A stretch of DNA of 64,000 nt, taken from assembly GCA_009780435.1 (NCBI GenBank), contig WRAB01000014.1, forward strand, positions 1 to 64,000. The letters are read 5' to 3'. The notes beneath the pieces were generated by a model. It was not told where the DNA came from and ran no database searches. It saw only the letters and a program-made list of their open reading frames with translations. A program made the translations under genes and the position numbers. This stretch comes from Oscillospiraceae bacterium (GTDB lineage: Bacteria > Bacillota > Clostridia > Oscillospirales > Oscillospiraceae). This document shows positions 1 to 64,000 of this stretch, one piece after another (the stretch's first letter is position 1; every line of letters begins with the position of its first letter).

Positions 1-95
1 AGCAAACGAGAAAATTTGTATATTTTAGCTGATTAAGTTTTATAAAACACTTGCACATATAGTTTAGATGTGGTAAAGTTTTCAACAGAAAAGCA

Positions 96-130
96 ACTAT
101 CAAAACCTACACCTTTTGATAGTCTCTTTT
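96..130 (+). terminator. candidate terminator of an upstream gene
   Basis: The arms ACTATCAAAA (96-105) and TTTTGATAGT (114-123) pair perfectly around an 8-nt loop and are followed by CTCTTTT. It may end a plus-strand gene lying left of the window. The rest of 1-232 shows no credible gene. Confidence 0.5.
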
Positions 131-232
131 CCCCGTCAATACAGCACTTCCGTACCCCCACTGGTTCACCAATTCGACGAAATCAGCAGGGGGCTTTTTG
201 ATAGGCGCGCCCAAATTGCCTCACGGCAAAAC

Positions 233-264
233 AAAAACGCCGGCTACTACAGTCGGCGTTTTTT
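233..264 (-). terminator. terminator of the aminotransferase gene
   Basis: A stem of AAAAACGCCGGCT with AGTCGGCGTTTTTT (one G-U pair, 5-nt loop) lies about 35 bp past the aminotransferase stop. On the minus strand it is followed by TTTTTGTTTT. Confidence 0.75.
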
Positions 265-297
265 GATCAAATTTTACAGGCCACGGGCCGTGTCTTG

Positions 298-1512
298 CTA
301 GGACTGCCGGTACCCCGCGAGGAAATCCCGCAGGCGATCCATAACTTGTACCAGCTCCTCCATACACGGCAGATAGACCATCCGGAAATGGTCCGGGCGC
401 TTCCAGTTGTAGCCCCGCCCGTGGGTGAGCAGGACGTGTTTTTCCCGGAGGAAATCCAGCACAAACATCTCATCGTCGGTGATTCCGTACATGTCCGTGT
501 CGATCTTCGGGAACATGTACAGTCCCGCACGGGGCTTGACGACGCTGATTCCCGGAATCGTCTCCAGGGCGTTGTAGGCGTATTCCCGCTGCTCATAGAG
601 CCGTCCGCCGGGGACGCAGTTTGCCCGGACACTGGCATTGTCCGCCAGGGCGGCGGGGACCACCGACTGGCCCGTCACGTTGGAGCAGAGGCGCAGGGAA
701 GCAAGGGTGTTGATCCCTTCGATATATCCTCCCGCGCCGGATTTATCGCCGCAGAGCGCCATCCACCCGGTCCGGTATCCGCAGATCTGGTGGGATTTGG
801 ACAGGCCGTTGAAATGTACCGTGAACAGATCCGGTGCCAGAGACGCCAGAGGGATATGCTCTGCGTCGTCCAGTAACAGTCGGTCATAGATCTCATCAGA
901 AAACAGCACCAACTCGTGCATCCGCGCCAGCTCCACTATGGATTGCAGCAGTTCTCTCGGATACACCGCCCCCGTGGGATTGTTGGGGTTGATAATCACA
1001 ATGGCCCGGGTGCGGGGGGTGATTTTCCGCTTCATATCTTCTATGTCGGGATACCAGTCCGACTGCTCGTCGCACATGTAATGCACGGCCTTGCCCCCCG
1101 CCAGGAGGGTAGCCGCCGTCCATAAGGGATAGTCCGGTGTGGGAACCAGCACTTCATCACCGGTATTGAGCAGGGCCTGGAGGGAGAGTTTAATCATCTC
1201 GCTGACGCCGTTGCCCGTATAGATATCATCTACCCCCACGCCGGGGAGTCCGATAGAGTTACAGTAGGCCGCAATCGCCGCTCGGACAATCGGAAGGCCC
1301 TTTGTCTCGGAATAGGGTACGGCCATGTCTGCAAACGCCGTCAGACTATCCAGCACCGAGGGCGGCGCCGGGAATCCGAAGGCGGCGGGGTTACCCGTGT
1401 TGAGCCGAATAATCGAAGCCCCCGTCCGTTCCAGCCGATCCGCCTCATCTGAAATAGGCCCGCGGAGGTCGTAGCGAACGTTTTGGAGCTTTTGCGTCTT
1501 GGTAATTTGCAT
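298..1512 (-). CDS. PLP-dependent aminotransferase, AlaA-like
   Basis: This is a 404-residue fold-type I (class I/II) aminotransferase. Visible motifs are NPNNPTG (about 175-181), DEIYD (206-210) and the PLP lysine K239 in NGLSKSHQICGYRTGW, followed by the usual arginine. The NGLSK...GYRxGW pattern is like E. coli AlaA (glutamate-pyruvate transaminase), so alanine synthesis from pyruvate and glutamate is the best guess; other amino acid substrates are possible. The start chosen is the ATG at 1512, preceded by AAAAGGGGGGC; a longer reading frame to 1572 lacks a ribosome site. It has its own promoter and terminator and is divergent from the thiamine pyrophosphokinase gene. Confidence 0.9.
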   Translation of the reverse strand: MQITKTQKLQNVRYDLRGPISDEADRLERTGASIIRLNTGNPAAFGFPAPPSVLDSLTAFADMAVPYSETKGLPIVRAAIAAYCNSIGLPGVGVDDIYTGNGVSEMIKLSLQALLNTGDEVLVPTPDYPLWTAATLLAGGKAVHYMCDEQSDWYPDIEDMKRKITPRTRAIVIINPNNPTGAVYPRELLQSIVELARMHELVLFSDEIYDRLLLDDAEHIPLASLAPDLFTVHFNGLSKSHQICGYRTGWMALCGDKSGAGGYIEGINTLASLRLCSNVTGQSVVPAALADNASVRANCVPGGRLYEQREYAYNALETIPGISVVKPRAGLYMFPKIDTDMYGITDDEMFVLDFLREKHVLLTHGRGYNWKRPDHFRMVYLPCMEELVQVMDRLRDFLAGYRQS

Positions 1513-1543
1513 AGATGTGCCCCCCTTTTCGCAACTTTTGCAT

Positions 1544-1572
1544 AGTTTAGCACACCAAAAGGCCGGCTGCAA
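1544..1572 (-). promoter_or_regulatory. promoter of aminotransferase gene
   Basis: On the minus strand TTGCAG (1572-1567), a 17-bp spacer and TAAACT (1549-1544) fit a sigma-A promoter about 30 bp before the start codon. Confidence 0.55.
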
Positions 1573-1583
1573 TATTTTTTTCG

Positions 1584-1611
1584 TTGAATTGCATTTTTTA
1601 TGTGATAAAAT
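1584..1611 (+). promoter_or_regulatory. promoter of thiN
   Basis: TTGAAT (1584-1589), a 16-bp spacer and TAAAAT (1606-1611), about 60 bp before the thiN start. It is back to back with the aminotransferase promoter. No conserved TPP-riboswitch core is seen in the short leader. Confidence 0.55.
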
Positions 1612-1668
1612 AATAGAGCGGGTTGCCCGCGGCGCACCGTGTTTTCCGAAAAGAAAAGGAGTTCTCTC

Positions 1669-2316
1669 ATGAAACCATCCGCCATCTGCTATCTATTCGG
1701 CGCAGGCGACCACTACGGTCCGCCCCCAGAGACGACGCCCTCGGATTTTGTCATCGCCGTAGACGGTGGCCTGACCTACTTGGCCAAATATGGCAAGGTG
1801 CCGGATCTCCTGATAGGGGATATGGATTCTCTGATGATCCCCCCCGTAGAGAATATCCCCACTTGCTCTCTGCCGCAAGAAAAAGCCGACACCGATATGG
1901 TGGCGGCGATCCGTGTGGGCTGGGAGCGGGGCTATGACCGGTTTCACATCTACGGCGGCGCTGGGGGCCGCTTGGATCACACCCTGGCCAATATCCAGTG
2001 CCTCGCCGATCTGGCGATCCGGGGCGGGCGGGGAGATCTCTTTGACCGGGACACGGTCATCACCGCCATCGCAGACGGCGGTGAGATCGCCTTTTCAGAA
2101 GACGCAGAGGGAACCGTCTCCGTCTTTGCCCACTCGGACACCGCTGGCGGGGTATATGAGCAGGGCCTCAAATACCCGCTGGAGAATGCCGCGCTGACCA
2201 ACACATATCCCATGGGCATCAGCAACGAATTTATGGGCGCACCGAGCCGGATATCCGTAGCGCGGGGCGTGCTGATTGTGGTGTATCCGAACTCTGCGGC
2301 TACTGACAGACGTTAG
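1669..2316 (+). CDS. thiN: thiamine pyrophosphokinase
   Basis: The 215-residue protein transfers pyrophosphate from ATP to thiamine, making the cofactor TPP in the cytosol. Family motifs are present: VDGG (31-34), GDMDS (50-54), EK..DTD (71-76) and GGRLDHTLAN (99-108), which bind Mg-ATP and thiamine in the ThiN/TPK fold. Length is normal (about 210-220). The ATG at 1669 follows AAAAGGAG with good spacing and is preferred over the upstream in-frame ATG at 1639. It is a single gene convergent with the XRE gene at 2376; in many Firmicutes thiN sits near rpe/rsgA, which are not seen here. Confidence 0.93.
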   Translation: MKPSAICYLFGAGDHYGPPPETTPSDFVIAVDGGLTYLAKYGKVPDLLIGDMDSLMIPPVENIPTCSLPQEKADTDMVAAIRVGWERGYDRFHIYGGAGGRLDHTLANIQCLADLAIRGGRGDLFDRDTVITAIADGGEIAFSEDAEGTVSVFAHSDTAGGVYEQGLKYPLENAALTNTYPMGISNEFMGAPSRISVARGVLIVVYPNSAATDRR

Positions 2317-2375
2317 GCTACGTATAATTCTAAGCCAGTATTTTTTATTTTGATCAGCTTGTTTGTCTGAGCAGA

Positions 2376-2597
2376 CTATTTCTTCCGTGGATAAGGCGCT
2401 ATCTCATCCGTACGGTTGATTAGGTAATCTACACTGGTCCCAAACAAGTCGGCGATTTTTCCCCAAATTGATATGGGGATATTTAGCTTGCCGAGTTCAT
2501 AATCGGAATATGTCGATTGACATACATTCAGATATTTTGCCATTTTAGCCTGTGTTAAGTCTTTATCCTCGCGTATATTGCGGATTCTCTCATACAT
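2376..2597 (-). CDS. XRE-family transcriptional regulator (small)
   Basis: This 73-residue protein is almost entirely a Cro/C1-type helix-turn-helix: a LTQAKMAKYLNV helix, then QSTYSDYELGK recognition and the FGTSVDYLINRTDE end typical of Firmicute XRE regulators. No effector domain follows. The ATG at 2597 is preceded by GAGGTGAT, while the open frame to 2738 would overlap the inverted repeat and divergent gene, so the short form is chosen. It is divergent from a 66-codon gene at 2707, with a perfect 9-bp inverted repeat between them, which suggests it represses both. The regulated function is unknown. Confidence 0.85.
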   Translation of the reverse strand: MYERIRNIREDKDLTQAKMAKYLNVCQSTYSDYELGKLNIPISIWGKIADLFGTSVDYLINRTDEIAPYPRKK

Positions 2598-2623
2598 ACT
2601 GATCACCTCGGCTTCAGTATGAC

Positions 2624-2667
2624 TTATCGGAAAATCCCATATTGACTTTTGCCGGATATTCCGATAA
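2624..2667. promoter_or_regulatory. inverted repeat, likely XRE operator
   Basis: TTATCGGAA (2624-2632) and TTCCGATAA (2659-2667) are exact inverted copies with centres 35 bp apart, in the gap between the divergent XRE gene and the small gene. Spacing and position fit an operator of the XRE protein; a role is inferred. Confidence 0.6.
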
Positions 2668-2706
2668 CATGAAAAGGGAAATATCGCATTACAGGAGGTG
2701 CGTTGC

Positions 2707-2907
2707 GTGAAGTCAAAAATCATTGATCTCCGGCCCAAGCGGCCGGATCAGGCGATTTCCAGCATCGCCGTAAAGGTGGCCGATGCCATAGAGTTGTCAC
2801 AAGAGGCAAAAGATCTGGCCGCAAAATCAAGGAAATTGCTCATTGACGTGCAGCAAGACCTGGAGGATCTGTACATTGCAACGACGGACGCAAAAGAGCC
2901 GGAATAA
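2707..2907 (+). CDS. small protein of unknown function, divergent from XRE gene
   Basis: The 66-residue product starts at GTG 2707, seven to eight bases after a strong AGGAGG; the earlier in-frame GTG overlaps that site. It is charged, with no signal peptide or membrane segment. The middle (SIAVKVADAIELSQEAKDL) and the end (RKLLIDVQQDLEDLY) look helical, so a small coiled or DNA/protein-binding helix bundle is possible. I do not recognise the family. It shares an intergenic operator region with the XRE gene and is followed by a strong hairpin, so it is probably a single-gene transcript controlled by that regulator. Confidence 0.6.
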   Translation: MKSKIIDLRPKRPDQAISSIAVKVADAIELSQEAKDLAAKSRKLLIDVQQDLEDLYIATTDAKEPE

Positions 2908-2923
2908 GCGCACATGTAAAAAC

Positions 2924-2952
2924 CCGGTGGGAATGAGAACTATTCCCGCCGG
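2924..2952. terminator. bidirectional terminator
   Basis: CCGGTGGGAAT (2924-2934) pairs with ATTCCCGCCGG (2942-2952) with one G-U pair, between the convergent small gene and the radical SAM gene. T-tracts on both sides are weak. Confidence 0.6.
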
Positions 2953-2967
2953 ATTTCTGTCGTCAGA

Positions 2968-3780
2968 TCATTTCTTCCGAATCAACTCGTGGTAAAAATA
3001 GTTCACCATGTTGAGGTTCTCTGCCTGGGCATAGGCATCCAACTGCTCGCTTAGAGCGATCCAATATCCCTTATCGCCCTGTTCGTATATGGCCTCATAC
3101 AGGGGCATGAGCTGGGGGTATTTGCGGTTGATATAGTCCATAATGATCGGCCGATAGCTACCCCGTAGATTTAGATTTTCCAGCCAATAGGCATTGCAAT
3201 AATCTCTCGTCGCCTCCACAATTTTTTCCACCGACGTAATGCCGGGAAAGATGGGCGAGAGGAAGGTCACCGTATGAATCCCGTTTTCGTGGAGGAGTTT
3301 CATGGCCTTGATCCGCTCTTTGACGCCGGCGGCCTGATCCATGTCCCGGCGGAAATTTTCATCCACGGTGTTGATGGAGAAGGCCACTGTCAAGTGTTTG
3401 ATCTGTTTTAGAATCTCCAAATCCCGCACAATCAGATTGGACTTCGTGGCGAGGGTGATCTCCGCCTCGGTGCCCATAAACTGTTCCAATATCTCCCGTG
3501 TTTTTTGATATTCCGCCTCGTAGGGGTTATAGCAATCCGTCACCGAGCCGAAAAAGAGCGTTTTGCCGTCGTATTGGGACGGATTTTTAATCGGGGGAAA
3601 CGCTTTGATGTCTATAAACTCCCCCCAGGGCTCCTCGTGGCCGGTAAAGCGTTTCATGAAGCAGGCATAGCAATACACGCACTTGTGGGGACAGCCCACA
3701 TATGGATTGACGGCGTAATCTGAAGCGGGCAGTTTTGATTTTGTAATGACCGTTTTTACAGGTTTGTGTTGAATGTTCAT
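2968..3780 (-). CDS. SPL-family radical SAM protein
   Basis: The 270-residue protein has the radical SAM cluster CPHKCVYC (Cys30, Cys34, Cys37) in a NPYVGCPHKCVYCYA context, typical of the spore photoproduct lyase-like/Rv2578c group rather than of true SplB, which is longer. Segments such as FGSVTDCYNPYE and ATKSNLIVRD match that group. It should bind a 4Fe-4S cluster and SAM and act by a radical mechanism; the substrate is unknown. Its ATG overlaps the stop of the upstream F420-ligase-like gene (TAATG), so the two are translationally coupled. A dedicated photoproduct lyase role is possible but unproven. Confidence 0.8.
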   Translation of the reverse strand: MNIQHKPVKTVITKSKLPASDYAVNPYVGCPHKCVYCYACFMKRFTGHEEPWGEFIDIKAFPPIKNPSQYDGKTLFFGSVTDCYNPYEAEYQKTREILEQFMGTEAEITLATKSNLIVRDLEILKQIKHLTVAFSINTVDENFRRDMDQAAGVKERIKAMKLLHENGIHTVTFLSPIFPGITSVEKIVEATRDYCNAYWLENLNLRGSYRPIIMDYINRKYPQLMPLYEAIYEQGDKGYWIALSEQLDAYAQAENLNMVNYFYHELIRKK

Positions 3781-4958
3781 TACTTGCTCGCGTAGTTGTC
3801 AAAATAGCCTTTGATCAACACGACAGGCGTACCCTTGTCGCCGCTGCCGCTTACCAGGTCGCATAGACTGCCCACCAGATCGGATAGGCGGCGGGGGGTA
3901 GTGCCGCCGGTCTCGTCTTTGCCCATGAGATTGAGCGCCTTGTTCTCAATCCGCTGGACGATGGCCGCCCGGGCTTCTTCCCCGCGCTTATCTGCGATTT
4001 CGTTGTCCGCCAGATATTTGAGTTTCAGCTCATTGGGCAAGCCCAAAAGGCCAGCCGTAAAGGCGGGAGATACCACGGGGTCCGCCAATTCCCATATTTT
4101 TCCTACAGGGTCTTTGAAGGCCCCGTCGCCGTAGACGAGAACCTCCACAGTGGCGCCGGTCTTTTCCAAGATCAGCCGCTGTACATCCGATACAAAGGCC
4201 TCGCAGGAGTGGGGGAACAGCTTGATCCGACCCTCGTCCGCCTTGTTGGAGCCTAAGAGGCCGTACTGTTCGTTATATCCGCTGCCGGCCACGCTCTTGT
4301 TGAGGAGATCGGCTAAGTCAATCGCCTTCTCTGCGCCGCCGGTGAGCAGACTGCGCTTCGTCTGAGCGCGGGTGTGGACATCTGCGGCGATGACCTGCTT
4401 TGTATATTTTAAAATTTCACACGGATCATTCGCCAGAATGATTGTAGCGTTGTTCCCGACTTGGCGGTAGAGTTCCAGATAATCAATAGCGGTGAACTCG
4501 TGTTTCAAATCGGGAAACCGGGCGCGAAACGCCGCCTCGGTGAATACGTCCGTATAGGGGTTGATCCCGGCGCTGTACAACAGCTCCGGGCTGATGATGT
4601 GGTTGCCAACCTCGTCGGCGGGATAGCTGAGTTGGATATACAGTTGATCCACCCCGGCGGCGATGCCTCTTAATAACACGGAAAACCGGTTGCGACTCAA
4701 GATGGGGAACACCAGCCCAACCGGACCGGATGGAAACTTTGACCGGACATCCGCCGCGATCTGTTCTGTGGTCGCATAGTTCCCCTGGGCCCGGGCCACC
4801 ACCGCCTCGGTCACGCCGATGATGTCCTTATCACGGATTTCTGCACCGGCCTCTGTGCAATAGCCCAAGATCGAGCTTGAGACAATTTCTGGAAGATTAT
4901 CTCCTTGACTGATAATCGGTGTCCTGATCCCAATCGCCTGGGTTCCAACTGTTCTCAT
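3780..4958 (-). CDS. coenzyme F420-0:L-glutamate ligase-like protein
   Basis: The 392-residue protein resembles the F420 ligase (CofE/FbiB N-domain) family members common in Clostridia, with the start IGIRTPIISQGDNL, the GVTEAVVARAQGNYA block and the late LVYGDGAFKDP motif. True CofE is about 250 residues and adds glutamate to F420-0 using GTP. This longer form occurs in bacteria not known to make F420, so an amide-ligase activity on another acid is more likely. Start is ATG 4958 behind CAGGAGG. It overlaps the SPL-type radical SAM gene by two bases, and a good promoter lies about 65-90 bp upstream. Confidence 0.72.
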   Translation of the reverse strand: MRTVGTQAIGIRTPIISQGDNLPEIVSSSILGYCTEAGAEIRDKDIIGVTEAVVARAQGNYATTEQIAADVRSKFPSGPVGLVFPILSRNRFSVLLRGIAAGVDQLYIQLSYPADEVGNHIISPELLYSAGINPYTDVFTEAAFRARFPDLKHEFTAIDYLELYRQVGNNATIILANDPCEILKYTKQVIAADVHTRAQTKRSLLTGGAEKAIDLADLLNKSVAGSGYNEQYGLLGSNKADEGRIKLFPHSCEAFVSDVQRLILEKTGATVEVLVYGDGAFKDPVGKIWELADPVVSPAFTAGLLGLPNELKLKYLADNEIADKRGEEARAAIVQRIENKALNLMGKDETGGTTPRRLSDLVGSLCDLVSGSGDKGTPVVLIKGYFDNYASK

Positions 4959-5021
4959 GGGTGGTCCCTCCTGAAAAAGCTTACGGCAAAAAGGGCTTCG
5001 CCCGACTGCCCATACACCTGA

Positions 5022-5050
5022 AGTATACCATATTTCAGGCCCACAAGCAA
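5022..5050 (-). promoter_or_regulatory. promoter of the ligase-like/radical SAM operon
   Basis: Minus strand: TTGCTT (5050-5045), 17-bp spacer, TATACT (5027-5022). The rest of the 450-bp gap up to 5408 contains only this promoter, AT-rich sequence and the sugar-operon control region. Confidence 0.65.
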
Positions 5051-5322
5051 ACTTAGGGCTTTTATGATAGAATCCACTTGTCAAAGGTGCTACAGGGCAG
5101 TGGCACCGATGAGCAATGTTGTATAGATTGCTTCCGGGATGTTCGGACAACTTGCTTGCGTCTGTGCGAACAACTTTGAGCGATTATACATTGTATTTTA
5201 ATAAAAAAATTGCACCCTCTGCTGCCGCAAGCTACGGGAAGTCACAGGGGATTTGGGCATTTTGTCGAAATTATAGCGAGAAATTTTAGTGAAATTGCCG
5301 TGGAGCATTTTCTCATTTTCTA

Positions 5323-5351
5323 TTGCATATTTCTCGAAAATATTGTACGCT
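5323..5351 (+). promoter_or_regulatory. weak candidate promoter of sugar operon
   Basis: TTGCAT (5323-5328), 17 bp, TACGCT (5346-5351). The -10 matches the consensus at only three of six positions. The AraR-type palindrome starts seven bases later, over the expected transcription start. Confidence 0.4.
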
Positions 5352-5357
5352 GTCCTC

Positions 5358-5375
5358 AAGTTGTACTTACAACTT
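5358..5375. promoter_or_regulatory. AraR-type operator
   Basis: AAGTTGTACTTACAACTT is a perfect palindrome apart from the two central bases. It closely follows the Bacillus AraR operator ATTTGTACGTACAAAT. It lies 33 bp before the binding-protein gene, and an AraR-like regulator closes the operon at 11824, so it is probably that protein's binding site. Confidence 0.8.
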
Positions 5376-5408
5376 AGAAAACAAGATTTTGAGAGGAGTC
5401 ATATTTAG

Positions 5409-6491
5409 ATGAAAAAGGTTTTAGCTTTGATCCTGGCACTGGTTCTGGTTCTCGGTTTAGCGGCTTGCGGCGCCGGCGGCGGCGGAGACGACGATTACGT
5501 CGGCTTTGTCGGAATCGCCATGCCTACCCAATCCTCCCCGCGCTGGGTAGGCGACGGAAACAGCTTGGTAGAACAACTGGAAGCACTGGGCTACAGAACA
5601 ATCCTCCAGTTCGGTGAAGACGTAGTTGCCGACCAAATCGCCCAGATTGAAGGCATGATCGCCCAAGGGGTAGACTACCTGGTCATCGGCGCCATTGACG
5701 GTTCCGCCTTAAGCGGCGTTCTGGCCCAGGCGGACGCCGAAGACATCACTGTCATCGCCTATGACCGTCTGATCATGGACACCCCCCACGTGAGCTACTA
5801 CACGACCTTTGACAACTTTGCCGTAGGCGTCATGCAGGCCAACTCCCTGCTCCTAGGCCTAGGTATCAATGACGGCGCAACTGGCCCCTTTAACATTGAG
5901 TTGTTTGGCGGTTCCCCCGACGACAACAACGCCTTCTTCTTCTACGACGGCGCAATGACCGTGCTCCAGCCTCTCATCGACGACGGCACCCTGGTCGTCA
6001 GAAGTGGCCAGATCGGCATGGACGTGGTCGGCACATTGGGCTGGGCCGCAGAGAGAGCCCAGAGCCGCATGGAAGACCTGTTGACCGCACACTACGCAGA
6101 TGCCCGTGTAGACGCTGTCCTCTCCCCCTATGACGGGTTGAGCATCGGCATTATCTCCGCTCTGCGGGGCGCCGGATACGGCTCGGCACAGCCTTGGCCC
6201 ATCGTATCCGGTCAGGATGCGACCATCGCCGGAGTACAGTCCATCATCAACGGCGAGCAATTTGCAACCGTACTCAAGGACACGAGAGACCTGGCGGCGG
6301 CCACCGTGCGAATCATTGAAGCCATCCGCAACGGGAACCCTGTCCCGGTGAACAACACGGATACATACGACAACAACGTCTTTATCGTACCGTCTTATCT
6401 GCTATACATCGTCCACGTAGATCAGAGCAACTGGTATGAGGAAGTGGTGGGCTCCGGCTTCCACTCTGCAGACGAATTTACCTTCGACTAA
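5409..6491 (+). CDS. chvE: ChvE-like monosaccharide-binding lipoprotein
   Basis: This 360-residue extracellular solute-binding protein has a lipoprotein signal (LGLAAC, lipid-bearing Cys20) and a glycine/aspartate linker. The mature part is strongly like ChvE of Agrobacterium: AYDRL, VSYYTTFDNFAVGV, the FGGSPDDNNAFFFYDGAM block, DAVLSPYDGLSIGII and VSGQDA. ChvE proteins bind aldoses such as galactose, arabinose, xylose and glucose. Start ATG 5409 follows GAGAGGAG. It is the first gene of the ABC sugar operon, under the AraR-type palindrome, and is separated from the ATPase gene by a strong hairpin. Galactokinase in the same operon favours galactose, the operator favours arabinose; both may be carried. 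Confidence 0.92.
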   Translation: MKKVLALILALVLVLGLAACGAGGGGDDDYVGFVGIAMPTQSSPRWVGDGNSLVEQLEALGYRTILQFGEDVVADQIAQIEGMIAQGVDYLVIGAIDGSALSGVLAQADAEDITVIAYDRLIMDTPHVSYYTTFDNFAVGVMQANSLLLGLGINDGATGPFNIELFGGSPDDNNAFFFYDGAMTVLQPLIDDGTLVVRSGQIGMDVVGTLGWAAERAQSRMEDLLTAHYADARVDAVLSPYDGLSIGIISALRGAGYGSAQPWPIVSGQDATIAGVQSIINGEQFATVLKDTRDLAAATVRIIEAIRNGNPVPVNNTDTYDNNVFIVPSYLLYIVHVDQSNWYEEVVGSGFHSADEFTFD

Positions 6492-6521
6492 GTTTGACTG
6501 AACTGATTAGCAAAAAGAGAT

Positions 6522-6566
6522 GCCCAGCTGTAGCGGGGAGCGCACGTTCCCCCGCTGCGGTTGGGC
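6522..6566 (+). other. intercistronic stem-loop between chvE and mmsA
   Basis: GCCCAGCTGTAGCGGGG (6522-6538) pairs with CCCCGCTGCGGTTGGGC (6550-6566) through Watson-Crick and G-U pairs. No T-tract follows, so it is more likely a mRNA-stabilising or partial termination structure that raises binding-protein levels over transporter levels. Confidence 0.65.
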
Positions 6567-6595
6567 GGATTCTGATTTAAAAGGATGTGGCGCTG

Positions 6596-8110
6596 TTGGA
6601 TGCTCTGCTGGAAATGAAATCAATCACAAAACGATTTGATAGCGTATTGGCCCTGGACGACGTCAGTATGACCGCAACGGAAGGTGAAATCCACGCCATC
6701 GTCGGGGAAAACGGCGCAGGAAAATCCACGCTGATGAAAATATTAAGCGGCGTGTACGCCTATGGCGACTATGAAGGGGATATCTTTTACAAAGGAGAAC
6801 AATGCCGCTTTAAGAACATCAGAGAGAGCGAAAAGCAGGGCATTGTCATCATCCACCAGGAGTTGGCCCTGATCCCCTACCTCTCCATTTCCGAAAACAT
6901 TTTCTTAGGAAACGAACAGGCCAAAAAAGGCGTGATTAACTGGCACGTTACCCATCAAAAGACGAAAGAGCTTTTAGACAAAGTAGGGCTTCGGGAAGAT
7001 CCCCACGCCCTGGTCTCTAGCATTGGCGTGGGCAAGCAGCAGCTTGTAGAAATCGCCAAAGCCCTGTCGAAACGGGTAGAAGTGCTGGTGTTGGACGAAC
7101 CCACTGCGGCCTTAAATGATATAGAGAGCGAAAATCTGCTCAATCTGCTGTTGGAGCTGAAAAAAGAGGGGATCACCTGTATTTTGATCTCCCATAAACT
7201 CAACGAAGTGCTGAAGATATCCGATCAGATCACCATATTGAGAGACGGGAAGACTGTCGAAACCTTCCCCAACGAGGATGTGGACGAAAACCGCATCATC
7301 CGGGGCATGGTGGGCAGAGATATCTTAGACCGCTTCCCGGCCCGAGATGTGACGCCGGGTGACGTGATGCTTGAAGTACAGGATTGGAACGTATTCCATC
7401 CGGAGATCGCCGATAGAAAGATCATTGACAATATTAGCATCCACGCCAGACGGGGCGAGGTCGTCGGTATTGCAGGGTTAGTGGGGGCCGGGCGGACGGA
7501 GTTCGCCATGAGCCTCTTCGGCGGTGCCTACGGCACCAAAATATCGGGGACGATTATCAAAGACGGCGAGACCCTCTCCCTGAAGTCCATCTCCCAGGCC
7601 ATCGACAAGGGGATCGCCTATTTGACCGAGGACAGAAAACAATACGGCCTTATCTTAGACGAAACCATATGCCGGAACATCTCCCTGGCGACCCTGAAAT
7701 CCGTCTGCCAGAACCTGACGGTGGACGAGTTCAAGGAAAAACGTGTGGCGGAGGATTTCCGGGGCAAAGTGGACATCCGGGCCAAGGACGTATTGCAACA
7801 CGCAAAGAACTTGTCCGGGGGCAATCAGCAAAAAGTTGTACTCAGCAAGTGGCTGTTTGCGGATCCCGATGTGCTGATTTTGGACGAGCCCACCCGGGGC
7901 ATAGACGTGGGGGCAAAATATGAGATCTACCAGATCATCAACGAGTTGGCAAGGCAGGGTAAATGTGTGATTGTCATCTCTTCGGAGCTCCCGGAAGTCA
8001 TCGGGTTAAGCGACCGGGTATACATTATGAACGAGGGCAGAATTGTCGGCGAGTTATCAAAAGAAGAGGCGACCCAGGAAGCGATTATGGAACGCATCAT
8101 GGAACACTAG
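6596..8110 (+). CDS. mmsA: monosaccharide ABC transporter ATP-binding protein, MmsA/GguA type
   Basis: The 504-residue protein has two ABC ATPase domains, as in MglA, XylG and GguA. The first has Walker [10 protein letters not shown] (about 37-45) and a degenerate signature SIGVGKQQ before [10 protein letters not shown]; the second has a weak Walker A (GLVGAGRTE) but an intact LSGGNQQK signature and [11 protein letters not shown]. It powers sugar import at the inner face of the membrane. Start is uncertain: TTG 6596 lies ten bases after AAAGGA and gives the usual N-terminus ([11 protein letters not shown]); GTG 6587 is an alternative but sits on top of that site. It is followed 13 bp later by the first permease. 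Confidence 0.9.
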
Positions 8111-8123
8111 GGGGCGAGTGAAT

Positions 8124-9305
8124 ATGCAGGGCTATATCAAGGAGAATATGAGGCAATACGGCTTGGTCATCGCACTGGTCGTCATTGCGGTCTTTTTTCA
8201 GATTCTAACAGACGGGGTTACCTTTCAGCCGAGAAACGTCTCAATTTTAATCTTACAGAACAGCCATATCCTCATTCTAGCCATGGGGATGACCCTGGTC
8301 ATCGTGACGGGCCGGATTGACCTCTCCGTGGGCAGTGTGGCCGCCTTTGCCGGCGCTGTTGCAGGGGTTTTGATCGTCCGGATGGGCGTACCTGTATGGC
8401 TGGGCATCATTGCGGCTCTGGCCATAGGCGCCCTCGCCGGTGCTTGGCACGGATTTTGGATTGCATATCGGGGCGTCCCCTTCTTTGTGGTCACCCTGGC
8501 CGGTATGATGATTTTCCGGGGCTTGACCATGCTCATTTTGGACGGTCTCTTTGTGGGTCCGTTCCCCGCCAGTTTCCAAATGATGTCCATGGGATTTATC
8601 CCTGACATCTTCGGCGGCGATGGGTTTAACCTCATGGCCGTCGCAGTGTGTGCAGCCCTCGCCCTGCTCTTTGTTATTATGGAGTTTCGGAAACGCAACA
8701 TCTCCCAAAAGTACGGCGTAGGGGCAGAGCCGATTCTGATTTTTATTTTGAAACTTGTGGTCATTGTCGGCGTCATCGGTCTTTTTGCCTATTGGTTCGG
8801 CGCATCCGACGGCATCCCCAACGTCTTGGTGGTACTGGGCGTAATGGTCGTCGTATACAGCTATATGGCCAACAAGACCATCCTGGGCAGACACATCTAC
8901 GCAACCGGCGGAAATCCAAAGACGGCGGAACTGAGCGGTATCAAAGTCAAGCGGGTCGTCTTTTGGGTGTATGTGAATATGGGACTCTTGGCGGCTTTGG
9001 CGGGTTTAATGTCCACCGCCCGCTTAAATTCCGCCATGCCTCGTGCCGGGACCGGGTTTGAGCTCGAGGCCATTGCCGCCGCATTTATCGGCGGGGCCTC
9101 CCCCTATGGCGGCGTCGGTAAAGTCAGCGGGGCCATCATCGGCGCCATGGTCGTCGGGATCATCAACAACGGTTTGAGTATTATGGGAGTCAGCGTAGAG
9201 ATGCGGCAAGTCATCACAGGCGTGGTGCTCTTGGCCGCCGTCATCTTTGCCGCCTTTACAAAAAATAGGGCGACAAAAGCGAAAGCGAGCTTAGAAACAG
9301 ACTGA
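8124..9305 (+). CDS. mmsB: monosaccharide ABC transporter permease 1, MmsB/GguB type
   Basis: A 393-residue polytopic membrane protein of the ribose/xylose-type permease family. Typical blocks are QNSHILILAMGMTLVIVTG, RIDLSVGSVAAFAG and the late AAAFIGGASPYGGVGKVSGA loop, with about ten membrane segments. It forms the translocation path for the ChvE/MmsA transporter. ATG 8124 is taken as start, with GGGGGCGAG upstream; GTG 8118 is two codons earlier in frame. It is the first of two adjacent, clearly homologous permease genes; the N-terminal 70 residues of the two agree at more than half the positions by eye. Confidence 0.9.
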   Translation: MQGYIKENMRQYGLVIALVVIAVFFQILTDGVTFQPRNVSILILQNSHILILAMGMTLVIVTGRIDLSVGSVAAFAGAVAGVLIVRMGVPVWLGIIAALAIGALAGAWHGFWIAYRGVPFFVVTLAGMMIFRGLTMLILDGLFVGPFPASFQMMSMGFIPDIFGGDGFNLMAVAVCAALALLFVIMEFRKRNISQKYGVGAEPILIFILKLVVIVGVIGLFAYWFGASDGIPNVLVVLGVMVVVYSYMANKTILGRHIYATGGNPKTAELSGIKVKRVVFWVYVNMGLLAALAGLMSTARLNSAMPRAGTGFELEAIAAAFIGGASPYGGVGKVSGAIIGAMVVGIINNGLSIMGVSVEMRQVITGVVLLAAVIFAAFTKNRATKAKASLETD

Positions 9306-9337
9306 GAATGTGTGTCCATAGATAGAGGGGGGATTGT

Positions 9338-10498
9338 ATGAGTATCATAAGAGGAAACATCAGACAATTCGGCATGATCATTGTGCTGATTTTAGTTGCC
9401 GTTCTATTTCAGGGGTTAACAAATGGAATGATGTTTCGACCGAGGAATATTGCAGACTTAATCTTACAGAACAGCTATATTCTCATCCTGGCTATCGGGA
9501 TGATGTTGGTGATCTTAACAGGCAGAATTGATCTGTCCGTAGGTACGCTCCTGGCGTTCACCAGTGCGTTGAGCGGTGTTTTCATCATAAGCTGGGGCCT
9601 ACCCATGTGGGTGGCGATTCCCGCCATTCTGGCTGTTGGCGCCCTCTCCGGTGCCTGGAACGGCTACTGGATCGCCTATCGAAATATCCCGTTCTTCGTG
9701 GTCACCCTGGCCGGTATGTTTGTATTCCGGGGTTTGACCATGGTTGTCTTAGGCGAGGGGACCCTCACCCCATTTCCTGATGCATTCCACAACATGGCCA
9801 TGGGCTTTATCCCGGATATGTTGGGCGGAGGCGGGTTCAACATCACCGCTATGGCCATCTGTCTGCTGGTCTCTCTCGTCTTTGTGTTTGTGGAACTTCG
9901 CAACCGCAAGATATCCCAGCGATTTGAAGCGGATGTGCTGCCCGTGCCGTTCTTTATCGCAAAACTTGTATTGATCGTGGGCGTAATCAACCTGTTCGGC
10001 TATTGGTTTGCCGTATCCAGGGGAATGCCCATTATATTGATTCTGCTCATCGCTTTGACCCTGATATACAGCTATGTTGCCAGCAACACCGTCATGGGCA
10101 GACACATCTATGCCACCGGCGGGAACCCTAAGGCGGCGGAACTCAACGGCTTAAATACAAAACAGGTCGTCTTCTGGGTCTATGTAAACATGGGTGTCCT
10201 GGCGGCGTTGGCCGGCATGGTATTTGCCGCACGCTATAACGCCTCCACGCCGAGAGCAGAGGCGGGGTTTGAGCTCCAGGCCATTGCCGCCGCATTCATC
10301 GGCGGGGCGTCGCCCTTGGGCGGGGTCGGTAAAATTGCCGGAGCAGCCATCGGCGCCATGATGATGGGGGTTTTGAATAATGGCCTACGGCTTTTAGGGG
10401 CAGGTGCTGAAATTCAGTTAATCATCATCGGGCTAGCGCTCTTAGGGGCCGTGATTTTTGACGTCTATGTAAAAACCAAGGTGTCCAAGACGTCGTAA
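9338..10498 (+). CDS. mmsB: monosaccharide ABC transporter permease 2, MmsB/GguB type
   Basis: The 386-residue product is a paralogue of the gene just upstream, with the same blocks (QNSYILILAIGMMLVILTG, RIDLSVGTLLAFTS, AAAFIGGASPLGGVGKIAGA) and the same membrane layout, so it arose by tandem duplication. ATG 9338 follows GAGGGGGG. Most ChvE-type systems have a single permease that works as a homodimer. Two genes suggest a heterodimer, as in the E. coli YtfT/YjfF galactofuranose transporter, or two alternative homodimers. The gene ends 107 bp before the galactokinase start, with a hairpin in the gap. Confidence 0.9.
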   Translation: MSIIRGNIRQFGMIIVLILVAVLFQGLTNGMMFRPRNIADLILQNSYILILAIGMMLVILTGRIDLSVGTLLAFTSALSGVFIISWGLPMWVAIPAILAVGALSGAWNGYWIAYRNIPFFVVTLAGMFVFRGLTMVVLGEGTLTPFPDAFHNMAMGFIPDMLGGGGFNITAMAICLLVSLVFVFVELRNRKISQRFEADVLPVPFFIAKLVLIVGVINLFGYWFAVSRGMPIILILLIALTLIYSYVASNTVMGRHIYATGGNPKAAELNGLNTKQVVFWVYVNMGVLAALAGMVFAARYNASTPRAEAGFELQAIAAAFIGGASPLGGVGKIAGAAIGAMMMGVLNNGLRLLGAGAEIQLIIIGLALLGAVIFDVYVKTKVSKTS

Positions 10499-10527
10499 AA
10501 AAGTCAGATTCTTCAAGGATCGTGTGA

Positions 10528-10572
10528 AAAGGCTGTGGACATGTGCGCGGCAAGCCCATATCCACAGCCTTT
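10528..10572 (+). other. stem-loop before galK
   Basis: AAAGGCTGTGGA (10528-10539) and TCCACAGCCTTT (10561-10572) are exact inverted copies around a 21-nt loop. It sits between permease 2 and galK. There is no T-tract, so a role in mRNA processing or partial termination is more likely than full termination. Confidence 0.6.
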
Positions 10573-10605
10573 GACCGATATTTTTCCAAGACAGGAGGGC
10601 TTTCA

Positions 10606-11769
10606 TTGACAGAGCTTGCAAAAGTGAAAGCGCAATTTAATAAACTCTATGGTGATGGTACGGTTTCCTCGTTCCATGCACCGGGCAGAGTGAATCTCAT
10701 TGGCGAGCACATCGATTACAACGGCGGCACCGTTTTCCCCTGTGCCCTTACCTTGGGTACATACGGCGTAGCCAGGAAGCGATCCGACAATCTGTTGCGG
10801 CTGGCATCCGCAAATATAGGTGGCGAACCCGTTGCCGTCAGCTTGGACTCGATTGTGTACAATAAAGAATATGGGTGGGCAAACTACTTATTGGGCGTGG
10901 TGGTGGAGTTTCAGAAACGCGGCGTCCCCCTCTCCGGTCTGGATGTGCTGATCGCAGGCAACGTATCCAGTAGTGCGGGGCTGTCCTCCTCGGCCAGCGT
11001 TGAGCTCTTGATGAGCGTGATTTTGAATACCATGTTCGACGGGAAGCTCTCCATGGTCGAGTTGGTCAAGCTCTCCCAGCGGGCAGAAAATCAATTCGTC
11101 GGCGTAAATTGCGGCATTATGGATCAATTCGCCGTCGGTATGGGCAAGAAAGATCATGCCATGCTGTTAAATTGTGCAACTTTGGAAGTTCAATACATCC
11201 CTATTGTACTGGACAAACATCGCCTTGTAATCGGCAACACCAACAGCCCGCGGGGACTGGCCACATCAAAGTACAACGAGCGTCGGGCCGAGTGCGAAAA
11301 AGCGGTGGAACTGTTACATGCAAAGCTTGATATCAAGTTGCTCGGCGACCTCACACCGGAGGAATTTGAGGCCAACAAACAGCTGATCACAGACGAGACG
11401 ATTCGAAAACGCGCCCAGCACGTGGTATATGAAATCCAGCGCACAAAAGAGGCGGTGGAGCAGCTTTTACGCGGGAACTTAGAGGCATTCGGCAACCTGA
11501 TGAACGACTCTCACGACTCCCTGGCAAATTTGTATGAGGTCACAGGCTTCGTGCTGGATACCATGGTCGCCCTGGCCAGGGAACAAACAGGTGTGCTGGG
11601 CGCCCGTATGACAGGCGCTGGATTCGGCGGCTGTACCGTAAATCTGGTGGAAAAAGAGCATGTGGACACATTCATAGAAAATGTTGGCCGGGCGTACAAA
11701 GAAAAAACCGGGATCACAGCGGACTTTTACATCGCCGGCATCGGAGACGGGGCGCGGCAACTTGATTAG
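10606..11769 (+). CDS. galK: galactokinase
   Basis: The 387-residue GHMP kinase phosphorylates galactose to galactose-1-phosphate, the first step of the Leloir pathway. Signatures are GRVNLIGEHIDYNGG near the N-terminus (galactokinase motif), the ATP loop GLSSSAS and the late GAGFGGC. The start is TTG 10606, seven bases after AGGAGG (10593-10598); the longer open frame has no ribosome site. The usual partners galT and galE are not in this window, so the product must be handled by genes elsewhere. It is cotranscribed with the sugar transporter and followed 54 bp later by the regulator gene. Confidence 0.93.
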   Translation: MTELAKVKAQFNKLYGDGTVSSFHAPGRVNLIGEHIDYNGGTVFPCALTLGTYGVARKRSDNLLRLASANIGGEPVAVSLDSIVYNKEYGWANYLLGVVVEFQKRGVPLSGLDVLIAGNVSSSAGLSSSASVELLMSVILNTMFDGKLSMVELVKLSQRAENQFVGVNCGIMDQFAVGMGKKDHAMLLNCATLEVQYIPIVLDKHRLVIGNTNSPRGLATSKYNERRAECEKAVELLHAKLDIKLLGDLTPEEFEANKQLITDETIRKRAQHVVYEIQRTKEAVEQLLRGNLEAFGNLMNDSHDSLANLYEVTGFVLDTMVALAREQTGVLGARMTGAGFGGCTVNLVEKEHVDTFIENVGRAYKEKTGITADFYIAGIGDGARQLD

Positions 11770-11823
11770 TGTTTGCCCACACGGACAAAACGACTCAAAA
11801 ATTTGCAAGAAAGGTGTGAGAGC

Positions 11824-12900
11824 ATGGCAGCCAGAATCCCCAAATATCAAGAAATTGCGGATTGGTTGACCGAAAACATCCGATCTGGCACCTTTCCTTC
11901 CGGTAGCAAGCTGATCAGTGAGCTCAACCTTTGTGAGAAATTTGGCATCAGCCGCCACACAGCCCGCTCCGCCATTGCCATCTTGGAAAAGGACGGTTTT
12001 GTGGCCAGAAGACAGGGTAGTGGCACGTATGTCAACCATTTTTTATCTGATGCGGGGCGAAAAAAAATCGGTCTTCTGATGACCTATGCCGATGCGTATA
12101 TCTTTCCATCCATCATTTCCGGTATAGAAGAAATCTTATCCAGGCAAGGGCATCGGATGTCCCTGAGTTTGACCCAGAACAAGGTGGAAAATGAACGGAG
12201 CCAACTTCTCTCCTTCCTTTCCGATAACGTAGACGGTCTGATTGTGGAGGCCGTAAAGTCCGCGCTCCCCAGTGTAAATCTGGACATCTACAGAGCGTTT
12301 GCCGCCCGCGGGATTCCCATTGTCTTCATCAATGCGTATCACACCGGGCTAAACTGTAATTATATCATCAACAACGACGTGGCAGGCGGCCGTTTGGTTA
12401 CAAGGCATCTCATAGAAAACGGCCACAAAAAAATCGGCGGTATTTTCAAACACGACGACATACAGGGCAATTACCGCTACAAGGGCTTTGCAAAAGAATT
12501 GTATGCTCAGAACCTTCACCTGCATGAAAATCACATTATATGGTATTCCACCGAGACTTTGGACAGCCTCTTTCACCCGGATCAGCGCAATCTGCTCTTA
12601 GACAAACTTGCAGAAATCACCGGCGTCATCTGTTATAACGATCAAGTTGCCGTGAAGTTGATTCAAACTTGCACACAGGCGGGCTTACGGGTCCCCCAGG
12701 ATTTATCCGTAGTCGGTTTTGACAATTCCAACTTGAGCAAAATCACCCCGACCCCCTTGTCCAGCATCACCCACCCCGGGCCGGATATGGGCCGTTTCGC
12801 GGCAGAATCCCTCCTGAAAATCATCCAGACGCCCCAGCACACAATCCGTCATATGTTCCAACCCCAACTAATCGCGCGAAGCTCCGTGGGACACACGTGA
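11824..12900 (+). CDS. araR: AraR-like repressor (GntR DNA-binding head, LacI-type sensor)
   Basis: The 358-residue protein joins a GntR-type winged helix (about 1-70: PKYQEIADWL, SELNLCEKFGISRHTARSAI, GSGTYVNHF) to a periplasmic-binding-fold sensor (about 80-358: KKIGLLMTYADAY, NNDVAGGRLVTRHL, VVGFDN). That fusion is the hallmark of AraR, the arabinose repressor of Bacillus. An AraR-type palindrome stands at the head of the operon, so autogenous control of chvE-mmsAB-galK-araR is likely. Whether the inducer is arabinose or galactose cannot be told from sequence. ATG 11824 is preceded by AAAGGTGTGAG. Confidence 0.88.
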   Translation: MAARIPKYQEIADWLTENIRSGTFPSGSKLISELNLCEKFGISRHTARSAIAILEKDGFVARRQGSGTYVNHFLSDAGRKKIGLLMTYADAYIFPSIISGIEEILSRQGHRMSLSLTQNKVENERSQLLSFLSDNVDGLIVEAVKSALPSVNLDIYRAFAARGIPIVFINAYHTGLNCNYIINNDVAGGRLVTRHLIENGHKKIGGIFKHDDIQGNYRYKGFAKELYAQNLHLHENHIIWYSTETLDSLFHPDQRNLLLDKLAEITGVICYNDQVAVKLIQTCTQAGLRVPQDLSVVGFDNSNLSKITPTPLSSITHPGPDMGRFAAESLLKIIQTPQHTIRHMFQPQLIARSSVGHT

Positions 12901-12978
12901 AAGCGGTCAATTTAAGGCGGCAGAAAAAATCTGCCACGGGTGATGGAGAACAAAAATTGCAAAAAAAACAAAAAAGAC

Positions 12979-13007
12979 TTGCATTTTCGTGCGGGTTGCG
13001 CTATGAT
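12979..13007 (+). promoter_or_regulatory. promoter of TRAP operon
   Basis: TTGCAT (12979-12984), 17-bp spacer, TATGAT (13002-13007), 61 bp before the TAXI gene start. Confidence 0.7.
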
Positions 13008-13067
13008 GGAGGACATATATTTTTTTGCTAGGCGAAAAGCCAAATTATTTGAGGGGGTATTTCACAC

Positions 13068-14039
13068 ATGAAAAAGAAGCTTGCCATTGTTTTTGTTCTT
13101 CTGCTCTGCGTCCTGGTGGTTCTCGGCGCCTGCGGCGAAGGCGGAGGGGGGAGTACGCGCCTGATTATGGCCACTGGCGGCGTTGCCGGTACATACTACC
13201 CGCTGGGCGGCGCCATGGCCGCAGTCATCAATCAGCATACAGATGTCCAGGTCACTGTGAATGCCTCTGGCGCGTCGTTTGACAACATCCGCCAACTGGA
13301 AGCCGGAGACGCCCATATTGCTCTGGCGCAAAATGACGTTATGTACTATGCGTTCACCGGTACAGGTCCCTGGGGTGCGCAGGATAATGACCCTGTCACG
13401 ACCCTTGCGACCCTGATGACCCTCTATCCGGAGACGGTTCACGTCGTTGTCGCCGCCGATTCCGGTATCTACAGCGTTGAGGATCTGGCAGGGCGGCGTG
13501 TCTCTATTGGCGACGTGGGTTCCGGCGTGGAGGCCAATGCGATACATGTCTTGGGTATTCACGGACTCTCTGTCGATGATATCAGCGTGCTCAATCTGGG
13601 CTTTTCCGCCTCTGCCGACGCCATGCGGGATCGGCAGTTAGACGCTTTCTTCGTCACCTCAGCGGCACCCAATACCGCCGTCATGGATCTGTCGGTGAGC
13701 CGTGATTTACGCATCCTCTCCCTGGCTGAGGATAAAATCCAGGCCCTCTTGGATGCCCATCAGTTCTATGGAAAGGTCACGCTGACTTCCAGTGACTACA
13801 GTTTCCTCACGGAACCTGTCAACACCGTAGCCGTGCAGGCCACCCTGGTCACCTCAACGGCTCTGGATGAGCAAGTGGCGTTTGACATTGTCCGGGCACT
13901 CATCGAAAACGCGTCCGAAGTCGAAGAGGGTCACGCCCGCGGTGCAGATATCCGGGCGGAAAGCGCTGTACAGTCCATCAGCGTGGACTTCCATCCCGGC
14001 GCACTCCGCTTCTTCCAAGAGATTGGCGCCATAGGATAA
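13068..14039 (+). CDS. TAXI-family TRAP transporter solute-binding lipoprotein
   Basis: A 323-residue exported protein with a lipoprotein signal (VVLGAC, Cys22) and the TAXI-type start of the mature domain, LIMATGGVAGTYYPLGGAMA. Further family features are SGASFDNIRQLEAGDAHIAL and the SIGDVGSGVE segment. TAXI proteins capture an organic acid or glutamate-like solute outside the cell and deliver it to a fused DctQM permease driven by an ion gradient. ATG 13068 follows GAGGGGG. It is the first gene of a three-gene operon with a DUF1850 protein and the permease. The solute is unknown. Confidence 0.92.
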   Translation: MKKKLAIVFVLLLCVLVVLGACGEGGGGSTRLIMATGGVAGTYYPLGGAMAAVINQHTDVQVTVNASGASFDNIRQLEAGDAHIALAQNDVMYYAFTGTGPWGAQDNDPVTTLATLMTLYPETVHVVVAADSGIYSVEDLAGRRVSIGDVGSGVEANAIHVLGIHGLSVDDISVLNLGFSASADAMRDRQLDAFFVTSAAPNTAVMDLSVSRDLRILSLAEDKIQALLDAHQFYGKVTLTSSDYSFLTEPVNTVAVQATLVTSTALDEQVAFDIVRALIENASEVEEGHARGADIRAESAVQSISVDFHPGALRFFQEIGAIG

Positions 14040-14081
14040 CATATTACTTTGGAATCAAAAAGCAGGAAAGTGTTTTTTCTT

Positions 14082-14109
14082 GTTTCCTCCGCCTGTGGCG
14101 GGGGAAAAC
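14082..14109 (+). other. intercistronic stem-loop after TAXI gene
   Basis: TTTCCTCCGCC and GGCGGGGGAAA pair around a 3-nt loop (with T-G pairs), 43 bp after the binding-protein stop and 40 bp before the next gene. There is no downstream T-tract. It resembles the hairpin after chvE in position. Confidence 0.55.
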
Positions 14110-14149
14110 ACAGTGAGATTTCCTACCTTTTTGTGCAGGAGTAATAGCA

Positions 14150-14650
14150 ATGCGAAAAAAACTGTTCGTGGCGGGTGTGGTTACAGCCGCACTCGCCACG
14201 ATTTTTTTGATCTCTCTATTCTTCTTTCGGGCGCCCTATCTCGTGTTGACCAACGACCAAACCGGGGTGCTCTTGTTCCGGCACCGGATCGACGAGGGGG
14301 ATACATTCTCGGTCAGCTACATCCACTCGGTCAATCAGAGTCCCGTGACGGAGATATACCGAATCAAACAGGGGCAGATCGTCTTGACCGCCCTGGAATT
14401 TGAGACGTTCGGTGCGGGGATGCCCACAGAGGTGGATCCCGGCCAAACCCTGATCCACCTGCCTGCGGGCGGGTTTCGGATCGAGGGATTTAATCGTGTG
14501 ATTGGCGATCTCCGGTATCTCATCGGACATATGGCCGATCTCACCCTGCACGTCGACGGACAAGATGTTCCGCTCAACACGTTAGACGCATCTGGACAGT
14601 CCGTACATTTTGCCTTTCGCCAACTGAATATCTGGCAGAGGGGATTCTAA
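14150..14650 (+). CDS. DUF1850 protein of TAXI-TRAP operon
   Basis: The 166-residue product has one N-terminal membrane anchor (about 5-27) and then an exported domain with the DUF1850 features SYIHSVNQSPVTEIY and LEFETFGAGMP. DUF1850 genes are regularly found between a TAXI binding protein and a fused TRAP permease, as here, so a role in that transporter (assembly or solute handling) is inferred. Its biochemical function is not known. ATG 14150 follows CAGGAG. The permease gene begins 32 bp after its stop. Confidence 0.85.
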   Translation: MRKKLFVAGVVTAALATIFLISLFFFRAPYLVLTNDQTGVLLFRHRIDEGDTFSVSYIHSVNQSPVTEIYRIKQGQIVLTALEFETFGAGMPTEVDPGQTLIHLPAGGFRIEGFNRVIGDLRYLIGHMADLTLHVDGQDVPLNTLDASGQSVHFAFRQLNIWQRGF

Positions 14651-14682
14651 ATTTGTATACTACTCCATAAGGAGGCGACCAT

Positions 14683-16761
14683 ATGACAGAGCACGAAGAT
14701 AAAAATTTCGAGCAAGAGCAACCGGCAGATATCGCTGCAAATCCGGGGGAACCCGAAATGCAGAGCGGAGAACTCCTCGGTGAAGAGGAGGCGGTCACCA
14801 AAGAAGATGTACAGCGCATGATGGCACAGATTGACCGAAATGCAAACACACGCCATTACAGCGGGGTGCCGAAACTCATCCTGCGCTGGCTCTGTGTGGC
14901 GTTTACCGTCTACATGTTGCTCCTCAACACGGTTTGGCTGTTGCCGCCGCAGATTCACCGGGCCTCCTTTGTGGCCTTTTTAGTTCTGCTCACCTTTTTG
15001 CTATACCCGGCCCGCAAGAAGAACAACGTCAGGGTCAACTATGTCCCCTGGTATGACCTGATCCTGGCCGTGGTCGGAATGGCCTGTTTCCTGTACTATG
15101 CATTCAATTTCCGTACCATCGTCGGTCAGATGGCCACCTTTACCCAGTTGGACTTCATCGTGGCCGTGGTGGGTATACTCATTCTCTTCTACGCCTGTTA
15201 CCGTGTGGTGGGGATGCCGCTCTTAGTGGTTGTGGCGGTCTTTCTCGCCTACGCCTACTTCGGCCGCTGGATACCGGGTACTTTTGGCCACGCAGGATAC
15301 CGGGTGGAGCGGATTTTCACCTTCCTCTTCTACACCACGGAAGGAGTGCTGGGTACGCCCACAAGTGTCGCCGCCTCATTTTTGTTTGTATTCTTATTAT
15401 TCGGTGCATTTTTGGAAAAGACGGGAATCGGTGCGTTTTTTATCGATATCTCCAACGCTGTCGCAGGCAGGGCCACAGGCGGGCCGGCCAAGGTCGTGGT
15501 GGTGGCATCGGCCCTGTACAGTACGGTTTCGGGGAGTTCCGTGGCCAACACGGTGGCCTCGGGGACATTCACCATCCCCATGATGAAACGCTTGGGGTAT
15601 AATAGAAACTTTGCAGGCGCAGTGGAGGCCGCGGCCTCCACAGGCGGACAGCTCATGCCGCCCATTATGGGCGCCGCCGCCTTCCTCATGGCGGAGATCA
15701 CGGGCATCCCCTACGTCCAAATCGCCCTGGCGGCCCTCATTCCGGCGATTTTGTACTTCGTCTGCATTTTCGCCTCCGTACACTTTGAGGCAAAACGGAT
15801 CGGCCTGCGGGCCATGCCGGAGGAGGAGATTCCCAAGGCCAAGCCGTTGCTTCTGCAAAAAGGCCATCTGTTTCTCGCAGTTCTCGCCATTGTCGTATTC
15901 CTCGCTCTGGGCTTCACTCCGGCCCGGTCGGCGCTCATCGCGATTGGGGTCGCCATTTTCCTCAGCCTGTTCCGCAGGGATACTAACTTGTTCCTCAAGG
16001 ACGGCCGTCTGACGTTCTCGAAACTCATCGACGCATTGGAGACCGGGGCCCGGAACACTGTGGGCGTGGGCATGGCCTGTGCCATGGCCGGCCTGATTAT
16101 TGGCGTGGTGGTTTTGACCGGCCTGGGCCTCACCTTTGCCAACGCCATGGTGGCCATGGCCAACGTCATCGGAAACGAGACCCTGCGTCTGATCGCCGTG
16201 CTCTTCTTCTGTATGGTCGCATCCCTCGTCTTGGGGCTGGGGGTGCCAACCACGGCGAAATACGTGATCATGGCCACGGTGACGGCGCCGATCTTGATCC
16301 GGATGGATGTCCCTATCCTGGTGGCCCACATGTTTGTGTTCTACTTCGGCACCGACGCCGATATTACGCCGCCGGCGGGCCTGGCCTCTTATGCGGCCTC
16401 GGCCATCTCCCGGGGCTCGCCCCTCCGCACCAGCGTTATCGCCATGCGTCTGGCCGCCGCGGCCTATATTATCCCGTATCTCTTCGTCTTTAACCCCCAG
16501 ATTCTGTTTATCGACGCCACAGCCATGGATATCATCGTCATTGTCATCACCGGGACCATCGGCATCATCGGCGTGGCATCCGCCCTCTCTGCGTATCTGT
16601 TACGCCGCATGGGGTGGCCGGAACGGATCGTCGCCCTGGCCGGCGGGGTCATCCTGTGCAGTCATGTCTTGATCGCCAATGTGATCGGCATCGCCCTCAT
16701 CGGCGGATTGATCCTGTTCCAGATCGCCCGCAACAAGCGAGATAAACTGACTGTAGCATAG
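14683..16761 (+). CDS. TRAP transporter fused permease (DctQ-DctM, TAXI type)
   Basis: The 692-residue integral membrane protein joins the four-helix small subunit and the twelve-helix large subunit of TRAP transporters into one chain. An acidic, glutamate-rich cytoplasmic leader of about 60 residues precedes the first helix. The large-subunit region shows SGSSVANTVASGTFTIPMMKR, the AASTGGQLMPPIMGAAAFLMAE block and GLGVPTTAKYVIM, which are diagnostic of the fused family. With the TAXI lipoprotein it forms a secondary, ion-driven importer. ATG 14683 follows AAGGAGGCG. A strong terminator follows the stop. Confidence 0.92.
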   Translation: MTEHEDKNFEQEQPADIAANPGEPEMQSGELLGEEEAVTKEDVQRMMAQIDRNANTRHYSGVPKLILRWLCVAFTVYMLLLNTVWLLPPQIHRASFVAFLVLLTFLLYPARKKNNVRVNYVPWYDLILAVVGMACFLYYAFNFRTIVGQMATFTQLDFIVAVVGILILFYACYRVVGMPLLVVVAVFLAYAYFGRWIPGTFGHAGYRVERIFTFLFYTTEGVLGTPTSVAASFLFVFLLFGAFLEKTGIGAFFIDISNAVAGRATGGPAKVVVVASALYSTVSGSSVANTVASGTFTIPMMKRLGYNRNFAGAVEAAASTGGQLMPPIMGAAAFLMAEITGIPYVQIALAALIPAILYFVCIFASVHFEAKRIGLRAMPEEEIPKAKPLLLQKGHLFLAVLAIVVFLALGFTPARSALIAIGVAIFLSLFRRDTNLFLKDGRLTFSKLIDALETGARNTVGVGMACAMAGLIIGVVVLTGLGLTFANAMVAMANVIGNETLRLIAVLFFCMVASLVLGLGVPTTAKYVIMATVTAPILIRMDVPILVAHMFVFYFGTDADITPPAGLASYAASAISRGSPLRTSVIAMRLAAAAYIIPYLFVFNPQILFIDATAMDIIVIVITGTIGIIGVASALSAYLLRRMGWPERIVALAGGVILCSHVLIANVIGIALIGGLILFQIARNKRDKLTVA

Positions 16762-16777
16762 CGGAATACATCGACAA

Positions 16778-16802
16778 GGGCTGACGTCTATGACGTCAGC
16801 CC
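16778..16802 (+). terminator. terminator of TRAP operon
   Basis: GGGCTGACGTC (16778-16788) and GACGTCAGCCC (16792-16802) form a perfect 11-bp stem with a 3-nt loop, followed by TGTTTGCTG. Confidence 0.7.
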
Positions 16803-16877
16803 TGTTTGCTGTAAAAAGAGATGTCGGAGGTAAAAGTATTCCGGCAATATTTTTGTCTATTTTTTCATCGGAACAGG

Positions 16878-16906
16878 TTGCCCCATTTGCTGGGGTATGA
16901 TATACT
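16878..16906 (+). promoter_or_regulatory. promoter of ppdK
   Basis: TTGCCC (16878-16883), 17-bp spacer, TATACT (16901-16906), 67 bp before the ppdK start. Confidence 0.65.
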
Positions 16907-16972
16907 ATTTCTTGCTTTGTGCACGTTCTAGTGTGTATTTCAGTACAATTACTGAGGAAGGATATGATATTT

Positions 16973-19618
16973 ATGAGCAAGAAATTTGTCTACCAGTTCT
17001 CTGAAGCAAACGGTACCATGCGGGAGCTCCTGGGCGGAAAAGGCGCAAACCTGGCTGAAATGACCAGCCTGGGGATGCCTGTTCCAGAGGGGTTTGTCAT
17101 CACCACCGAGGCGTGTACGCAATACTACGCCGACGGCGAGGTCGTGAGCCCCGCAATTGAGCAAGAGATCCTGGCCAACATCGGCAAGCTGGAAGAGATC
17201 TCCGGCAAGAAGTTCGGTGATCTCACAAATCCGCTGCTGATCTCCGTCCGCTCCGGCTCCAGGGCCTCCATGCCCGGTATGATGGACACGATCCTCAACC
17301 TGGGCCTCAACGACCAAGTGGTGGAGAGCTTTGCCGCCGCCACGGGGAATGCCCGGTTCGCCTATGACAGCTATCGCCGCTTTATCCAGATGTACGCCGA
17401 CGTGGTCATGGAGGTGGGCAAGAAATATTTTGAAGAGCTCATCGACAAGATGAAAGAAGAGAAAGACATCGAACTGGACACGGACCTGACCGCCGATGAT
17501 CTGAAAGATCTGGCAAACCAGTTCAAGGCCGAGTACAAGGCCAAGTTGGGCGAAGACTTCCCCAGCGACCCCAAAGTACAGCTCTTAGGCGCTGTCAAGG
17601 CCGTGTTCCGCAGCTGGAACAACCATAGAGCCATTGTCTATCGCCGCATGAACGATATCCCCAGCAGTTGGGGTACCGCCGTCAATATCCAAGCCATGGT
17701 CTTCGGCAACATGGGCGATGACTGCGGCACCGGCGTGGCCTTCAGCCGTGATCCGTCCACCGGCGAAAACGTCCTCTACGGCGAGTTCCTCATGAACGCC
17801 CAGGGCGAAGACGTGGTGGCCGGTATCCGTACGCCCAATAAGATTGAGCAACTCAAAGATATTATGCCCGACGTCTATGACGAGTTCGTCTACTACACGG
17901 ACAAGCTGGAGCGGCACTACGGCGACATGCAGGACATGGAGTTCACCATCGAAAAGGGTAAGCTCTATATGCTCCAGACCAGAAACGGCAAACGGACGGC
18001 CCAGGCCGCCCTGAAAATCGCCGTAGATCTCGTGGCCGAGGGCAGATGCACCAAGGCAGAGGCCCTGTTAAAGATTGATCCCCGCCAGTTGGACAGCCTG
18101 CTCCATCCCCAGTTCGACCAAGCCGAGCTGGACGCCGCTGTCCCCGTGGCCCAGGGCTTAGCCGCCTCTCCCGGCGCCGCCTGCGGCGGGATCTACTTCA
18201 CCGCAGAGAGCTGTAAAGAGGCCGCCGAGAACGGCCCCACCCTCCTCGTCCGCCTGGAGACCTCTCCTGAGGACATTGAGGGGATGCACGCCGCCCAAGG
18301 TATCCTGACCGCCCGGGGCGGGATGACCAGTCACGCCGCCGTTGTGGCCCGTGGCATGGGTACCTGCTGTGTCTGCGGCTGTGGTGAACTGAAAATCGAC
18401 GAGCACGCCAGAACCCTCAAAATTGGCGACGAAATCTTCAACGAAGGCGATTTCATGAGCATCGACGGCTCTACGGGTAATATCTATGCTGGAAAAATCA
18501 AGACTGTGGAAGCCGATGTGGGCGGCGATTTCGCCACCATCATGGAGTGGGCCGACGAAGTCCGGACCCTCAAGGTGCGGACAAACGCCGACAATCCCGC
18601 AGACAGCGCTGTGGCCATCCGTTTCGGCGCCGAGGGCATCGGCCTGACCCGGACGGAGCACATGTTCTTCGAGCCGGATCGCATCCCCGCCGTGCGGGAG
18701 ATGATCATCTCCAAGACCGTGGAGCAGAGAGAAAAAGCTTTAGCCAAACTCCTGCCCATGCAGAGAGGCGATTTCGAGGGTATCTACGTGGCCATGGAGC
18801 ACCGCCCGGTGACCATCCGCCTGTTAGACCCGCCCCTCCATGAGTTCCTCCCCACCCAGGAGAGCGATATCCGGGCCCTGGCCAAAGAGATGGATCTCAC
18901 CTACGAAGAACTCAAAGCCGCAATTGACTCCCTCCACGAGTTCAATCCCATGATGGGCCACAGGGGCTGCCGTCTCTCCGTCACCTATCCGGAGATCGCC
19001 GTCATGCAGACCCGTGCCATCATTGAGGCCGCCATCAACGTGAAGAAATCCCACGGCTTCGACATCGTGCCGGAGATCATGATCCCGTTGATCGGCCACG
19101 TGGAAGAGCTCAAGTACGTCAAGAGCTTCATCACCAAGACCGCCGATGAGATCATCGCCGCCTCCGGTATTGAACTCAACTATCTGGTGGGTACCATGAT
19201 CGAAATCCCCAGAGCCGCTCTGACTGCCGACGACATTGCCAAAGAGGCCGACTTCTTCTCCTTCGGCACAAACGACCTCACCCAGATGACCTTCGGCTTC
19301 TCCCGTGACGACGCCGGCAACTTCCTGGATGAGTATTACGAGAAAAAAATCTTCGAGGCCGACCCCTTCGCCCGGATTGATCAGATCGGCGTCGGCAAGC
19401 TGATCAAGATGTCCGTCGAGTTGGGCAGATCTGTCAAGCCCGATCTCAAACTGGGCATCTGCGGCGAACACGGCGGCGACCCCAGCTCCATTAACTTCTG
19501 TCACAGAGCGGGCTTAGACTACGTTTCCTGTTCCCCCTACCGCGTCCCCATCGCCCGCCTGGCGGCGGCCCACGCGAAACTCAACGAGCACAAGGTTGAG
19601 GTGGAATCCCTGGGATAG
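16973..19618 (+). CDS. ppdK: pyruvate, phosphate dikinase
   Basis: The 881-residue enzyme reversibly converts pyruvate, ATP and phosphate into PEP, AMP and pyrophosphate; in clostridia it often runs glycolytically to save ATP. The order is the usual one: N-terminal ATP-grasp (GGKGANLAEM, SVRSGSRASMPGMMDT), central phosphohistidine domain with GGMTSHAAVVARGMG (His454, matching His455 of Clostridium symbiosum PPDK) and C-terminal PEP/pyruvate barrel (FGTNDLTQMTFG, GICGEHGGDP). Length matches the family. ATG 16973 is chosen; ATG 16964, three codons earlier, is closer to the AGGAAGGA site. Codon use is strongly biased to C-ending codons, suggesting high expression. Confidence 0.97.
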   Translation: MSKKFVYQFSEANGTMRELLGGKGANLAEMTSLGMPVPEGFVITTEACTQYYADGEVVSPAIEQEILANIGKLEEISGKKFGDLTNPLLISVRSGSRASMPGMMDTILNLGLNDQVVESFAAATGNARFAYDSYRRFIQMYADVVMEVGKKYFEELIDKMKEEKDIELDTDLTADDLKDLANQFKAEYKAKLGEDFPSDPKVQLLGAVKAVFRSWNNHRAIVYRRMNDIPSSWGTAVNIQAMVFGNMGDDCGTGVAFSRDPSTGENVLYGEFLMNAQGEDVVAGIRTPNKIEQLKDIMPDVYDEFVYYTDKLERHYGDMQDMEFTIEKGKLYMLQTRNGKRTAQAALKIAVDLVAEGRCTKAEALLKIDPRQLDSLLHPQFDQAELDAAVPVAQGLAASPGAACGGIYFTAESCKEAAENGPTLLVRLETSPEDIEGMHAAQGILTARGGMTSHAAVVARGMGTCCVCGCGELKIDEHARTLKIGDEIFNEGDFMSIDGSTGNIYAGKIKTVEADVGGDFATIMEWADEVRTLKVRTNADNPADSAVAIRFGAEGIGLTRTEHMFFEPDRIPAVREMIISKTVEQREKALAKLLPMQRGDFEGIYVAMEHRPVTIRLLDPPLHEFLPTQESDIRALAKEMDLTYEELKAAIDSLHEFNPMMGHRGCRLSVTYPEIAVMQTRAIIEAAINVKKSHGFDIVPEIMIPLIGHVEELKYVKSFITKTADEIIAASGIELNYLVGTMIEIPRAALTADDIAKEADFFSFGTNDLTQMTFGFSRDDAGNFLDEYYEKKIFEADPFARIDQIGVGKLIKMSVELGRSVKPDLKLGICGEHGGDPSSINFCHRAGLDYVSCSPYRVPIARLAAAHAKLNEHKVEVESLG

Positions 19619-19639
19619 GGATTCGCACACGGCAATATA

Positions 19640-19681
19640 ACAGACAACGGACGCCTGAATCTTCAGGTGTCCGTTGTCTGT
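19640..19681 (+). terminator. terminator of ppdK
   Basis: A near-perfect 20-bp stem from ACAGACAACGGACGCCTGAA (19640-19659) and its inverted copy ending 19681, 21 bp after the ppdK stop. Confidence 0.75.
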
Positions 19682-19751
19682 ATGCATTTAGACACGCCCA
19701 TGCATGGATTTGGCTCCCTTTTTTGAAAAAAATATGTTATACTACTCTGGT

Positions 19752-19825
19752 GGAGCTACGCCTGACAGCCCCCTCACAACAAGGGAGCCAGCAGGCGAAG
19801 CCTGACGGAGGGAGGCTCCCCTGCC
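19752..19825. repeat. dispersed palindromic element (GAAGCCTGACGGAGG family)
   Basis: A non-coding stretch with nested inverted repeats (CAGGC-gaa-GCCTG; GGGAGCC against GGCTCCC). It shares the GAAGC(C)TCTGACGGAGG-like core with the element at 47223-47349. It lies in the 477-bp gap between ppdK and the RDD gene. Confidence 0.55.
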
Positions 19826-19939
19826 CCTACGATTGCTTCTCAATGTAATGTTCACAGGCAGGCGTTTCAGTTTCTCTCTTTTTCAATCGAGGGTAAACAC
19901 AATGTCCATAGCTGATTGGACGATAAGATTTTCCAAATT

Positions 19940-19948
19940 TGATATAAT
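19940..19948 (+). promoter_or_regulatory. extended -10 promoter before RDD gene
   Basis: TGATATAAT: TATAAT at 19943-19948 with the TGN extension and no clear -35. It would give a leader of about 140 nt before the gene at 20096. Confidence 0.4.
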
Positions 19949-20095
19949 GCAATCGAAAGTGTTTACATGTCCGACAGGTTTTTTTGTGATCCACAATGCA
20001 AAGCACTTCCTTATAACCACGCTATTTATCACAGCCCCAACGGCGGCTTGCCCTGCACAGCACTGTATACAACCTACAAAAAGGAGGACCCCCAC

Positions 20096-20539
20096 ATGGA
20101 ACACAGCAACGACACAATCATGCTCGACGAGGAGGATCGTCCAGAACCACTGGAAAAGGCGTCTTTGGGTGCCAGATTGGGCGCATTTTTGGTAGACCAT
20201 GTCATCATTACGATCCTTGCGGTCATGCCGGCGATGCTCGTCCTGGGGGATAACCCCGGCAGAATCGCAGTAATGGTTTCTCTGGCTTTGTTGGCGGCCT
20301 TTCTTCTTTACGGCGTAAAAGACATGGTCAAAGGGCGAAGCCCCGGGAAAGTTTTGTTTGGAATCGGCGTTAGAATGCGTGAGGACACAGAGGAAGTCCC
20401 GTCGGCCGGAAAGCGCTTTGTGAGAAATCTCTTCGGATTTTTATGGCCTATTGATTTTTGCATCCTGGCGTTTAGCAGAAACCGGATTAAAATCGGCGAT
20501 AAAATCACCGGTGCAGATGTGTACCGCCTGCCAAAATAG
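20096..20539 (+). CDS. RDD-family membrane protein
   Basis: The 147-residue product has the RDD layout: a short acidic cytoplasmic start, LGARLGAFLVDHVIIT with the conserved R and D at the first membrane helix, a second hydrophobic segment (about 58-80) and the KGRSPGKVLFGIGV loop before the end. RDD proteins are small integral membrane proteins, some with Na+/H+ antiport or other transport roles; none can be assigned here. ATG 20096 follows AAAGGAGGA. The next gene starts one base after its stop and is also membrane anchored, so the two are probably an operon. Confidence 0.85.
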   Translation: MEHSNDTIMLDEEDRPEPLEKASLGARLGAFLVDHVIITILAVMPAMLVLGDNPGRIAVMVSLALLAAFLLYGVKDMVKGRSPGKVLFGIGVRMREDTEEVPSAGKRFVRNLFGFLWPIDFCILAFSRNRIKIGDKITGADVYRLPK

Positions 20540-20540
20540 G

Positions 20541-21059
20541 ATGCGGACGGGGTATCGGGCGATTTTGCTTGTGCTCATCATTGCCGCAGGAATTATTGGT
20601 TTTGTTTCGCTGCTATCGTTGGCCTTTCCGCCCCGGACACCACTGACAGCGGAAGAGTTTACAGCGCACATGGAAGAGGCGGGATTCACGGTAGAAGATG
20701 AGAGAGGTCAACAGCTAGAAGCTGATCCTGATTGGGCGGATACGGAGCTTGGCAGGCGCTTAGAATCGGTCTTAGCGGTGAGAACAGACTATTTTTTAAT
20801 ACAATTTATAATGTTTTCGACTGAAACATATGCCCAGGTTATGTATGGAAACATGCGGCGTGAGGTGGAATCTTTGAGAGCGGGAGGCATGTCCTCCACT
20901 ACTGAGATAAATCTTTCAAATTTCAGCAGATTTACGCAGACAGCCAGCGGGCAATATATTGTAATTTCTAGGATTGAACATACACTTGTCTTTGCGCACA
21001 CCGGTGCAGAGAACAGGTCAACCATAAACGACTTATTAGAACTACTGGGGGACTATTAA
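20541..21059 (+). CDS. membrane-anchored protein of unknown function
   Basis: This 172-residue protein begins with a single membrane helix (about 5-30, AILLVLIIAAGIIGFVSLLSLAF) followed by an exported domain of about 140 residues containing TAEEFTAHMEEAGFTVED. The domain has no cysteines or obvious catalytic motif. I do not recognise the family. ATG 20541 follows the RDD gene's TAG directly, implying translational coupling and a shared role at the membrane. The MnmE gene follows 28 bp later with its own strong ribosome site. Confidence 0.7.
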   Translation: MRTGYRAILLVLIIAAGIIGFVSLLSLAFPPRTPLTAEEFTAHMEEAGFTVEDERGQQLEADPDWADTELGRRLESVLAVRTDYFLIQFIMFSTETYAQVMYGNMRREVESLRAGGMSSTTEINLSNFSRFTQTASGQYIVISRIEHTLVFAHTGAENRSTINDLLELLGDY

Positions 21060-21087
21060 CCCACCCAATAGGAGGAGCTTGTTATCC

Positions 21088-22458
21088 ATGTGGGACACCA
21101 TTGCCGCCATCGGGACAGGGGAGGCCCTGTCTGCCATTGGCATCATCCGCATGAGCGGGCCGGAGACCATGGCTGTGGTTGAGGCCGTATTTGCGGAGCA
21201 ATCCAGCCGCTCTGTGGCCGATTTTGACAATCGGAAACTGTATTACGGCACGTTAATCGACAATACAGGGGCCGTGCTGGATCACTGTCTCTGCTTTGTC
21301 AGCCGCGGCCCAAACAGCTATACGGGGGAGGACACGGCGGAATTCCAGTGCCACGGCTCCCCCCTGGTGCTCCGCATGGCGTTGGAGGCCGTGTTCGCCG
21401 CCGGGGCCAGACAGGCGGGGGCCGGGGAATTCACCCGGCGGGCCTTTTTAAACGGCAGGCTGGACCTCACCCAGGCCGAGGCGGTGATTGATCTCATCTC
21501 CGCCGAGACTGTCCAGTCGGCGAAAAACGCCGCAGGACAGTTGGGCCGGGCCGTGTCTGGCAAGACGGATCAAGTCTACGACGGTCTCCGGGATCTGCTG
21601 GCCCACTTCCACGCCGAGTTGGACTACCCGGAGGAGGATATTGAGCCATTCCATCTGGCAGAATACGCCGCACACTTAGCGACGTATATCAAGACGCTAC
21701 AATCCCTCACGGCAACCTTCCGCCGGGGGCAAATTATGACCCAGGGGGTGCCTGCGGCAATTCTGGGACGGCCCAACGTGGGGAAGAGCAGCTTGCTCAA
21801 CGCCCTGCTGGGCTATGAGCGAGCCATCGTCACAGAGATCCCCGGCACCACCCGGGATACCCTGGAAGAGCGGATCACCCTGGGGGACACCCTCCTGCGG
21901 CTGGTGGACACGGCGGGCCTCCGGGAGACGGGCGACCCCGTAGAGCAATTGGGCGTAGCCCGGGCTGTAGACGCCGCCCAACAGTCCGAACTGATCTTTG
22001 CCGTATTCGACGGCACGGCCCCCCTGACCGATGAGGATCAAGCGGTCATCCAAGCGTCGAAGCGTACACCCCAGACAATCGCCGTGGTCAACAAGGCCGA
22101 CCTGCCGCAAAAGATCGACGTGGCGGAACTCCGCATACACTTTGACCGGATCGTCACTCTCTCCGCCAAGACCGGCGCGGGATTAGATGCCCTGGAATCC
22201 GCAATTTCCCAGATATACACCGACGGCCCCCCGATTCCCACAGGACAGATTTTAACCAACGCCCGCCATGTAGATATTGTCGGCAGAGCGCTTGGACATA
22301 TGGAATCCGCCCAGGCGGCCATGGCCCGGGGCGTCACCCCAGACGCCGTCCTCATGGAGATCGAGGGCGCAATGACAGCCCTGGGTGAACTGACGGGCCG
22401 GACGATCCGAGAAGACGTAGTCGCCCGGATTTTTGAGCGGTTTTGCGTGGGGAAGTAA
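21088..22458 (+). CDS. mnmE: tRNA modification GTPase MnmE
   Basis: The 456-residue protein has an N-terminal formyl-THF-binding domain (MWDTIAAIGTGEALSAIGIIR), a helical domain and an inserted G domain: GRPNVGKSS (G1), GTTRDT (G2), DTAGLRET (G3) and NKAD (G4). It ends in the catalytic FCVGK, the C-x-G-K motif of the family. With MnmG it makes the cmnm5 modification of wobble uridine in several tRNAs. ATG 21088 follows AGGAGGAG by ten bases. mnmG, usually close in Firmicutes, is not in this window; instead a membrane-protein gene follows at once. Confidence 0.96.
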   Translation: MWDTIAAIGTGEALSAIGIIRMSGPETMAVVEAVFAEQSSRSVADFDNRKLYYGTLIDNTGAVLDHCLCFVSRGPNSYTGEDTAEFQCHGSPLVLRMALEAVFAAGARQAGAGEFTRRAFLNGRLDLTQAEAVIDLISAETVQSAKNAAGQLGRAVSGKTDQVYDGLRDLLAHFHAELDYPEEDIEPFHLAEYAAHLATYIKTLQSLTATFRRGQIMTQGVPAAILGRPNVGKSSLLNALLGYERAIVTEIPGTTRDTLEERITLGDTLLRLVDTAGLRETGDPVEQLGVARAVDAAQQSELIFAVFDGTAPLTDEDQAVIQASKRTPQTIAVVNKADLPQKIDVAELRIHFDRIVTLSAKTGAGLDALESAISQIYTDGPPIPTGQILTNARHVDIVGRALGHMESAQAAMARGVTPDAVLMEIEGAMTALGELTGRTIREDVVARIFERFCVGK

Positions 22459-22493
22459 TGAAACCCCTCTTCGAGGAAAGGAATCGCATACGA

Positions 22494-23201
22494 ATGAGAA
22501 CGATCAAAGAGAAAAAATCCATCTGGATCACCTGTGCAGTCGTCAATGCAATCTGCCTGATTGTGCTTATCTTCTTCGTGGGGATTAAGCTTCCCTCTTT
22601 TGGCATGTGGTTTTATACCTGGCAGTACGACATCAACGACACCTATGCCGTGGTGAATATGGAGCCAGAGGACCTGCACCAGGTCACCCGCCACATGATC
22701 CGCTACATGCAGGGGCATCTGGATCGGGATGACGGGCTACAGATCGAAACCGTAGTCGGCGGTCAGACGCGGGATTTCTTTTCAGAGATTGAGATTCGCC
22801 ACATGGTAGACGTCTACGACCTGTTTATTGTCGGCCTATTGATACGCGATATACTGGTTATTTTACTGCTATTTACGTCTATTTTCTTTCTCATCTGGGG
22901 CAGAACCCATATGAAAATCCTGTTCAAAGCATGGCGATATGGGTCGGCGGGGGTAATTTTGATTCTCGGCACTCTTGTGGCGGTAATCGCAATCAACTGG
23001 CACCACGCCTTTGTCGTGTTCCATGAGATTTTCTTTGACAATGACTACTGGATCCTAGACGCAAGGGTGGATCTACTGGTGAATATCGTCCCCTATCCGT
23101 TCTTTATCACCATATCCGTCTTCATCGGCGTCTTTTTTGCAGTGGGGCTGGCGCTTTTATTCGCCGTATCCACGATTTTGCGGCGGAGGTTGGGACGATA
23201 A
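22494..23201 (+). CDS. DUF1461/TIGR01906-type integral membrane protein
   Basis: The 235-residue protein has an N-terminal membrane helix (ITCAVVNAICLIVLIFFVGI), an outside loop of about 90 residues with RHMIRYMQG and HMVDVYDLF, and three more helices, with the family's HEIFFDNDYWILD block between the third and fourth. This matches the TIGR01906 group, widespread in Firmicutes and of unknown function. ATG 22494 follows AGGAAAGGA. The in-frame ATG 22458 overlaps the mnmE stop (TAATG) and could be used instead, adding 12 residues. Its own stop overlaps the trmO start (TAATG). Confidence 0.8.
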   Translation: MRTIKEKKSIWITCAVVNAICLIVLIFFVGIKLPSFGMWFYTWQYDINDTYAVVNMEPEDLHQVTRHMIRYMQGHLDRDDGLQIETVVGGQTRDFFSEIEIRHMVDVYDLFIVGLLIRDILVILLLFTSIFFLIWGRTHMKILFKAWRYGSAGVILILGTLVAVIAINWHHAFVVFHEIFFDNDYWILDARVDLLVNIVPYPFFITISVFIGVFFAVGLALLFAVSTILRRRLGR

Positions 23202-23899
23202 TGGACATGTACCCCATCGCCCATATCCGGAGTGATTTTACGGAGAAATTCGGCATTCCCCGCCAGAGCGGTGTGGTGTCGGAACTCCGTGCCACAGTAA
23301 TCTTTACGCCGGATTACCGGGATCCCGAGGCCCTGCGGGGCCTGGAGGAATTCTCCCATCTCTGGCTCATCTGGGGATTTTCTCAAGTGGGGCGGGGCGG
23401 CTTCTCGCCTACGATCCGCCCGCCCCGGCTGGGCGGAAACGCACGGATGGGGGTCTTTGCCACCCGATCCCCCTATCGGCCCAACCCCCTGGGATTATCC
23501 GCCGTGGAGATCGCGGGGATTGATCTGACCGCAACTGATGGCCCGGTGATCCATGTGCTGGGGGCGGACCTTTTAGACGGCACGCCCATCTATGACATCA
23601 AGCCCTACCTGCCCTACGCCGACTGCCTGCCCCGCGCCACAGGCGGATTTGCGGCGGAGGCGCCCGATCCCCGGCTCCGGGTGGAGGGGATAGAGCCGTG
23701 GCTCACGCTGCTCCCGGTGGATAAGCGAGCGTCGCTACGGGCGCTCCTGGCACAGGACCCCAGGCCGTCCTATCAGCGGGACCCGGATCGCATCTACGGG
23801 ATGCAGTTTGCCGGGTTTGATATAAAATTTCAAATCTCCGGCCAGGTATTAACGGTACTAGAGATACAAGAGGTAAAGAGACAAGGAGAATTTCAATGA
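23201..23899 (+). CDS. trmO: tRNA (t6A37) N6-methyltransferase TrmO
   Basis: The 232-residue protein is of the TsaA/YaeB/VirR family, which methylates N6-threonylcarbamoyladenosine-37 in tRNA-Thr using SAM. Visible motifs are IAHIRSDFTEKFGIPRQSG at the start, LEEFSHLWLIWGF, FATRSPYRPNPLGLS, where the SAM-binding residues lie, and GTPIYDIKPYLPY. Length is normal. The start codon overlaps the upstream stop (TAATG) with GGAGG in place, and the end overlaps the DUF554 start (ATGA). It therefore sits in a tightly packed run behind mnmE, another tRNA modification gene. Confidence 0.94.
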   Translation: MDMYPIAHIRSDFTEKFGIPRQSGVVSELRATVIFTPDYRDPEALRGLEEFSHLWLIWGFSQVGRGGFSPTIRPPRLGGNARMGVFATRSPYRPNPLGLSAVEIAGIDLTATDGPVIHVLGADLLDGTPIYDIKPYLPYADCLPRATGGFAAEAPDPRLRVEGIEPWLTLLPVDKRASLRALLAQDPRPSYQRDPDRIYGMQFAGFDIKFQISGQVLTVLEIQEVKRQGEFQ

Positions 23900-24582
23900 C
23901 TGGTGCGACCATTAACGCCCTCGCCATTTTGGCGGGGGGCGGCGTTGGACTTTTATTGCGGGGCAAACTTACAGATAAATTGTCCACGGGCATTATCCGC
24001 GCCATCGGGCTCTGTATTATTGTCATCGGGGTATCCGGCGCCTTGGAGGGGGATATTATGCTCATGGTCGTATCCCTGGCCTTGGGTACCCTTATCGGGG
24101 AACTCTTGCGGATTGAAGGCGGCCTCAACAACTTGGGGTTACGGCTGCAAAAAAAGATGAGCGCCGGGGACGAGAACACCTCCTTTGCGGAGGGGTTCGT
24201 CACGGCGACGCTCCTGTTCTGTGTGGGGGCCATGGCCATTGTAGGTTCTATCGACAGCGGTCTGCGTGGGGATCACAGTATTATCATCACAAAATCCATC
24301 CTAGATGCCGTGGCGGCCTTGCTCCTGGCGTCCACTTTTGGGGTCGGTGTGCTGTTTTCCGCCGTCGCCGTGTTCTTCTACCAGGGGAGCATCGAACTGT
24401 TTGCGGGCAATCTGCAAGGTGTGCTCACCCCGGCCCTCACCGCCCAGATCTCGGCTGTGGGCGGCGTGATGATTCTGGCCATCGGCCTGAATATGACACT
24501 GAACGCAAAAATCAAGACGGCGAATTTATTGCCCGGGTTTTTATTTGCCGTCGGGTATTATATATTGTTTGTAAGGGGGTAA
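23896..24582 (+). CDS. DUF554 family membrane protein
   Basis: The 228-residue protein has six to seven membrane helices and the DUF554 features: TGATINALAILAGGGVGLLL at the start, LGTLIGELLRIE, VGAMAIVGSIDSGLRGDHS and the IKTANLLPGF end. The family is common in Firmicutes and has no firm function; transport is assumed by some annotators. ATG overlaps the trmO stop by four bases, with AAGGAG upstream. The last 70 bp are repeated in degraded form at 25481-25550, beyond the neighbouring epimerase gene, which points to a past tandem copy or an insertion here. Confidence 0.88.
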   Translation: MTGATINALAILAGGGVGLLLRGKLTDKLSTGIIRAIGLCIIVIGVSGALEGDIMLMVVSLALGTLIGELLRIEGGLNNLGLRLQKKMSAGDENTSFAEGFVTATLLFCVGAMAIVGSIDSGLRGDHSIIITKSILDAVAALLLASTFGVGVLFSAVAVFFYQGSIELFAGNLQGVLTPALTAQISAVGGVMILAIGLNMTLNAKIKTANLLPGFLFAVGYYILFVRG

Positions 24583-24587
24583 GTAAT

Positions 24588-25433
24588 ATGAAATTTGGTG
24601 CGAGTACGTTTATTTGGGTTTCACCGTTTTCCAACCATACGATGAGTCTATTTGAAACGGTAAAAAAGCAGGGGTTCGATGTGCTGGAAATTTGCATAGA
24701 AGATCCCGAAACCATTGATGCGGCGGCAATTGCCAAAGCCGCCGCTACCTTTGGTGTAGAGCCGCTCATCTGTGGTGCGTTTGGCCCCGGCCGGGATATA
24801 GGTGCAGATGATCCGTCCAGCAGACAGACAGGGGTTTCGTATATCAAAACATGTATTGATATTGCGGGCCAAGCGGGCGCGAAACTGGTGTCTGGACCCA
24901 TGTATGCGGAGGTTGGAAAAATAGGTCTACAGACCGCAGATGCGAAAAAACAGAGAACTGAATGGGCTGTAAAAAATATGCAGACGGTTGCGGCCTATGC
25001 AAAAGATGCCGGCGTAAAACTGGCGGTAGAACCCTTAAATCGCTTTGAAACGGATTTCCTGAACACGGTGGATCAAGGGCTGGCGTTTTTGGAGCAGATT
25101 GGTGCAACGAACGTAGGCTTTCTTCTCGATACGTTCCACATGAATATCGAGGAGAAAAAAATAGGGGATGCCATCCGCAGAGCCGGAGAAAAAATCTTTA
25201 ATTTCCACGCTTGCGGCAATGACCGCGGCACGCCCGGTGAGGATCACATTGATTGGGACGATGTAAAAAAGGCTCTGCAGGACGTCGGCTATGACGATTA
25301 CTTGATTATCGAGTCGTTCAATACAGACATCAAAGAGATTGCACGTGCCGTCTCGCTCTGGCGCCCCCTTGCCACCTCAGCCGACGATCTGGCAGTCAAC
25401 GGACTTCGTTTCCTGAAACGTCAGTTTGCTTGA
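24588..25433 (+). CDS. sugar phosphate isomerase/epimerase, ketose 3-epimerase-like
   Basis: A 281-residue xylose-isomerase-type TIM barrel. The four metal-binding positions of D-psicose/D-tagatose 3-epimerases are visible: Glu in VEPLNRFE, Asp in LLDTFHMN, His in the FHACGNDRGTPGEDH strand and Glu in IIESF. Such enzymes interconvert ketoses at C3 with Mn or Co; the real substrate cannot be read from sequence. ATG 24588 follows AGGGGGTAAG, which overlaps the DUF554 stop. A degraded second copy of the DUF554 3' end lies right after it, so this gene may have arrived by insertion between the two copies. Confidence 0.87.
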   Translation: MKFGASTFIWVSPFSNHTMSLFETVKKQGFDVLEICIEDPETIDAAAIAKAAATFGVEPLICGAFGPGRDIGADDPSSRQTGVSYIKTCIDIAGQAGAKLVSGPMYAEVGKIGLQTADAKKQRTEWAVKNMQTVAAYAKDAGVKLAVEPLNRFETDFLNTVDQGLAFLEQIGATNVGFLLDTFHMNIEEKKIGDAIRRAGEKIFNFHACGNDRGTPGEDHIDWDDVKKALQDVGYDDYLIIESFNTDIKEIARAVSLWRPLATSADDLAVNGLRFLKRQFA

Positions 25434-25466
25434 CAAATATCCGAAAATCACTGCCTCTGGTTTGGG

Positions 25467-25550
25467 ACTGCGGGCGCAGGAATCAAGACGGCGAATTTAT
25501 TGCCTGGATTTCTGTTCTCCGCCGGGTATTATATGTTGTTTTTGCGGTAG
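25467..25550 (+). pseudogene. remnant of a second DUF554 gene (3' end only)
   Basis: The stretch 25481-25550 closely matches the last 70 bp of the DUF554 gene (24510-24582), with 24 identical bases at its start. In frame it still encodes IKTANLLPGFLFSAGYYMLF and a TAG stop. Similarity becomes patchy and out of phase upstream of about 25481. It has no start and cannot be expressed as a full protein. The rest of the gap to 25712 shows nothing recognisable. Confidence 0.75.
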
Positions 25551-25712
25551 GGCATCAGCTCTTTCCGCTTTGCGTTGCGTGATGAGCCGAATTTCTATAG
25601 TATCTATTGGGCGGCGAGCAGATGAAAATTTGCCCGCCGTTTGCTATGAATGAAACATTTTTGCCTTTGTAATGATATTATAAGTGAAAGGCTTTTCAAG
25701 GAGAACTCTTAA

Positions 25713-26195
25713 ATGATTACAGACGAACAATTTACAGCTTACGTACGAATGTACATGGACACGGTTTTTAGGGTGGCGTTTAATTACTTAAAAAGCCGCT
25801 CCGACGCCGATGACGTCACGCAGAATGTACTGATAAAGCTGTATCGTGCCAACAAAACATTCGAGAATGATGCGCATATCAAACATTGGCTAATCCGCGT
25901 CACGATCAACGAGTGCAAGCGCATACTACTATCACCGTGGCGACGTATAGAGCCTATTGAAGCGCACGTGGAGACGCTGCGTTTTGAGGCGCCGGAACAA
26001 AGTGAGTTGTTTGAACTGGTAATGAAGCTTCCGGCAAAGTATCGTGTTGCCATCTTTCTGTATTACTTTGAGGATTACTCTACCGAAGAAATTGCTCGAT
26101 TACTTAATATTCCAAATGCAACTGTTCGTACACGCTTGAGGCGGGCGAGAGAAACTCTGAAATCAGAACTCTTGGAGGCAGAAAACCATGCTTGA
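25713..26195 (+). CDS. ECF-type RNA polymerase sigma factor
   Basis: The 160-residue protein has sigma region 2 (about 8-75: YMDTVFRVAFNYLKS, DADDVTQNVLIKLY) and region 4 (about 100-150: LPAKYRVAIFLYYFEDYSTEEIA, NATVRTRLRRARETLK), without regions 1 or 3, as in SigM/SigW-like factors. It should direct RNA polymerase to stress or envelope genes. ATG 25713 follows AAGGAGAAC. Its stop overlaps the next gene's start by eight bases, so the membrane protein downstream is very probably its anti-sigma partner. Confidence 0.92.
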   Translation: MITDEQFTAYVRMYMDTVFRVAFNYLKSRSDADDVTQNVLIKLYRANKTFENDAHIKHWLIRVTINECKRILLSPWRRIEPIEAHVETLRFEAPEQSELFELVMKLPAKYRVAIFLYYFEDYSTEEIARLLNIPNATVRTRLRRARETLKSELLEAENHA

Positions 26196-27309
26196 TAAGA
26201 ACTTATATAAAGACACCTTTTCGGTGTTAAAAGCCTCAGAGGATACACTATCGGAGGTGTTGAAAATGACAACGCATAGAAAACGCATCACATCCAAGGC
26301 TCTGTTAATTGCTGCAACAGTAGCGATCCTCACAATAGCCTTAGTCGGCACTGCATTTGCCGTAAATATGTTTGGCTTGCGAGATTTAATGATCCCCCAC
26401 CCCGACCACATTTTTTCTTTTGACGAGTTTCAAGGGACTGAAGAGCAGTTTAAAGCCATGAGCCCGGATGGTACACTGGATGATTTTGCAATTCCAATGG
26501 GCGAAATGGTATTAGCTGGGTTTGCGGGCAGCCCTGAATTTGAGGCTGCAGTGGAATGGCTGAATAGAGACCGCACCATCTATATTGACGGGGTTGGTGT
26601 ACGTTGGGATCAAGAAGCTGATATTTTTGTCAATGCTGAAACCGGAACATTTTTTGCAGAGGGCATTATGACTGTAGAAAATCAAGAGACGCTTGACAGT
26701 ATACCGCCGGAGTATTTAGAAGGCTATGTAGTACGCTTGTGTGAACGCGATGATATACCCGAGGTGTATCAGTGGCATGGGGCGTCCTCTTGGGCTGATG
26801 TTGACAAAATAAACGAAATCATTGAAAGGCACGGTCTAGTTCTATACGGTGCGCTGTTCGATTATTACAATACGAATAGAAGCTGGGAAGAATTCCAAGC
26901 AAGCGTAGCAAACGGATCAATTATTGATAACTCCGGCAATAATTTTACATTGTACCCCGGCTATAGATGGGAAAGCGGCACATTCCAATTTGATGCGCAA
27001 TATGGCGACATTTGGTTTTCGCTCCGCTCCAGTCGAAAAGGGACGTTTGATACGGTGATGTTGACCAATATGGACATGAATGCGTTTTCTGATGAGTGGG
27101 CGTTTGAAAATCAGCATGGGACAACGCTTATACTTGTTCCAGGTGTGAACATGTCATTTATTATTGCAGATACGGGAACAGCCTTTATTATAGTGTCAAT
27201 CCACGCAGGCACCGAATCCAGAGTTGATTGGGAAGGTGCTACGTTACGCCTTACTCGCAGTGAGTTAGAGCATTTTGCTGATTTGATTGATTTTGGTCAG
27301 TTGAAGTAA
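26188..27309 (+). CDS. membrane-anchored anti-sigma-factor-like protein
   Basis: The 373-residue product has a cytoplasmic head of about 30 residues, one membrane helix (about 33-55, ALLIAATVAILTIALVGTAFAV) followed by the NMFGLRDLM turn seen in DUF4179-type anti-sigma proteins, and a large outside domain. A conserved zinc-binding (ZAS) motif is not visible. Overlap with the ECF sigma gene and a GGAGG site inside that gene's end support a sigma/anti-sigma pair. The extracellular part has no recognised ligand-binding motif. AT content is higher than in neighbouring operons, hinting at a separate origin. Confidence 0.75.
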   Translation: MLDKNLYKDTFSVLKASEDTLSEVLKMTTHRKRITSKALLIAATVAILTIALVGTAFAVNMFGLRDLMIPHPDHIFSFDEFQGTEEQFKAMSPDGTLDDFAIPMGEMVLAGFAGSPEFEAAVEWLNRDRTIYIDGVGVRWDQEADIFVNAETGTFFAEGIMTVENQETLDSIPPEYLEGYVVRLCERDDIPEVYQWHGASSWADVDKINEIIERHGLVLYGALFDYYNTNRSWEEFQASVANGSIIDNSGNNFTLYPGYRWESGTFQFDAQYGDIWFSLRSSRKGTFDTVMLTNMDMNAFSDEWAFENQHGTTLILVPGVNMSFIIADTGTAFIIVSIHAGTESRVDWEGATLRLTRSELEHFADLIDFGQLK

Positions 27310-27350
27310 AGCCTAACGCATTTTTCTAGTGGTTTGACTATAGTTGCAAA

Positions 27351-27392
27351 AATAAAGGTCTTGTGACGTTTTGCGTCACAAGACCTTTATTT
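27351..27392. terminator. bidirectional terminator
   Basis: AATAAAGGTCTTGTGACG (27351-27368) and its exact inverted copy (27375-27392) form a long perfect stem ending in TTTTTT, between the convergent anti-sigma gene and aspS. Confidence 0.9.
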
Positions 27393-27425
27393 TTTGTAAT
27401 TTAACGGGGCGATTGCCATCGGCCC

Positions 27426-29201
27426 TTACGCTTTCAACGCCAGACCCAACTCGTCTAAATGTTCTGTCTCCACGTTGTCGGGGCAGTCGGTCATGGGCTC
27501 GGCGGCGTCTTTTGTTTTGGGGAACGCGATGATGTCCCGCAGACTGTCGGCCCCGGCCATGAGCATGACGATCCGGTCGAATCCCAGGCCCATGCCGCCG
27601 TGGGGGGGCGGGCCGTATTGGAAGGCCTCCAGCAGGAATCCGAATTTCCGCTTGCTCTCCTCCGGGGAGAGGCCCAGGGCGTCAAAGACCCGCTGTTGGA
27701 GGGCTGCGTCTGTGATCCGGATGGAGCCGGAGGACAGCTCCACGCCGTTTAGGACCAGGTCATAGGCCTTGGCCCGGACCCGCTCTTTGTCGATCTCGAA
27801 GTAGTCCAGACACTCGTCCATGGGGGCGGTGAAGGCGTGGTGCATGGGGACAAACTCCCCGGTCTCCTCGTTTTTCTCGAAGAAGGGGAACTCCACGATC
27901 CAAAGGGGTTCCATCTGGTCGGACTGGGTAAGTCCTAACCGCTTGGCGGTCTCTGTGCGTAGGAGACCCAGTTGGCTCAAGACAGCGGAATTGGAGCCGT
28001 CGGCGATGAGAAGGATCACATCTCCAGTCTCGGCGCCGGAGACTTGGAAGATGGCGTCCATCTCCTCGTCCGTCATAAATTTTGAGAAAGAAGAGGTGGC
28101 CCCGTCGGGGGAGAGACGCACCCAGGCGATGCCCTTGCCGCCGATGCCCCGGATGTATTCGATTAACTTGTCGATCTCTTTGCGGCTCAGGGTCGAGACG
28201 GCATCTTTGGCCACAATGCCTCGGACGCCGCCGCCGGACTGAATGGCCCCGGTGAAGACGCCGAACCCGCAGTCTTTCACCGTGTCTGTCAGGTCGAAAA
28301 TCTCCATGCCGTAGCGGAGATCCGGTTTGTCGCTGCCGTAGCGGGTGATGGCCTCATTATAGGTAATCCGCTTGAAGGGGAGAGATAGCTCCCGGCCCAG
28401 GATATCTTGGAACAAGCGGGCCATATAACCCTCCACCATGTCCAATACGTCGTCCTGATCGACGAAACTCATCTCCAGGTCCACCTGAGTGAACTCCGGC
28501 TGGCGGTCGGCCCGGAGATCCTCGTCCCGGAAGCACCGGGCCAGTTGGATATAGCGGTCAAAGCCCGCCACCATGGAGAGCTGTTTGTACAACTGGGGGG
28601 ACTGGGGCAGGGCATAGAAACTGCCGGGGTGGAGCCGGGAGGGGACGAGGAAATCCCGTGCGCCCTCGGGGGTACTCCGCACCAGCATGGGGGTCTCGAT
28701 TTCCAGAAAGCCGTTTTCATAGAAGTAGTCCCGGGTCACTTTTGCCGCCTGGTGGCGCAGGAGAATATTGCGCTGTAGTTCCGGGCGGCGCAGATCGAGA
28801 TAGCGGTGCTTGAGCCGCACCAACTCCCCCGCTTTGACCTGTTCGATGATCTCAAAGGGAGGTGTCTCCGACTGGGCTAGGATCCGCAGTTCTGTGACTT
28901 GTAGCTCCACGTCCCCCGTGGGGATGTCCGGGTTCTTAGACGACCGCTCCCGCAGGATTCCACGGGCTGCCAGAACAAACTCAGAGCGGACGGATGCGGC
29001 CTTTTCAAAGACGGCCCGATCCGTCTCGTCGTCAAAGGCAAGCTGGAGGATGCCCGTCCGGTCTCGTAAATCAATAAAGATCAGGCTACCCAGATCCCGT
29101 TGCCGTTGGGTCCAGCCGCAGACGGAGAGGGTCTGACCCAACTGGGCCATCCGCGGCTCGCCGCAGTAGATGTCTCGTTTGAAGTTTGCCAGTGATTCCA
29201 T
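27426..29201 (-). CDS. aspS: aspartyl-tRNA synthetase (bacterial type)
   Basis: The 591-residue class II synthetase charges tRNA-Asp. The parts are an N-terminal OB fold (LSVCGWTQRQRDLGSLIFIDLRD), motif 2 with CFRDEDLRADRQPEFTQ, the bacterial GAD insert in the middle and motif 3 GLGFDRIVMLM near the end. Length matches bacterial-type AspRS. ATG 29201 follows AAAAGGAG. In many Firmicutes hisS and aspS are adjacent; here an MFS gene lies between them, on the same strand. Confidence 0.97.
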   Translation of the reverse strand: MESLANFKRDIYCGEPRMAQLGQTLSVCGWTQRQRDLGSLIFIDLRDRTGILQLAFDDETDRAVFEKAASVRSEFVLAARGILRERSSKNPDIPTGDVELQVTELRILAQSETPPFEIIEQVKAGELVRLKHRYLDLRRPELQRNILLRHQAAKVTRDYFYENGFLEIETPMLVRSTPEGARDFLVPSRLHPGSFYALPQSPQLYKQLSMVAGFDRYIQLARCFRDEDLRADRQPEFTQVDLEMSFVDQDDVLDMVEGYMARLFQDILGRELSLPFKRITYNEAITRYGSDKPDLRYGMEIFDLTDTVKDCGFGVFTGAIQSGGGVRGIVAKDAVSTLSRKEIDKLIEYIRGIGGKGIAWVRLSPDGATSSFSKFMTDEEMDAIFQVSGAETGDVILLIADGSNSAVLSQLGLLRTETAKRLGLTQSDQMEPLWIVEFPFFEKNEETGEFVPMHHAFTAPMDECLDYFEIDKERVRAKAYDLVLNGVELSSGSIRITDAALQQRVFDALGLSPEESKRKFGFLLEAFQYGPPPHGGMGLGFDRIVMLMAGADSLRDIIAFPKTKDAAEPMTDCPDNVETEHLDELGLALKA

Positions 29202-29264
29202 AGGTGATCGTCTCCTTTTATATTGGTCTCTAGTGTAGCATATTTTTCCTGGGGATACAACGCA

Positions 29265-30542
29265 CTACGGCATACTTTCTGCTCGTTTTGCCTCCAATGC
29301 GCGGATGTTTTCTGTACGCAGCGCACGGCTTGCCAGGGTGACAACAAATGCCACTACAAGAATTACAACAACCAGCACAAACGGCAATCTGCCGTCAAGG
29401 CCGGATAGCCAGCCGGATAAATACCCAAACGGAATTGTCACGATCAGCACCATACTGGCGAGTACGCTGTTTAACCGTGCGCGCTCTTCCGGTTCGATAA
29501 ACAGTGCCTGGATAGAGTCTCGGCGGGGCCAAACCAGCCCGTGTGCGCAGGATTCTATGAAAATGCAGACAATCAACAGCCACAGATTGCCTGACGGCAG
29601 GGCGATGAGCGCAGCATAGGCGAATATGTATAAGAAAATCCCAATCAGCATGGGGACTTTCATGCCGAATTTCGCAAGTTTAGGCTGGATAATGAATAAA
29701 AATGTAAGCATAATCCCTGAACGAATAATCGGGAAATAGGCTAGAAAATACTCCGGCATAAGTAGGTTTCTCGTGACATACAGGCCAAAAAATGTGTTTG
29801 TGATCAACGTGATAATTGTGAAAAACGCAATTGTCATCAACGCAAGGCGCATGTGCGCCGATTTGAACAATTTGCGTGCCACCCCGCCGTAACCGGAAAG
29901 CAAAGCCATGATTGACATCTGCTTTGTTTCACGAAGCCGTTCTTTGCCGACCTGGGTCTCATCTGCGTATCTGTTCAAGATGAAAAACTTTAATGTCATG
30001 GAGAAAAAGGAAAACAAATATAGGAGTCGCACGGCGAGCACAAGTCCGATTCCCTCCACTAAAAATCCGGCGAGCGGCGCAAAAAATACTGCCACAAGTC
30101 CCGATATATGTACCCACGCATAGATGTCGACCAGCTTGCTTTTCTCTGCGTCTTCGACGAGCAAACAGTTCCACGAATTTGTCGTGACCTCAGATACGCC
30201 GTTAAACAGCGCAGCCGCAGCAAACCACCAAAAATTCTGCGAAAATGCCCAGATCAGGCAGGGGATCGACCAGGAGAGGATATCAAAGATAAACGTCGCC
30301 CTTTTGCGTCCCAGCTTATCCGTAATCGCACCGCCTAAAACAGACCAAGCTGCACGTGAGAGTACAAATAACGATGCAATGACGCCAATTTGCCAATCCG
30401 ACACGCCGAGCAGCATCATATATACCGATGCAAATGGCATAAAGAGAAAAAACGGGATGCCCCACAAGGGCTCTGTATACACGCAGGCACGGGGGTTTCC
30501 CCGCAAGCCGATCAGGGTTTTGATCAATGAATGGTTTCGCAT
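29265..30542 (-). CDS. MFS transporter
   Basis: The 425-residue protein has about twelve hydrophobic segments and the MFS loop signature GGAITDKLGRKRATF after the second helix. No specificity can be deduced. The start ATG 30542 follows AAGGAG; the open frame runs 13 codons further upstream without a ribosome site. It is inserted between hisS and aspS on the same strand, an uncommon position for a transporter. Its composition is more AT-rich than the two synthetases around it, which suggests it was acquired later. Confidence 0.87.
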   Translation of the reverse strand: MRNHSLIKTLIGLRGNPRACVYTEPLWGIPFFLFMPFASVYMMLLGVSDWQIGVIASLFVLSRAAWSVLGGAITDKLGRKRATFIFDILSWSIPCLIWAFSQNFWWFAAAALFNGVSEVTTNSWNCLLVEDAEKSKLVDIYAWVHISGLVAVFFAPLAGFLVEGIGLVLAVRLLYLFSFFSMTLKFFILNRYADETQVGKERLRETKQMSIMALLSGYGGVARKLFKSAHMRLALMTIAFFTIITLITNTFFGLYVTRNLLMPEYFLAYFPIIRSGIMLTFLFIIQPKLAKFGMKVPMLIGIFLYIFAYAALIALPSGNLWLLIVCIFIESCAHGLVWPRRDSIQALFIEPEERARLNSVLASMVLIVTIPFGYLSGWLSGLDGRLPFVLVVVILVVAFVVTLASRALRTENIRALEAKRAESMP

Positions 30543-30662
30543 AAAGTTCTCCTTGGGTTTCATCAATTCTCTCCGGCACACGCGCTCCTCTAACGCACAG
30601 AAAAAGGAGCAGGGTGCCGATGCTTGTACGGGGCCCTACTCCCTTACAAATTCCAAAAGAGG

Positions 30663-32018
30663 TTACTGCCGGACGGGCGGCAACGTTTTCTGGTGTGCCA
30701 CGCCTGCGGTGAGGCCTTTGATGGCGACTTCCGGCGAGACGATCTCCTGGTCGCCGGAGACCATGTTTTTGACGGTCACTTTCCCCGCCGCCAGTTCATC
30801 CTCGCCTAAAAAGACCACGTAAGGGATGTTCAGCCGGTCGGCGTAGCCCATTTTTGCCTTGAATTTCTTTTGCTCGCCATATATTTGCGCCCGGACGCCG
30901 ACGCCCCGCAGAGCGGTGGCGAAGGAGATGGCCGGGGCCAGGTCGTCGGTCATGGGGAGGATCAGTACGTCCGCCGGGGCGGTGAGCAGGTCGTCGTTTA
31001 AATAGCCCTGTTCTTCCAATACATAGAACAGCCGGGTCAGGCCGATGGAGATGCCAACGCCGGGAAGTGGTTTATCCGTGTAGTATTCCGCCAGGTTATC
31101 GTACCGCCCGCCGGAGCAGATAGAGCCGATCTCCGGGTGGTCGGGAATGATGGTCTCATAGACGGTGCCGGTGTAGTAGTCCAGGCCCCGGGCGATGGTC
31201 AGGTCCATGGCGAAATGGGTGTCCGGTACGCCGAAATCTTCCATGTGTTTCGCCACAGTGAACAGTTCCTCGATGCCCTCGTCCAAGAGAGCATTTTTCC
31301 CGCTGTAGGCGGAGAGGGCGGCAATGGGGCTGACCCCCCGCTGGGTACAGGTGAGCAGATCCAGCAATTGATTTGCCTGGGACTGCTCCATCCCAATGTC
31401 CCGCACCAAGAGAGCCGCCGTATGTTCTTGGCCGATTTTTTCCAATTTATCCACCGTGCGCAAAATATCCCCGGCCCGCGCCGTGAGGCCCAGGGCGGCA
31501 AAGAGGCCGTTTAGCACCTTCCGGTTGTTGATCCGGATGACAAAGCGGGAGAGTCCCAGGGCCGTCAGGCTGTGATAGATCACGCCGGGGATCTCCGCCT
31601 CGTTGATGACGGCTAAACTTCCGTCACCGATAATGTCAATATCCGCCTGATAAAACTCCCGGAACCGGCCCCGCTGGGCCCGCTCTCCCCGGTAGACCTT
31701 GCCGATCTGGAACCGGCGGAAGGGAAAGGTAAGCGCCCCGTAGTGGAGGGCCACATATTTGGCCAGTGGGACAGTCAGATCAAAGCGCAGGGCCAGGTCT
31801 GTGTCGCCCTTGGTGAGCTGGTAGACCTGTTTTTCCGTCTCGCCGCCGCCCTTGGCCAAGAGCACCTCGGCGGCCTCAATAATCGGGGTGTCCAGCGGGG
31901 TGAAGCCGTAGAGGGAAAAGCTGGCCCGCAGGGCGTCGATCATCTTGTCAAACTGTACCTGCCGATCAGGTAAGAGCTCTAAAAAACCGGACAGGGTACG
32001 AGGTTTCATTTTTCCCAT
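30663..32018 (-). CDS. hisS: histidyl-tRNA synthetase
   Basis: The 451-residue class II enzyme has motif 1 around PLDTPIIEAAEVL, motif 2 YRGERAQRGRFREFYQADIDIIG, the histidine motif ARGLDYYTGTVYE and a C-terminal anticodon-binding domain (VLILPMTDDLAPAISFA onward). The intact histidine motifs and anticodon domain argue for HisRS rather than the HisZ paralogue. ATG 32018 lies nine bases after TAGGAG; an ATG at 32027 overlaps that site. A tRNA-His gene occurs in the same window at 54796-54873. No T-box is visible in the short leader. Confidence 0.95.
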   Translation of the reverse strand: MGKMKPRTLSGFLELLPDRQVQFDKMIDALRASFSLYGFTPLDTPIIEAAEVLLAKGGGETEKQVYQLTKGDTDLALRFDLTVPLAKYVALHYGALTFPFRRFQIGKVYRGERAQRGRFREFYQADIDIIGDGSLAVINEAEIPGVIYHSLTALGLSRFVIRINNRKVLNGLFAALGLTARAGDILRTVDKLEKIGQEHTAALLVRDIGMEQSQANQLLDLLTCTQRGVSPIAALSAYSGKNALLDEGIEELFTVAKHMEDFGVPDTHFAMDLTIARGLDYYTGTVYETIIPDHPEIGSICSGGRYDNLAEYYTDKPLPGVGISIGLTRLFYVLEEQGYLNDDLLTAPADVLILPMTDDLAPAISFATALRGVGVRAQIYGEQKKFKAKMGYADRLNIPYVVFLGEDELAAGKVTVKNMVSGDQEIVSPEVAIKGLTAGVAHQKTLPPVRQ

Positions 32019-32043
32019 CAAAAACATCTCCTATAACCAGTAG

Positions 32044-32062
32044 GGGCGCACAGTGTGCGCCC
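32044..32062. repeat. palindromic element GGGCGCACAGTGTGCGCCC
   Basis: A near-perfect palindrome between mgsA and hisS; a copy differing by one central base lies at 58922-58940. A second short hairpin (AGGGCGTTGCGCCCT) follows about 35 bp later. Confidence 0.6.
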
Positions 32063-32124
32063 GCAAAATGTCGAAAAAATTAAAAACGGTGCACCGAGGG
32101 CGTTGCGCCCTACGGGACGTGTCA

Positions 32125-32526
32125 CTATTTTTTGGGGTTGACAATGTCCCGCCAGTCCATGTCGCCCCGCTGGAGGCCTCGAACCAGGACTTCCGCTGTG
32201 GCCACGTTGGTGGCGAAGGGGACGTTGTATTGATCGCAGAGCCGGGCGATGTCGTCCACGTCTTTCATGGGCTCTGTCCCGTTGGGGTCACAGAAAAACA
32301 GCACCAGATCAATCTCGTTATAGGCGATTCGTGCGCCGATCTGCTGGTTGCCGCCTTGAGAGCAGGAGAGGTACAGGGTCACAGGCAGACCGGTGGCCTC
32401 TGCCACCAACCGCCCCGTGGTGTTGGTGGCGGAAATGTTGTGGTTGGATAAAATGCCGCAATATGCGATACAGAACTGAACCATCAGTTCTTTTTTTCTG
32501 TCGTGTGCCAGCAGTGCGATGTTCAT
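32125..32526 (-). CDS. mgsA: methylglyoxal synthase homologue with altered active site
   Basis: The 133-residue protein aligns along its length with MgsA, which turns dihydroxyacetone phosphate into methylglyoxal and phosphate. Conserved features are ALLAHD (His8, Asp9), NTTG, ATNVATAE and the LVLFFCDP strand. The GGDQQ loop, whose Asp71 is the catalytic base in E. coli, reads GGNQQ here (Asn60, codon AAC), and the position of His98 is Met. Activity may be lost or changed. The gene keeps the usual clostridial position behind minD. ATG 32526 follows AAAGGCGG. Confidence 0.85.
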   Translation of the reverse strand: MNIALLAHDRKKELMVQFCIAYCGILSNHNISATNTTGRLVAEATGLPVTLYLSCSQGGNQQIGARIAYNEIDLVLFFCDPNGTEPMKDVDDIARLCDQYNVPFATNVATAEVLVRGLQRGDMDWRDIVNPKK

Positions 32527-32558
32527 ACCGTCAGCCGCCTTTCCGAATGATTTATTTT

Positions 32559-33296
32559 CTACTTATATGCCAAGGGGACATCCTCCCCTGTGATCCGCTG
32601 TGCAATGTGTAAAAATGCTTTTGCCGCCTTAGCTCTGGAATAGAGGATCAGCGGGCGGAGCTGGATGGCTTCGATGATCACGGCGGCGTCCTCCGGGACG
32701 ATGCCCAAAAGGGGGACACCGACGAAATCGATCATATCGTCTACGCTGACTGTCGAGTGGGAGATGAAGCGAATCCGTGCTCGGTTCACCACCATACGGA
32801 CGTGCCGGAGACCCATTGCGTCCAGTTCCATCACTGTCTTTTGGGCATCTCGCTGGCTGGTGGCGTCGGTAGTGACCATGATCACTACCATGTCCGCCGC
32901 ATTGGCGGTGAGATAGAAGAGGTCATCCAGCCCTGCCGGTGTATCCACAAGACAGTAGTCAAACTGGGCCTTTGCCTCCTGGACGATCCGGGCTAAGGCC
33001 GCGCCGTTGATCTCTTCGGGGGCATTGCTGGGCCCGGTCAGAAGAAATAGATTTTCAATGTTTGGGTGGGCTACAGCGGCCTCCTCCAAGGGAACCCGTT
33101 CCTCCGCCACGTCTATGAGGTCGAGGGCTGTGTGATCTGTCAACCCCAGGAGCAGGTCTAGGTTGGGCAGGTTGATATCCATGTCAATGCACAGGGTCTT
33201 TTTCCCCAGTGCGGCCAGACAGGAGGCGATGGCAGAGACGGCGGTAGATTTTCCGGTTCCGCCCTTCCCCGAGGTAAACACCAAGCAGGTACCCAT
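32559..33296 (-). CDS. minD: septum site-determining protein MinD-like ATPase
   Basis: A 245-residue ParA/MinD ATPase with deviant Walker A GKGGTGKST (about 10-18), the DMDINLPNLDLLLG switch and VDTPAGLDDLF. MinD positions the division septum with MinC and binds the membrane through a C-terminal amphipathic helix. Here the chain ends at GEDVPLAYK without the usual basic, phenylalanine-rich tail, and neither minC nor minE is next to it. Start is ATG 33296, seven bases after GGAGG. It lies between pbp2 and mgsA, the common clostridial order. A related MinD/ParA role cannot be excluded. Confidence 0.85.
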   Translation of the reverse strand: MGTCLVFTSGKGGTGKSTAVSAIASCLAALGKKTLCIDMDINLPNLDLLLGLTDHTALDLIDVAEERVPLEEAAVAHPNIENLFLLTGPSNAPEEINGAALARIVQEAKAQFDYCLVDTPAGLDDLFYLTANAADMVVIMVTTDATSQRDAQKTVMELDAMGLRHVRMVVNRARIRFISHSTVSVDDMIDFVGVPLLGIVPEDAAVIIEAIQLRPLILYSRAKAAKAFLHIAQRITGEDVPLAYK

Positions 33297-33392
33297 ATCC
33301 AATCCTCCGTTCATTCGTTTTAGTATAAACAATTTGATACCGTTTTTCAAGAAGAAAGTGGAAACTTTTCGGCAAAACCTGCCGGGGATGAT

Positions 33393-35540
33393 TTACCGGA
33401 GCATTATATTCTCTAAAACAAGGCTCTGGTTGATGTGATCGCTTTGGAAGAAATGCTCTAAAATCGCGCGGGCCACAGGGATGACAGCGGAGCCGGCACC
33501 ACCCTGTTCGATGACCACGGCGATGGCGATTTGAGGGTCGTCCGCCGGGGCGTATGCCACGAAGACGCCGTCCGGGATGCGCCCTTCCCCAATCTCTACG
33601 GTTCCGGTCTTGCCCGCTACGGATACGGGGAGGCCGGCAAACTGCCCCCGTGCCGTGCCGTGGGTCACGGTACCCATCATGCCCTCTTGGATGGCGGTGA
33701 AGAAACTGTTTCGCATACCCGGCAGGTCCCGCATATCCGCCAAAATCTCCGGCTCTGGGCGATAGAGGACCTCTCTGCCGTCATAGCTACGGACTTCCCG
33801 CAGGAGCGTTGGTTGATAGAGAACACCGCCGTTGGCGATGGCGGCTGCATAGTTCGCCATCTGGATGGGCGTAAAGAGGGAGACGCCCTGCCCGATGCCG
33901 ACCTGGACAATCTGACCGTTAAAAACCGTGTCATAGCCCAATATTTGATTGAGTTCCAAAAAAGCGTCCCAGGTGGAGCGCTGGCCCGCGATCTCTCCAA
34001 ACCCGATTCCGGTTGCAGTGCCCAGGCCGAAGTGTTCGGCAAAATTGGCCATGCGCTCAATACCTAGCCAGGATGCCAGTTGGAAAAAGTAGACGTTACA
34101 GGAGTAGGCGATGGCATCCCGCATGGAAATATAGCCGTGGCGGCCCATACAGCGCGGCCTGAAGCCGTCATCGGCATATCGTTCGAAGTGGCCGCCGCAG
34201 AAGATCGTGGAGTGTTCGGTAAAATCCAGGTAATACAGGGCCGCCATGGCAGTGACCATTTTAAAGGCGGAACCGGGGGTGTATCTGCCGCCGGTGGCCC
34301 GGTTGAGCAGGGGATCGGATGAATCTTCCGCCAACTGGTCGAACAGTTCCGAATAGCGGTCGATGGGGAAGGTGGGGATACTGGCGATGGCCAAGACCTC
34401 CCCGTTTCGGGGGTCGATTGCCACCACGGCCCCACCCAGGGCCTGATCCTCGTCGGCGCCGCGGCTGGCGTTAATCTGGCGGACAGTGGAGCGCAGAGAC
34501 GCCTCGGCGGTGGTCTGCATCCCGCTATCCAACGTGGTGATTACATTGGAACCCGGCACCGGCGCTTGGATGATTTGCGCATCAATGGGCGTACCGGCGG
34601 CGGTGAGGGTTTGGCGCACTTGTCCGTTGGCCCCGTGGAGAAAGTGTTCAAAGTCCCGCTCCAGCCCCTCTTTGCCCACGTGGGCGTCTAATGGGTGGTC
34701 GGGGAAACGTTCGACCTCTTCGGCGGTGAGAGGCCCCACTCGGCCTAAGATATGGGCCGCGACGGTGGTGTTATAGCGGCGAAGGGAACTCTCTTGTACC
34801 CGGACGCCGGGGAAGCGGCGCTCCAAAATGGTGCTGATTAGCCCCACGCCCGCATCTTCGACGAAGATGTACTCGTCCATACCGATGATGAAACGCAGGC
34901 CGACCTCATAGCGGATCCCGGCAATGATCCGGGTCTCTTCCGCTGTATATTCCGCGCTGATGCGGTAGTGGTTGCGCATGAAGGCCATGAGCTGAACCGC
35001 CGTCACGTTGTCGATGGACAGTGCCTCCGGTTCCGGTGTCGGGGTGGCGGGATCGGCTCCCTCGTCCTCCGACTCTAAAACCGACATCTCCCGGATCATG
35101 TTGCGGATCCCGCGCTCGTTCTGGCGGATAAAGCGATTTAAATTGTAGGCTTGGCCCCCGGTCATGGGTGTATAGGTAAAGGGCGGGTCACTGATGGGCA
35201 GTGTATCCATGTGAGTATAGCCCATAGATCGGGTGAGGGCGACCAGATCCAAAAGTACGTCGTTGGTGCTCCCGGCGATACCGTAGTAAAGGGCCGTCCA
35301 GTCCAGCATGATATTATTGACCGACCGGTTAGAGATGAGAACAATTTCATTGCGATCCATGATCCGCCCGCGGGTGGCCTCGATTCGCGTAGTCACCAGC
35401 CGGTGATTTTCCGCATAGTTGCTCCACCGCTCCCCGTGAATCACCTGTAGATCATATAGCTCTACCACGTAAATGGCGAGGATTACAAACATAAATAGCA
35501 TAAGTGCAACGATGCGAGTTGGTTTGATTAGCTTTTTCAA
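33393..35540 (-). CDS. mrdA: penicillin-binding protein 2 (MrdA/PbpA-like transpeptidase)
   Basis: The 715-residue class B PBP cross-links peptidoglycan during elongation. It has one N-terminal membrane helix, a dimerisation domain, and a transpeptidase domain with SAFK (Ser424, Lys427), SCN and KTGT motifs, all intact. The start is TTG 35540, seven bases after AAAAAAGGAG. It lies downstream of mreC-mreD on the same strand, the usual Rod-system order. An acidic, proline-rich insert around residues 150-175 (ESEDEGADPATPTPEPEA) is unusual for PBP2. Confidence 0.93.
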   Translation of the reverse strand: MKKLIKPTRIVALMLFMFVILAIYVVELYDLQVIHGERWSNYAENHRLVTTRIEATRGRIMDRNEIVLISNRSVNNIMLDWTALYYGIAGSTNDVLLDLVALTRSMGYTHMDTLPISDPPFTYTPMTGGQAYNLNRFIRQNERGIRNMIREMSVLESEDEGADPATPTPEPEALSIDNVTAVQLMAFMRNHYRISAEYTAEETRIIAGIRYEVGLRFIIGMDEYIFVEDAGVGLISTILERRFPGVRVQESSLRRYNTTVAAHILGRVGPLTAEEVERFPDHPLDAHVGKEGLERDFEHFLHGANGQVRQTLTAAGTPIDAQIIQAPVPGSNVITTLDSGMQTTAEASLRSTVRQINASRGADEDQALGGAVVAIDPRNGEVLAIASIPTFPIDRYSELFDQLAEDSSDPLLNRATGGRYTPGSAFKMVTAMAALYYLDFTEHSTIFCGGHFERYADDGFRPRCMGRHGYISMRDAIAYSCNVYFFQLASWLGIERMANFAEHFGLGTATGIGFGEIAGQRSTWDAFLELNQILGYDTVFNGQIVQVGIGQGVSLFTPIQMANYAAAIANGGVLYQPTLLREVRSYDGREVLYRPEPEILADMRDLPGMRNSFFTAIQEGMMGTVTHGTARGQFAGLPVSVAGKTGTVEIGEGRIPDGVFVAYAPADDPQIAIAVVIEQGGAGSAVIPVARAILEHFFQSDHINQSLVLENIMLR

Positions 35541-35555
35541 AGTTGGACTCCTTTT

Positions 35556-36077
35556 TTACTGTGAGCTGCCAGCAATCCGAGCGCGTTTCCCCATAAATCG
35601 GGTCAGATAGTAGAGGGGTAGAATAAAGAACATAGAATACAAGGTCTGTAAGACGGCGACGCGGAGCAGGGCGAGGGGATTTACTCGATCAAAGACGAGG
35701 AAGGGGAACAGCTGGATGATGGCAACGGCCATAAGGGCCAGTGCCGAGCAGAGGAGGTAGGAGGGGAACCCGCGGCTGAGCAGATAGGTGGACAAAAGCC
35801 CGATGCCCATCCCCAGGGCGGTCAGGAGGAGGGTGAAGAGGACGGCTGTGTCGGCAAAGGCGGTATCCGAGAAAACGCCTGCCGCTAGACCGAATCCACC
35901 GCCCCAACTCGGGCCTTCAAATAGCCCTACACCCACCACCGCCAAGGGCAAGATCAGCGGGGCGATATCCCAGAGGCGGAGCCTGGAAAAAATCATGGTC
36001 TGGAGTACGTATAGGACAAAGAGTAGAGCTGCGTGGCCCGCGACGCGGATGATCCGGTTTTTTGTAGAATCAGACAT
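35556..36077 (-). CDS. mreD: rod shape-determining protein MreD
   Basis: The 173-residue membrane protein has five to six hydrophobic segments and the length, order and hydrophobic pattern of MreD, the small partner of MreC in the elongasome; sequence conservation in this family is low. The call rests mainly on its place between mreC and pbp2, with starts and stops 10-16 bp apart. ATG 36077 follows GGGAG. Confidence 0.88.
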   Translation of the reverse strand: MSDSTKNRIIRVAGHAALLFVLYVLQTMIFSRLRLWDIAPLILPLAVVGVGLFEGPSWGGGFGLAAGVFSDTAFADTAVLFTLLLTALGMGIGLLSTYLLSRGFPSYLLCSALALMAVAIIQLFPFLVFDRVNPLALLRVAVLQTLYSMFFILPLYYLTRFMGKRARIAGSSQ

Positions 36078-36087
36078 GGGATACTCC

Positions 36088-36927
36088 CTATTCTTCGCGA
36101 TCCATAATTTGGACGATAAATATCTGGATCAGGCGGTCCAGATCCACGATCGGTTCGATGGTGGCAAAATAACCGCCGCCATGGGGTTCCAAATATACCC
36201 CGGCAATTCGCCCGATGGTGAGTCCTTGCGGAATCCTGCCGCCGTAGCCAGAGGTGGTGATGGTGTCGTTTAAAAGAGGTGTCTCACCGCCGGGGACAAG
36301 GCTCAAGCGCAACTGATTATCCTGCATCAGGGCGAAATTGCCCTCCACCACGGCGGAGACCCCGGTACCCATCAGGCCGCCGAGTCGAATCGCCGGATCC
36401 AGAATAGTCTGGACAGTGGCCCAGGAGGTACCCACCTCTGTGACGCGCCCCACCAGTTCGTGCCGTTCCGTTATGACCGCGTCGCCCACGGCAATATGAA
36501 AATCCGCACCACGGTCAATGGTGAAAGCGGAGGTCCAGTTAGAGGGATCCCAACTGAGGACGTAGGCGTCCACATACCGCAACTGCTCTGTCCGATCAAT
36601 CAGGCCGATGAACTCCCGCAGGCGGATATTTTCCTCTCGAATCTCCTCCGCCTCCCGCGCCAGGCGCTGATAGCCCGCGATCTGGTTGCGCAGGGCGTAG
36701 TAGCGCTCCTCTAAGAGGTCGAAGTTGTGCATATAATCATAGGTCCGCTCCAAGGTGCGGACAATACCCCGGATCCCCGTCTCCACAGGGCGCATGACCG
36801 CCTGGACACCGTTTTGGATGAAATTCACCTGTCCGGCGGTGAGAAAAAGAGACATGACAGTGATAATCACAACTGTGGCGGTGATGGCGCCGATGACGGC
36901 GCCTCGGGTCTTAAAAAACTGTTTCAA
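36088..36927 (-). CDS. mreC: rod shape-determining protein MreC
   Basis: The 279-residue bitopic protein has an N-terminal helix (AVIGAITATVVIITVMSLFL), a coiled coil (about 70-105, ERYYALRNQIAGYQRLAREAEEI) and the two beta-barrel domains of MreC with DPSNWTSAFTIDRGA and IPQGLTIGRI. It links the cell wall synthases to the MreB scaffold and activates PBP2. The start is TTG 36927, overlapping the maf stop by four bases. mreB, normally just upstream in the operon, is absent here and must be elsewhere if present. Confidence 0.93.
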   Translation of the reverse strand: MKQFFKTRGAVIGAITATVVIITVMSLFLTAGQVNFIQNGVQAVMRPVETGIRGIVRTLERTYDYMHNFDLLEERYYALRNQIAGYQRLAREAEEIREENIRLREFIGLIDRTEQLRYVDAYVLSWDPSNWTSAFTIDRGADFHIAVGDAVITERHELVGRVTEVGTSWATVQTILDPAIRLGGLMGTGVSAVVEGNFALMQDNQLRLSLVPGGETPLLNDTITTSGYGGRIPQGLTIGRIAGVYLEPHGGGYFATIEPIVDLDRLIQIFIVQIMDREE

Positions 36928-37508
36928 AATAAAGTAACTCCCATTTCCCTTGCCATCAATACCACCCGATATAGAGGTAGGCCGATGACATTGGTCACAT
37001 CGCCTTCGATGCGCCGGACGAATGCCCCCGCCCGGCCTTGGAGGCCGTAGCTCCCCGCTTTATCCATAGGCTCTCCCGTGGCTATATAGGCGGAAATCTC
37101 CCGATCAGTGAGGTCTCGGAAGAATACGTCCGTGGCCTCTGTGGCGGTCAGCTCTGCACCGTCTAAGCGCATGGCCACGCCGGTGTAGACCGTGTGGCGC
37201 GCACCGGATAGGCGCCGGAGCATGGATGCGGCCTCGTCTGTGTTCCTGGGTTTGCCTAAAAGCGCCCCTGCTAGGCAGACCATAGTGTCCGCCGCTAAGA
37301 TCAACTCCCCCGGGGTCGCCGTATCCGCCACTTGGTGGGCCTTGGAGCGAGCGATCTCCCGGACGGCCTCGGCCGGGGGCATTTCCCCGGCCTCCATCTC
37401 CTCACCCGGCGCGGGGCGGATGATGAAATCTGTGAGGCCCGCCTGGACCAAGAGATCGCGTCTGCGGGGGGACTGGGAGGCCAGTATCAATCGAGTTATC
37501 TGTTTCAT
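36924..37508 (-). CDS. maf: Maf family nucleoside triphosphate pyrophosphatase
   Basis: The 194-residue protein starts with LILASQSPRRRDLLVQAG, the Maf signature, and has the catalytic and lid segments LAADTMVCLAG, RHTVYTGVAM and YIATGEPMDKAGSYGLQGRA. Maf proteins hydrolyse dTTP, UTP or modified nucleotides and were linked to septum inhibition. The ATG at 37508 directly follows the stop of the U32 gene, and its end overlaps mreC, so it belongs to the shape operon. Length and motif content are normal. Confidence 0.95.
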   Translation of the reverse strand: MKQITRLILASQSPRRRDLLVQAGLTDFIIRPAPGEEMEAGEMPPAEAVREIARSKAHQVADTATPGELILAADTMVCLAGALLGKPRNTDEAASMLRRLSGARHTVYTGVAMRLDGAELTATEATDVFFRDLTDREISAYIATGEPMDKAGSYGLQGRAGAFVRRIEGDVTNVIGLPLYRVVLMAREMGVTLF

Positions 37509-39596
37509 CTATTCTACACCCTTATAGTATCGCCCTCTGGTATACTCCCCCGGTTGGTAGCCGCCCAGACCGAGATAGCGTTCCAATACCTGTCGGCACT
37601 CCAAGGCGTTCTCCGTAGTGAAGGAGAGCCGGGCGCCCCACAGGCCGATGTCCATATAGTCAGCGGCCCGATCTGCTAAAAACAGCTTGCGGTTGTTGAG
37701 AATCACATTACGGCAGCCGGGGGCTTTTAGGATGGGGAAAGAAGCGCCTTTGCGGTCAGAGAGGGAGGCGGGGGTATCGCAGGCGCAGCGTTCTTTGGCG
37801 TTTGAGATGACACAGTTCTCTGTGATCATCAGGGGCAGTCTGCCGTAGGCGATGAGTTCTAAATCTATGGCCTTGTCCATATCCCGGATCTGGGCCAGGT
37901 TTAGCTCAAAGGAGGCGGTAGCGGAGACCAGACCGAATTCTTTCAAGGTCTCCAGAGCTTGTCCGTTGAAGACGTTTAGACCAAAATCTCCCCGGACGAG
38001 CAGCCCCGCCCGCTTGACCATATCGATATGGCCCAAATTGCCCACCAAGCACTGGGTGATTCCCAGGGTCTGGACTTGTTCCAATTGTTGTTTGATCTCA
38101 TCTCGTTCGTCATCCCAGATCACCGGGGGCAGGATGGCGGAGAAGGTCAAATGCTCCCGTTCCAGATAGGGTTTTAATACACGACCTCCGGCTAAAATCT
38201 CCTCCAGGGGCAGGTAGATGAGAGACGGGCGCATGTCTGCAATCTCGTCCGTCAACTGATTGAGGCGGTGGAGGGCAATATTGAGCTGGGGCGGATCCGT
38301 CCGCCGGGGGGGCGGATCGCCTGTGCGGAAGATGCCCTCGGAGCGAGGGGGTGGTTCCGCCCGCTTGATGGTCAACTCCTCTAAGAGTTCCCGGCGCATT
38401 TTGTTGAGTTCTGCCGACGCCAAGTTCAGGCCCGGATCCAGCACGATTTGAATATCTTGGCAGAGGTAGGGGGTGCCACCGGTCTTGCAGAGTTGGGTCT
38501 CCACCTGTGCGTGGGTCAATTCGTGAAATTCGGCGGGTTCTGGCCGGGGGCCTTCGGTTTTGATCACATTTCCCATCTCGTCGGAGACGGCCAATTTGGT
38601 CCGTTCGCCTTGTTTTAGCATGGCGTAAAACCGGATAGGAACCCGCTGGATTTCCGCGTTCAAATAGGCCCGCTTGATCTCTCGAAATCCTTTGGCCTCT
38701 TGCTTGTTGGCCTCGGTTCGCACCCCGAACATCTCCGGGCCTTTTTCGCCCTTGAGATAGGCGTCGGTGAAACCATCTCGAGAAAAGGCGGCGGTCAAGA
38801 GCCGGACTTCCTTTTCTGTGGGAGGACGCTCCTCCCGGATGGCGTTTGCGTAAACCCGGGTGGCGATGGCTGTGTATTCAGGCCGTTTCATCCGACCTTC
38901 GATTTTGAGACTTTTGACGCCAGCTTTTTCCAGATCCGCCAAGTGATCCGCCAGGCAGGCGTCTTTGAGGCTCAAGTGGGCCCCTGTGATCCCTCCTAGG
39001 CTGTAGGGTAGGCGGCAGGGCTGGGCGCAGAGCCCGCGATTGCCGCTGCGCCCCCCCAACATGGCGCTCATATAGCACTGGCCGGAATAACACATGCAGA
39101 GAGCCCCGTGGGCGAAGACTTCGATCTCAATGGGAGAGAGGTTACAGATATAGGCGATGTGGGGGAGGGAGAGTTCCCTGGCCAACACCACCCGGGAGGC
39201 ACCCATCTCGGCGGCCCGCCGCACGCCGTCGATGTTGTGGACGCTCATCTGGGTGCTGGCGTGGATGGGCATGTCCGGCACCGCCTGGCGGATGACCCGG
39301 ATCAGGCCCGGGTCTTGGATAATCAATGCGTCGACCCCGAGCCGGCTCACGGTTTTGGCCACCCGCTCCGCCAAGATGAGGTCTCGGTCGGTGGTCAGCA
39401 CGTTTAGGGTGACGTAGACCTTTACCCCCCGTACACGGCAATACTCCGCGGCGGGGGCAAGGGTCTCTTCTGTAAAATTTTTTGCACTCCTGCGGGCGTT
39501 GAAGCTGTCTAAGCCGAGATAGACGGAGTCCGCCCCGTTTTGCACGGCGGCAACGATGGCTTCGGGAGAACCGGCAGGCGCTAAGAGTTCTAACAT
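37509..39596 (-). CDS. U32 family protein (RlhA/YdcP-like) with DUF3656
   Basis: The 695-residue protein opens with ELLAPAGSPEAIVAAVQNGADSVYLG, the U32 start, and has the cysteine motif with CYSGQCYMSAMLGGRSGNRGLCAQPCR, which in RlhA helps bind an iron-sulfur cluster. The second half holds a DUF3656-like domain and a second U32-like repeat. Family members include RlhA, needed for hydroxylation of C2501 in 23S rRNA, and others called peptidases; the RNA-modification role is the better guess. The start is ATG 39596; the ribosome site is weak. It is the first gene of the maf-mre run. Confidence 0.85.
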   Translation of the reverse strand: MLELLAPAGSPEAIVAAVQNGADSVYLGLDSFNARRSAKNFTEETLAPAAEYCRVRGVKVYVTLNVLTTDRDLILAERVAKTVSRLGVDALIIQDPGLIRVIRQAVPDMPIHASTQMSVHNIDGVRRAAEMGASRVVLARELSLPHIAYICNLSPIEIEVFAHGALCMCYSGQCYMSAMLGGRSGNRGLCAQPCRLPYSLGGITGAHLSLKDACLADHLADLEKAGVKSLKIEGRMKRPEYTAIATRVYANAIREERPPTEKEVRLLTAAFSRDGFTDAYLKGEKGPEMFGVRTEANKQEAKGFREIKRAYLNAEIQRVPIRFYAMLKQGERTKLAVSDEMGNVIKTEGPRPEPAEFHELTHAQVETQLCKTGGTPYLCQDIQIVLDPGLNLASAELNKMRRELLEELTIKRAEPPPRSEGIFRTGDPPPRRTDPPQLNIALHRLNQLTDEIADMRPSLIYLPLEEILAGGRVLKPYLEREHLTFSAILPPVIWDDERDEIKQQLEQVQTLGITQCLVGNLGHIDMVKRAGLLVRGDFGLNVFNGQALETLKEFGLVSATASFELNLAQIRDMDKAIDLELIAYGRLPLMITENCVISNAKERCACDTPASLSDRKGASFPILKAPGCRNVILNNRKLFLADRAADYMDIGLWGARLSFTTENALECRQVLERYLGLGGYQPGEYTRGRYYKGVE

Positions 39597-39708
39597 AATG
39601 AGATCATTCCTTAGTATCGCTCGTATAAACATACCTGTCCTAACATATCACAATATAGTATACCACAAATCCCCTTTTTGGGAAATACAAAATTTTATGA
39701 AAAAGCGA

Positions 39709-39737
39709 TTGCGGCATTGCGCCCTTCGTGCTATGAT
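39709..39737 (+). promoter_or_regulatory. promoter of dnaD-like gene
   Basis: TTGCGG (39709-39714), 17-bp spacer, TATGAT (39732-39737). A hairpin GGGGTGGCGTC-CGC-GACGCCCCG follows at 39751-39772 in the leader. Confidence 0.6.
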
Positions 39738-39797
39738 AGCCACATAGTAGGGGGTGGCGTCCGCGACGCCCCGTTTCAAGCAAAGGATTTTCTTTAA

Positions 39798-40760
39798 ATG
39801 GAAGAGAAGCAGTTTCACTTACCGGATCAGGACAACCACTTCATATCGGGCCACGCCCTGGGTAAATTGCTCCGGCGGGCCGATGGTGATGCGACCCTGG
39901 TCTATCTATATATACTCCAACAAAAGGGCAATCTCTCCGTCCCGGGGGCCATGGAGGCTCTGCGGCTCTCGGAGCAGGCGGTCTACGCCGCTATCAGCGT
40001 GCTCTCCACCCTGGGATTGCTTGCCGGAGGCGGCGCTGCGGGCAAACAGCGTAAGGCGGCCCTCGAACGGGAGGAGACGCCCCAGTATACGGCGGCGGAG
40101 ATCGAACAGAACATCCGCACAGACACCTCCTTTTCTGCACTGGTCAAGGAGGTGGGCGGCATCTTGGGCAAAGTGCTCACTGCGCCGGATCTCAGTATCC
40201 TCATGGGTATCTACCACCACTTGGGGCTGCCACCGGAGGTGATCTATCAACTGGTGAGCCATCTGACCCGGGAGCACCAGGAGAAATACGGCGAGGGCAA
40301 ATACCCCACCATGCGGGGGATCGAAAAAATCGCCTATCTCTGGGCCAGAGACGATATCAAGACCCTGGATACGGCCATGGCCCACATAGATCGCAGGCGG
40401 GAACAGCAGAGCCAGATTGGCCGCATGAAAAAGGTGTTGGACATCAAACAGGACAAGCTGACCCCCACCCAGGAGAAATATTTATTCTACTGGCTGGACA
40501 TGGGCTTTGACCTGGAAGTCATCGCCCTGGCCTACGATAAGACAGTGGTGGCCACGGGGAAACTGAGCTGGAACTATTTGAACTCAATTCTCACAAACTG
40601 GCATCAGAAAAATCTCCACACCGTAGACGCCATCGAACAGACCGAGGGCAAAAGCCGCCCGCCGGGGAAAAAACCGGCCATGAAAAAACAGACCAACGTC
40701 CCGGATCGGCAGGAGATCGCCCGGAAGCAGCAGTTGTTGGATCGAATGGATGGGAAGTAG
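39798..40760 (+). CDS. DnaD domain protein (primosome/replication initiation)
   Basis: The 320-residue protein has an N-terminal winged-helix part (about 10-75: LGKLLRRADGDATLVYLYI, LSEQAVYAAISVLSTLGLL) and two DnaD-type C-domains: about 110-190 with GGILGKVLTAPDLSILMGIY, and about 205-275 ending in KLSWNYLNSILTNWHQKN. DnaD-like proteins help open the origin and load the replicative helicase. The DnaC/DnaI-like loader lies next on the same strand, so the two form the helicase-loading unit, although a 119-bp MITE-like element separates them. ATG 39798 follows AAAGGA. Confidence 0.9.
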   Translation: MEEKQFHLPDQDNHFISGHALGKLLRRADGDATLVYLYILQQKGNLSVPGAMEALRLSEQAVYAAISVLSTLGLLAGGGAAGKQRKAALEREETPQYTAAEIEQNIRTDTSFSALVKEVGGILGKVLTAPDLSILMGIYHHLGLPPEVIYQLVSHLTREHQEKYGEGKYPTMRGIEKIAYLWARDDIKTLDTAMAHIDRRREQQSQIGRMKKVLDIKQDKLTPTQEKYLFYWLDMGFDLEVIALAYDKTVVATGKLSWNYLNSILTNWHQKNLHTVDAIEQTEGKSRPPGKKPAMKKQTNVPDRQEIARKQQLLDRMDGK

Positions 40761-40826
40761 CGAGGAATACACGTTCAGGGGGCAATGTCTTTTGTGTGCG
40801 ACATTAGAAAATTTATAGTAGGCGGT

Positions 40827-40945
40827 GGAAAACACCCGCCGCCTGCGGGCGGCACCCTCTTTACGAAAGAGGGTGGGGTTTGTAGTATCCTTCGTCTTCG
40901 CCCTCTTTTTTAAAGAGGGTGGCTCCGCAGAGTCGGGTGTTTTCC
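40827..40945. mobile_element. MITE-like element with 12-bp terminal inverted repeats
   Basis: GGAAAACACCCG (40827-40838) and CGGGTGTTTTCC (40934-40945) are exact inverted ends of a 119-bp non-coding segment. Inside are a CACCCTCTTTACGAAAGAGGGTG palindrome split over 20 bases and a second CCCTCTTT/AAAGAGGG pair. No clear target duplication and no transposase are seen. It lies between the dnaD-like and dnaI-like genes. Confidence 0.65.
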
Positions 40946-40999
40946 TTATGCGCAACAAATTTATATTATCGGGATATTATACAAAAGGAGGCCACTCCA

Positions 41000-41998
41000 T
41001 TGGCATTAGACGGAAAAATACTGCGCCGGGCAAGGGCGCTCCATGCGGCGAAGAAAGCCCAGCGGGAGGCCGCTTTTCGGCAGCGGCGGCAGGGGGTCTA
41101 TGCAAAACTCCCCCGGGTACAGGAGGTTGACGCCTGTCTGCAAGAGACCATTCTGGAGACCATCCACATCGCCCTGGGATCAGAGCGGGCGGTCAACGCC
41201 CGGCTGGAGGAGATCGGCCAGAAGAATCAGACCCTCCAGGCCGAGCGTAGCGCCCTGCTTATCCAGGGGGGATTCGGTGCGGACTATCTGGACGAGACGC
41301 CACTCTGTTCCGCCTGCGCCGACACGGGCATTGACAATACAGCGATCTGCGCCTGTATTATGGCGATATACCGCACCCTCCAGACGGAGGAGCTGAGTAG
41401 CCTTCTAAATCTGGGCGAGGAGCATTTTGACGCATTTTCTCTCGACTACTACGACGACCGAACCATCCACCCGGATTTCGGCATGACGGCACGAGAGAAT
41501 ATGTCCATGAATTATCAGCTCTGCGCCAAATACGCCGACACGTTTGGGGACAAGTCGTGCAATCTATTCCTGACGGGTGATCCCGGCCTGGGGAAGACCT
41601 TTCTCTCCGCCTGTATTGCCAAAGTGGTGTCGGAGACGGGGTTCTCCGTAGTATACGACACCGCCGCCCATGTATTCTCCCGGTTTGAGGAGGACAAATT
41701 CCGCCGGGGGGACGACCCGGAGGAAGTCCAGGGCGACGTGGCCCGGTATCTGGACTGTGATCTGCTCATCGTGGACGATCTCGGCACGGAGATGACCACC
41801 AGCTTTGTCGTCAGTGTCCTGTATAACCTCATCAACACCCGATTGTTGAAAAAGAAGAAGACCATCGTGAACTCCAACTACAGCGTAGAGGCATTGAGCG
41901 GCATCTACACGCCGCAGATATTATCCCGCTTAGAGGGGGAGTATGAAGTGCTCACCTTTTTTGGGCAAGATATCCGAAAGTTAAAAAAGGGACAATAG
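41000..41998 (+). CDS. DnaC/DnaI-like helicase loader ATPase
   Basis: The 332-residue protein has an N-terminal helical part (about 1-95), a cysteine cluster CSACADTG...CAC (about 101-117) like the zinc site of DnaI, and an AAA+ domain with Walker A GDPGLGKTF and Walker B LLIVDDLGTE. It loads the replicative helicase. The start is TTG 41000, eight bases after AAAAGGAGG; the longer open frame enters the MITE-like element and has no ribosome site. It follows the DnaD-like gene, supporting a joint role in replication initiation. Confidence 0.9.
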   Translation: MALDGKILRRARALHAAKKAQREAAFRQRRQGVYAKLPRVQEVDACLQETILETIHIALGSERAVNARLEEIGQKNQTLQAERSALLIQGGFGADYLDETPLCSACADTGIDNTAICACIMAIYRTLQTEELSSLLNLGEEHFDAFSLDYYDDRTIHPDFGMTARENMSMNYQLCAKYADTFGDKSCNLFLTGDPGLGKTFLSACIAKVVSETGFSVVYDTAAHVFSRFEEDKFRRGDDPEEVQGDVARYLDCDLLIVDDLGTEMTTSFVVSVLYNLINTRLLKKKKTIVNSNYSVEALSGIYTPQILSRLEGEYEVLTFFGQDIRKLKKGQ

Positions 41999-42059
41999 GG
42001 GTACTCCCCTTTTGTGGGCGTGAGGACACGTCCGAAATTATGAGAGGAAGCGATTCGAA

Positions 42060-42641
42060 ATGAACATCTATCACGACATCAGCCCGGGGCGCATCCAACC
42101 ACACGACTTTGTTGCCGTCATCGAGATACCCAAGGGCAGCAAGACCAAGTACGAGATGGACAAAGAGACGGGACTCATGGAGATGGATCGGGTACTCTAC
42201 ACCTCCACCCATTATCCGAGCAACTACGGCTTCATCCCCCGCACCTACGCCGACGATGACGATCCCCTGGATGTGTTGGTCATCTGCTCGGAGGTGCTGC
42301 ACCCCATGAGCCTGGTCCGGTGCTATCCCATCGGCGTCATCCAGATGATCGACAATGGCCGGGCCGATGAGAAAATCATCGCCGTCCCCTTCGGCGACCC
42401 CACCTATAACGTCTACCGGTGCGTCCATGCCCTGCCCCGCCACGTCACCGACGAGATGCACCACTTCTTCACGGTCTACAAGGCTCTGGAAAACAAGGAG
42501 ACCGCCGTGGACGAGGTCATGGGCGACCAAGACGCCCTGCGGATTATTGAGCGTTCGATTAAGACGTATAACGATAAGTTCGGCGAGGTGCCGGATGTGC
42601 GGGAGAGCTGGAGACGGGAGCGGTTGGAGAGTGACCGGTGA
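42060..42641 (+). CDS. ppa: inorganic pyrophosphatase, family I
   Basis: The 193-residue soluble enzyme hydrolyses pyrophosphate made in biosynthesis. The family I metal site DDDDPLDVLV (about 75-84) and the conserved YPSNYGFIPRTY precede it, with GDPTYN and later helices as usual. Most Firmicutes use family II enzymes, so a family I PPase is the less common type here but occurs in Clostridia. ATG 42060 follows GAGAGGAAG. With PPDK in the same window, which releases or uses pyrophosphate, the PPi pool is likely to matter in this organism. Confidence 0.95.
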   Translation: MNIYHDISPGRIQPHDFVAVIEIPKGSKTKYEMDKETGLMEMDRVLYTSTHYPSNYGFIPRTYADDDDPLDVLVICSEVLHPMSLVRCYPIGVIQMIDNGRADEKIIAVPFGDPTYNVYRCVHALPRHVTDEMHHFFTVYKALENKETAVDEVMGDQDALRIIERSIKTYNDKFGEVPDVRESWRRERLESDR

Positions 42642-42668
42642 TCTGGTAGAGTGAGAGAAAAATAGGCA

Positions 42669-42713
42669 AAGCCCAAAGCGGATTGCTTCCCTTGCAGTGT
42701 CCGGTTTGGGCTT
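42669..42713. terminator. terminator between ppa and the repeat protein gene
   Basis: AAGCCCAAA (42669-42677) and TTTGGGCTT (42705-42713) pair with a long, partly structured loop; the sequence TTGTTGCTTTT follows. It lies between convergent genes. Confidence 0.55.
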
Positions 42714-42768
42714 GTTGCTTTTCTCCATGTCTTGGTTGCGTTCTCTTTAAGTTGTTTGGTGCGCGATC

Positions 42769-45570
42769 TTAATCTACATCTTCTGATGGGGAGGTCTGCT
42801 GTTTTGGGCGTTGGACCATGAAATACCAGCCAGCACCACCTCCGGCAAGTACAACAACAGCAAACAGAAGCGCGATAGCTGTCACATCGTCTCTTCCCGG
42901 ATCTGGCGCTTCAACGTAGTACGCTTCTGCATCTTCTAGCGGTTCGGGGTCGTATAACCCCACATCTTCTAACACTTCGGGGTAATACGTTTCTGTATCT
43001 TCTGCCGGGGCCGGGCCATACATGATCGTGTCGTCTCGATCTTCGGAACAGTGGGTGATTACAATTTCTTGGATTTCCTCAGTTCTCATATGAACTGTGA
43101 AGGCAATGCCCGCATATTCTTGACCGAAATAATAAGTTCTCCGGCCTCTGTACTCCTCAATGTCCACAGGCTGACCTAAAACCGCTATCACCTCTTCCAT
43201 TGTGGAATCTTCAGTGATTCCCCCCGGCAGTTCTATGGAAAAGGAGTTATCCGGGTTAGAAAAATCAAGATCAACGCTCACCACAAAAGTATGAGCCAGT
43301 GGACGTATCTCCTCATCGTAATTGCGAAGTCGCGTCCGAATAAGAGCATCCCCTCTGGTTATGCCAATGCCACTTCCCCGCGCCGTCGGACCTATGTGCA
43401 TACCGGGATCTGAAAAGTACCAACCGTTTTCCACAAAAGCTTCCATTGGAGCGGGCAGACGATATAGATCCCCGTCAATTTTTACGATAAAGCTGTTCAA
43501 ATCATCGCTCAAACTCGTTGGTGCTTCATAGTTGCGCACAGAGATGGGGAAATCATCCGCCGCAAACTGGGGAATTTCCACCCGTTGTTCCGTGCGGTTA
43601 TCGCGCATAGATAGACCAACAACTAAATTGGTCTCCAGATCAACCGTAACACTCAAAGAAATGCCCTCTGCAGAGTAGCTCAGTGTTCGGAGGGGAGCGT
43701 GGTCTGTATACGAGTCCGGTTCGCCGTATGCTGCAAGAACTTCTTCATAGGTAGAGCCCATCGTGATATTTTGAGGAAATACAAGTGGGATTCTGCCGTG
43801 CCAAGCCTCCATTGTGCTAATGTACCGAACTACGCTTTCGCTTAAGGGAAGTTCCTCTTCCGTGGGGTTGAAAAAGGTTACACGGATTGTCTGATCCCCA
43901 TTTCTTAGATCCGTGCCGCGGCTGCGTGTTCTTGGGGCTACTATCACCTCGTCTAAATCTTCCCCTTCCCAACCATCTGCCGCAAGCTCAGAAAAGGGAG
44001 TCGATAGGGTGTATAAGACCCCGTTCAAACTGAACATGAAACTAAACATATCATCACTCAGCCCCTCTGGCGCCGGAGCGATTGGGCCGGTGGGCAGGGG
44101 GACCTCAGGGGCCGGCCGCCGGTCACTAAATGCGTCTCGTATGGAGCGGTCGCTCATGCCCATATTCATACTGATGACCAAATCGGTTGTCCGGTCGATG
44201 CGCATAAACGCATAGCCGAAATCCATCTGATATCGAAGCAACTCCGTTGTGCCTTCAAGCGAATCCTCCCTGCGGGTTGGTTCTCCGTGGATTGCGAGAA
44301 GCGCCTCATAGGGCATCCCTATTGTTATATTTCCCGGCAAGGTAACATGCGGTGGCCCAGTATGGTCAAAGCGTGTAAAGATAGCATAGACATAGGTCTC
44401 ATTTAAAGGCAGTTCCTCTCCCGTCAAGTTGATAAAATGCACAATCATACTCTGGTTTTCGTTTCGTATTTGCAGATTCGCCCTGCGCCCACGTGGATTT
44501 ACCATAAAACTAGATGCGACCCAGCCCCTTGCCTCCAGTTCGGAAAAGGGGATCGGAAAGGTGTACAACTCGCCGTTTAAACTGAATGTCAAGCTCTCTA
44601 AATCGTCGCTTAAGCCCTCCACCGGAACGCCTTGGGACGGTTCAATTTGGGAGCCTATCTCGGGCGCCACTGGCGAATCAATTTCGACATCGGCGCCAAA
44701 GGCGTGGAATATAAACTCGCTCGTCTCGCTCACGACGAGCTCTTCCCCCTCAATATCGACCCACAGCTGCATGTCTGTTGCGAGGGAGAGCGGATTGCTC
44801 GCAAGATCCGTCACGATGGTCATTTGCACATCGTCCAGAAAAAATGCAAAATCAACGCCGGGCTCTCCAAGATCTTCTAAAATATCGCCCATGGACTCCA
44901 GCGCAAAATCCGTAAGCGTCCGCCCGTCTAGCACAACAAACATCACCCTGGTATCATCCACTTCTTCGATTTCCACAGTCCGAACGGCTTCCAACTCAAT
45001 TTCAGGCATGTCGAGGATATCATCGGAGACCTCTTCGAACAAATCCTCCGCTGTCGCCGGGGGAAGGGGAATTTCCTCGCCATCAAAAAATACAAAAAAT
45101 TGCATCTCCCCGTCTTCTATCTCTATGTACATCTCCAAAATATTCGAACCAAAGCCGAACCCAGCCGCATGAATCATATGCATGATAATGGCCGCCTGCA
45201 TATCGTCTCCATCAACAATCATTTTTATGTTTCCGCTAGTATGCATAGCAATACTGCCCTCATCTAGGAACTCCATGTTCCTTCTCACAGAGAAATCGAT
45301 GTCATAAGCCCCCGAAGCCCCCGGCTCAATTGCGAGCCGTTGCATGGCGTCTTCATAAGCCTGAAGCGCCAATACTGCGTCAACGTCCACATCATAATAA
45401 GGCGGCACATTTACATCATTATATACATCATCGGTTGCGGGTTCTTCTGTACACGCTACCAGTGCCATACTCATGGCAAATAGAAGGAGAATGGCCCCGA
45501 AAACAGTGGCGGCACGGCGCAGACATGTTTGCGTACATCGGCAAAAAAATCCAAAATCCCAGGCACCCAT
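42769..45570 (-). CDS. exported protein with three tandem copies of an unrecognised domain
   Basis: The 933-residue protein has an export signal ending in a lipobox-like ALVAC (Cys40), a first domain (about 85-300) that looks like a LolA/DUF6612-type lipoprotein domain, then three homologous units of about 155 residues beginning near 319, 503 and 686. Each starts (G/S)LSDD...SF, has a LYT/LYR...PF(S)EL...GW stretch and ends with a G-I-T...YEEVL...G(E/Q)P hairpin like that of SmpA/BamE folds. An acidic linker (845-893) leads to a C-terminal membrane helix (about 896-918) and a short basic tail. I do not recognise the repeat as a named family. ATG 45570 follows AGGAG. It is a single gene. Confidence 0.85.
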   Translation of the reverse strand: MGAWDFGFFCRCTQTCLRRAATVFGAILLLFAMSMALVACTEEPATDDVYNDVNVPPYYDVDVDAVLALQAYEDAMQRLAIEPGASGAYDIDFSVRRNMEFLDEGSIAMHTSGNIKMIVDGDDMQAAIIMHMIHAAGFGFGSNILEMYIEIEDGEMQFFVFFDGEEIPLPPATAEDLFEEVSDDILDMPEIELEAVRTVEIEEVDDTRVMFVVLDGRTLTDFALESMGDILEDLGEPGVDFAFFLDDVQMTIVTDLASNPLSLATDMQLWVDIEGEELVVSETSEFIFHAFGADVEIDSPVAPEIGSQIEPSQGVPVEGLSDDLESLTFSLNGELYTFPIPFSELEARGWVASSFMVNPRGRRANLQIRNENQSMIVHFINLTGEELPLNETYVYAIFTRFDHTGPPHVTLPGNITIGMPYEALLAIHGEPTRREDSLEGTTELLRYQMDFGYAFMRIDRTTDLVISMNMGMSDRSIRDAFSDRRPAPEVPLPTGPIAPAPEGLSDDMFSFMFSLNGVLYTLSTPFSELAADGWEGEDLDEVIVAPRTRSRGTDLRNGDQTIRVTFFNPTEEELPLSESVVRYISTMEAWHGRIPLVFPQNITMGSTYEEVLAAYGEPDSYTDHAPLRTLSYSAEGISLSVTVDLETNLVVGLSMRDNRTEQRVEIPQFAADDFPISVRNYEAPTSLSDDLNSFIVKIDGDLYRLPAPMEAFVENGWYFSDPGMHIGPTARGSGIGITRGDALIRTRLRNYDEEIRPLAHTFVVSVDLDFSNPDNSFSIELPGGITEDSTMEEVIAVLGQPVDIEEYRGRRTYYFGQEYAGIAFTVHMRTEEIQEIVITHCSEDRDDTIMYGPAPAEDTETYYPEVLEDVGLYDPEPLEDAEAYYVEAPDPGRDDVTAIALLFAVVVLAGGGAGWYFMVQRPKQQTSPSEDVD

Positions 45571-45795
45571 TTTTATTTCTCCTATTCAAAATCTAAATTT
45601 GGCTCGCCACATCAAACAAATTGGGAGAGCGTGGCGAATCCCTAATACTGCGGTCAGCATACCATAAAGATCCAGATAGATCAACAATGCCACTCTGAAA
45701 TAGGGTGGCATTGTGCACTTGTTTTATATTTTGCATAATTGACCAAAATCCGGTCACCCTATGGGTACTAGATTGCCCATTTGGGAGGGATTTCT

Positions 45796-46809
45796 TTGAC
45801 GAATCGGCGACTGGGGGACGCAACCCTTGCATTTGGCACGCCCCCTGTGCTCATCGGTCACGCCGCCGTGGCGGGGAAGCGGGAGGGCGAGGGGCCGTTA
45901 GGCTCCAGCTTTGACCATATCAGTGCCGACTCCTACTGGGGGGAGGCGACCTGGGAAAAGGCCGAGAGCACTATGCAGCGCACGGCTTTCGCCTTAGCGG
46001 CGGATAAGGCGGGGATCGCCCCCCGGACGATTGATTTTCTTTTTGCGGGGGACCTGCTCAACCAGTGTATCGGATCCACCTTTGGCAGCAGAGATAGTGA
46101 CATCCCATTTTTCGGCCTCTTCGGGGCCTGTTCCACCATGGGGGAGGCCCTCTGCTTGGCGGCCATGTCCATTGCGGGAGGATTCGCCCAACATGCGGCG
46201 GCGGTGACCTCATCCCACTTCTGCTCTGCCGAACGGCAGTTTCGGTTCCCTCTGGAATACGGCGGCCAGCGGACGCCCACCAGCCAGTGGACAGTCAGCG
46301 GCGCGGGCGCTTCGATCTTGGCGGCAACGGGCGACGGGCCGGCCATCACCCACGTCACGCCGGGGAAGATTGTCGATGCGGGGATCACAGACGCCAACAA
46401 CATGGGGGCGGCCATGGCCCCCGCCGCCTATGACACCATCCGCCAGCACTTTGCCGACACGGGCCGGACACCGGACGACTACGATCTCATCGTCACGGGG
46501 GATTTGGGGTCCCTCGGCCACGCCGTAGTGGTGGATTTCTTCAAAAAAGACGGGGTGACCATGCGCACCTATCAGGACTGCGGGCTCATGATCTTTGACC
46601 GCCAAAAGCAGCAGGTGGACGCCGGGGGCTCCGGTTGCGGATGTGCGGCCACGGTGCTAAACGGGTATCTCCTCAACGCCATGCGGGCAGGCAAGTGGAA
46701 CCGGATTCTATTCTGCCCCACAGGGGCGCTGATGAGCGTGACCTCCAGCCAGCAGGGAGAGAGCATTCCGGGCATCTGCCACGCCGTGGCGATTTCTACC
46801 ATCGGATAG
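45796..46809 (+). CDS. spoVAD: stage V sporulation protein AD
   Basis: The 337-residue protein belongs to the thiolase-like SpoVAD family, which binds dipicolinic acid and helps import it into the forespore. Family features are GSSFDHISADSYWGE, GDLLNQCIGSTFG, FFGLFGACSTMGE and the late GGSGCGCAATVLNGYLL. Length matches (about 338). The start is TTG 45796, six to seven bases after GGGAGGG. SpoVAE follows 12 bp after its stop, but SpoVAC, normally first in this operon, is missing: the gene upstream lies on the other strand and is unrelated. Confidence 0.95.
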   Translation: MTNRRLGDATLAFGTPPVLIGHAAVAGKREGEGPLGSSFDHISADSYWGEATWEKAESTMQRTAFALAADKAGIAPRTIDFLFAGDLLNQCIGSTFGSRDSDIPFFGLFGACSTMGEALCLAAMSIAGGFAQHAAAVTSSHFCSAERQFRFPLEYGGQRTPTSQWTVSGAGASILAATGDGPAITHVTPGKIVDAGITDANNMGAAMAPAAYDTIRQHFADTGRTPDDYDLIVTGDLGSLGHAVVVDFFKKDGVTMRTYQDCGLMIFDRQKQQVDAGGSGCGCAATVLNGYLLNAMRAGKWNRILFCPTGALMSVTSSQQGESIPGICHAVAISTIG

Positions 46810-46821
46810 GGGGAGTTGGAT

Positions 46822-47190
46822 ATGTACCAGATATTGCTGCCGTATATCAAGGCCTTTGTGGCGGGGGGAATCCTCTGCGCCATTGGGCAGGTGCTAATTG
46901 ACCGGACGAAACTGACCCCGGCTCGGATATTGGTCGTCTATGTGGTGGCGGGCGTCATATTGGGGGCCGTGGGGGTGTATCAGCCCTTTGTAGAGTGGGC
47001 CGGCGCCGGGGCGACAGTACCCCTGACGGGATTCGGCAACGTATTGGCCCAGGGGATGAAAGACGCCGTCACCGAGAAGGGGATCCTGGGGATATTCAGC
47101 GGCGCCTTCACCGCAGGCGCCGCCGGGATCGGTGCGGCGGTGATCTTCGGGTATCTGGCCGCCGTGGTGTTTCGACCGGAGGAGAAATAA
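46822..47190 (+). CDS. spoVAE: stage V sporulation protein AE
   Basis: The 122-residue membrane protein has about four hydrophobic segments and the family pattern LPYIKAFVAGGILCAIGQVLIDRTKLTPARIL, TGFGNVLAQGMKDAV and GILGIFSGAFTAGAAGIGAA. SpoVAE is part of the membrane channel that moves Ca-dipicolinate during sporulation and germination. ATG 46822 follows GGGGGAG. It is cotranscribed with spoVAD and is followed by a palindromic repeat element instead of further spore genes. Confidence 0.95.
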   Translation: MYQILLPYIKAFVAGGILCAIGQVLIDRTKLTPARILVVYVVAGVILGAVGVYQPFVEWAGAGATVPLTGFGNVLAQGMKDAVTEKGILGIFSGAFTAGAAGIGAAVIFGYLAAVVFRPEEK

Positions 47191-47222
47191 TAGGGAAGGT
47201 TGGGTTTCGTAGAGGGCGCATG

Positions 47223-47349
47223 AAAGCCTCCTTTTCTAAAGGAGGTGGCAGAGCGAAGCTCTGACGGAGGATTATCTCTGCGTCGCAGGTCAAGAGCGAA
47301 TTCTCAGTCAGCTTCGCTGATAGCTCCTTTACGAAAGGAGCCTGTGGGC
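47223..47349. repeat. palindromic non-coding element, MITE-like
   Basis: About 125 bp of nested inverted repeats: CCTCCTTT-tct-AAAGGAGG at the left end, GCTCCTTT-acg-AAAGGAGC at the right, and AGAGC-gaa-GCTCT and CAGC-ttc-GCTG in between. It shares the GAAGCTCTGACGGAGG core with 19752-19825. There is no coding capacity. Confidence 0.6.
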
Positions 47350-47371
47350 CGAATAGAACAGATACTACAAC

Positions 47372-47406
47372 AATCAGAACCACCACTTGAAGTGGTGGTT
47401 CTGATT
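47372..47406 (-). terminator. hairpin at end of nifS-nadA-nifU operon
   Basis: AATCAGAACCACCACTT (47372-47388) and AAGTGGTGGTTCTGATT in inverted order (47390-47406) form a perfect stem just past the nifU stop. Downstream T residues are few. Confidence 0.7.
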
Positions 47407-47407
47407 C

Positions 47408-47827
47408 TCAATGACACTCTGCGCAATTTAACGCACAGCCCATGATGGGTTCCGGATCGATCCCCTGCCGCCTGTAGTAATCTGCGATGGCGGAGCGGAT
47501 ACCCTCCTCGGCCAAGACAGAGCAGTGGAGCTTTTCCCGGGGGAGGCCGTCTAAGGCCTCGGTGACGGCCCGGTTAGAGATATCCAGGGCCTCTTCAATG
47601 GTCTTGCCTTTCACCAACTCCGTGGAGATGGAACTGGTGGCAATGGCGGCGCCGCAGCCGTAGGTCTTAAAGCGGACGTCTTGGATCACGCCATCTTTGA
47701 TGTACATATAAATTTTCATAACATCGCCGCATTTGGGGTTGCCCACTTGGCCGATCCCGTTGGCGTTTTCCAATTCTCCCACATTGCGGGGGTTGGCAAA
47801 GTGATCCATTACTTTTTCAGAATACAT
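47408..47827 (-). CDS. nifU: NifU/IscU-type Fe-S cluster scaffold
   Basis: The 139-residue protein holds the three scaffold cysteines in the expected contexts: GNPKCGD, TYGCGAAIA and EKLHCSVLAEE. The scaffold accepts sulfur from a cysteine desulfurase and assembles 2Fe-2S or 4Fe-4S clusters. The C-terminus carries an extra CALNCAECH stretch with two more cysteines, which is typical of the clostridial NifU-like form. ATG 47827 follows AAAAAGGAG. It is the last gene of nifS-nadA-nifU, so its clusters may go first to quinolinate synthase. Confidence 0.94.
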   Translation of the reverse strand: MYSEKVMDHFANPRNVGELENANGIGQVGNPKCGDVMKIYMYIKDGVIQDVRFKTYGCGAAIATSSISTELVKGKTIEEALDISNRAVTEALDGLPREKLHCSVLAEEGIRSAIADYYRRQGIDPEPIMGCALNCAECH

Positions 47828-47862
47828 TCTATTTTTCTCCTTTTTGTGCGCTAGGGAATCTA

Positions 47863-48777
47863 TTATAGCGCCACCATACGGTCTAAACTGGTTTTGGCCG
47901 CATGGATCTCTGCTTCCGACAGTTTGATCTCATACACGCCCTTTTCCAGGGCGTTATACAGGTCTTCCAACTGGATTTTTTTCATATTGGGGCAGATAAA
48001 CCCGGCGGAAACGGAGAAAATCTTCTTCTCCGGCAACTCCCGCCGGAGCCGTTCCACAATAGACAGCTCCGTGCCGATGATGATCTCCGCGGCCGGGGTT
48101 GTCCGGGCAAAGTCCAGGATTTGCGACGTGCTCCCCACAAAATCCGCCTCGGCCAGCACCGCCTCCTGACACTCGGGATGGACGGCAAAGACGGCGTGGG
48201 GGTACCGGGTCTTGGCCTGTTTTGCCTGGTCAGCGGTGACCCGGTCATGGATGGGACAGAAACCGGGGTGGAAGTAAAAGGTCTTTTCCGGCACCTGTTC
48301 GGCCACATAGCGGCCCAGATTCCGATCCGGTATGAAAATGATCTCCTCTGCGTCCATCTGTCGGGCGATCCGCACTGCCGAAGAGGAGGTGCAGCACACA
48401 TCCGACACGGCCTTCACCGCCGCAGAAGAGTTGACATAGCACATGACAGCGGCATTGGGATACTTCTCCCGCAGGGCGAGGACGTCCTCCGGCTCCACCA
48501 TATCCGCCATGGGACAGCCCGCATCGGGCGCAGGGAGTAAGATCGTCTTATGCGGACTTAGAATCTTCGCGCTCTCGGCCATAAACCGGACACCACAGAG
48601 GACGATCATGTCCTCTTCCGCCTCCTTGGCCTGTCTGGCCATCTCGAAGGAGTCCCCCACCACATGGGCCGCGTCCTGGATCTCCAGGGGCTGATAGTAG
48701 TGGGCCAGGATCAGCGCACCCCGCTCCTGGGCCAGGTCGAGAATGCGCCGTTGTAGATCGTTTAATGGGATAGACAT
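47863..48777 (-). CDS. nadA: quinolinate synthase A
   Basis: The 304-residue 4Fe-4S enzyme condenses iminoaspartate with dihydroxyacetone phosphate to quinolinate in NAD synthesis. Typical blocks are ILAHYYQPLEIQDAAHVVGDS, CGVRFMAESAKILSP, MCYVNSSAAVKA, HPECQEAV, IIGTE and ICPNMKK; the cluster cysteines in these blocks are in place. ATG 48777 lies two bases from the nifS stop, with GGAGGAGG inside nifS. nadB and nadC are not in this window, so iminoaspartate must come from a gene elsewhere. The close coupling to Fe-S genes is notable. Confidence 0.96.
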   Translation of the reverse strand: MSIPLNDLQRRILDLAQERGALILAHYYQPLEIQDAAHVVGDSFEMARQAKEAEEDMIVLCGVRFMAESAKILSPHKTILLPAPDAGCPMADMVEPEDVLALREKYPNAAVMCYVNSSAAVKAVSDVCCTSSSAVRIARQMDAEEIIFIPDRNLGRYVAEQVPEKTFYFHPGFCPIHDRVTADQAKQAKTRYPHAVFAVHPECQEAVLAEADFVGSTSQILDFARTTPAAEIIIGTELSIVERLRRELPEKKIFSVSAGFICPNMKKIQLEDLYNALEKGVYEIKLSEAEIHAAKTSLDRMVAL

Positions 48778-48778
48778 G

Positions 48779-49942
48779 TTACGCCTCCTCCCACAAGGGC
48801 GACATAGCCCGCAATTTTTCTACGATGTTCGGCAGGGTCTCTAGAATATAATCGACGTCAGCCTCTGTGTTCTCCTCTCCCAGGGATAGTCGGACAGAGC
48901 CGTGGGCGATCTCGTGGGGCAGGCCGATGGCCAAGAGCACATGGGATGGATCCAACGACCCGGAGGAACAGGCGGAGCCCGACGACGCGGCAATCCCCGC
49001 CGCGTCCAACAGGAGGATCATGGCCTCGCCCTCGACGCATTCAAATACAAAACTGGCCGACCCCGGCAGACGGTTCACGGGGTCTCCCGTCAACTGGGTG
49101 CGGGGGATTTGCAAGAGGCCCGCGATGAGCTTGTCCCGCAGGGCTTCGATCTTCGCGCTAGACGCCGCTAGCGTTTGGACGGATTCCTCCAGCGCCGCCG
49201 CCATGCCGCAGATACCGGCTACATTTTCCGTGCCGCTCCGCTTGCCCCGCTCCTGGGCGCCACCGGTGATAAAGGAGGGCAACCGCACCCCTTTTCGGAC
49301 ATATAGGGCGCCGATCCCCTTGGGACCGCGGAACTTGTGGGCCGACAGGCTCATAAGGTCAATCTCCATGGCCGTCACATCTACGGGGATGTGACCTACG
49401 GCCTGGACGGCGTCGGTGTGGAACAATATCCCGTTTTCCCGGGCGATGGCACCAATCTCCCGGATAGGATAAATGGTACCGATCTCGTTGTTGGCGAACA
49501 TGACGGTGATGAGAATCGTATCCGAACGAATGGTCGCTCTCAGATCGTCCAATGAGATGTGTCCGTATTCGTCTACGGGCAGATAGGTCACATCAAAGCC
49601 GTGTTTTTCCAAGTCTTTCACGGTGTGATCTACTGCGTGGTGTTCAATGGCGGTGGTGATGATGTGGCGGCCCTTTTGGCCCAATATCTCGGCAACGCCG
49701 CGGATGGCCCAGTTGTCGGCCTCGGTCCCACTGCCGGTGAAAAAAATCTCATCCGGCTTCGCCCCGATGGCAGCAGCTACTGTCTCCCGTGCCTCATCTA
49801 AGGCGCGTCTGGCCGCTCGGCCCAGTCGATATACGCTGGACGGGTTGCCGAATCCCTCTTGTAGCCAGGGGAGCATGGCGGATAGGGCCGTCTCCGAAAG
49901 ACGGGTGGTGGCGGCGTTGTCCGCGTAAACAAATCGTGACAT
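48779..49942 (-). CDS. nifS: cysteine desulfurase, NifS/IscS type
   Basis: The 387-residue PLP enzyme removes sulfur from cysteine to give alanine and a persulfide. It has DNAATT at the start, FGNPSS, HHAVDH, the PLP lysine in SAHKFRGPKGIG, and the catalytic cysteine in SGSACSSG. ATG 49942 follows GGAGGG. It heads nifS-nadA-nifU and is divergent from rex. A NifS-like gene beside the NAD genes is known in Bacillus, where it serves the NadA cluster; here the scaffold is added to the same unit. Confidence 0.95.
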   Translation of the reverse strand: MSRFVYADNAATTRLSETALSAMLPWLQEGFGNPSSVYRLGRAARRALDEARETVAAAIGAKPDEIFFTGSGTEADNWAIRGVAEILGQKGRHIITTAIEHHAVDHTVKDLEKHGFDVTYLPVDEYGHISLDDLRATIRSDTILITVMFANNEIGTIYPIREIGAIARENGILFHTDAVQAVGHIPVDVTAMEIDLMSLSAHKFRGPKGIGALYVRKGVRLPSFITGGAQERGKRSGTENVAGICGMAAALEESVQTLAASSAKIEALRDKLIAGLLQIPRTQLTGDPVNRLPGSASFVFECVEGEAMILLLDAAGIAASSGSACSSGSLDPSHVLLAIGLPHEIAHGSVRLSLGEENTEADVDYILETLPNIVEKLRAMSPLWEEA

Positions 49943-49974
49943 AAAATCCCTCCTTCGCCGGGGTGTCATTGAAA

Positions 49975-50003
49975 ACATGCTGGGAAAGCATCTCCCAGCA
50001 TGT
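49975..50003 (-). other. hairpin in nifS leader
   Basis: ACATGCTGGG (49975-49984) and CCCAGCATGT (49994-50003) pair perfectly in the transcribed leader of nifS, 33 bp before its start codon. It could be an operator or an RNA control element; no known family is recognised. Confidence 0.5.
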
Positions 50004-50027
50004 GAAGCGCCAATTCTAATCTTTATA

Positions 50028-50056
50028 AATTTATACCAAAGAGGTTTGTTTGTCAA
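50028..50056 (-). promoter_or_regulatory. promoter of nifS operon
   Basis: Minus strand: TTGACA (50056-50051), 17-bp spacer, TAAATT (50033-50028), with TATAAA two bases nearer as an alternative -10. It is back to back with the rex promoter. Confidence 0.6.
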
Positions 50057-50065
50057 TACACGACC

Positions 50066-50094
50066 TTGATATTATGTGTACTTTATGGTACAAT
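50066..50094 (+). promoter_or_regulatory. promoter of rex
   Basis: TTGATA (50066-50071), 17-bp spacer, TACAAT (50089-50094). The gap between the divergent -35 boxes is only nine bases. Confidence 0.7.
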
Positions 50095-50116
50095 AACCGC
50101 CAAACGGCTATTGTAC
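50088..50116. promoter_or_regulatory. interrupted palindrome over rex -10
   Basis: GTACAATAACCG and CGGCTATTGTAC (50105-50116) form a dyad around CCAAA, with one mismatch in each arm. It starts inside the -10 and spans the expected transcription start. It does not match the usual Rex site (TTGTGAA...TTCACAA). A repressor site is inferred. Confidence 0.5.
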
Positions 50117-50166
50117 AGACCGGTGTAGTACAGCCCCATTCCAAAGGAAGAGGCAATATTGCAATC

Positions 50167-50820
50167 ATGAAAAAAGCGAAAATCAGCCACAATGTTATCT
50201 TGCGCCTCCCCCGGTACCTCCGCTATTTGGAGGCCCTCCACAGGGGTGGCACGATCCGCATCTCCTCCGAGGAGTTGGGGCGACGCATGGGGATTCCCGC
50301 CTCCCAGATCCGGCAGGATCTCTCCTGTTTCGGTGCGTTCGGCCAGCGGGGCTATGGCTATCGGGTGGAAATGCTCATCCGGGAAGTGTCCGAAATTCTC
50401 GGCATCAGCGAGGAGCGGCGCGCCGTGGTGATCGGGGCCGGCAACTTGGGCCGGGCTATCATCAGCAATTTCCCCTTTTCTCAATACGGTATCCGTTTAA
50501 CCCACGCTTTCGACATCTCAGTGGATATTGTAGGGCAGTCCCTATCCGGCTTGACAATCAGCCATATAGACACCTTAGAGGCCGAATTCCAAAAGAACCG
50601 CCCCGATGTGGCGGTCTTAACCATGTCCGCCGAGAGCGCCCCCGCCATCGCAGATCGTCTTATCGCCGCCGGGATCCGGGGCATCTGGAATTTCACCAAC
50701 GAAGACCTGATTGTCTCTAACCCTCACGTGGTGGTGGAAAACATCCATTTTTCCGACAGTCTCCTGACCCTCAGCTACTACATGGCCCGAGGGATTGAAA
50801 ACGAAAACAGTCCATCTTAG
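50167..50820 (+). CDS. rex: redox-sensing transcriptional repressor Rex
   Basis: The 217-residue protein has a winged-helix head (SEELGRRMGIPASQIRQDLSCFGAFG) and a Rossmann domain with VVIGAGNLGRAIISNF for NADH, plus the swapped C-terminal helix region. Rex represses fermentation and respiration genes until NADH rises. ATG 50167 is used; the GGAAGAGG site is about 13 bases away, a rather long gap. It is divergent from nifS-nadA-nifU, so the NAD(H) sensor sits opposite an NAD synthesis gene. The large SLH protein gene follows 14 bp later. Confidence 0.96.
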   Translation: MKKAKISHNVILRLPRYLRYLEALHRGGTIRISSEELGRRMGIPASQIRQDLSCFGAFGQRGYGYRVEMLIREVSEILGISEERRAVVIGAGNLGRAIISNFPFSQYGIRLTHAFDISVDIVGQSLSGLTISHIDTLEAEFQKNRPDVAVLTMSAESAPAIADRLIAAGIRGIWNFTNEDLIVSNPHVVVENIHFSDSLLTLSYYMARGIENENSPS

Positions 50821-50834
50821 CGAGGTATTTTTTT

Positions 50835-53282
50835 ATGGTTCACCGAACAAAGCGCTTCGGCGCAATCTTTCTCATCTTGGCAATCCTTTTCGCCTCTATC
50901 CCGGCCCTAGCCGCCCCCTATGAGGCGGTATTTGAGCTGGGGAACAGCCCCATCAACAGCCTAAACGGCGGCAAGATGGCCCAAGCGGGCGACGATCTCT
51001 ACTGGGCCGACGAGACCGGCATCTACTTAGACGACACGCGGATCACCACGGAGCCCGGTGCAAACCTCAACGTCATGGGCGGTGGCCTCTATTACACCTT
51101 GGCAGGGGATGTAACCCTCCTGCGCCGGATTGCACTGCCGGACGGTGCGCCCCAGACGATTCTGGAGTGGAACACGGCCATTGACCAGCTCTACATCACA
51201 GGAGATTCCATGGCCCTGCTTCTCTCGGAGGAGCAGGTCTATCGCGCAAATCTTCAAGACGGCGAGATCCTAGCCGATGAGACGGCCTTTTCCGTGACCG
51301 GGTTCATCCCCACAGCCCACGGCACCATCTATGCCGCAGGATATTTGGGGAACTTCACCCTGTTCGCGGACGATCAATATATCGAATCCGGCGTCACCAA
51401 CTTCTTCACAGAAGAAGACTTTCTCATCCTCCGCCGGGGGATTTCTGACTACCAAGTGGCCATTGACACCCTCTTCACCACCGGCGGCCCCGCGGTGATC
51501 GCCCCCTATTCCCTGGGGGACATCCGGATTACCCCCTGGAGCCACAGCGCACATGGTGGCGAGGATTGTCCCACCTGCGCCGAGGCCCTGGAAGACTTCC
51601 TGGCCGGGATCGTATATGACCCCATCATCACCCCTCTACATGTTACCACTCACACCCTGCCTCTGACCCAATCCCAGCAGAACGTGGTCAAACGGGCCAG
51701 ACAGATGGCGGAGATCCGCTGGACACCGCTACAAAATATCACGGGCTGGCGGGGCAATATGACCTATTACGCCGGACAGACCGTTGTAGGAATCCCCTAC
51801 GCCCAGCCGGTGACAAGGGGCCGTTATATCCCATGGCAGGCGACCCTCTCCACTTTTGCCGCCGCCGTACAGGATATCAACAGTGTAATGTACACCAGCT
51901 TCTCCTTCAACGGCACCCACGCCACCCGCGCCCCCTATTTCGGAACCGACTGTTCCGGCTTTGTGTCCTGGGCGCTGGAGCACCCGGTTCGCACCCACAC
52001 GGGTTCGTTCCCAAACCACGCCCAGCGGATCACACAGAACCTCTACGCCCTCCAGGTGGGCGATGTGTTCAACGCCTCCCACCACAATAAACTTGTGACG
52101 GCGGTGGAGTTCGACGCAAACGGCAATCTGGTCGCCGTGGAGATTATGGATCAGTCCATCCCCACCCCCCGCCTCCGTCGGTGGGGTGCGGGCGGCAACG
52201 CCGGGAATCTCCAGACGTTAATCGCCCGGACGTTTCAGGCGGGCTTTGCCCTGTACCGGAGCAATACCATCGGCAACGTCAGCTTCACCCCGGATCCCGC
52301 CGTGGATGTGGGCCTGGGCCAGCGGCATACCATCTCCGCCTCTGCCGGCCCCGGCGGTACCGTCACCCCTGCGGGATACGTCAACGTCATGGAGGGCGCC
52401 GATCAGACCTTTGTCTTTATGCCCAACCAGGGCTTTGCCATCAATCGTGTATGGATAGACGGTGTAGATGTGGGGCCGCTCAACCAGGTCACCTTCCCCA
52501 ATGTCACCACGGACCACACGGTCTCCGTGGAATTTGTCCTGACGGGCAGTCCCTTCAGCGATGTCCGGGAGGGGTCCTGGTATCACCCCCATGTGTTGTA
52601 TGTGTTTGAACACGGCCTCATGAACGGCACCTCCCAGACCACCTTCGAGCCCCATACCATCACCACTCGAAACATGTTTGTGACTATCCTGGGCCGCATG
52701 GCGGAGATTGACCCGCTGTACTACGCCCACACCGGCATCATCACCGGCAGCGTCGTCAACCACCGGGCTGGCCCCGGCACAAACTATGCAATTATCGGCT
52801 CCTTCCCCCGGGACACTTCGCTGCGGATCACCGGGGCGCGAAACGGCTGGTTCCAGGTCATCTACGGCACCCGAATCGGCTACGTCTCCGGAGACTTTTT
52901 CGCCCCACAGCCCGGTACCCACCCGGACGTGGCCCCGGGACGGTTCTACACCTCCTACGTGGAGTGGGCCAGTCGAGCCGGGATCGTCCTCGGCACCGGA
53001 GACGGTAATTTCCTCCCCGCTGACAGCATGACCCGCCAGGAGATGGCCGTATTCCTCCACCGCTACAGTACGGCCATGGGGATTACCCTCCAACAGGACA
53101 CTTCGCTCCCCCTCTTCCACGACCTGAATACCGTGGCCCCCTGGGCCAGAGACGCCGTAATCGCCCTCCAACGGGCCGGTATCATCCAGGGCGCAGGAGA
53201 CGGCAGTTTCGATCCCCTGGGCCACAGCGACCGGGCCAGCGTGACCAGTATGATTGCGAATTTCCATCGGATTTATGGGTAG
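50835..53282 (+). CDS. secreted SLH/SH3 protein with NlpC/P60-like centre
   Basis: The 815-residue protein has a signal peptide (cut after ALAAP), a beta-propeller-like N-part (about 30-235), and a region with FGTDCSGFVSWAL (Cys373), the catalytic-cysteine motif of NlpC/P60 peptidoglycan hydrolases, with candidate histidines in ASHHNKLV. An InlB-type repeat domain (about 490-545) follows. The tail has one SLH motif (about 553-610), a bacterial SH3 domain (VNHRAGPGTNYAIIGSF) and two more SLH motifs. It is probably anchored to wall polymers and acts on peptidoglycan. ATG 50835 follows GCGAGGT; rex lies 14 bp upstream. Its tail is homologous to that of the protein at 55104. Confidence 0.9.
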   Translation: MVHRTKRFGAIFLILAILFASIPALAAPYEAVFELGNSPINSLNGGKMAQAGDDLYWADETGIYLDDTRITTEPGANLNVMGGGLYYTLAGDVTLLRRIALPDGAPQTILEWNTAIDQLYITGDSMALLLSEEQVYRANLQDGEILADETAFSVTGFIPTAHGTIYAAGYLGNFTLFADDQYIESGVTNFFTEEDFLILRRGISDYQVAIDTLFTTGGPAVIAPYSLGDIRITPWSHSAHGGEDCPTCAEALEDFLAGIVYDPIITPLHVTTHTLPLTQSQQNVVKRARQMAEIRWTPLQNITGWRGNMTYYAGQTVVGIPYAQPVTRGRYIPWQATLSTFAAAVQDINSVMYTSFSFNGTHATRAPYFGTDCSGFVSWALEHPVRTHTGSFPNHAQRITQNLYALQVGDVFNASHHNKLVTAVEFDANGNLVAVEIMDQSIPTPRLRRWGAGGNAGNLQTLIARTFQAGFALYRSNTIGNVSFTPDPAVDVGLGQRHTISASAGPGGTVTPAGYVNVMEGADQTFVFMPNQGFAINRVWIDGVDVGPLNQVTFPNVTTDHTVSVEFVLTGSPFSDVREGSWYHPHVLYVFEHGLMNGTSQTTFEPHTITTRNMFVTILGRMAEIDPLYYAHTGIITGSVVNHRAGPGTNYAIIGSFPRDTSLRITGARNGWFQVIYGTRIGYVSGDFFAPQPGTHPDVAPGRFYTSYVEWASRAGIVLGTGDGNFLPADSMTRQEMAVFLHRYSTAMGITLQQDTSLPLFHDLNTVAPWARDAVIALQRAGIIQGAGDGSFDPLGHSDRASVTSMIANFHRIYG

Positions 53283-53288
53283 ACAGAC

Positions 53289-53324
53289 AAAAGGGCGAAC
53301 GCAGTTTGCGTTCGCCCTTTTTTT
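53289..53324. terminator. terminator between SLH gene and sigma-like gene
   Basis: AAAAGGGCGAACGCA (53289-53303) and TGCGTTCGCCCTTTT (53307-53321) form a perfect stem with a 3-nt loop and a T-tract. It is symmetrical enough to work for both convergent genes. Confidence 0.92.
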
Positions 53325-53339
53325 ATGCCTGGATACCTC

Positions 53340-53642
53340 CTACAGCACGGTGTACTTTTTCACCATTCTGCGTATACTCATATTGTCTGACCTCGCGGGG
53401 TGGCGCAGTAATAATACCGCCTTCATGACAACTTTACGTGCTTGGCTCAAGCTAAGTCCCAATTTTGCACCTGTTTGCTTATAGGTCAAGCCATCCCGGT
53501 AATAATATTCTAGTGCCTGTTGCTCTCGTTCCGGCAATGTGTGGATCATTTCTAATATTCCGCGGGCATACATGTCGGTATCTGCTAGCTCGTTCGGGAA
53601 CACTTGGCAGTAAATACGGGCGGCATATTCCCTGTCAGTCAT
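53340..53642 (-). CDS. sigma-70 region 4-like small protein
   Basis: The 100-residue protein contains a region 4-type helix-turn-helix: LPEREQQALEYYYRDGLTYKQTGAKLGLSLSQARKVVMKAV. A short N-terminal helix precedes it, and no region 2 is present, so it is not a full sigma factor. Proteins of this type occur in clostridial mobile elements and prophages as late regulators. ATG 53642 follows GGGGGG. It overlaps by four bases (ATGA) a small membrane-protein frame upstream. Confidence 0.75.
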   Translation of the reverse strand: MTDREYAARIYCQVFPNELADTDMYARGILEMIHTLPEREQQALEYYYRDGLTYKQTGAKLGLSLSQARKVVMKAVLLLRHPARSDNMSIRRMVKKYTVL

Positions 53643-53791
53643 AAATCCCCCCACTTTTTCATCCCATAAAGCATGGCAGACAACAGCATAACTGGTACTA
53701 AGATCACGACTAGGAATCCTGTGTTCCCAAAGTTTTGATACAGCCATTCGGCAAACGCAATCGTATTCTGTATCCACATCCTGTATCTCAT
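53639..53791 (-). CDS. possible small membrane protein coupled to sigma-like gene
   Basis: This short frame encodes 50 residues (46 if ATG 53779 is used) with one hydrophobic helix, GFLVVILVPVMLLSAMLYGM, followed by KKWGDL. Its TGA overlaps the ATG of the sigma-like gene (ATGA), the usual sign of coupling. No strong ribosome site is seen before either start. The family is not recognised; a membrane sensor or a holin-like element remnant are guesses. Confidence 0.4.
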   Translation of the reverse strand: MRYRMWIQNTIAFAEWLYQNFGNTGFLVVILVPVMLLSAMLYGMKKWGDL

Positions 53792-53844
53792 TTTTGCATT
53801 TTTGATACACTATATTTCCTAGTATTTTATCATAACTTTCACAC

Positions 53845-53873
53845 TTGTCAATACTTAAAGTTATTTATAAATT
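53845..53873 (+). promoter_or_regulatory. promoter and palindrome of XRE gene
   Basis: TTGTCA (53845-53850), 17-bp spacer, TAAATT (53868-53873). An imperfect palindrome with TAAAGTT (53856-53862) and AACTTTA (53878-53884) arms covers the -10, as expected for self-repression. Confidence 0.6.
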
Positions 53874-53937
53874 ATAAAACTTTAGTTGTTTGTCAAAAGC
53901 TCATAACATTACTATGCTATTTATAGAGGTGAATGTT

Positions 53938-54279
53938 ATGGGCAAAGTATCAACAGTTTTTGGTAATAAACTGGTTCAGATAAGAACAGATTTGGGCATA
54001 TCTCAAGAAGAATTAGCTTTTAAATGTAATATGCACTCAGCCCATATGGGGCAATTGGAAAGAGGCGAGAAATCACCTACTTTAGAAACATTACAGAAAA
54101 TTGCTGATGGCTTATGTATTACCGTTTCTGATTTATTGAATTTTGACTCGGCATTACCTGCAAATAAATTAGACAGCAAAACAAATAAAATTATTGCTCT
54201 TACTCAAAATAGGACAGATGCAGAAAAAGCTAAAATATACAATATGATCAAAATTTTAATCAATAACCACTCCGAGTAA
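53938..54279 (+). CDS. XRE-family transcriptional regulator
   Basis: The 113-residue protein has an N-terminal helix-turn-helix (about 8-68: FGNKLVQIRTDLGISQEELAFKCNMHSAHMGQLERGEKSPTLETL in sequence, the SinR/Cro pattern) and a lysine-rich C-terminal helix pair (DAEKAKIYNMIKILIN). The gene is clearly AT-richer than its surroundings, which points to recent transfer. ATG 53938 follows AGAGGTGA. No partner gene follows; a strong hairpin and then the tRNA cluster lie downstream. Target is unknown, self-control is likely from the palindrome over its promoter. Confidence 0.85.
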   Translation: MGKVSTVFGNKLVQIRTDLGISQEELAFKCNMHSAHMGQLERGEKSPTLETLQKIADGLCITVSDLLNFDSALPANKLDSKTNKIIALTQNRTDAEKAKIYNMIKILINNHSE

Positions 54280-54292
54280 TAATTCCCTCAAA

Positions 54293-54332
54293 AAACCCAA
54301 GGGCCAACGCATGTGCGTTGGCCCTTGGGTTT
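54293..54332. terminator. terminator between XRE gene and tRNA cluster
   Basis: A perfect 19-bp stem, AAACCCAAGGGCCAACGCA (54293-54311) and its inverted copy (54314-54332), with a 2-nt loop. It can end both the plus-strand XRE transcript and the minus-strand tRNA transcript. Confidence 0.85.
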
Positions 54333-54338
54333 CCATTT

Positions 54339-54414
54339 TGGTGACCCATCGGCGACTCGAACGCCGGACACCCTGATTAAAAGTCAGATGCTCTACCGAC
54401 TGAGCTAATGGGTC
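54339..54414 (-). tRNA. tRNA-Lys (TTT)
   Basis: On the minus strand a full cloverleaf is readable: acceptor GACCCAT/ATGGGTC, D-arm TAGCTCAGTCGGTAGAGCA, anticodon loop CTTTTAA (anticodon TTT), T-arm GGCGTTCGAGTCGCC. Discriminator A and an encoded CCA end it. It is the last gene of the cluster. Confidence 0.95.
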
Positions 54415-54477
54415 ATATATTTGGCAAGTCAATACAGGCCTCTCACAATGGCCCTTGACCTCGCCTTTTCCCTTAAA

Positions 54478-54600
54478 CACTGGGCGCGACGCTCTGCGTC
54501 CAGTGTAAGCGAACAACGGGGTTGCGAAATGGAGTTTTTCGCCCAAAGGCCCGCAGGCCGACGGCGGAAACGAAATGCAGCTTCCCCGGTAGTGAGCTGG
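54478..54600. repeat. tRNA spacer repeat, copy A
   Basis: A hairpin with CACTGGGCG/CAGTG arms, then AAGCGAACAACGGGGTTGCG AAAT, a 47-nt insert, and GCAGCTTCCCCGGTAGTGAG. The outer parts are nearly identical to copy B at 54723-54798, which lacks the insert. It lies between tRNA-Lys and tRNA-Gln. Confidence 0.65.
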
Positions 54601-54672
54601 CTGGGATGGAAGGGTTCGAACCTTCGAATGCCAGAGTCAAAGTCTGGTGCCTTACCGCTTGGCGACATCCCA
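54598..54672 (-). tRNA. tRNA-Gln (TTG)
   Basis: Acceptor TGGGATG/CATCCCA, anticodon stem CCAGA/TCTGG with loop CTTTGAC (anticodon TTG), T-arm AAGGTTCGAACCCTT. Discriminator G and an encoded CCA are present. Confidence 0.95.
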
Positions 54673-54722
54673 ATGTGATGTGGACCGAACAAGGGGCATG
54701 GCCCTATGCCCTTGACCTTACC

Positions 54723-54795
54723 CACTGGGCGTGGGTCTCTGCACCCAGTGGAAGCGAACGACGGGGTTGCGAAATCAGCTTCCCCGGTAGTGAGC

Positions 54796-54798
<3 letters not shown>
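54723..54798. repeat. tRNA spacer repeat, copy B
   Basis: Hairpin CCACTGGG...CCCAGTGG followed by AAGCGAACGACGGGGTTGCG and CAGCTTCCCCGGTAGTGAG, between tRNA-Gln and tRNA-His. It matches copy A apart from the insert and a few bases. Confidence 0.65.
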
Positions 54799-54873
<75 letters not shown>

Positions 54874-54899
54874 GTAAACGTGCGACGCACGCGCCGCAC

Positions 54900-54976
54900 T
54901 GGTACGCCAGAAGGGATTCGAACCCCTGGCCTACTGCTTAGAAGGCAGTTGCTCTATCCTGCTGAGCTACTGGCGC
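54900..54976 (-). tRNA. tRNA-Arg (TCT)
   Basis: Acceptor GCGCCAG/CTGGCGT (first pair G-U), D-arm TAGCTCAGCAGGATAGAGCA, anticodon loop CTTCTAA (anticodon TCT), T-arm AGGGGTTCGAATCCCTT. Discriminator A and encoded CCA are present. It is the first gene of the cluster. Confidence 0.93.
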
Positions 54977-55018
54977 ATAGAGAACGTGCCAACCGATCCG
55001 TAATTGGTCAGCTTAAGT

Positions 55019-55047
55019 ATTTTACGCATTTTTTCTCCCTTTGTCAA
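55019..55047 (-). promoter_or_regulatory. promoter of tRNA cluster
   Basis: Minus strand: consensus TTGACA (55047-55042), 17-bp spacer, TAAAAT (55024-55019), about 43 bp before tRNA-Arg. The -35 lies inside a 16-bp perfect inverted repeat (55035-55050 with 55058-55073) that has no T-tract on either useful side. Confidence 0.75.
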
Positions 55048-55103
55048 GGGTAAATTTCCCTTGACAAAGGGAGCGGCATATTTCGACAATTTGTAGGCGC
55101 CTT

Positions 55104-57308
55104 TTATCCGTAGAGATAGTGGAAATTCGCAATCATACTGGCCACACTGGCGCGGTTGCTGATGGCCAGGGGTTCAAAGCTACCATACCCTGTGCCGCGG
55201 ACTACGTCGGCCCGCTGTAAGGCCATTACAGCGGCGCGGGCCCAGTCGGCCACGGTGCCGATATCTTGAAAGATCGGGAGCGTGTAATCCTGGGGGAGCG
55301 CAATTTCCATGACGGCGCTGTAGCGGTGGAGGAAGGTGGCCATCTCCTGCCTCTGTAGCGGCTGGCCAGGGCTAAATTCGCCCACCCCAGTCCCGGTGGT
55401 GATCCCCACAGAGCTGGCCCAGGCCACATAGGGCGCGTAAAAGGCGCCGGGTGCCACATCTGTCCAGGCCCACTCCAGGGCGAGCAGATCATTGCGGATA
55501 TAGCCGACCTGTCCGCCTATATTCAGTCGGAACCAGTCCCCAATTTGCCCGACCACACGGGCCTGGGTTCCGGCGTTTACTTGACCTAGCGGCGCATACC
55601 CCAGGCCGGGGCCGGATCTGAAATTGACCACACTGCCGGTAACGGTGGCCCTGGGGGCAAAACTCAGCGAATCAATCCCCGCCATACGGCCTAAGATGGT
55701 TACAAACATCCCCCGGGTGGTGGACAGATTTGGCTCAAAGGTGGTGTGAGATGTGCCGTTCATGAGCCCCTGTTCCCTGACATAGCCCACTGCCTCATAG
55801 TACCACGCATAGGGTGAGACGTCGGTAAATGGAAGCGAACCCGGCGGAGGCGGGGGCGGGGGCGGCGTGGTTGGGCCATTGTAGATAGTCACATTGGCGT
55901 AGTAGAAATGGATAATCTGGTCATAGGTGAATCCCCGTTGGGCCAGGGAGTGCGCCCCCCACTGGCTCATACCCACATTGTGGCCGAACCCGAAGTTGGA
56001 GATCGTAAAGGTCAGCCCGCTGGAGGCCGGCTCGATAGATTGATATTCCTCTGTATCATTCAGTATCTCGTCCAGCAGCCCTGCTTCAAGCATTGCAAAA
56101 ATTTCTGCTTCGCTGTGATAGATGTGCAGATCGTCCAATGGGAAGAGGTGGAGATCATCATCTGTGACATCTGGTACAAAGCAAATATCTTCCGACAACT
56201 GCAAGGCGCTGGCCGCACTGTTTCGTGTGATGGTAAACCGCTGGCTGGTAAAGGTGGATAATCCACCCAATACTATAGTCCGTGCCGCTCCGCGACTATA
56301 AGTCCGCGTAGCCCCATTGGATGCTACAAATGTGACGGAATACATGTTTCCTAAATCCGTATAGACGGGGAGAACATTCGCGATATCCGGTAGGTTGAAG
56401 TTGGAATCCCGGTTGCGCATGTGTGTGCGGAGCTCTGCCGCCGTGAAGGTGCGGGACCATCGGATCTGGGCCGGGGCCTGTTCACCGGGATCCAATACAC
56501 CCAGGAGATATGCTCTGGGGTTCCCCCAGATATTCCGTACATCCTCCGTGGCACCGCCGCTGGCGGAGTGGTACAATGCCTCAATGGGGCGGCCGTTGTG
56601 GAGAATCAACTGCCCCGCCGTATCGCGAACGGACCGGTCTGTGTTGGCGTTGGCACCATGGGTACCCCTGTAGACTTGACACCACGTGGTGTTGGAGACA
56701 TCAAACCCGTGGGCACCACGGCGGCCAAAATTTGCCACGGCGAAGGTTCTGGCAGTGAGGGCCTGGGCTTTGAGAACTTCCAACGGCCAGGAGGGGATGG
56801 CTTCATAGGGTACCACGCCGCGGACGTAGTCCTCAATATCCACGTAGTTGATCCCGGTCAAGCTACCGCCAGAGGAAGTGAATCGAAATCCGCCAAAAAA
56901 GTAAAAACTGCTCCTGACATTGCCCCCAAAACTTGCGTTGGGAAGCGCATATGTAGTGGTAATGGAGGGATTAACCGGCCCGATGCTCACACTGGAGCCG
57001 GTGAACACCGCCGCTCCGGATCCATCGGTCACCGTCACATTGGCACCGCTGCCTGTGACCCGCAAAGTCGTGAATGTGCTGCCCGTTGGAACAAACTGTC
57101 GGGATGCATTAAATGTTCCAAGGCGCAGCCCCCCGGTGTTGGTCAAGGTGACATTTGGCGTAACCTGCCAACTCCGGTAGCCGTTGAGCCCCACCCGGAT
57201 CACACTGTGGGCCGGGGTAAAGGCCTCTGCCGTGTGTTCTAAGGGAAGTAATCCCACTAGAAGCGTAACCGCCAACAGGGCGGCAAACATGCGTCTGAAT
57301 TTCTTCAT
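55104..57308 (-). CDS. SpoIID/LytB-domain protein with SLH and SH3 tail
   Basis: The 734-residue secreted protein has a signal peptide (cut near AEAFT) and a SpoIID/LytB domain: YVRGVVPYEAIPSWPLEVLKAQALTARTFA, with the glutamate that aligns with the SpoIID catalytic Glu, then TRTYSRGAARTIVLGG and SGLTFTISNFGFGHNVGMSQWGA. SpoIID is a lytic transglycosylase that cuts denuded glycan strands. A proline-rich linker leads to SLH (about 500-560), SH3 (VVNFRSGPGLGYAPLG) and two more SLH motifs. This suggests a surface-anchored peptidoglycan remodelling enzyme rather than the true sporulation SpoIID. ATG 57308 follows GAAAGGA. Its tail matches that of 50835-53282. Confidence 0.92.
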   Translation of the reverse strand: MKKFRRMFAALLAVTLLVGLLPLEHTAEAFTPAHSVIRVGLNGYRSWQVTPNVTLTNTGGLRLGTFNASRQFVPTGSTFTTLRVTGSGANVTVTDGSGAAVFTGSSVSIGPVNPSITTTYALPNASFGGNVRSSFYFFGGFRFTSSGGSLTGINYVDIEDYVRGVVPYEAIPSWPLEVLKAQALTARTFAVANFGRRGAHGFDVSNTTWCQVYRGTHGANANTDRSVRDTAGQLILHNGRPIEALYHSASGGATEDVRNIWGNPRAYLLGVLDPGEQAPAQIRWSRTFTAAELRTHMRNRDSNFNLPDIANVLPVYTDLGNMYSVTFVASNGATRTYSRGAARTIVLGGLSTFTSQRFTITRNSAASALQLSEDICFVPDVTDDDLHLFPLDDLHIYHSEAEIFAMLEAGLLDEILNDTEEYQSIEPASSGLTFTISNFGFGHNVGMSQWGAHSLAQRGFTYDQIIHFYYANVTIYNGPTTPPPPPPPPGSLPFTDVSPYAWYYEAVGYVREQGLMNGTSHTTFEPNLSTTRGMFVTILGRMAGIDSLSFAPRATVTGSVVNFRSGPGLGYAPLGQVNAGTQARVVGQIGDWFRLNIGGQVGYIRNDLLALEWAWTDVAPGAFYAPYVAWASSVGITTGTGVGEFSPGQPLQRQEMATFLHRYSAVMEIALPQDYTLPIFQDIGTVADWARAAVMALQRADVVRGTGYGSFEPLAISNRASVASMIANFHYLYG

Positions 57309-57529
57309 GATGCGTCCTTTCCAGCATTATGTTGACTTCTTGATTTCCTATTATAGGCGAATTTTATCGAAAATGCAAGTGTTTCGTAGAGATACAAATA
57401 TTTTCGGCTATCCCTTTTTATCCAATATGTTGACGGCCATCTTGATTCCTTGCCATGAATATTAGAAATTTTAATACCGCTTATTGCAAACTTAAACTTG
57501 AATTATCTCATATATAAATATTTGTTACC

Positions 57530-57550
57530 AACATTTGTTATAAATTTATA
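57530..57550 (+). repeat. direct repeat ATTTGTTA before XRE gene
   Basis: ATTTGTTA occurs at 57530-57537 and 57543-57550 (13-bp period), 30-50 bp before the XRE start. It could be a tandem operator. The rest of the 271-bp gap to 57309 is AT-rich with no gene seen. Confidence 0.4.
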
Positions 57551-57579
57551 TAGATCGAAATTTGTCTGGAGGTATCAAA

Positions 57580-57903
57580 ATGAATCGAATCCGGCAACTG
57601 CGACAGGAGAGGCATTTAAATCAGGGCGGCTTGGCCATGCACTTGAATACGTCTCAATCGACCATTAGCCTCTACGAGACAGGAGATCGGCTCCCGGATA
57701 TGAAAACGTGCATTCAACTGGCGGAATTTTTCCGCGTCAGCTTGGATTTTCTCGCCGGGTATTCCGATGTGCGAAATCCCGAGGCAAGCGCCCAAATGAC
57801 AGATCTGGAGTACAATATCCTCTCCCAACTCCAGTCTTTAGACGAGGGGAAACAACGGCAGGTAGATGCTTTCATCAAAGGGCTCCGGATGGGGAGTTTG
57901 TAA
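57580..57903 (+). CDS. XRE-family transcriptional regulator
   Basis: The 107-residue protein starts with a helix-turn-helix: MNRIRQLRQERHLNQGGLAMHLNTSQSTISLYETGDR, followed by FFRVSLDFLAGYSD as in Firmicute phage-type regulators, and a short C-terminal helix (LSQLQSLDEGKQRQVDAFI) probably for dimerisation. ATG 57580 follows GGAGGT. It is a single gene ended by a strong terminator, with an AT-rich promoter region holding two direct repeats. The target is not known. Confidence 0.87.
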   Translation: MNRIRQLRQERHLNQGGLAMHLNTSQSTISLYETGDRLPDMKTCIQLAEFFRVSLDFLAGYSDVRNPEASAQMTDLEYNILSQLQSLDEGKQRQVDAFIKGLRMGSL

Positions 57904-57908
57904 GCGAC

Positions 57909-57938
57909 AAGAGGCCGGCGCGGATGCGCCGGCCTCTT
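57909..57938 (+). terminator. terminator of XRE gene
   Basis: AAGAGGCCGGCGC (57909-57921) and GCGCCGGCCTCTT (57926-57938) form a perfect 13-bp stem with a 4-nt loop. Confidence 0.8.
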
Positions 57939-57963
57939 GCTAATGAAGATAAGGAATACGCCC

Positions 57964-58891
57964 TCACACCTGAATCCAACCGGTATGTGTGCGCGGCACC
58001 TCTTGGCGTTCGATAAAATCGGCAAAAAATTGATGCACTTCCTCAAAGGAGTTCGGGTGGGCGGCATAGAGTTCAGTGGTACCGTTGTCGTATGCCTTTA
58101 CCATGGAAATATCATAGTACACCCTGTACGGGCGGATCCGCTTCCAGGGTAATCAGCGTGTGATCCGTGTTTTTGAGCCGTTGCAACTCCAGGAGCATAT
58201 CGTCAATACGGGTAATCCTGCGCCCGATCTCATCTTCGTTCACTGCAAGAAGAATCGGAATTGCACACATGGCAATATGTCCAAATGCCCGCCAAAATGG
58301 CTCACGGAGATCGACCCGCTCCCGCTTCTGCACAATTGTCACGGGCAGATAAGGCGCAGTGTCAAACTTTTCCGTTACGTTCATCCGAAGGATGCGCAAA
58401 GGGAGTATGCCGAGTGTGCCCAAGAGCACAATCTACACCCCACCCCGCATGAGTTGAATCAGATAGGGGAGCGGCTGATAGTGCCGCAATTTTTTTGGAT
58501 CGGAATAATCCACGATAAAATACCGCACTCCAAGTTTTACAATACGATACCGGGCGTTGATTTTCCCAACGGCATGTCTGTTTGTGGGCCTGTGTCCGTT
58601 GCTAAACCGCTTCGTATAGTATTCGCTGGCGGGGTGGTTTAAGGCAATATGGGGACAGTGCTCCGCCAGAAATTGAAAGAGGGGCACTGCATCTTTTTGT
58701 TTGCAAAATTTCTTGATTCCCCCAAGGGGTCTGCGAATCCACGCCATTACAGCGTATAGCATCGGCAAAGAGAGGAGCAATATGGTCCATATGTCTTCTA
58801 TGCTAAAAATAATCACATAGAGGAAAAATAGTCCCAAAACAGATCGAAATAGGACAATTCTAATGCCTTTGCGCCTCAGTTCTCGTACCAT
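57964..58891 (-). pseudogene. decayed membrane-protein gene (in-frame stop and frameshift)
   Basis: Reading from ATG 58891 (with GAGGGAT upstream) gives a protein with two N-terminal hydrophobic stretches (about 10-55) and a cytoplasmic part to residue 152, where TAG (58433-58435) interrupts it. The same frame continues open for over 100 codons with a hydrophobic IVLLGTLGILPLRIL segment directly after the stop. Near 58120 one extra base shifts the frame; in the new phase it continues as YYDISMVKAYDNGTTELYAA to a TGA at 57964. Together this is one coding sequence of about 308 codons with two lesions. The family is not recognised. If the first stop is real, a 152-residue product may still be made. 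Confidence 0.6.
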
Positions 58892-58918
58892 TGTATATCC
58901 CTCTATCCCATCTTGCGT

Positions 58919-58943
58919 CCGGGGCGCACACTGTGCGCCCCGG
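58919..58943. repeat. palindromic element, second copy
   Basis: CCGGGGCGCACA and TGTGCGCCCCGG around one base. The core matches 32044-32062. It lies between ridA and the decayed gene and may also act as a terminator in the plus direction (TTTT follows). Confidence 0.6.
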
Positions 58944-58970
58944 TTTTCGTGTGTTTCCTGCCAAGTGTCA

Positions 58971-59351
58971 TCAATCCACCAGCGCGATTGCCTCAATCTC
59001 TACCTGAGCGCCAGCGGGGAGGGCCGCCGCTTGGATACAGGCCCGGGCCGGGGGATTTTCCGGGAAATATTCGGCATAGATGGCATTGACCGTCGCAAAA
59101 TTCGCCAAATCCGTCAAAAAGACCATGGTTTTGACCACATTGGAGAAGTCCACTCCCGCGGCGTTTAGCACCGCCTTGAGGTTGGCGAAAACCTGCCAGG
59201 TCTCGGCCTCGATGCCACCCTCTACCAACTTGCCCGTCTTGGGATCTAAGGGAATCTGCCCGGAGGTATAGACCAAGTTCCCCGCCTGGACAGCCTGGGA
59301 ATAGGGCCCGATGGCCGCAGGTGCGTCTTGAGTCGTGATGATTTTTTTCAT
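58971..59351 (-). CDS. ridA: RidA family protein (2-iminobutanoate/2-iminopropanoate deaminase)
   Basis: The 126-residue protein hydrolyses reactive enamine/imine intermediates from PLP enzymes. Typical blocks are PAAIGPYSQAVQAGNLVYTSGQIPLDP, the catalytic Arg in NPPARACIQAAALP and the final EIEAIALVD. It forms trimers in the cytosol. ATG 59351 follows AAAAGGAG. It is a single gene, divergent from metG. A RidA would protect the PLP enzymes seen here, such as the aminotransferase at 298 and NifS, but this is only an inference. Confidence 0.95.
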   Translation of the reverse strand: MKKIITTQDAPAAIGPYSQAVQAGNLVYTSGQIPLDPKTGKLVEGGIEAETWQVFANLKAVLNAAGVDFSNVVKTMVFLTDLANFATVNAIYAEYFPENPPARACIQAAALPAGAQVEIEAIALVD

Positions 59352-59499
59352 AGGATACCGCTCCTTTTGTTTTTTTGCAACTATTATACCATAGGCGCTT
59401 GCGGTCATTATATCATAAGCAATTCTCACATGGTATACTTTGCCCCGTTTTTATGATATACTACAACCCATAAACACCTGTTACAGGAGGACGCACACC

Positions 59500-61077
59500 A
59501 TGCACGAGAAAACATTTTACATCACCACCCCCATCTACTATCCGTCGGACAAGTTGCACATCGGCCACACCTATACCACCGTGGCGGCGGATGTCATGTC
59601 CCGGTATAAACGAATGCGGGGCTTTGATGTGATGTTTCTCACCGGCACCGACGAACACGGCCAGAAAATCGAAGAGCGGGCCGCCGCTGCCGGCGTGTCT
59701 CCCAAAGCTTTCGTGGACGAGATCGTCATCGGCCCCGGCGGGATTGTTGACCTGTGGAAGCTGATGAACATCTCCCATGACCGGTTCATCCGCACCACGG
59801 ACGACTATCACATGGAGAGCATCCAGAAGATTTTTAAGGCCCTATACGACAAGGGCGCCATCTATAAGTCCGTCTATACGGGCAAATACTGTACCCCCTG
59901 CGAAAGTTTCTGGACAGAGAGCCAACTCACAGACGGCAACTGTCCCGACTGCGGCAGAGCGGTCAAAAATGCCGAGGAGGAGGCCTACTTCTTCCGGCTC
60001 TCCGAGTACGGGGACCGCATCTTAGACCTGTATGAAAATCACAACTTCTTAGAGCCCGTCAGCCGGGTCAACGAGATGGTAAACAACTTCATCAAGCCCG
60101 GTCTGGAAGACCTCTGTGTCTCCCGCACCACCTTCTCTTGGGGCGTACCCGTGGATTTCGACCCCGGCCACGTGGTCTACGTCTGGATCGACGCACTGAG
60201 CAATTATATCACCGCTTTGGGCTATGGCAACGAGAAATATCACGACTTTGACCGCTACTGGCCCGCCGATATCCATCTGGTGGGCAAGGAGATTGTTCGC
60301 TTCCACACCATCATTTGGCCCGCCATGCTCATGGCGTTGGATCTGCCCCTGCCTAAGAAAGTCTTCGGCCAGGGTTGGCTCCTGTTGGACGGCGGCAAGA
60401 TGAGCAAATCCAAGGGCAACGTGGTGGACCCCTACATCCTGGCAGATCGCTACGGCGTGGACGCCCTGCGCTACTTTTTGCTCCGAGAGTTCCCCTACGG
60501 CTCCGACGGCAATTTCTCCAACGAGGTCTTGATCAACCGGATCAACACGGATTTGGCCAACGACCTGGGGAACCTCTTATCCCGGACGGTGTCCATGGTG
60601 GAAAAATACTTCGACGGCACTCTGCCGGAACATCAAGAATCCGGTCCCGAGGACGAGCCGCTCTTGGCCCTGGCGAACCCGCTGCGGGATATCTACGAGA
60701 CAAAGATGGAGCAACTCGCCTTCCAGGACGCCCTGGTAGAGGTGTTCCAAGTCATCTCCCGGGCCAATAAATACATCGACGAGACGGCCCCCTGGATCCT
60801 GGCCAAAGATGCGGTCAATCACCCCCGGCTGGCCCGAGTGCTGTATAATCTCTTGGAGACCATCCGCCTGACCACGGTACTCCTCCTGCCCTTCACCCCG
60901 GAGAGTAGCGAAAAAGCCTGGGCGCAGATCGGTGCGGATCCAGCCATCTGTGATTGGGACAGTGCGGGGACTTTTGGTCTCTTGCCCGCCACTGTGACGG
61001 TGAAAAAGGGCGAGAATCTGTTCCCCCGGATTGATGTGAAGAAAGAATTGGAGGCGTTGGAAAACGCTGTAGGCTGA
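59500..61077 (+). CDS. metG: methionyl-tRNA synthetase (short form)
   Basis: The 525-residue class I synthetase charges tRNA-Met. It has HIGH in KLHIGHTYTTV, the zinc-binding CTPC...CPDC pair (about 128-150), KMSKSKGN and an anticodon-binding helix bundle. It ends at ENAVG without the C-terminal EMAP/Arc1p-type tRNA-binding domain that extends the longer bacterial form to about 650 residues; short forms are known, and a stand-alone domain could replace it. ATG 59500 follows CAGGAGG. It is divergent from ridA. Confidence 0.96.
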   Translation: MHEKTFYITTPIYYPSDKLHIGHTYTTVAADVMSRYKRMRGFDVMFLTGTDEHGQKIEERAAAAGVSPKAFVDEIVIGPGGIVDLWKLMNISHDRFIRTTDDYHMESIQKIFKALYDKGAIYKSVYTGKYCTPCESFWTESQLTDGNCPDCGRAVKNAEEEAYFFRLSEYGDRILDLYENHNFLEPVSRVNEMVNNFIKPGLEDLCVSRTTFSWGVPVDFDPGHVVYVWIDALSNYITALGYGNEKYHDFDRYWPADIHLVGKEIVRFHTIIWPAMLMALDLPLPKKVFGQGWLLLDGGKMSKSKGNVVDPYILADRYGVDALRYFLLREFPYGSDGNFSNEVLINRINTDLANDLGNLLSRTVSMVEKYFDGTLPEHQESGPEDEPLLALANPLRDIYETKMEQLAFQDALVEVFQVISRANKYIDETAPWILAKDAVNHPRLARVLYNLLETIRLTTVLLLPFTPESSEKAWAQIGADPAICDWDSAGTFGLLPATVTVKKGENLFPRIDVKKELEALENAVG

Positions 61078-61137
61078 TGTGCGCACAAGTATTTCCGGCG
61101 CATTCTGAAACTCAGCCAATTTCGCCAGATCAACCTG

Positions 61138-62538
61138 TCATTCAGCTTTTTGTTCACGATAATGATACTTCTTGCCCATTTTTACGAGGAAGAAGATTGT
61201 TACGAAAATCGCTAAAACTTCCGCTGATGGCAGGGCAATCCATACGCCGTCTAAATCCCAAATCCGCGGCAATGTGACAAGGGTTGCCAACATGAAAACC
61301 ATAGTTCGCATGAGCGACATGAAGCCTGAAACCAATCCATCGTTAAATGCGGTGAACCAGGCAGTCGCAAACATGTTGAATCCCATCAACAAAAACCCTA
61401 ACGATGCAATGCGAAGTCCCCGCACCGCCATTTCATGCAAGTGTCCCATAAATGGATCACTTGGGGACACATAAATTCGCACCAATAAATCGGCAAAAGC
61501 GACCGTGCCGATGAGTGCAAACACCGACAATACGGCTACAATGAGCAGACTCTTTTTATAGAGTTTTTTTAGATTGCCACGATGCGCATGCTCTACTTCA
61601 TTTTCATGATACCTTCTCTTTCCAAAGTTATAGCTGACAACGGGCGCGATCCCCGCGGAATAGCCGAAGAACAGGGAGGCGAATATCCCCTGCGCCGCCA
61701 GAACGATGCCGGCGGCGGCGACTCCCTCCCAGCCAACAATGCGTACGAGAATATTGTTCATTACAGTCATCGTCACCGTCGTTGCCATCATGGTAATCAT
61801 TTCGCTTATGCCGTTGAGCGAGGACCGCCCAAGCGCTTTGATGTCCCATTTAGGGCGCACAAAGTAGATTGTCCCTTTTCGGTTGAACGAAAAATAGATT
61901 ACGCCCAATACCGCCGGCATGGCATAGCCGATGCCTGTTGCCAGTGCGAGTCCCATCACGCCCAAATCCAAAACGAAAATGAATACAGCGTTTAGCGTAG
62001 TGCTTACAACTGCGCCTGAACTGGAAGCAAACATACCGAGAACGGGACGTCCCTCCGCAATCAAAAACTGAACGAGAACCAGTCCAACCATAACAAAGGG
62101 CATCATCAGAATGAGCGGCTGCAAATATTCGAGTGCCAAATCAAACACGCCGACATCAGTACCGAGCATCCGTAGTAACGGCACTCTGATAAACCAGCTA
62201 ATGACGGAAAGCATCACGCTTGTCGCAAAGGCCACAAGCGTGATAAGCGTGAAATTTTCTCGTGCCTCTTGTTTCAAGTTCCCGCCCTTTTTCTTTGCGA
62301 CAAGCGCACAGCCGCCCATAGAGAGCATGGCGCCAACCGCCATTGTAAAGGTGAAAAACGGCATGACAAAATTGATGGCACCAAGGGCTTCTTGGCTAAT
62401 GCCACGAGCGGCAAACACACCATCGACTATGCCGAAGATGCCCATAATTACAAACGATAGAATCGTTGGCAAGGTGAATGTGAGCAAAAACCGAGCGGTT
62501 ATCGGTTTGTTGAGCCTTGAATCTTTAATTACTTCCAT
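61138..62538 (-). CDS. MATE family efflux transporter
   Basis: The 466-residue membrane protein has about twelve helices in two halves. The first shows PITARFLLTFTLPTILSFVIMGIFGIVDG, the second NGISEMITMMATTVTMTVMNN, both MATE signatures. It exports drugs or metabolites using Na+ or H+. ATG 62538 follows AAAGAGGG; the ATG at 62562 is also in frame. It is divergent from a MerR regulator and its promoter has the 19-bp spacer typical of MerR-controlled genes, so induction by the compound it exports is likely. Confidence 0.93.
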   Translation of the reverse strand: MEVIKDSRLNKPITARFLLTFTLPTILSFVIMGIFGIVDGVFAARGISQEALGAINFVMPFFTFTMAVGAMLSMGGCALVAKKKGGNLKQEARENFTLITLVAFATSVMLSVISWFIRVPLLRMLGTDVGVFDLALEYLQPLILMMPFVMVGLVLVQFLIAEGRPVLGMFASSSGAVVSTTLNAVFIFVLDLGVMGLALATGIGYAMPAVLGVIYFSFNRKGTIYFVRPKWDIKALGRSSLNGISEMITMMATTVTMTVMNNILVRIVGWEGVAAAGIVLAAQGIFASLFFGYSAGIAPVVSYNFGKRRYHENEVEHAHRGNLKKLYKKSLLIVAVLSVFALIGTVAFADLLVRIYVSPSDPFMGHLHEMAVRGLRIASLGFLLMGFNMFATAWFTAFNDGLVSGFMSLMRTMVFMLATLVTLPRIWDLDGVWIALPSAEVLAIFVTIFFLVKMGKKYHYREQKAE

Positions 62539-62582
62539 TTTGTAGTCCCTCTTTACTTTCATTGTTGCTTGCGCTAAAATGG

Positions 62583-62613
62583 AGTATAAAGCATGACATT
62601 ATGTAAGAGTCAA
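62583..62613 (-). promoter_or_regulatory. MerR-type promoter (19-bp spacer) of the MATE gene
   Basis: Minus strand: TTGACT (62613-62608), a 19-bp spacer and TATACT (62588-62583). The over-long spacer, with an ACAT-T-ATGT dyad near its centre (62596-62604), is the pattern that MerR activators untwist. Confidence 0.75.
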
Positions 62614-62643
62614 GTGCAAATTTCAAAAAAGGTAACCATTTTT

Positions 62644-63432
62644 ATGAGTCGAGAAAAGGGACTACTCTCCATCGGGGAAATGTCGAAGCTCACCGGGGCT
62701 AGTTTGCGTTCTTTGCGCTATTATGAAAAGCTGGGCATTTTAACTCCGGCCCATATTTCCGCCGACTCCGGGTATCGGTATTATTCCCTCGACCAAGTGC
62801 ATCTTATCGGGATGATACTGGCTTGTATTGAATTGGATATGCCGCTCAAAGAGTTTGATCGGTTCACCGATTCGGATGATATGATAGACTACCGTGCGTT
62901 CTTAGCGCAGGGGCGTAAACTTACGGAGAAAAAATTAAAAGCCCTCAAGCGAGGGCTTACACTCATTGATACCTTAGAGCGGCAAATGGATTTGGCGGAT
63001 TCCCATCAGACCGGGCAAATATACATGCGAGAGCTGCCGGAAAAATCTTTCTATATCAAGCCCTGTGACGGGCCCTTGCAGTGGATGGACTTGTTACATC
63101 TCTCTGATGCCTTTTCTAGTATGCCGTACTCGGAAGAGGACTACCATGAACTGACGGAATATGGGCTGTTGTGTAACATTACTGCAACAGAAATCACCTA
63201 CCATGCTTTTGTAGAAGTGCCAAAGCACATGGCAAAGAACGATACGATCACAATCCCTGCCGGGGCGTATGCGTGTAGGCAAAGCGAAGACACGCAGATC
63301 GCGCAAGTCCCGGAACTCTTCAAGGACTATTTTACAGACAAAGGGTCATACTTGGCGATTGAAGTCGAGATTTTTACTGGAAAACATAAAATCAATAAGC
63401 CTTTGAATGAACTGCGGGTGATTGGGCTGTAG
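62644..63432 (+). CDS. MerR-family regulator with effector-binding domain
   Basis: The 262-residue protein has an N-terminal MerR head (SIGEMSKLTGASLRSLRYYEKLGIL, with the SGYRYYS wing), a coiled-coil linker (about 85-120, LTEKKLKALKRGLTLIDTLERQMDL) and a C-terminal BmrR/GyrI-like effector domain (about 125-260). BmrR-type proteins sense hydrophobic cations and activate exporters. ATG 62644 follows AAAAAAGGTAACC. It faces the MATE gene across a 105-bp gap with a 19-bp-spacer promoter, which makes the exporter its likely target. Confidence 0.93.
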   Translation: MSREKGLLSIGEMSKLTGASLRSLRYYEKLGILTPAHISADSGYRYYSLDQVHLIGMILACIELDMPLKEFDRFTDSDDMIDYRAFLAQGRKLTEKKLKALKRGLTLIDTLERQMDLADSHQTGQIYMRELPEKSFYIKPCDGPLQWMDLLHLSDAFSSMPYSEEDYHELTEYGLLCNITATEITYHAFVEVPKHMAKNDTITIPAGAYACRQSEDTQIAQVPELFKDYFTDKGSYLAIEVEIFTGKHKINKPLNELRVIGL

Positions 63433-63456
63433 GGCGAGGTTGTGAACCGCCGCCCC

Positions 63457-63496
63457 AAATCCCACAGGGCAAACTGAACTGCCCTGTGGGATTTTT
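63457..63496 (+). terminator. terminator of merR-like gene
   Basis: AAATCCCACAGGGCA (63457-63471) and TGCCCTGTGGGATTT (63480-63494) form a perfect stem with an 8-nt loop, followed by TTTTTG. Confidence 0.9.
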
Positions 63497-63536
63497 GTAT
63501 GAAAACGTGTTTAGAAAGATGCCGTTCCCGCTTTTC

Positions 63537-64000
63537 TCACCCCGCCAAATCAATCACCACAAGTTCCGGTCGATTGAATATCCGGGGCGGGAATACCGTC
63601 TTGGACAACCCCCGCGTCACCACATGAGTCGTTGCCCCGTGCCGATAGACGCCTCCCGCCCAGCGGGGGAATAGGCCCTGGCCTGGAGAATACAGGCCGT
63701 TTAAAAGCCCCGGGATTCGCACCTGGCCGCCGTGGGCGTGGCCGGAGACTACCAAATCAAACCCGTAGCGGGCGTATGTCTTGATATGCTCTGGCTTGTG
63801 GGCGATCAAAATCCGATACCCGGAGGCCGATTTCACCGGGGTGAACACCTGCTCCATCACGGCCTTGTGAGCAAAGGTGGAATCCCGGTGTTGCGCCTTT
63901 TCCGGGTCGTCAATGCCGCCCAGGAGTAGCGGCACCCCGCCGACCTCCGCCGTCATCGTCTCATCTGTGAGGACGGTGATGCCGTATGATTCGGCTAACG
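63537..64000 (-). CDS. metallophosphoesterase (C-terminal part, runs off the window)
   Basis: At least 154 codons are open from the window edge to the stop at 63537; the first residues readable are LAESYGITVLTDET. The stretch has IAHKPEHIKTYARYGFDLVVSGHAHGGQVRIPG, the late metal-binding motifs of the YkuE/YaeI calcineurin-type phosphoesterases, with both histidines of GHAHG. The N-terminal metal motifs must lie beyond 64000. The substrate is unknown; some relatives act on UDP-glucose-lipid or on phosphodiesters at the cell surface. An internal ATG at 63956 is not the real start. Confidence 0.85.
   Translation of the reverse strand, partial: LAESYGITVLTDETMTAEVGGVPLLLGGIDDPEKAQHRDSTFAHKAVMEQVFTPVKSASGYRILIAHKPEHIKTYARYGFDLVVSGHAHGGQVRIPGLLNGLYSPGQGLFPRWAGGVYRHGATTHVVTRGLSKTVFPPRIFNRPELVVIDLAG

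Follow-up and report, generated by a model that had tools for sequence, protein, structure and literature searches.

A single minus-strand gene (42769-45570) lies in this part of the window, by which we mean the whole 64,000-nucleotide stretch of DNA analyzed. Its coordinates and the 933-residue length of its product agree exactly with the first-pass annotation. The protein is made up of a lipoprotein signal, a head domain, three repeated units, and a C-terminal hydrophobic helix. We consider this anatomy, detailed below, well supported, and we infer the protein's partner and effect.

42769-45570, minus strand: whole gene, 933 amino acids plus stop; a single open frame with zero internal stops
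45578-45583, minus strand: ribosome-binding site AGGAGA, 7 nt 5' of the ATG; rated good
45451-45570, minus strand: lipoprotein signal peptide, residues 1-40, lipobox LVAC with Cys40 (sequence; LAAC in L005, L006, and L007)
44671-45393, minus strand: LolA/LppX-like head domain, residues 60-300 (AlphaFold model and VIA fold matches)
44155-44619, minus strand: unit 1, residues 318-472 (profile domain, repeat alignment)
43603-44070, minus strand: unit 2, residues 501-656 (profile domain, repeat alignment; model pLDDT 95.1)
43522-43602, minus strand: linker from unit 2 to unit 3, residues 657-683 (alignment)
43051-43521, minus strand: unit 3, residues 684-840 (profile domain, repeat alignment)
42892-43035, minus strand: acidic, Pro/Tyr-rich linker, residues 846-893 (sequence; low confidence in the model)
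42820-42888, minus strand: C-terminal hydrophobic helix, residues about 895-917, then RPKQQ (hydropathy)

A promoter scan found no sigma-70 promoter upstream of the gene. The export signal noted earlier is more exactly a lipoprotein signal, with a cysteine at the cleavage site that is conserved in homologues from sister species. The sequence likewise shows the acidic linker and a hydrophobic helix at the C terminus, and residues 846-933, helix included, have low confidence in the full-length AlphaFold model. The chain carries an anchoring signal at each end, as had been proposed: the lipobox at the N terminus and the hydrophobic helix at the C terminus.

The gene lies between a pyrophosphatase gene (42060-42641) and spoVAD, which is accompanied by a SpoVAC/SpoVAEB-family gene (45781-47187). 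In sister species, ypeB directly precedes spoVAD (L101, L102, and L103), the pair reaching the contig end in genome G003. Here the lipoprotein gene, separated from spoVAD by 45571-45780, occupies the place of ypeB, which is found on another contig (G000:C12:75756-76982). On the plus strand just before spoVAD, a 14-pair hairpin followed by a T-rich stretch (45684-45714) has no plus-strand gene directly upstream of it and is perhaps a relic of rearrangement. No conserved partner gene adjoins the lipoprotein gene, and no kinase gene is adjacent; as the neighbors are not conserved partners, position offers no functional hint beyond the rearrangement itself. Further along the window, inspection by eye suggests that an exported 815-residue protein (50835-53282) has S-layer-homology-like repeats and what looks like an NlpC/P60-type motif (FGTDCSGFVSWALEH).

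The three units resemble one another far beyond chance. Pairwise local alignments scored against 500 shuffles, which served as the independent test of the repeats, gave Z values of 41.6 for units 1 and 2 (71/176 identities), 18.9 for units 1 and 3 (38/179), and 24.5 for units 2 and 3 (50/183). A unit profile detected domains beginning at residues 318, 501, and 684, close to the starts near 319, 503, and 686 proposed originally; its E-values (1e-56 for 318-472, 4e-61 for 501-656, and 2e-53 for 684-840) are partly circular because the profile contains these same units. We compared the units structurally by element order and spacing in the full-length AlphaFold model: 12 secondary-structure elements follow the same order in all three, and their starts, counted from the first strand, fall within 3 residues of each other. 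The description of diverged copies kept in register is borne out by both the alignments and the model. The full-length model has a mean pLDDT of 74.6 and a pTM of 0.45, and gives no confident prediction of how the domains are arranged in space.

Three homologous copies are thus present, as first described, but a simple triplication of one unit is not supported by their placement in a 65-row unit tree. Unit 1 pairs with a separate paralogue, L002, its nearest relative (support 100/99), and units 1 and 2 fall among those lipoproteins of the genus that have one unit each (99/95). Unit 3 groups with second-position units of tandem proteins (90/89), a moderate value on a long branch. As judged from the tree, the three units are a mosaic of paralogues. 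In the alignment, the end of the linker running into unit 3 (Y.AP.SL.DDL) resembles that of tandem proteins from other Clostridia; together with the tree placement, this suggests that an old A-B tandem is probably preserved in units 2 and 3, to which unit 1 would be an added A-type copy. No full-length relative was found in three sister genomes, and the 933-residue protein is a lineage-specific mosaic example of its unit family.

Structure prediction of the units and a copy-number survey of Clostridia had been suggested as checks in the first-pass annotation. AlphaFold predicted a single unit (unit 2, from 64 aligned rows) with a pLDDT of 95.1 and a pTM of 0.88, and the same 12 elements recur in all three units. 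In VIA comparisons, the predicted unit matched 4h0a (Z 8.7), 4ifa (Z 8.6), and YjgB (4ygt, Z 8.6), values of 8-9 that lie near the range reachable by unrelated folds. The best Foldseek E-value was 0.011, a remote fold match. A further fold match was to the anti-fungal effector structure 9j9w (Z 7.9), and we attach no functional claim to it. BamE aligned with a modest Z of 5.9 (rmsd 2.7 over 67 residues, mainly in the second half), and BLIP with a Z of 4.1 over 64 residues. We place the predicted fold in the BLIP/BamE-like class; its nearest solved structures are those of CAP_assoc_N (4h0a, 4ifa) and YjgB (4ygt). The earlier suggestion that the terminal hairpin recalls SmpA/BamE-type folds therefore holds for a BamE-like element in the second half, but the unit as a whole, beyond the hairpin, matches BLIP-like folds. 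Comparison of the first and second halves of the unit detected no profile similarity and no internal half-to-half duplication at the level of sequence. The whole-unit fold match comes without such similarity, which makes the full two-repeat BLIP reading a purely structural one.

CAP_assoc_N (PF14504) is the N-terminal domain of secreted CAP/SCP proteins, and its profile recognizes 4ifa and 4h0a over the region matched by the unit. The predicted unit shares this fold (VIA Z 8.6-8.7, rmsd 3.8-4.1 over 130 residues) and the motif G-S/T-x-x-x-V-x-x-x-x-G-x-P, and hhalign gave a remote link of 64% over 49 columns. However, this profile link covers the second half only, no scanned unit has a Pfam match to the family, and no CAP/SCP domain stands behind the units in the 933-residue protein. 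DUF4309 (PF14172), the family of Bacillus subtilis YjgB, whose function is unknown, is similar in fold (Z 8.6 over 129 residues) but weaker in sequence, with an hhalign link of 40% over 21 columns and a Pfam hit in 1/21 units (E 0.13, below the gathering score). Similarity to BLIP and to BamE/SmpA-OmlA (PF04355) extends over only a portion of the unit, chiefly the second half; the unit is about twice the length of BamE, and its Pfam score of 14.3 bits compares with a cut-off of 23.2. The literature searched on PF14504, DUF4309, and DUF6612 yielded nothing informative. The most conserved unit positions (Asn, Pro, Gly, Trp, Tyr, and Ile) look structural, and the unit alignment contains neither a conserved catalytic set nor invariant pocket residues; exposed aromatic or basic residues do not form a conspicuous conserved set in it.

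The head, already recognized as LolA-like, is modeled as a curved half-barrel of antiparallel sheet, with pLDDT mostly 75-95 and weaker loops. VIA matched it to LppX (Z 9.4), LprG (Z 8.9, lipid-bound forms included), RseB (Z 7.9), LolA (Z 7.3), and MucB. It shares the fold of the LppX/LprG/LolA/RseB superfamily, and in this protein it is followed by three units and a C-terminal helix. Heads lacking units occur in three sister species at identities of 42, 36, and 25%; L005 and L006, from two of these genomes, are standalone head lipoproteins, and L007, from the third, has a short extra tail. The protein's own head has no Pfam match, to DUF6612 (PF20316) or otherwise; DUF6612 matched 2/4 genus members (best E 1.6e-5), and hhalign of the head against it gave 1.6%, from small alignments. 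In other Clostridia, DUF6612 heads carry one unit. At the other end of the chain, residues 870-925 match the C terminus of CD1107-like proteins (PF14283) at a sub-threshold E-value of 1.5e-4, covering positions 104-158 of 158 (22.1 bits versus a cut-off of 26), so that only the helix and the GAGWYF..RPKQQ tail are shared. The C-terminal region has 40% identity to a mobile-element-type protein encoded in this genome. The helix and tail (42820-42888) are shared with a CD1107-like protein that the genome encodes on a different contig (L004, 1402-2148).

The unit itself is a widespread, uncatalogued domain of about 155 residues. Searches of Pfam, NCBIfam, PHROGs, PADLOC, and PDB sequences returned no significant match, in agreement with the original view that no named family covers it, and 0/21 units passed a Pfam cut-off; a confident Pfam match of all three units, which would have overturned that view, was not found. 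Nanobody and NCAM matches in the PDB sequence searches were dismissed as weak, chance-level beta-strand matches. The layout is less singular than first thought, since lipoproteins with a head plus one unit (DUF6612 plus unit; L049, E 2e-21, and L054, E 1e-14) exist in other Clostridia. Relatives of the unit are sparse in the organism's own family and order (6/101 and 9/295 genomes, own genome included; the two counts come from different cut-offs, the alignment having been enlarged between searches) but were found in 50 of the 250 genomes (20%) sampled from another family of the same class, which appears from its sequences to be Lachnospiraceae-like. A scan of named genomes found one locus only (L035, Oscillospiraceae MAG Lab288P1bin4), and one scan of viral contigs found no relative.

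Carriers are throughout exported or membrane proteins, usually with one or two copies; among the sampled genomes, only the 933-residue protein has three in one chain. They include single-unit lipoproteins, two of them encoded separately in this genome (L002 and L003), secreted proteins with two tandem units, proteins combining a zinc ribbon, CD225, and one unit (L048 and L062), multi-helix membrane proteins with one unit (L013, L042, and L046), and surface proteins in which a unit accompanies Big_2 (L086) or RCC1 (L085) repeats. In L017, and by sequence in L060, a protein kinase is followed by a membrane helix and two units. In these Ser/Thr kinases (also L087 and L088), the outer part consists of two units in place of PASTA repeats. 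One open reading frame, L015 (922-2004), fuses an apparent C39-peptidase transporter start (YQMEATECGAASLSMIF) to units and is possibly a chimera.

Characterized members of the BLIP/BamE-like fold class bind proteins. Given the absence of a catalytic set, the exported carriers, and the joining of units to kinases and to heads of the lipid-binding type, the simplest interpretation is that the units are protein-binding modules on a membrane scaffold, and the predicted fold class favors protein binding. Of the BLIP-like superfamily, BLIP itself acts by binding other proteins and inhibiting them, a similar action has been proposed for the remaining families, and BLIP, SmpA-OmlA, and PepSY domains have been suggested to bind, often as inhibitors, a partner lying in their own protein or in a different one (PMC2954215). 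We propose, with middling confidence, that the 933-residue protein is a membrane-tethered envelope lipoprotein that combines a lipid-binding-type head with three protein-binding units and acts as a multivalent scaffold or regulator. The N-terminal lipid would hold it at the outer surface of the cell membrane, with the C-terminal helix probably serving as a second tether. The half-barrel head, as modeled, would likely hold a lipid or other hydrophobic ligand, and the three units would most likely be non-catalytic binding modules for envelope partner proteins.

PASTA domains bind cell-wall polymers and sit after the membrane segment in PrkC/Stk1 kinases. Because the units take this very place in L017 and L060, they might instead bind peptidoglycan or teichoic acid and link membrane to wall, and double anchoring would suit such a wall spacer. 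The unit is a different domain from PASTA, however, its fold class is one whose characterized members bind proteins, no set of exposed aromatic or basic residues stands out in it as conserved, and many carriers are one-unit lipoproteins with no other wall part; the 933-residue protein itself has no kinase. We regard wall binding as possible but unlikely. RseB and MucB, which the head resembles, are sensors of envelope stress, and units have been fused repeatedly to kinases and diverse membrane anchors, as would be expected if they sensed a small ligand or stress signal and reported to the head or to a separate kinase. This reading is doubtful, as the units lack invariant pocket residues and the protein has neither a signaling domain of its own nor an adjacent kinase.

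The units might also cover or gate the pocket of their own head, acting as an inhibitor within the same chain. Head-plus-unit fusions in this genus, the DUF6612-plus-unit proteins, and the proposal that BLIP/PepSY-type domains act as inhibitors of a partner domain in their own chain (PMC2954215) point this way, but sister species have heads that lack units, lone units occur in the same genome, and contacts in a full-length model with a pTM of 0.45 are not trustworthy, leaving self-inhibition improbable. That a head lipoprotein gene and unit genes were wrongly joined during assembly into a chimera is scarcely credible: the assembly is a draft of 40 contigs and no full-length relative was found in the three sister genomes, but the unbroken 2.8-kb frame lies well inside a 73-kb contig, the linkers keep the reading frame, the stretch leading into unit 3 is similar to that in tandem proteins from other species, and unit 1 shares just 51% identity with its closest paralogue, so it is no misplaced copy.

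A bolder and rather unlikely reading is that the units are an unrecognized extracytoplasmic receptor domain of Clostridia, replacing PASTA repeats on Ser/Thr kinases and dealt onto lipoproteins, CD225 proteins, and DUF6612 proteins to form one envelope-sensing network, of which the 933-residue protein would be the largest, three-unit form, a decoy or scaffold. The place of the unit on Ser/Thr kinases makes it possible to test directly whether a BLIP/BamE-like module, whose fold is known for holding on to proteins, can act as a bacterial kinase's outer sensor. A domain this common (50/250 genomes) is worth naming, because many surface proteins of gut Clostridia that now count as hypothetical would thereby gain an annotation.
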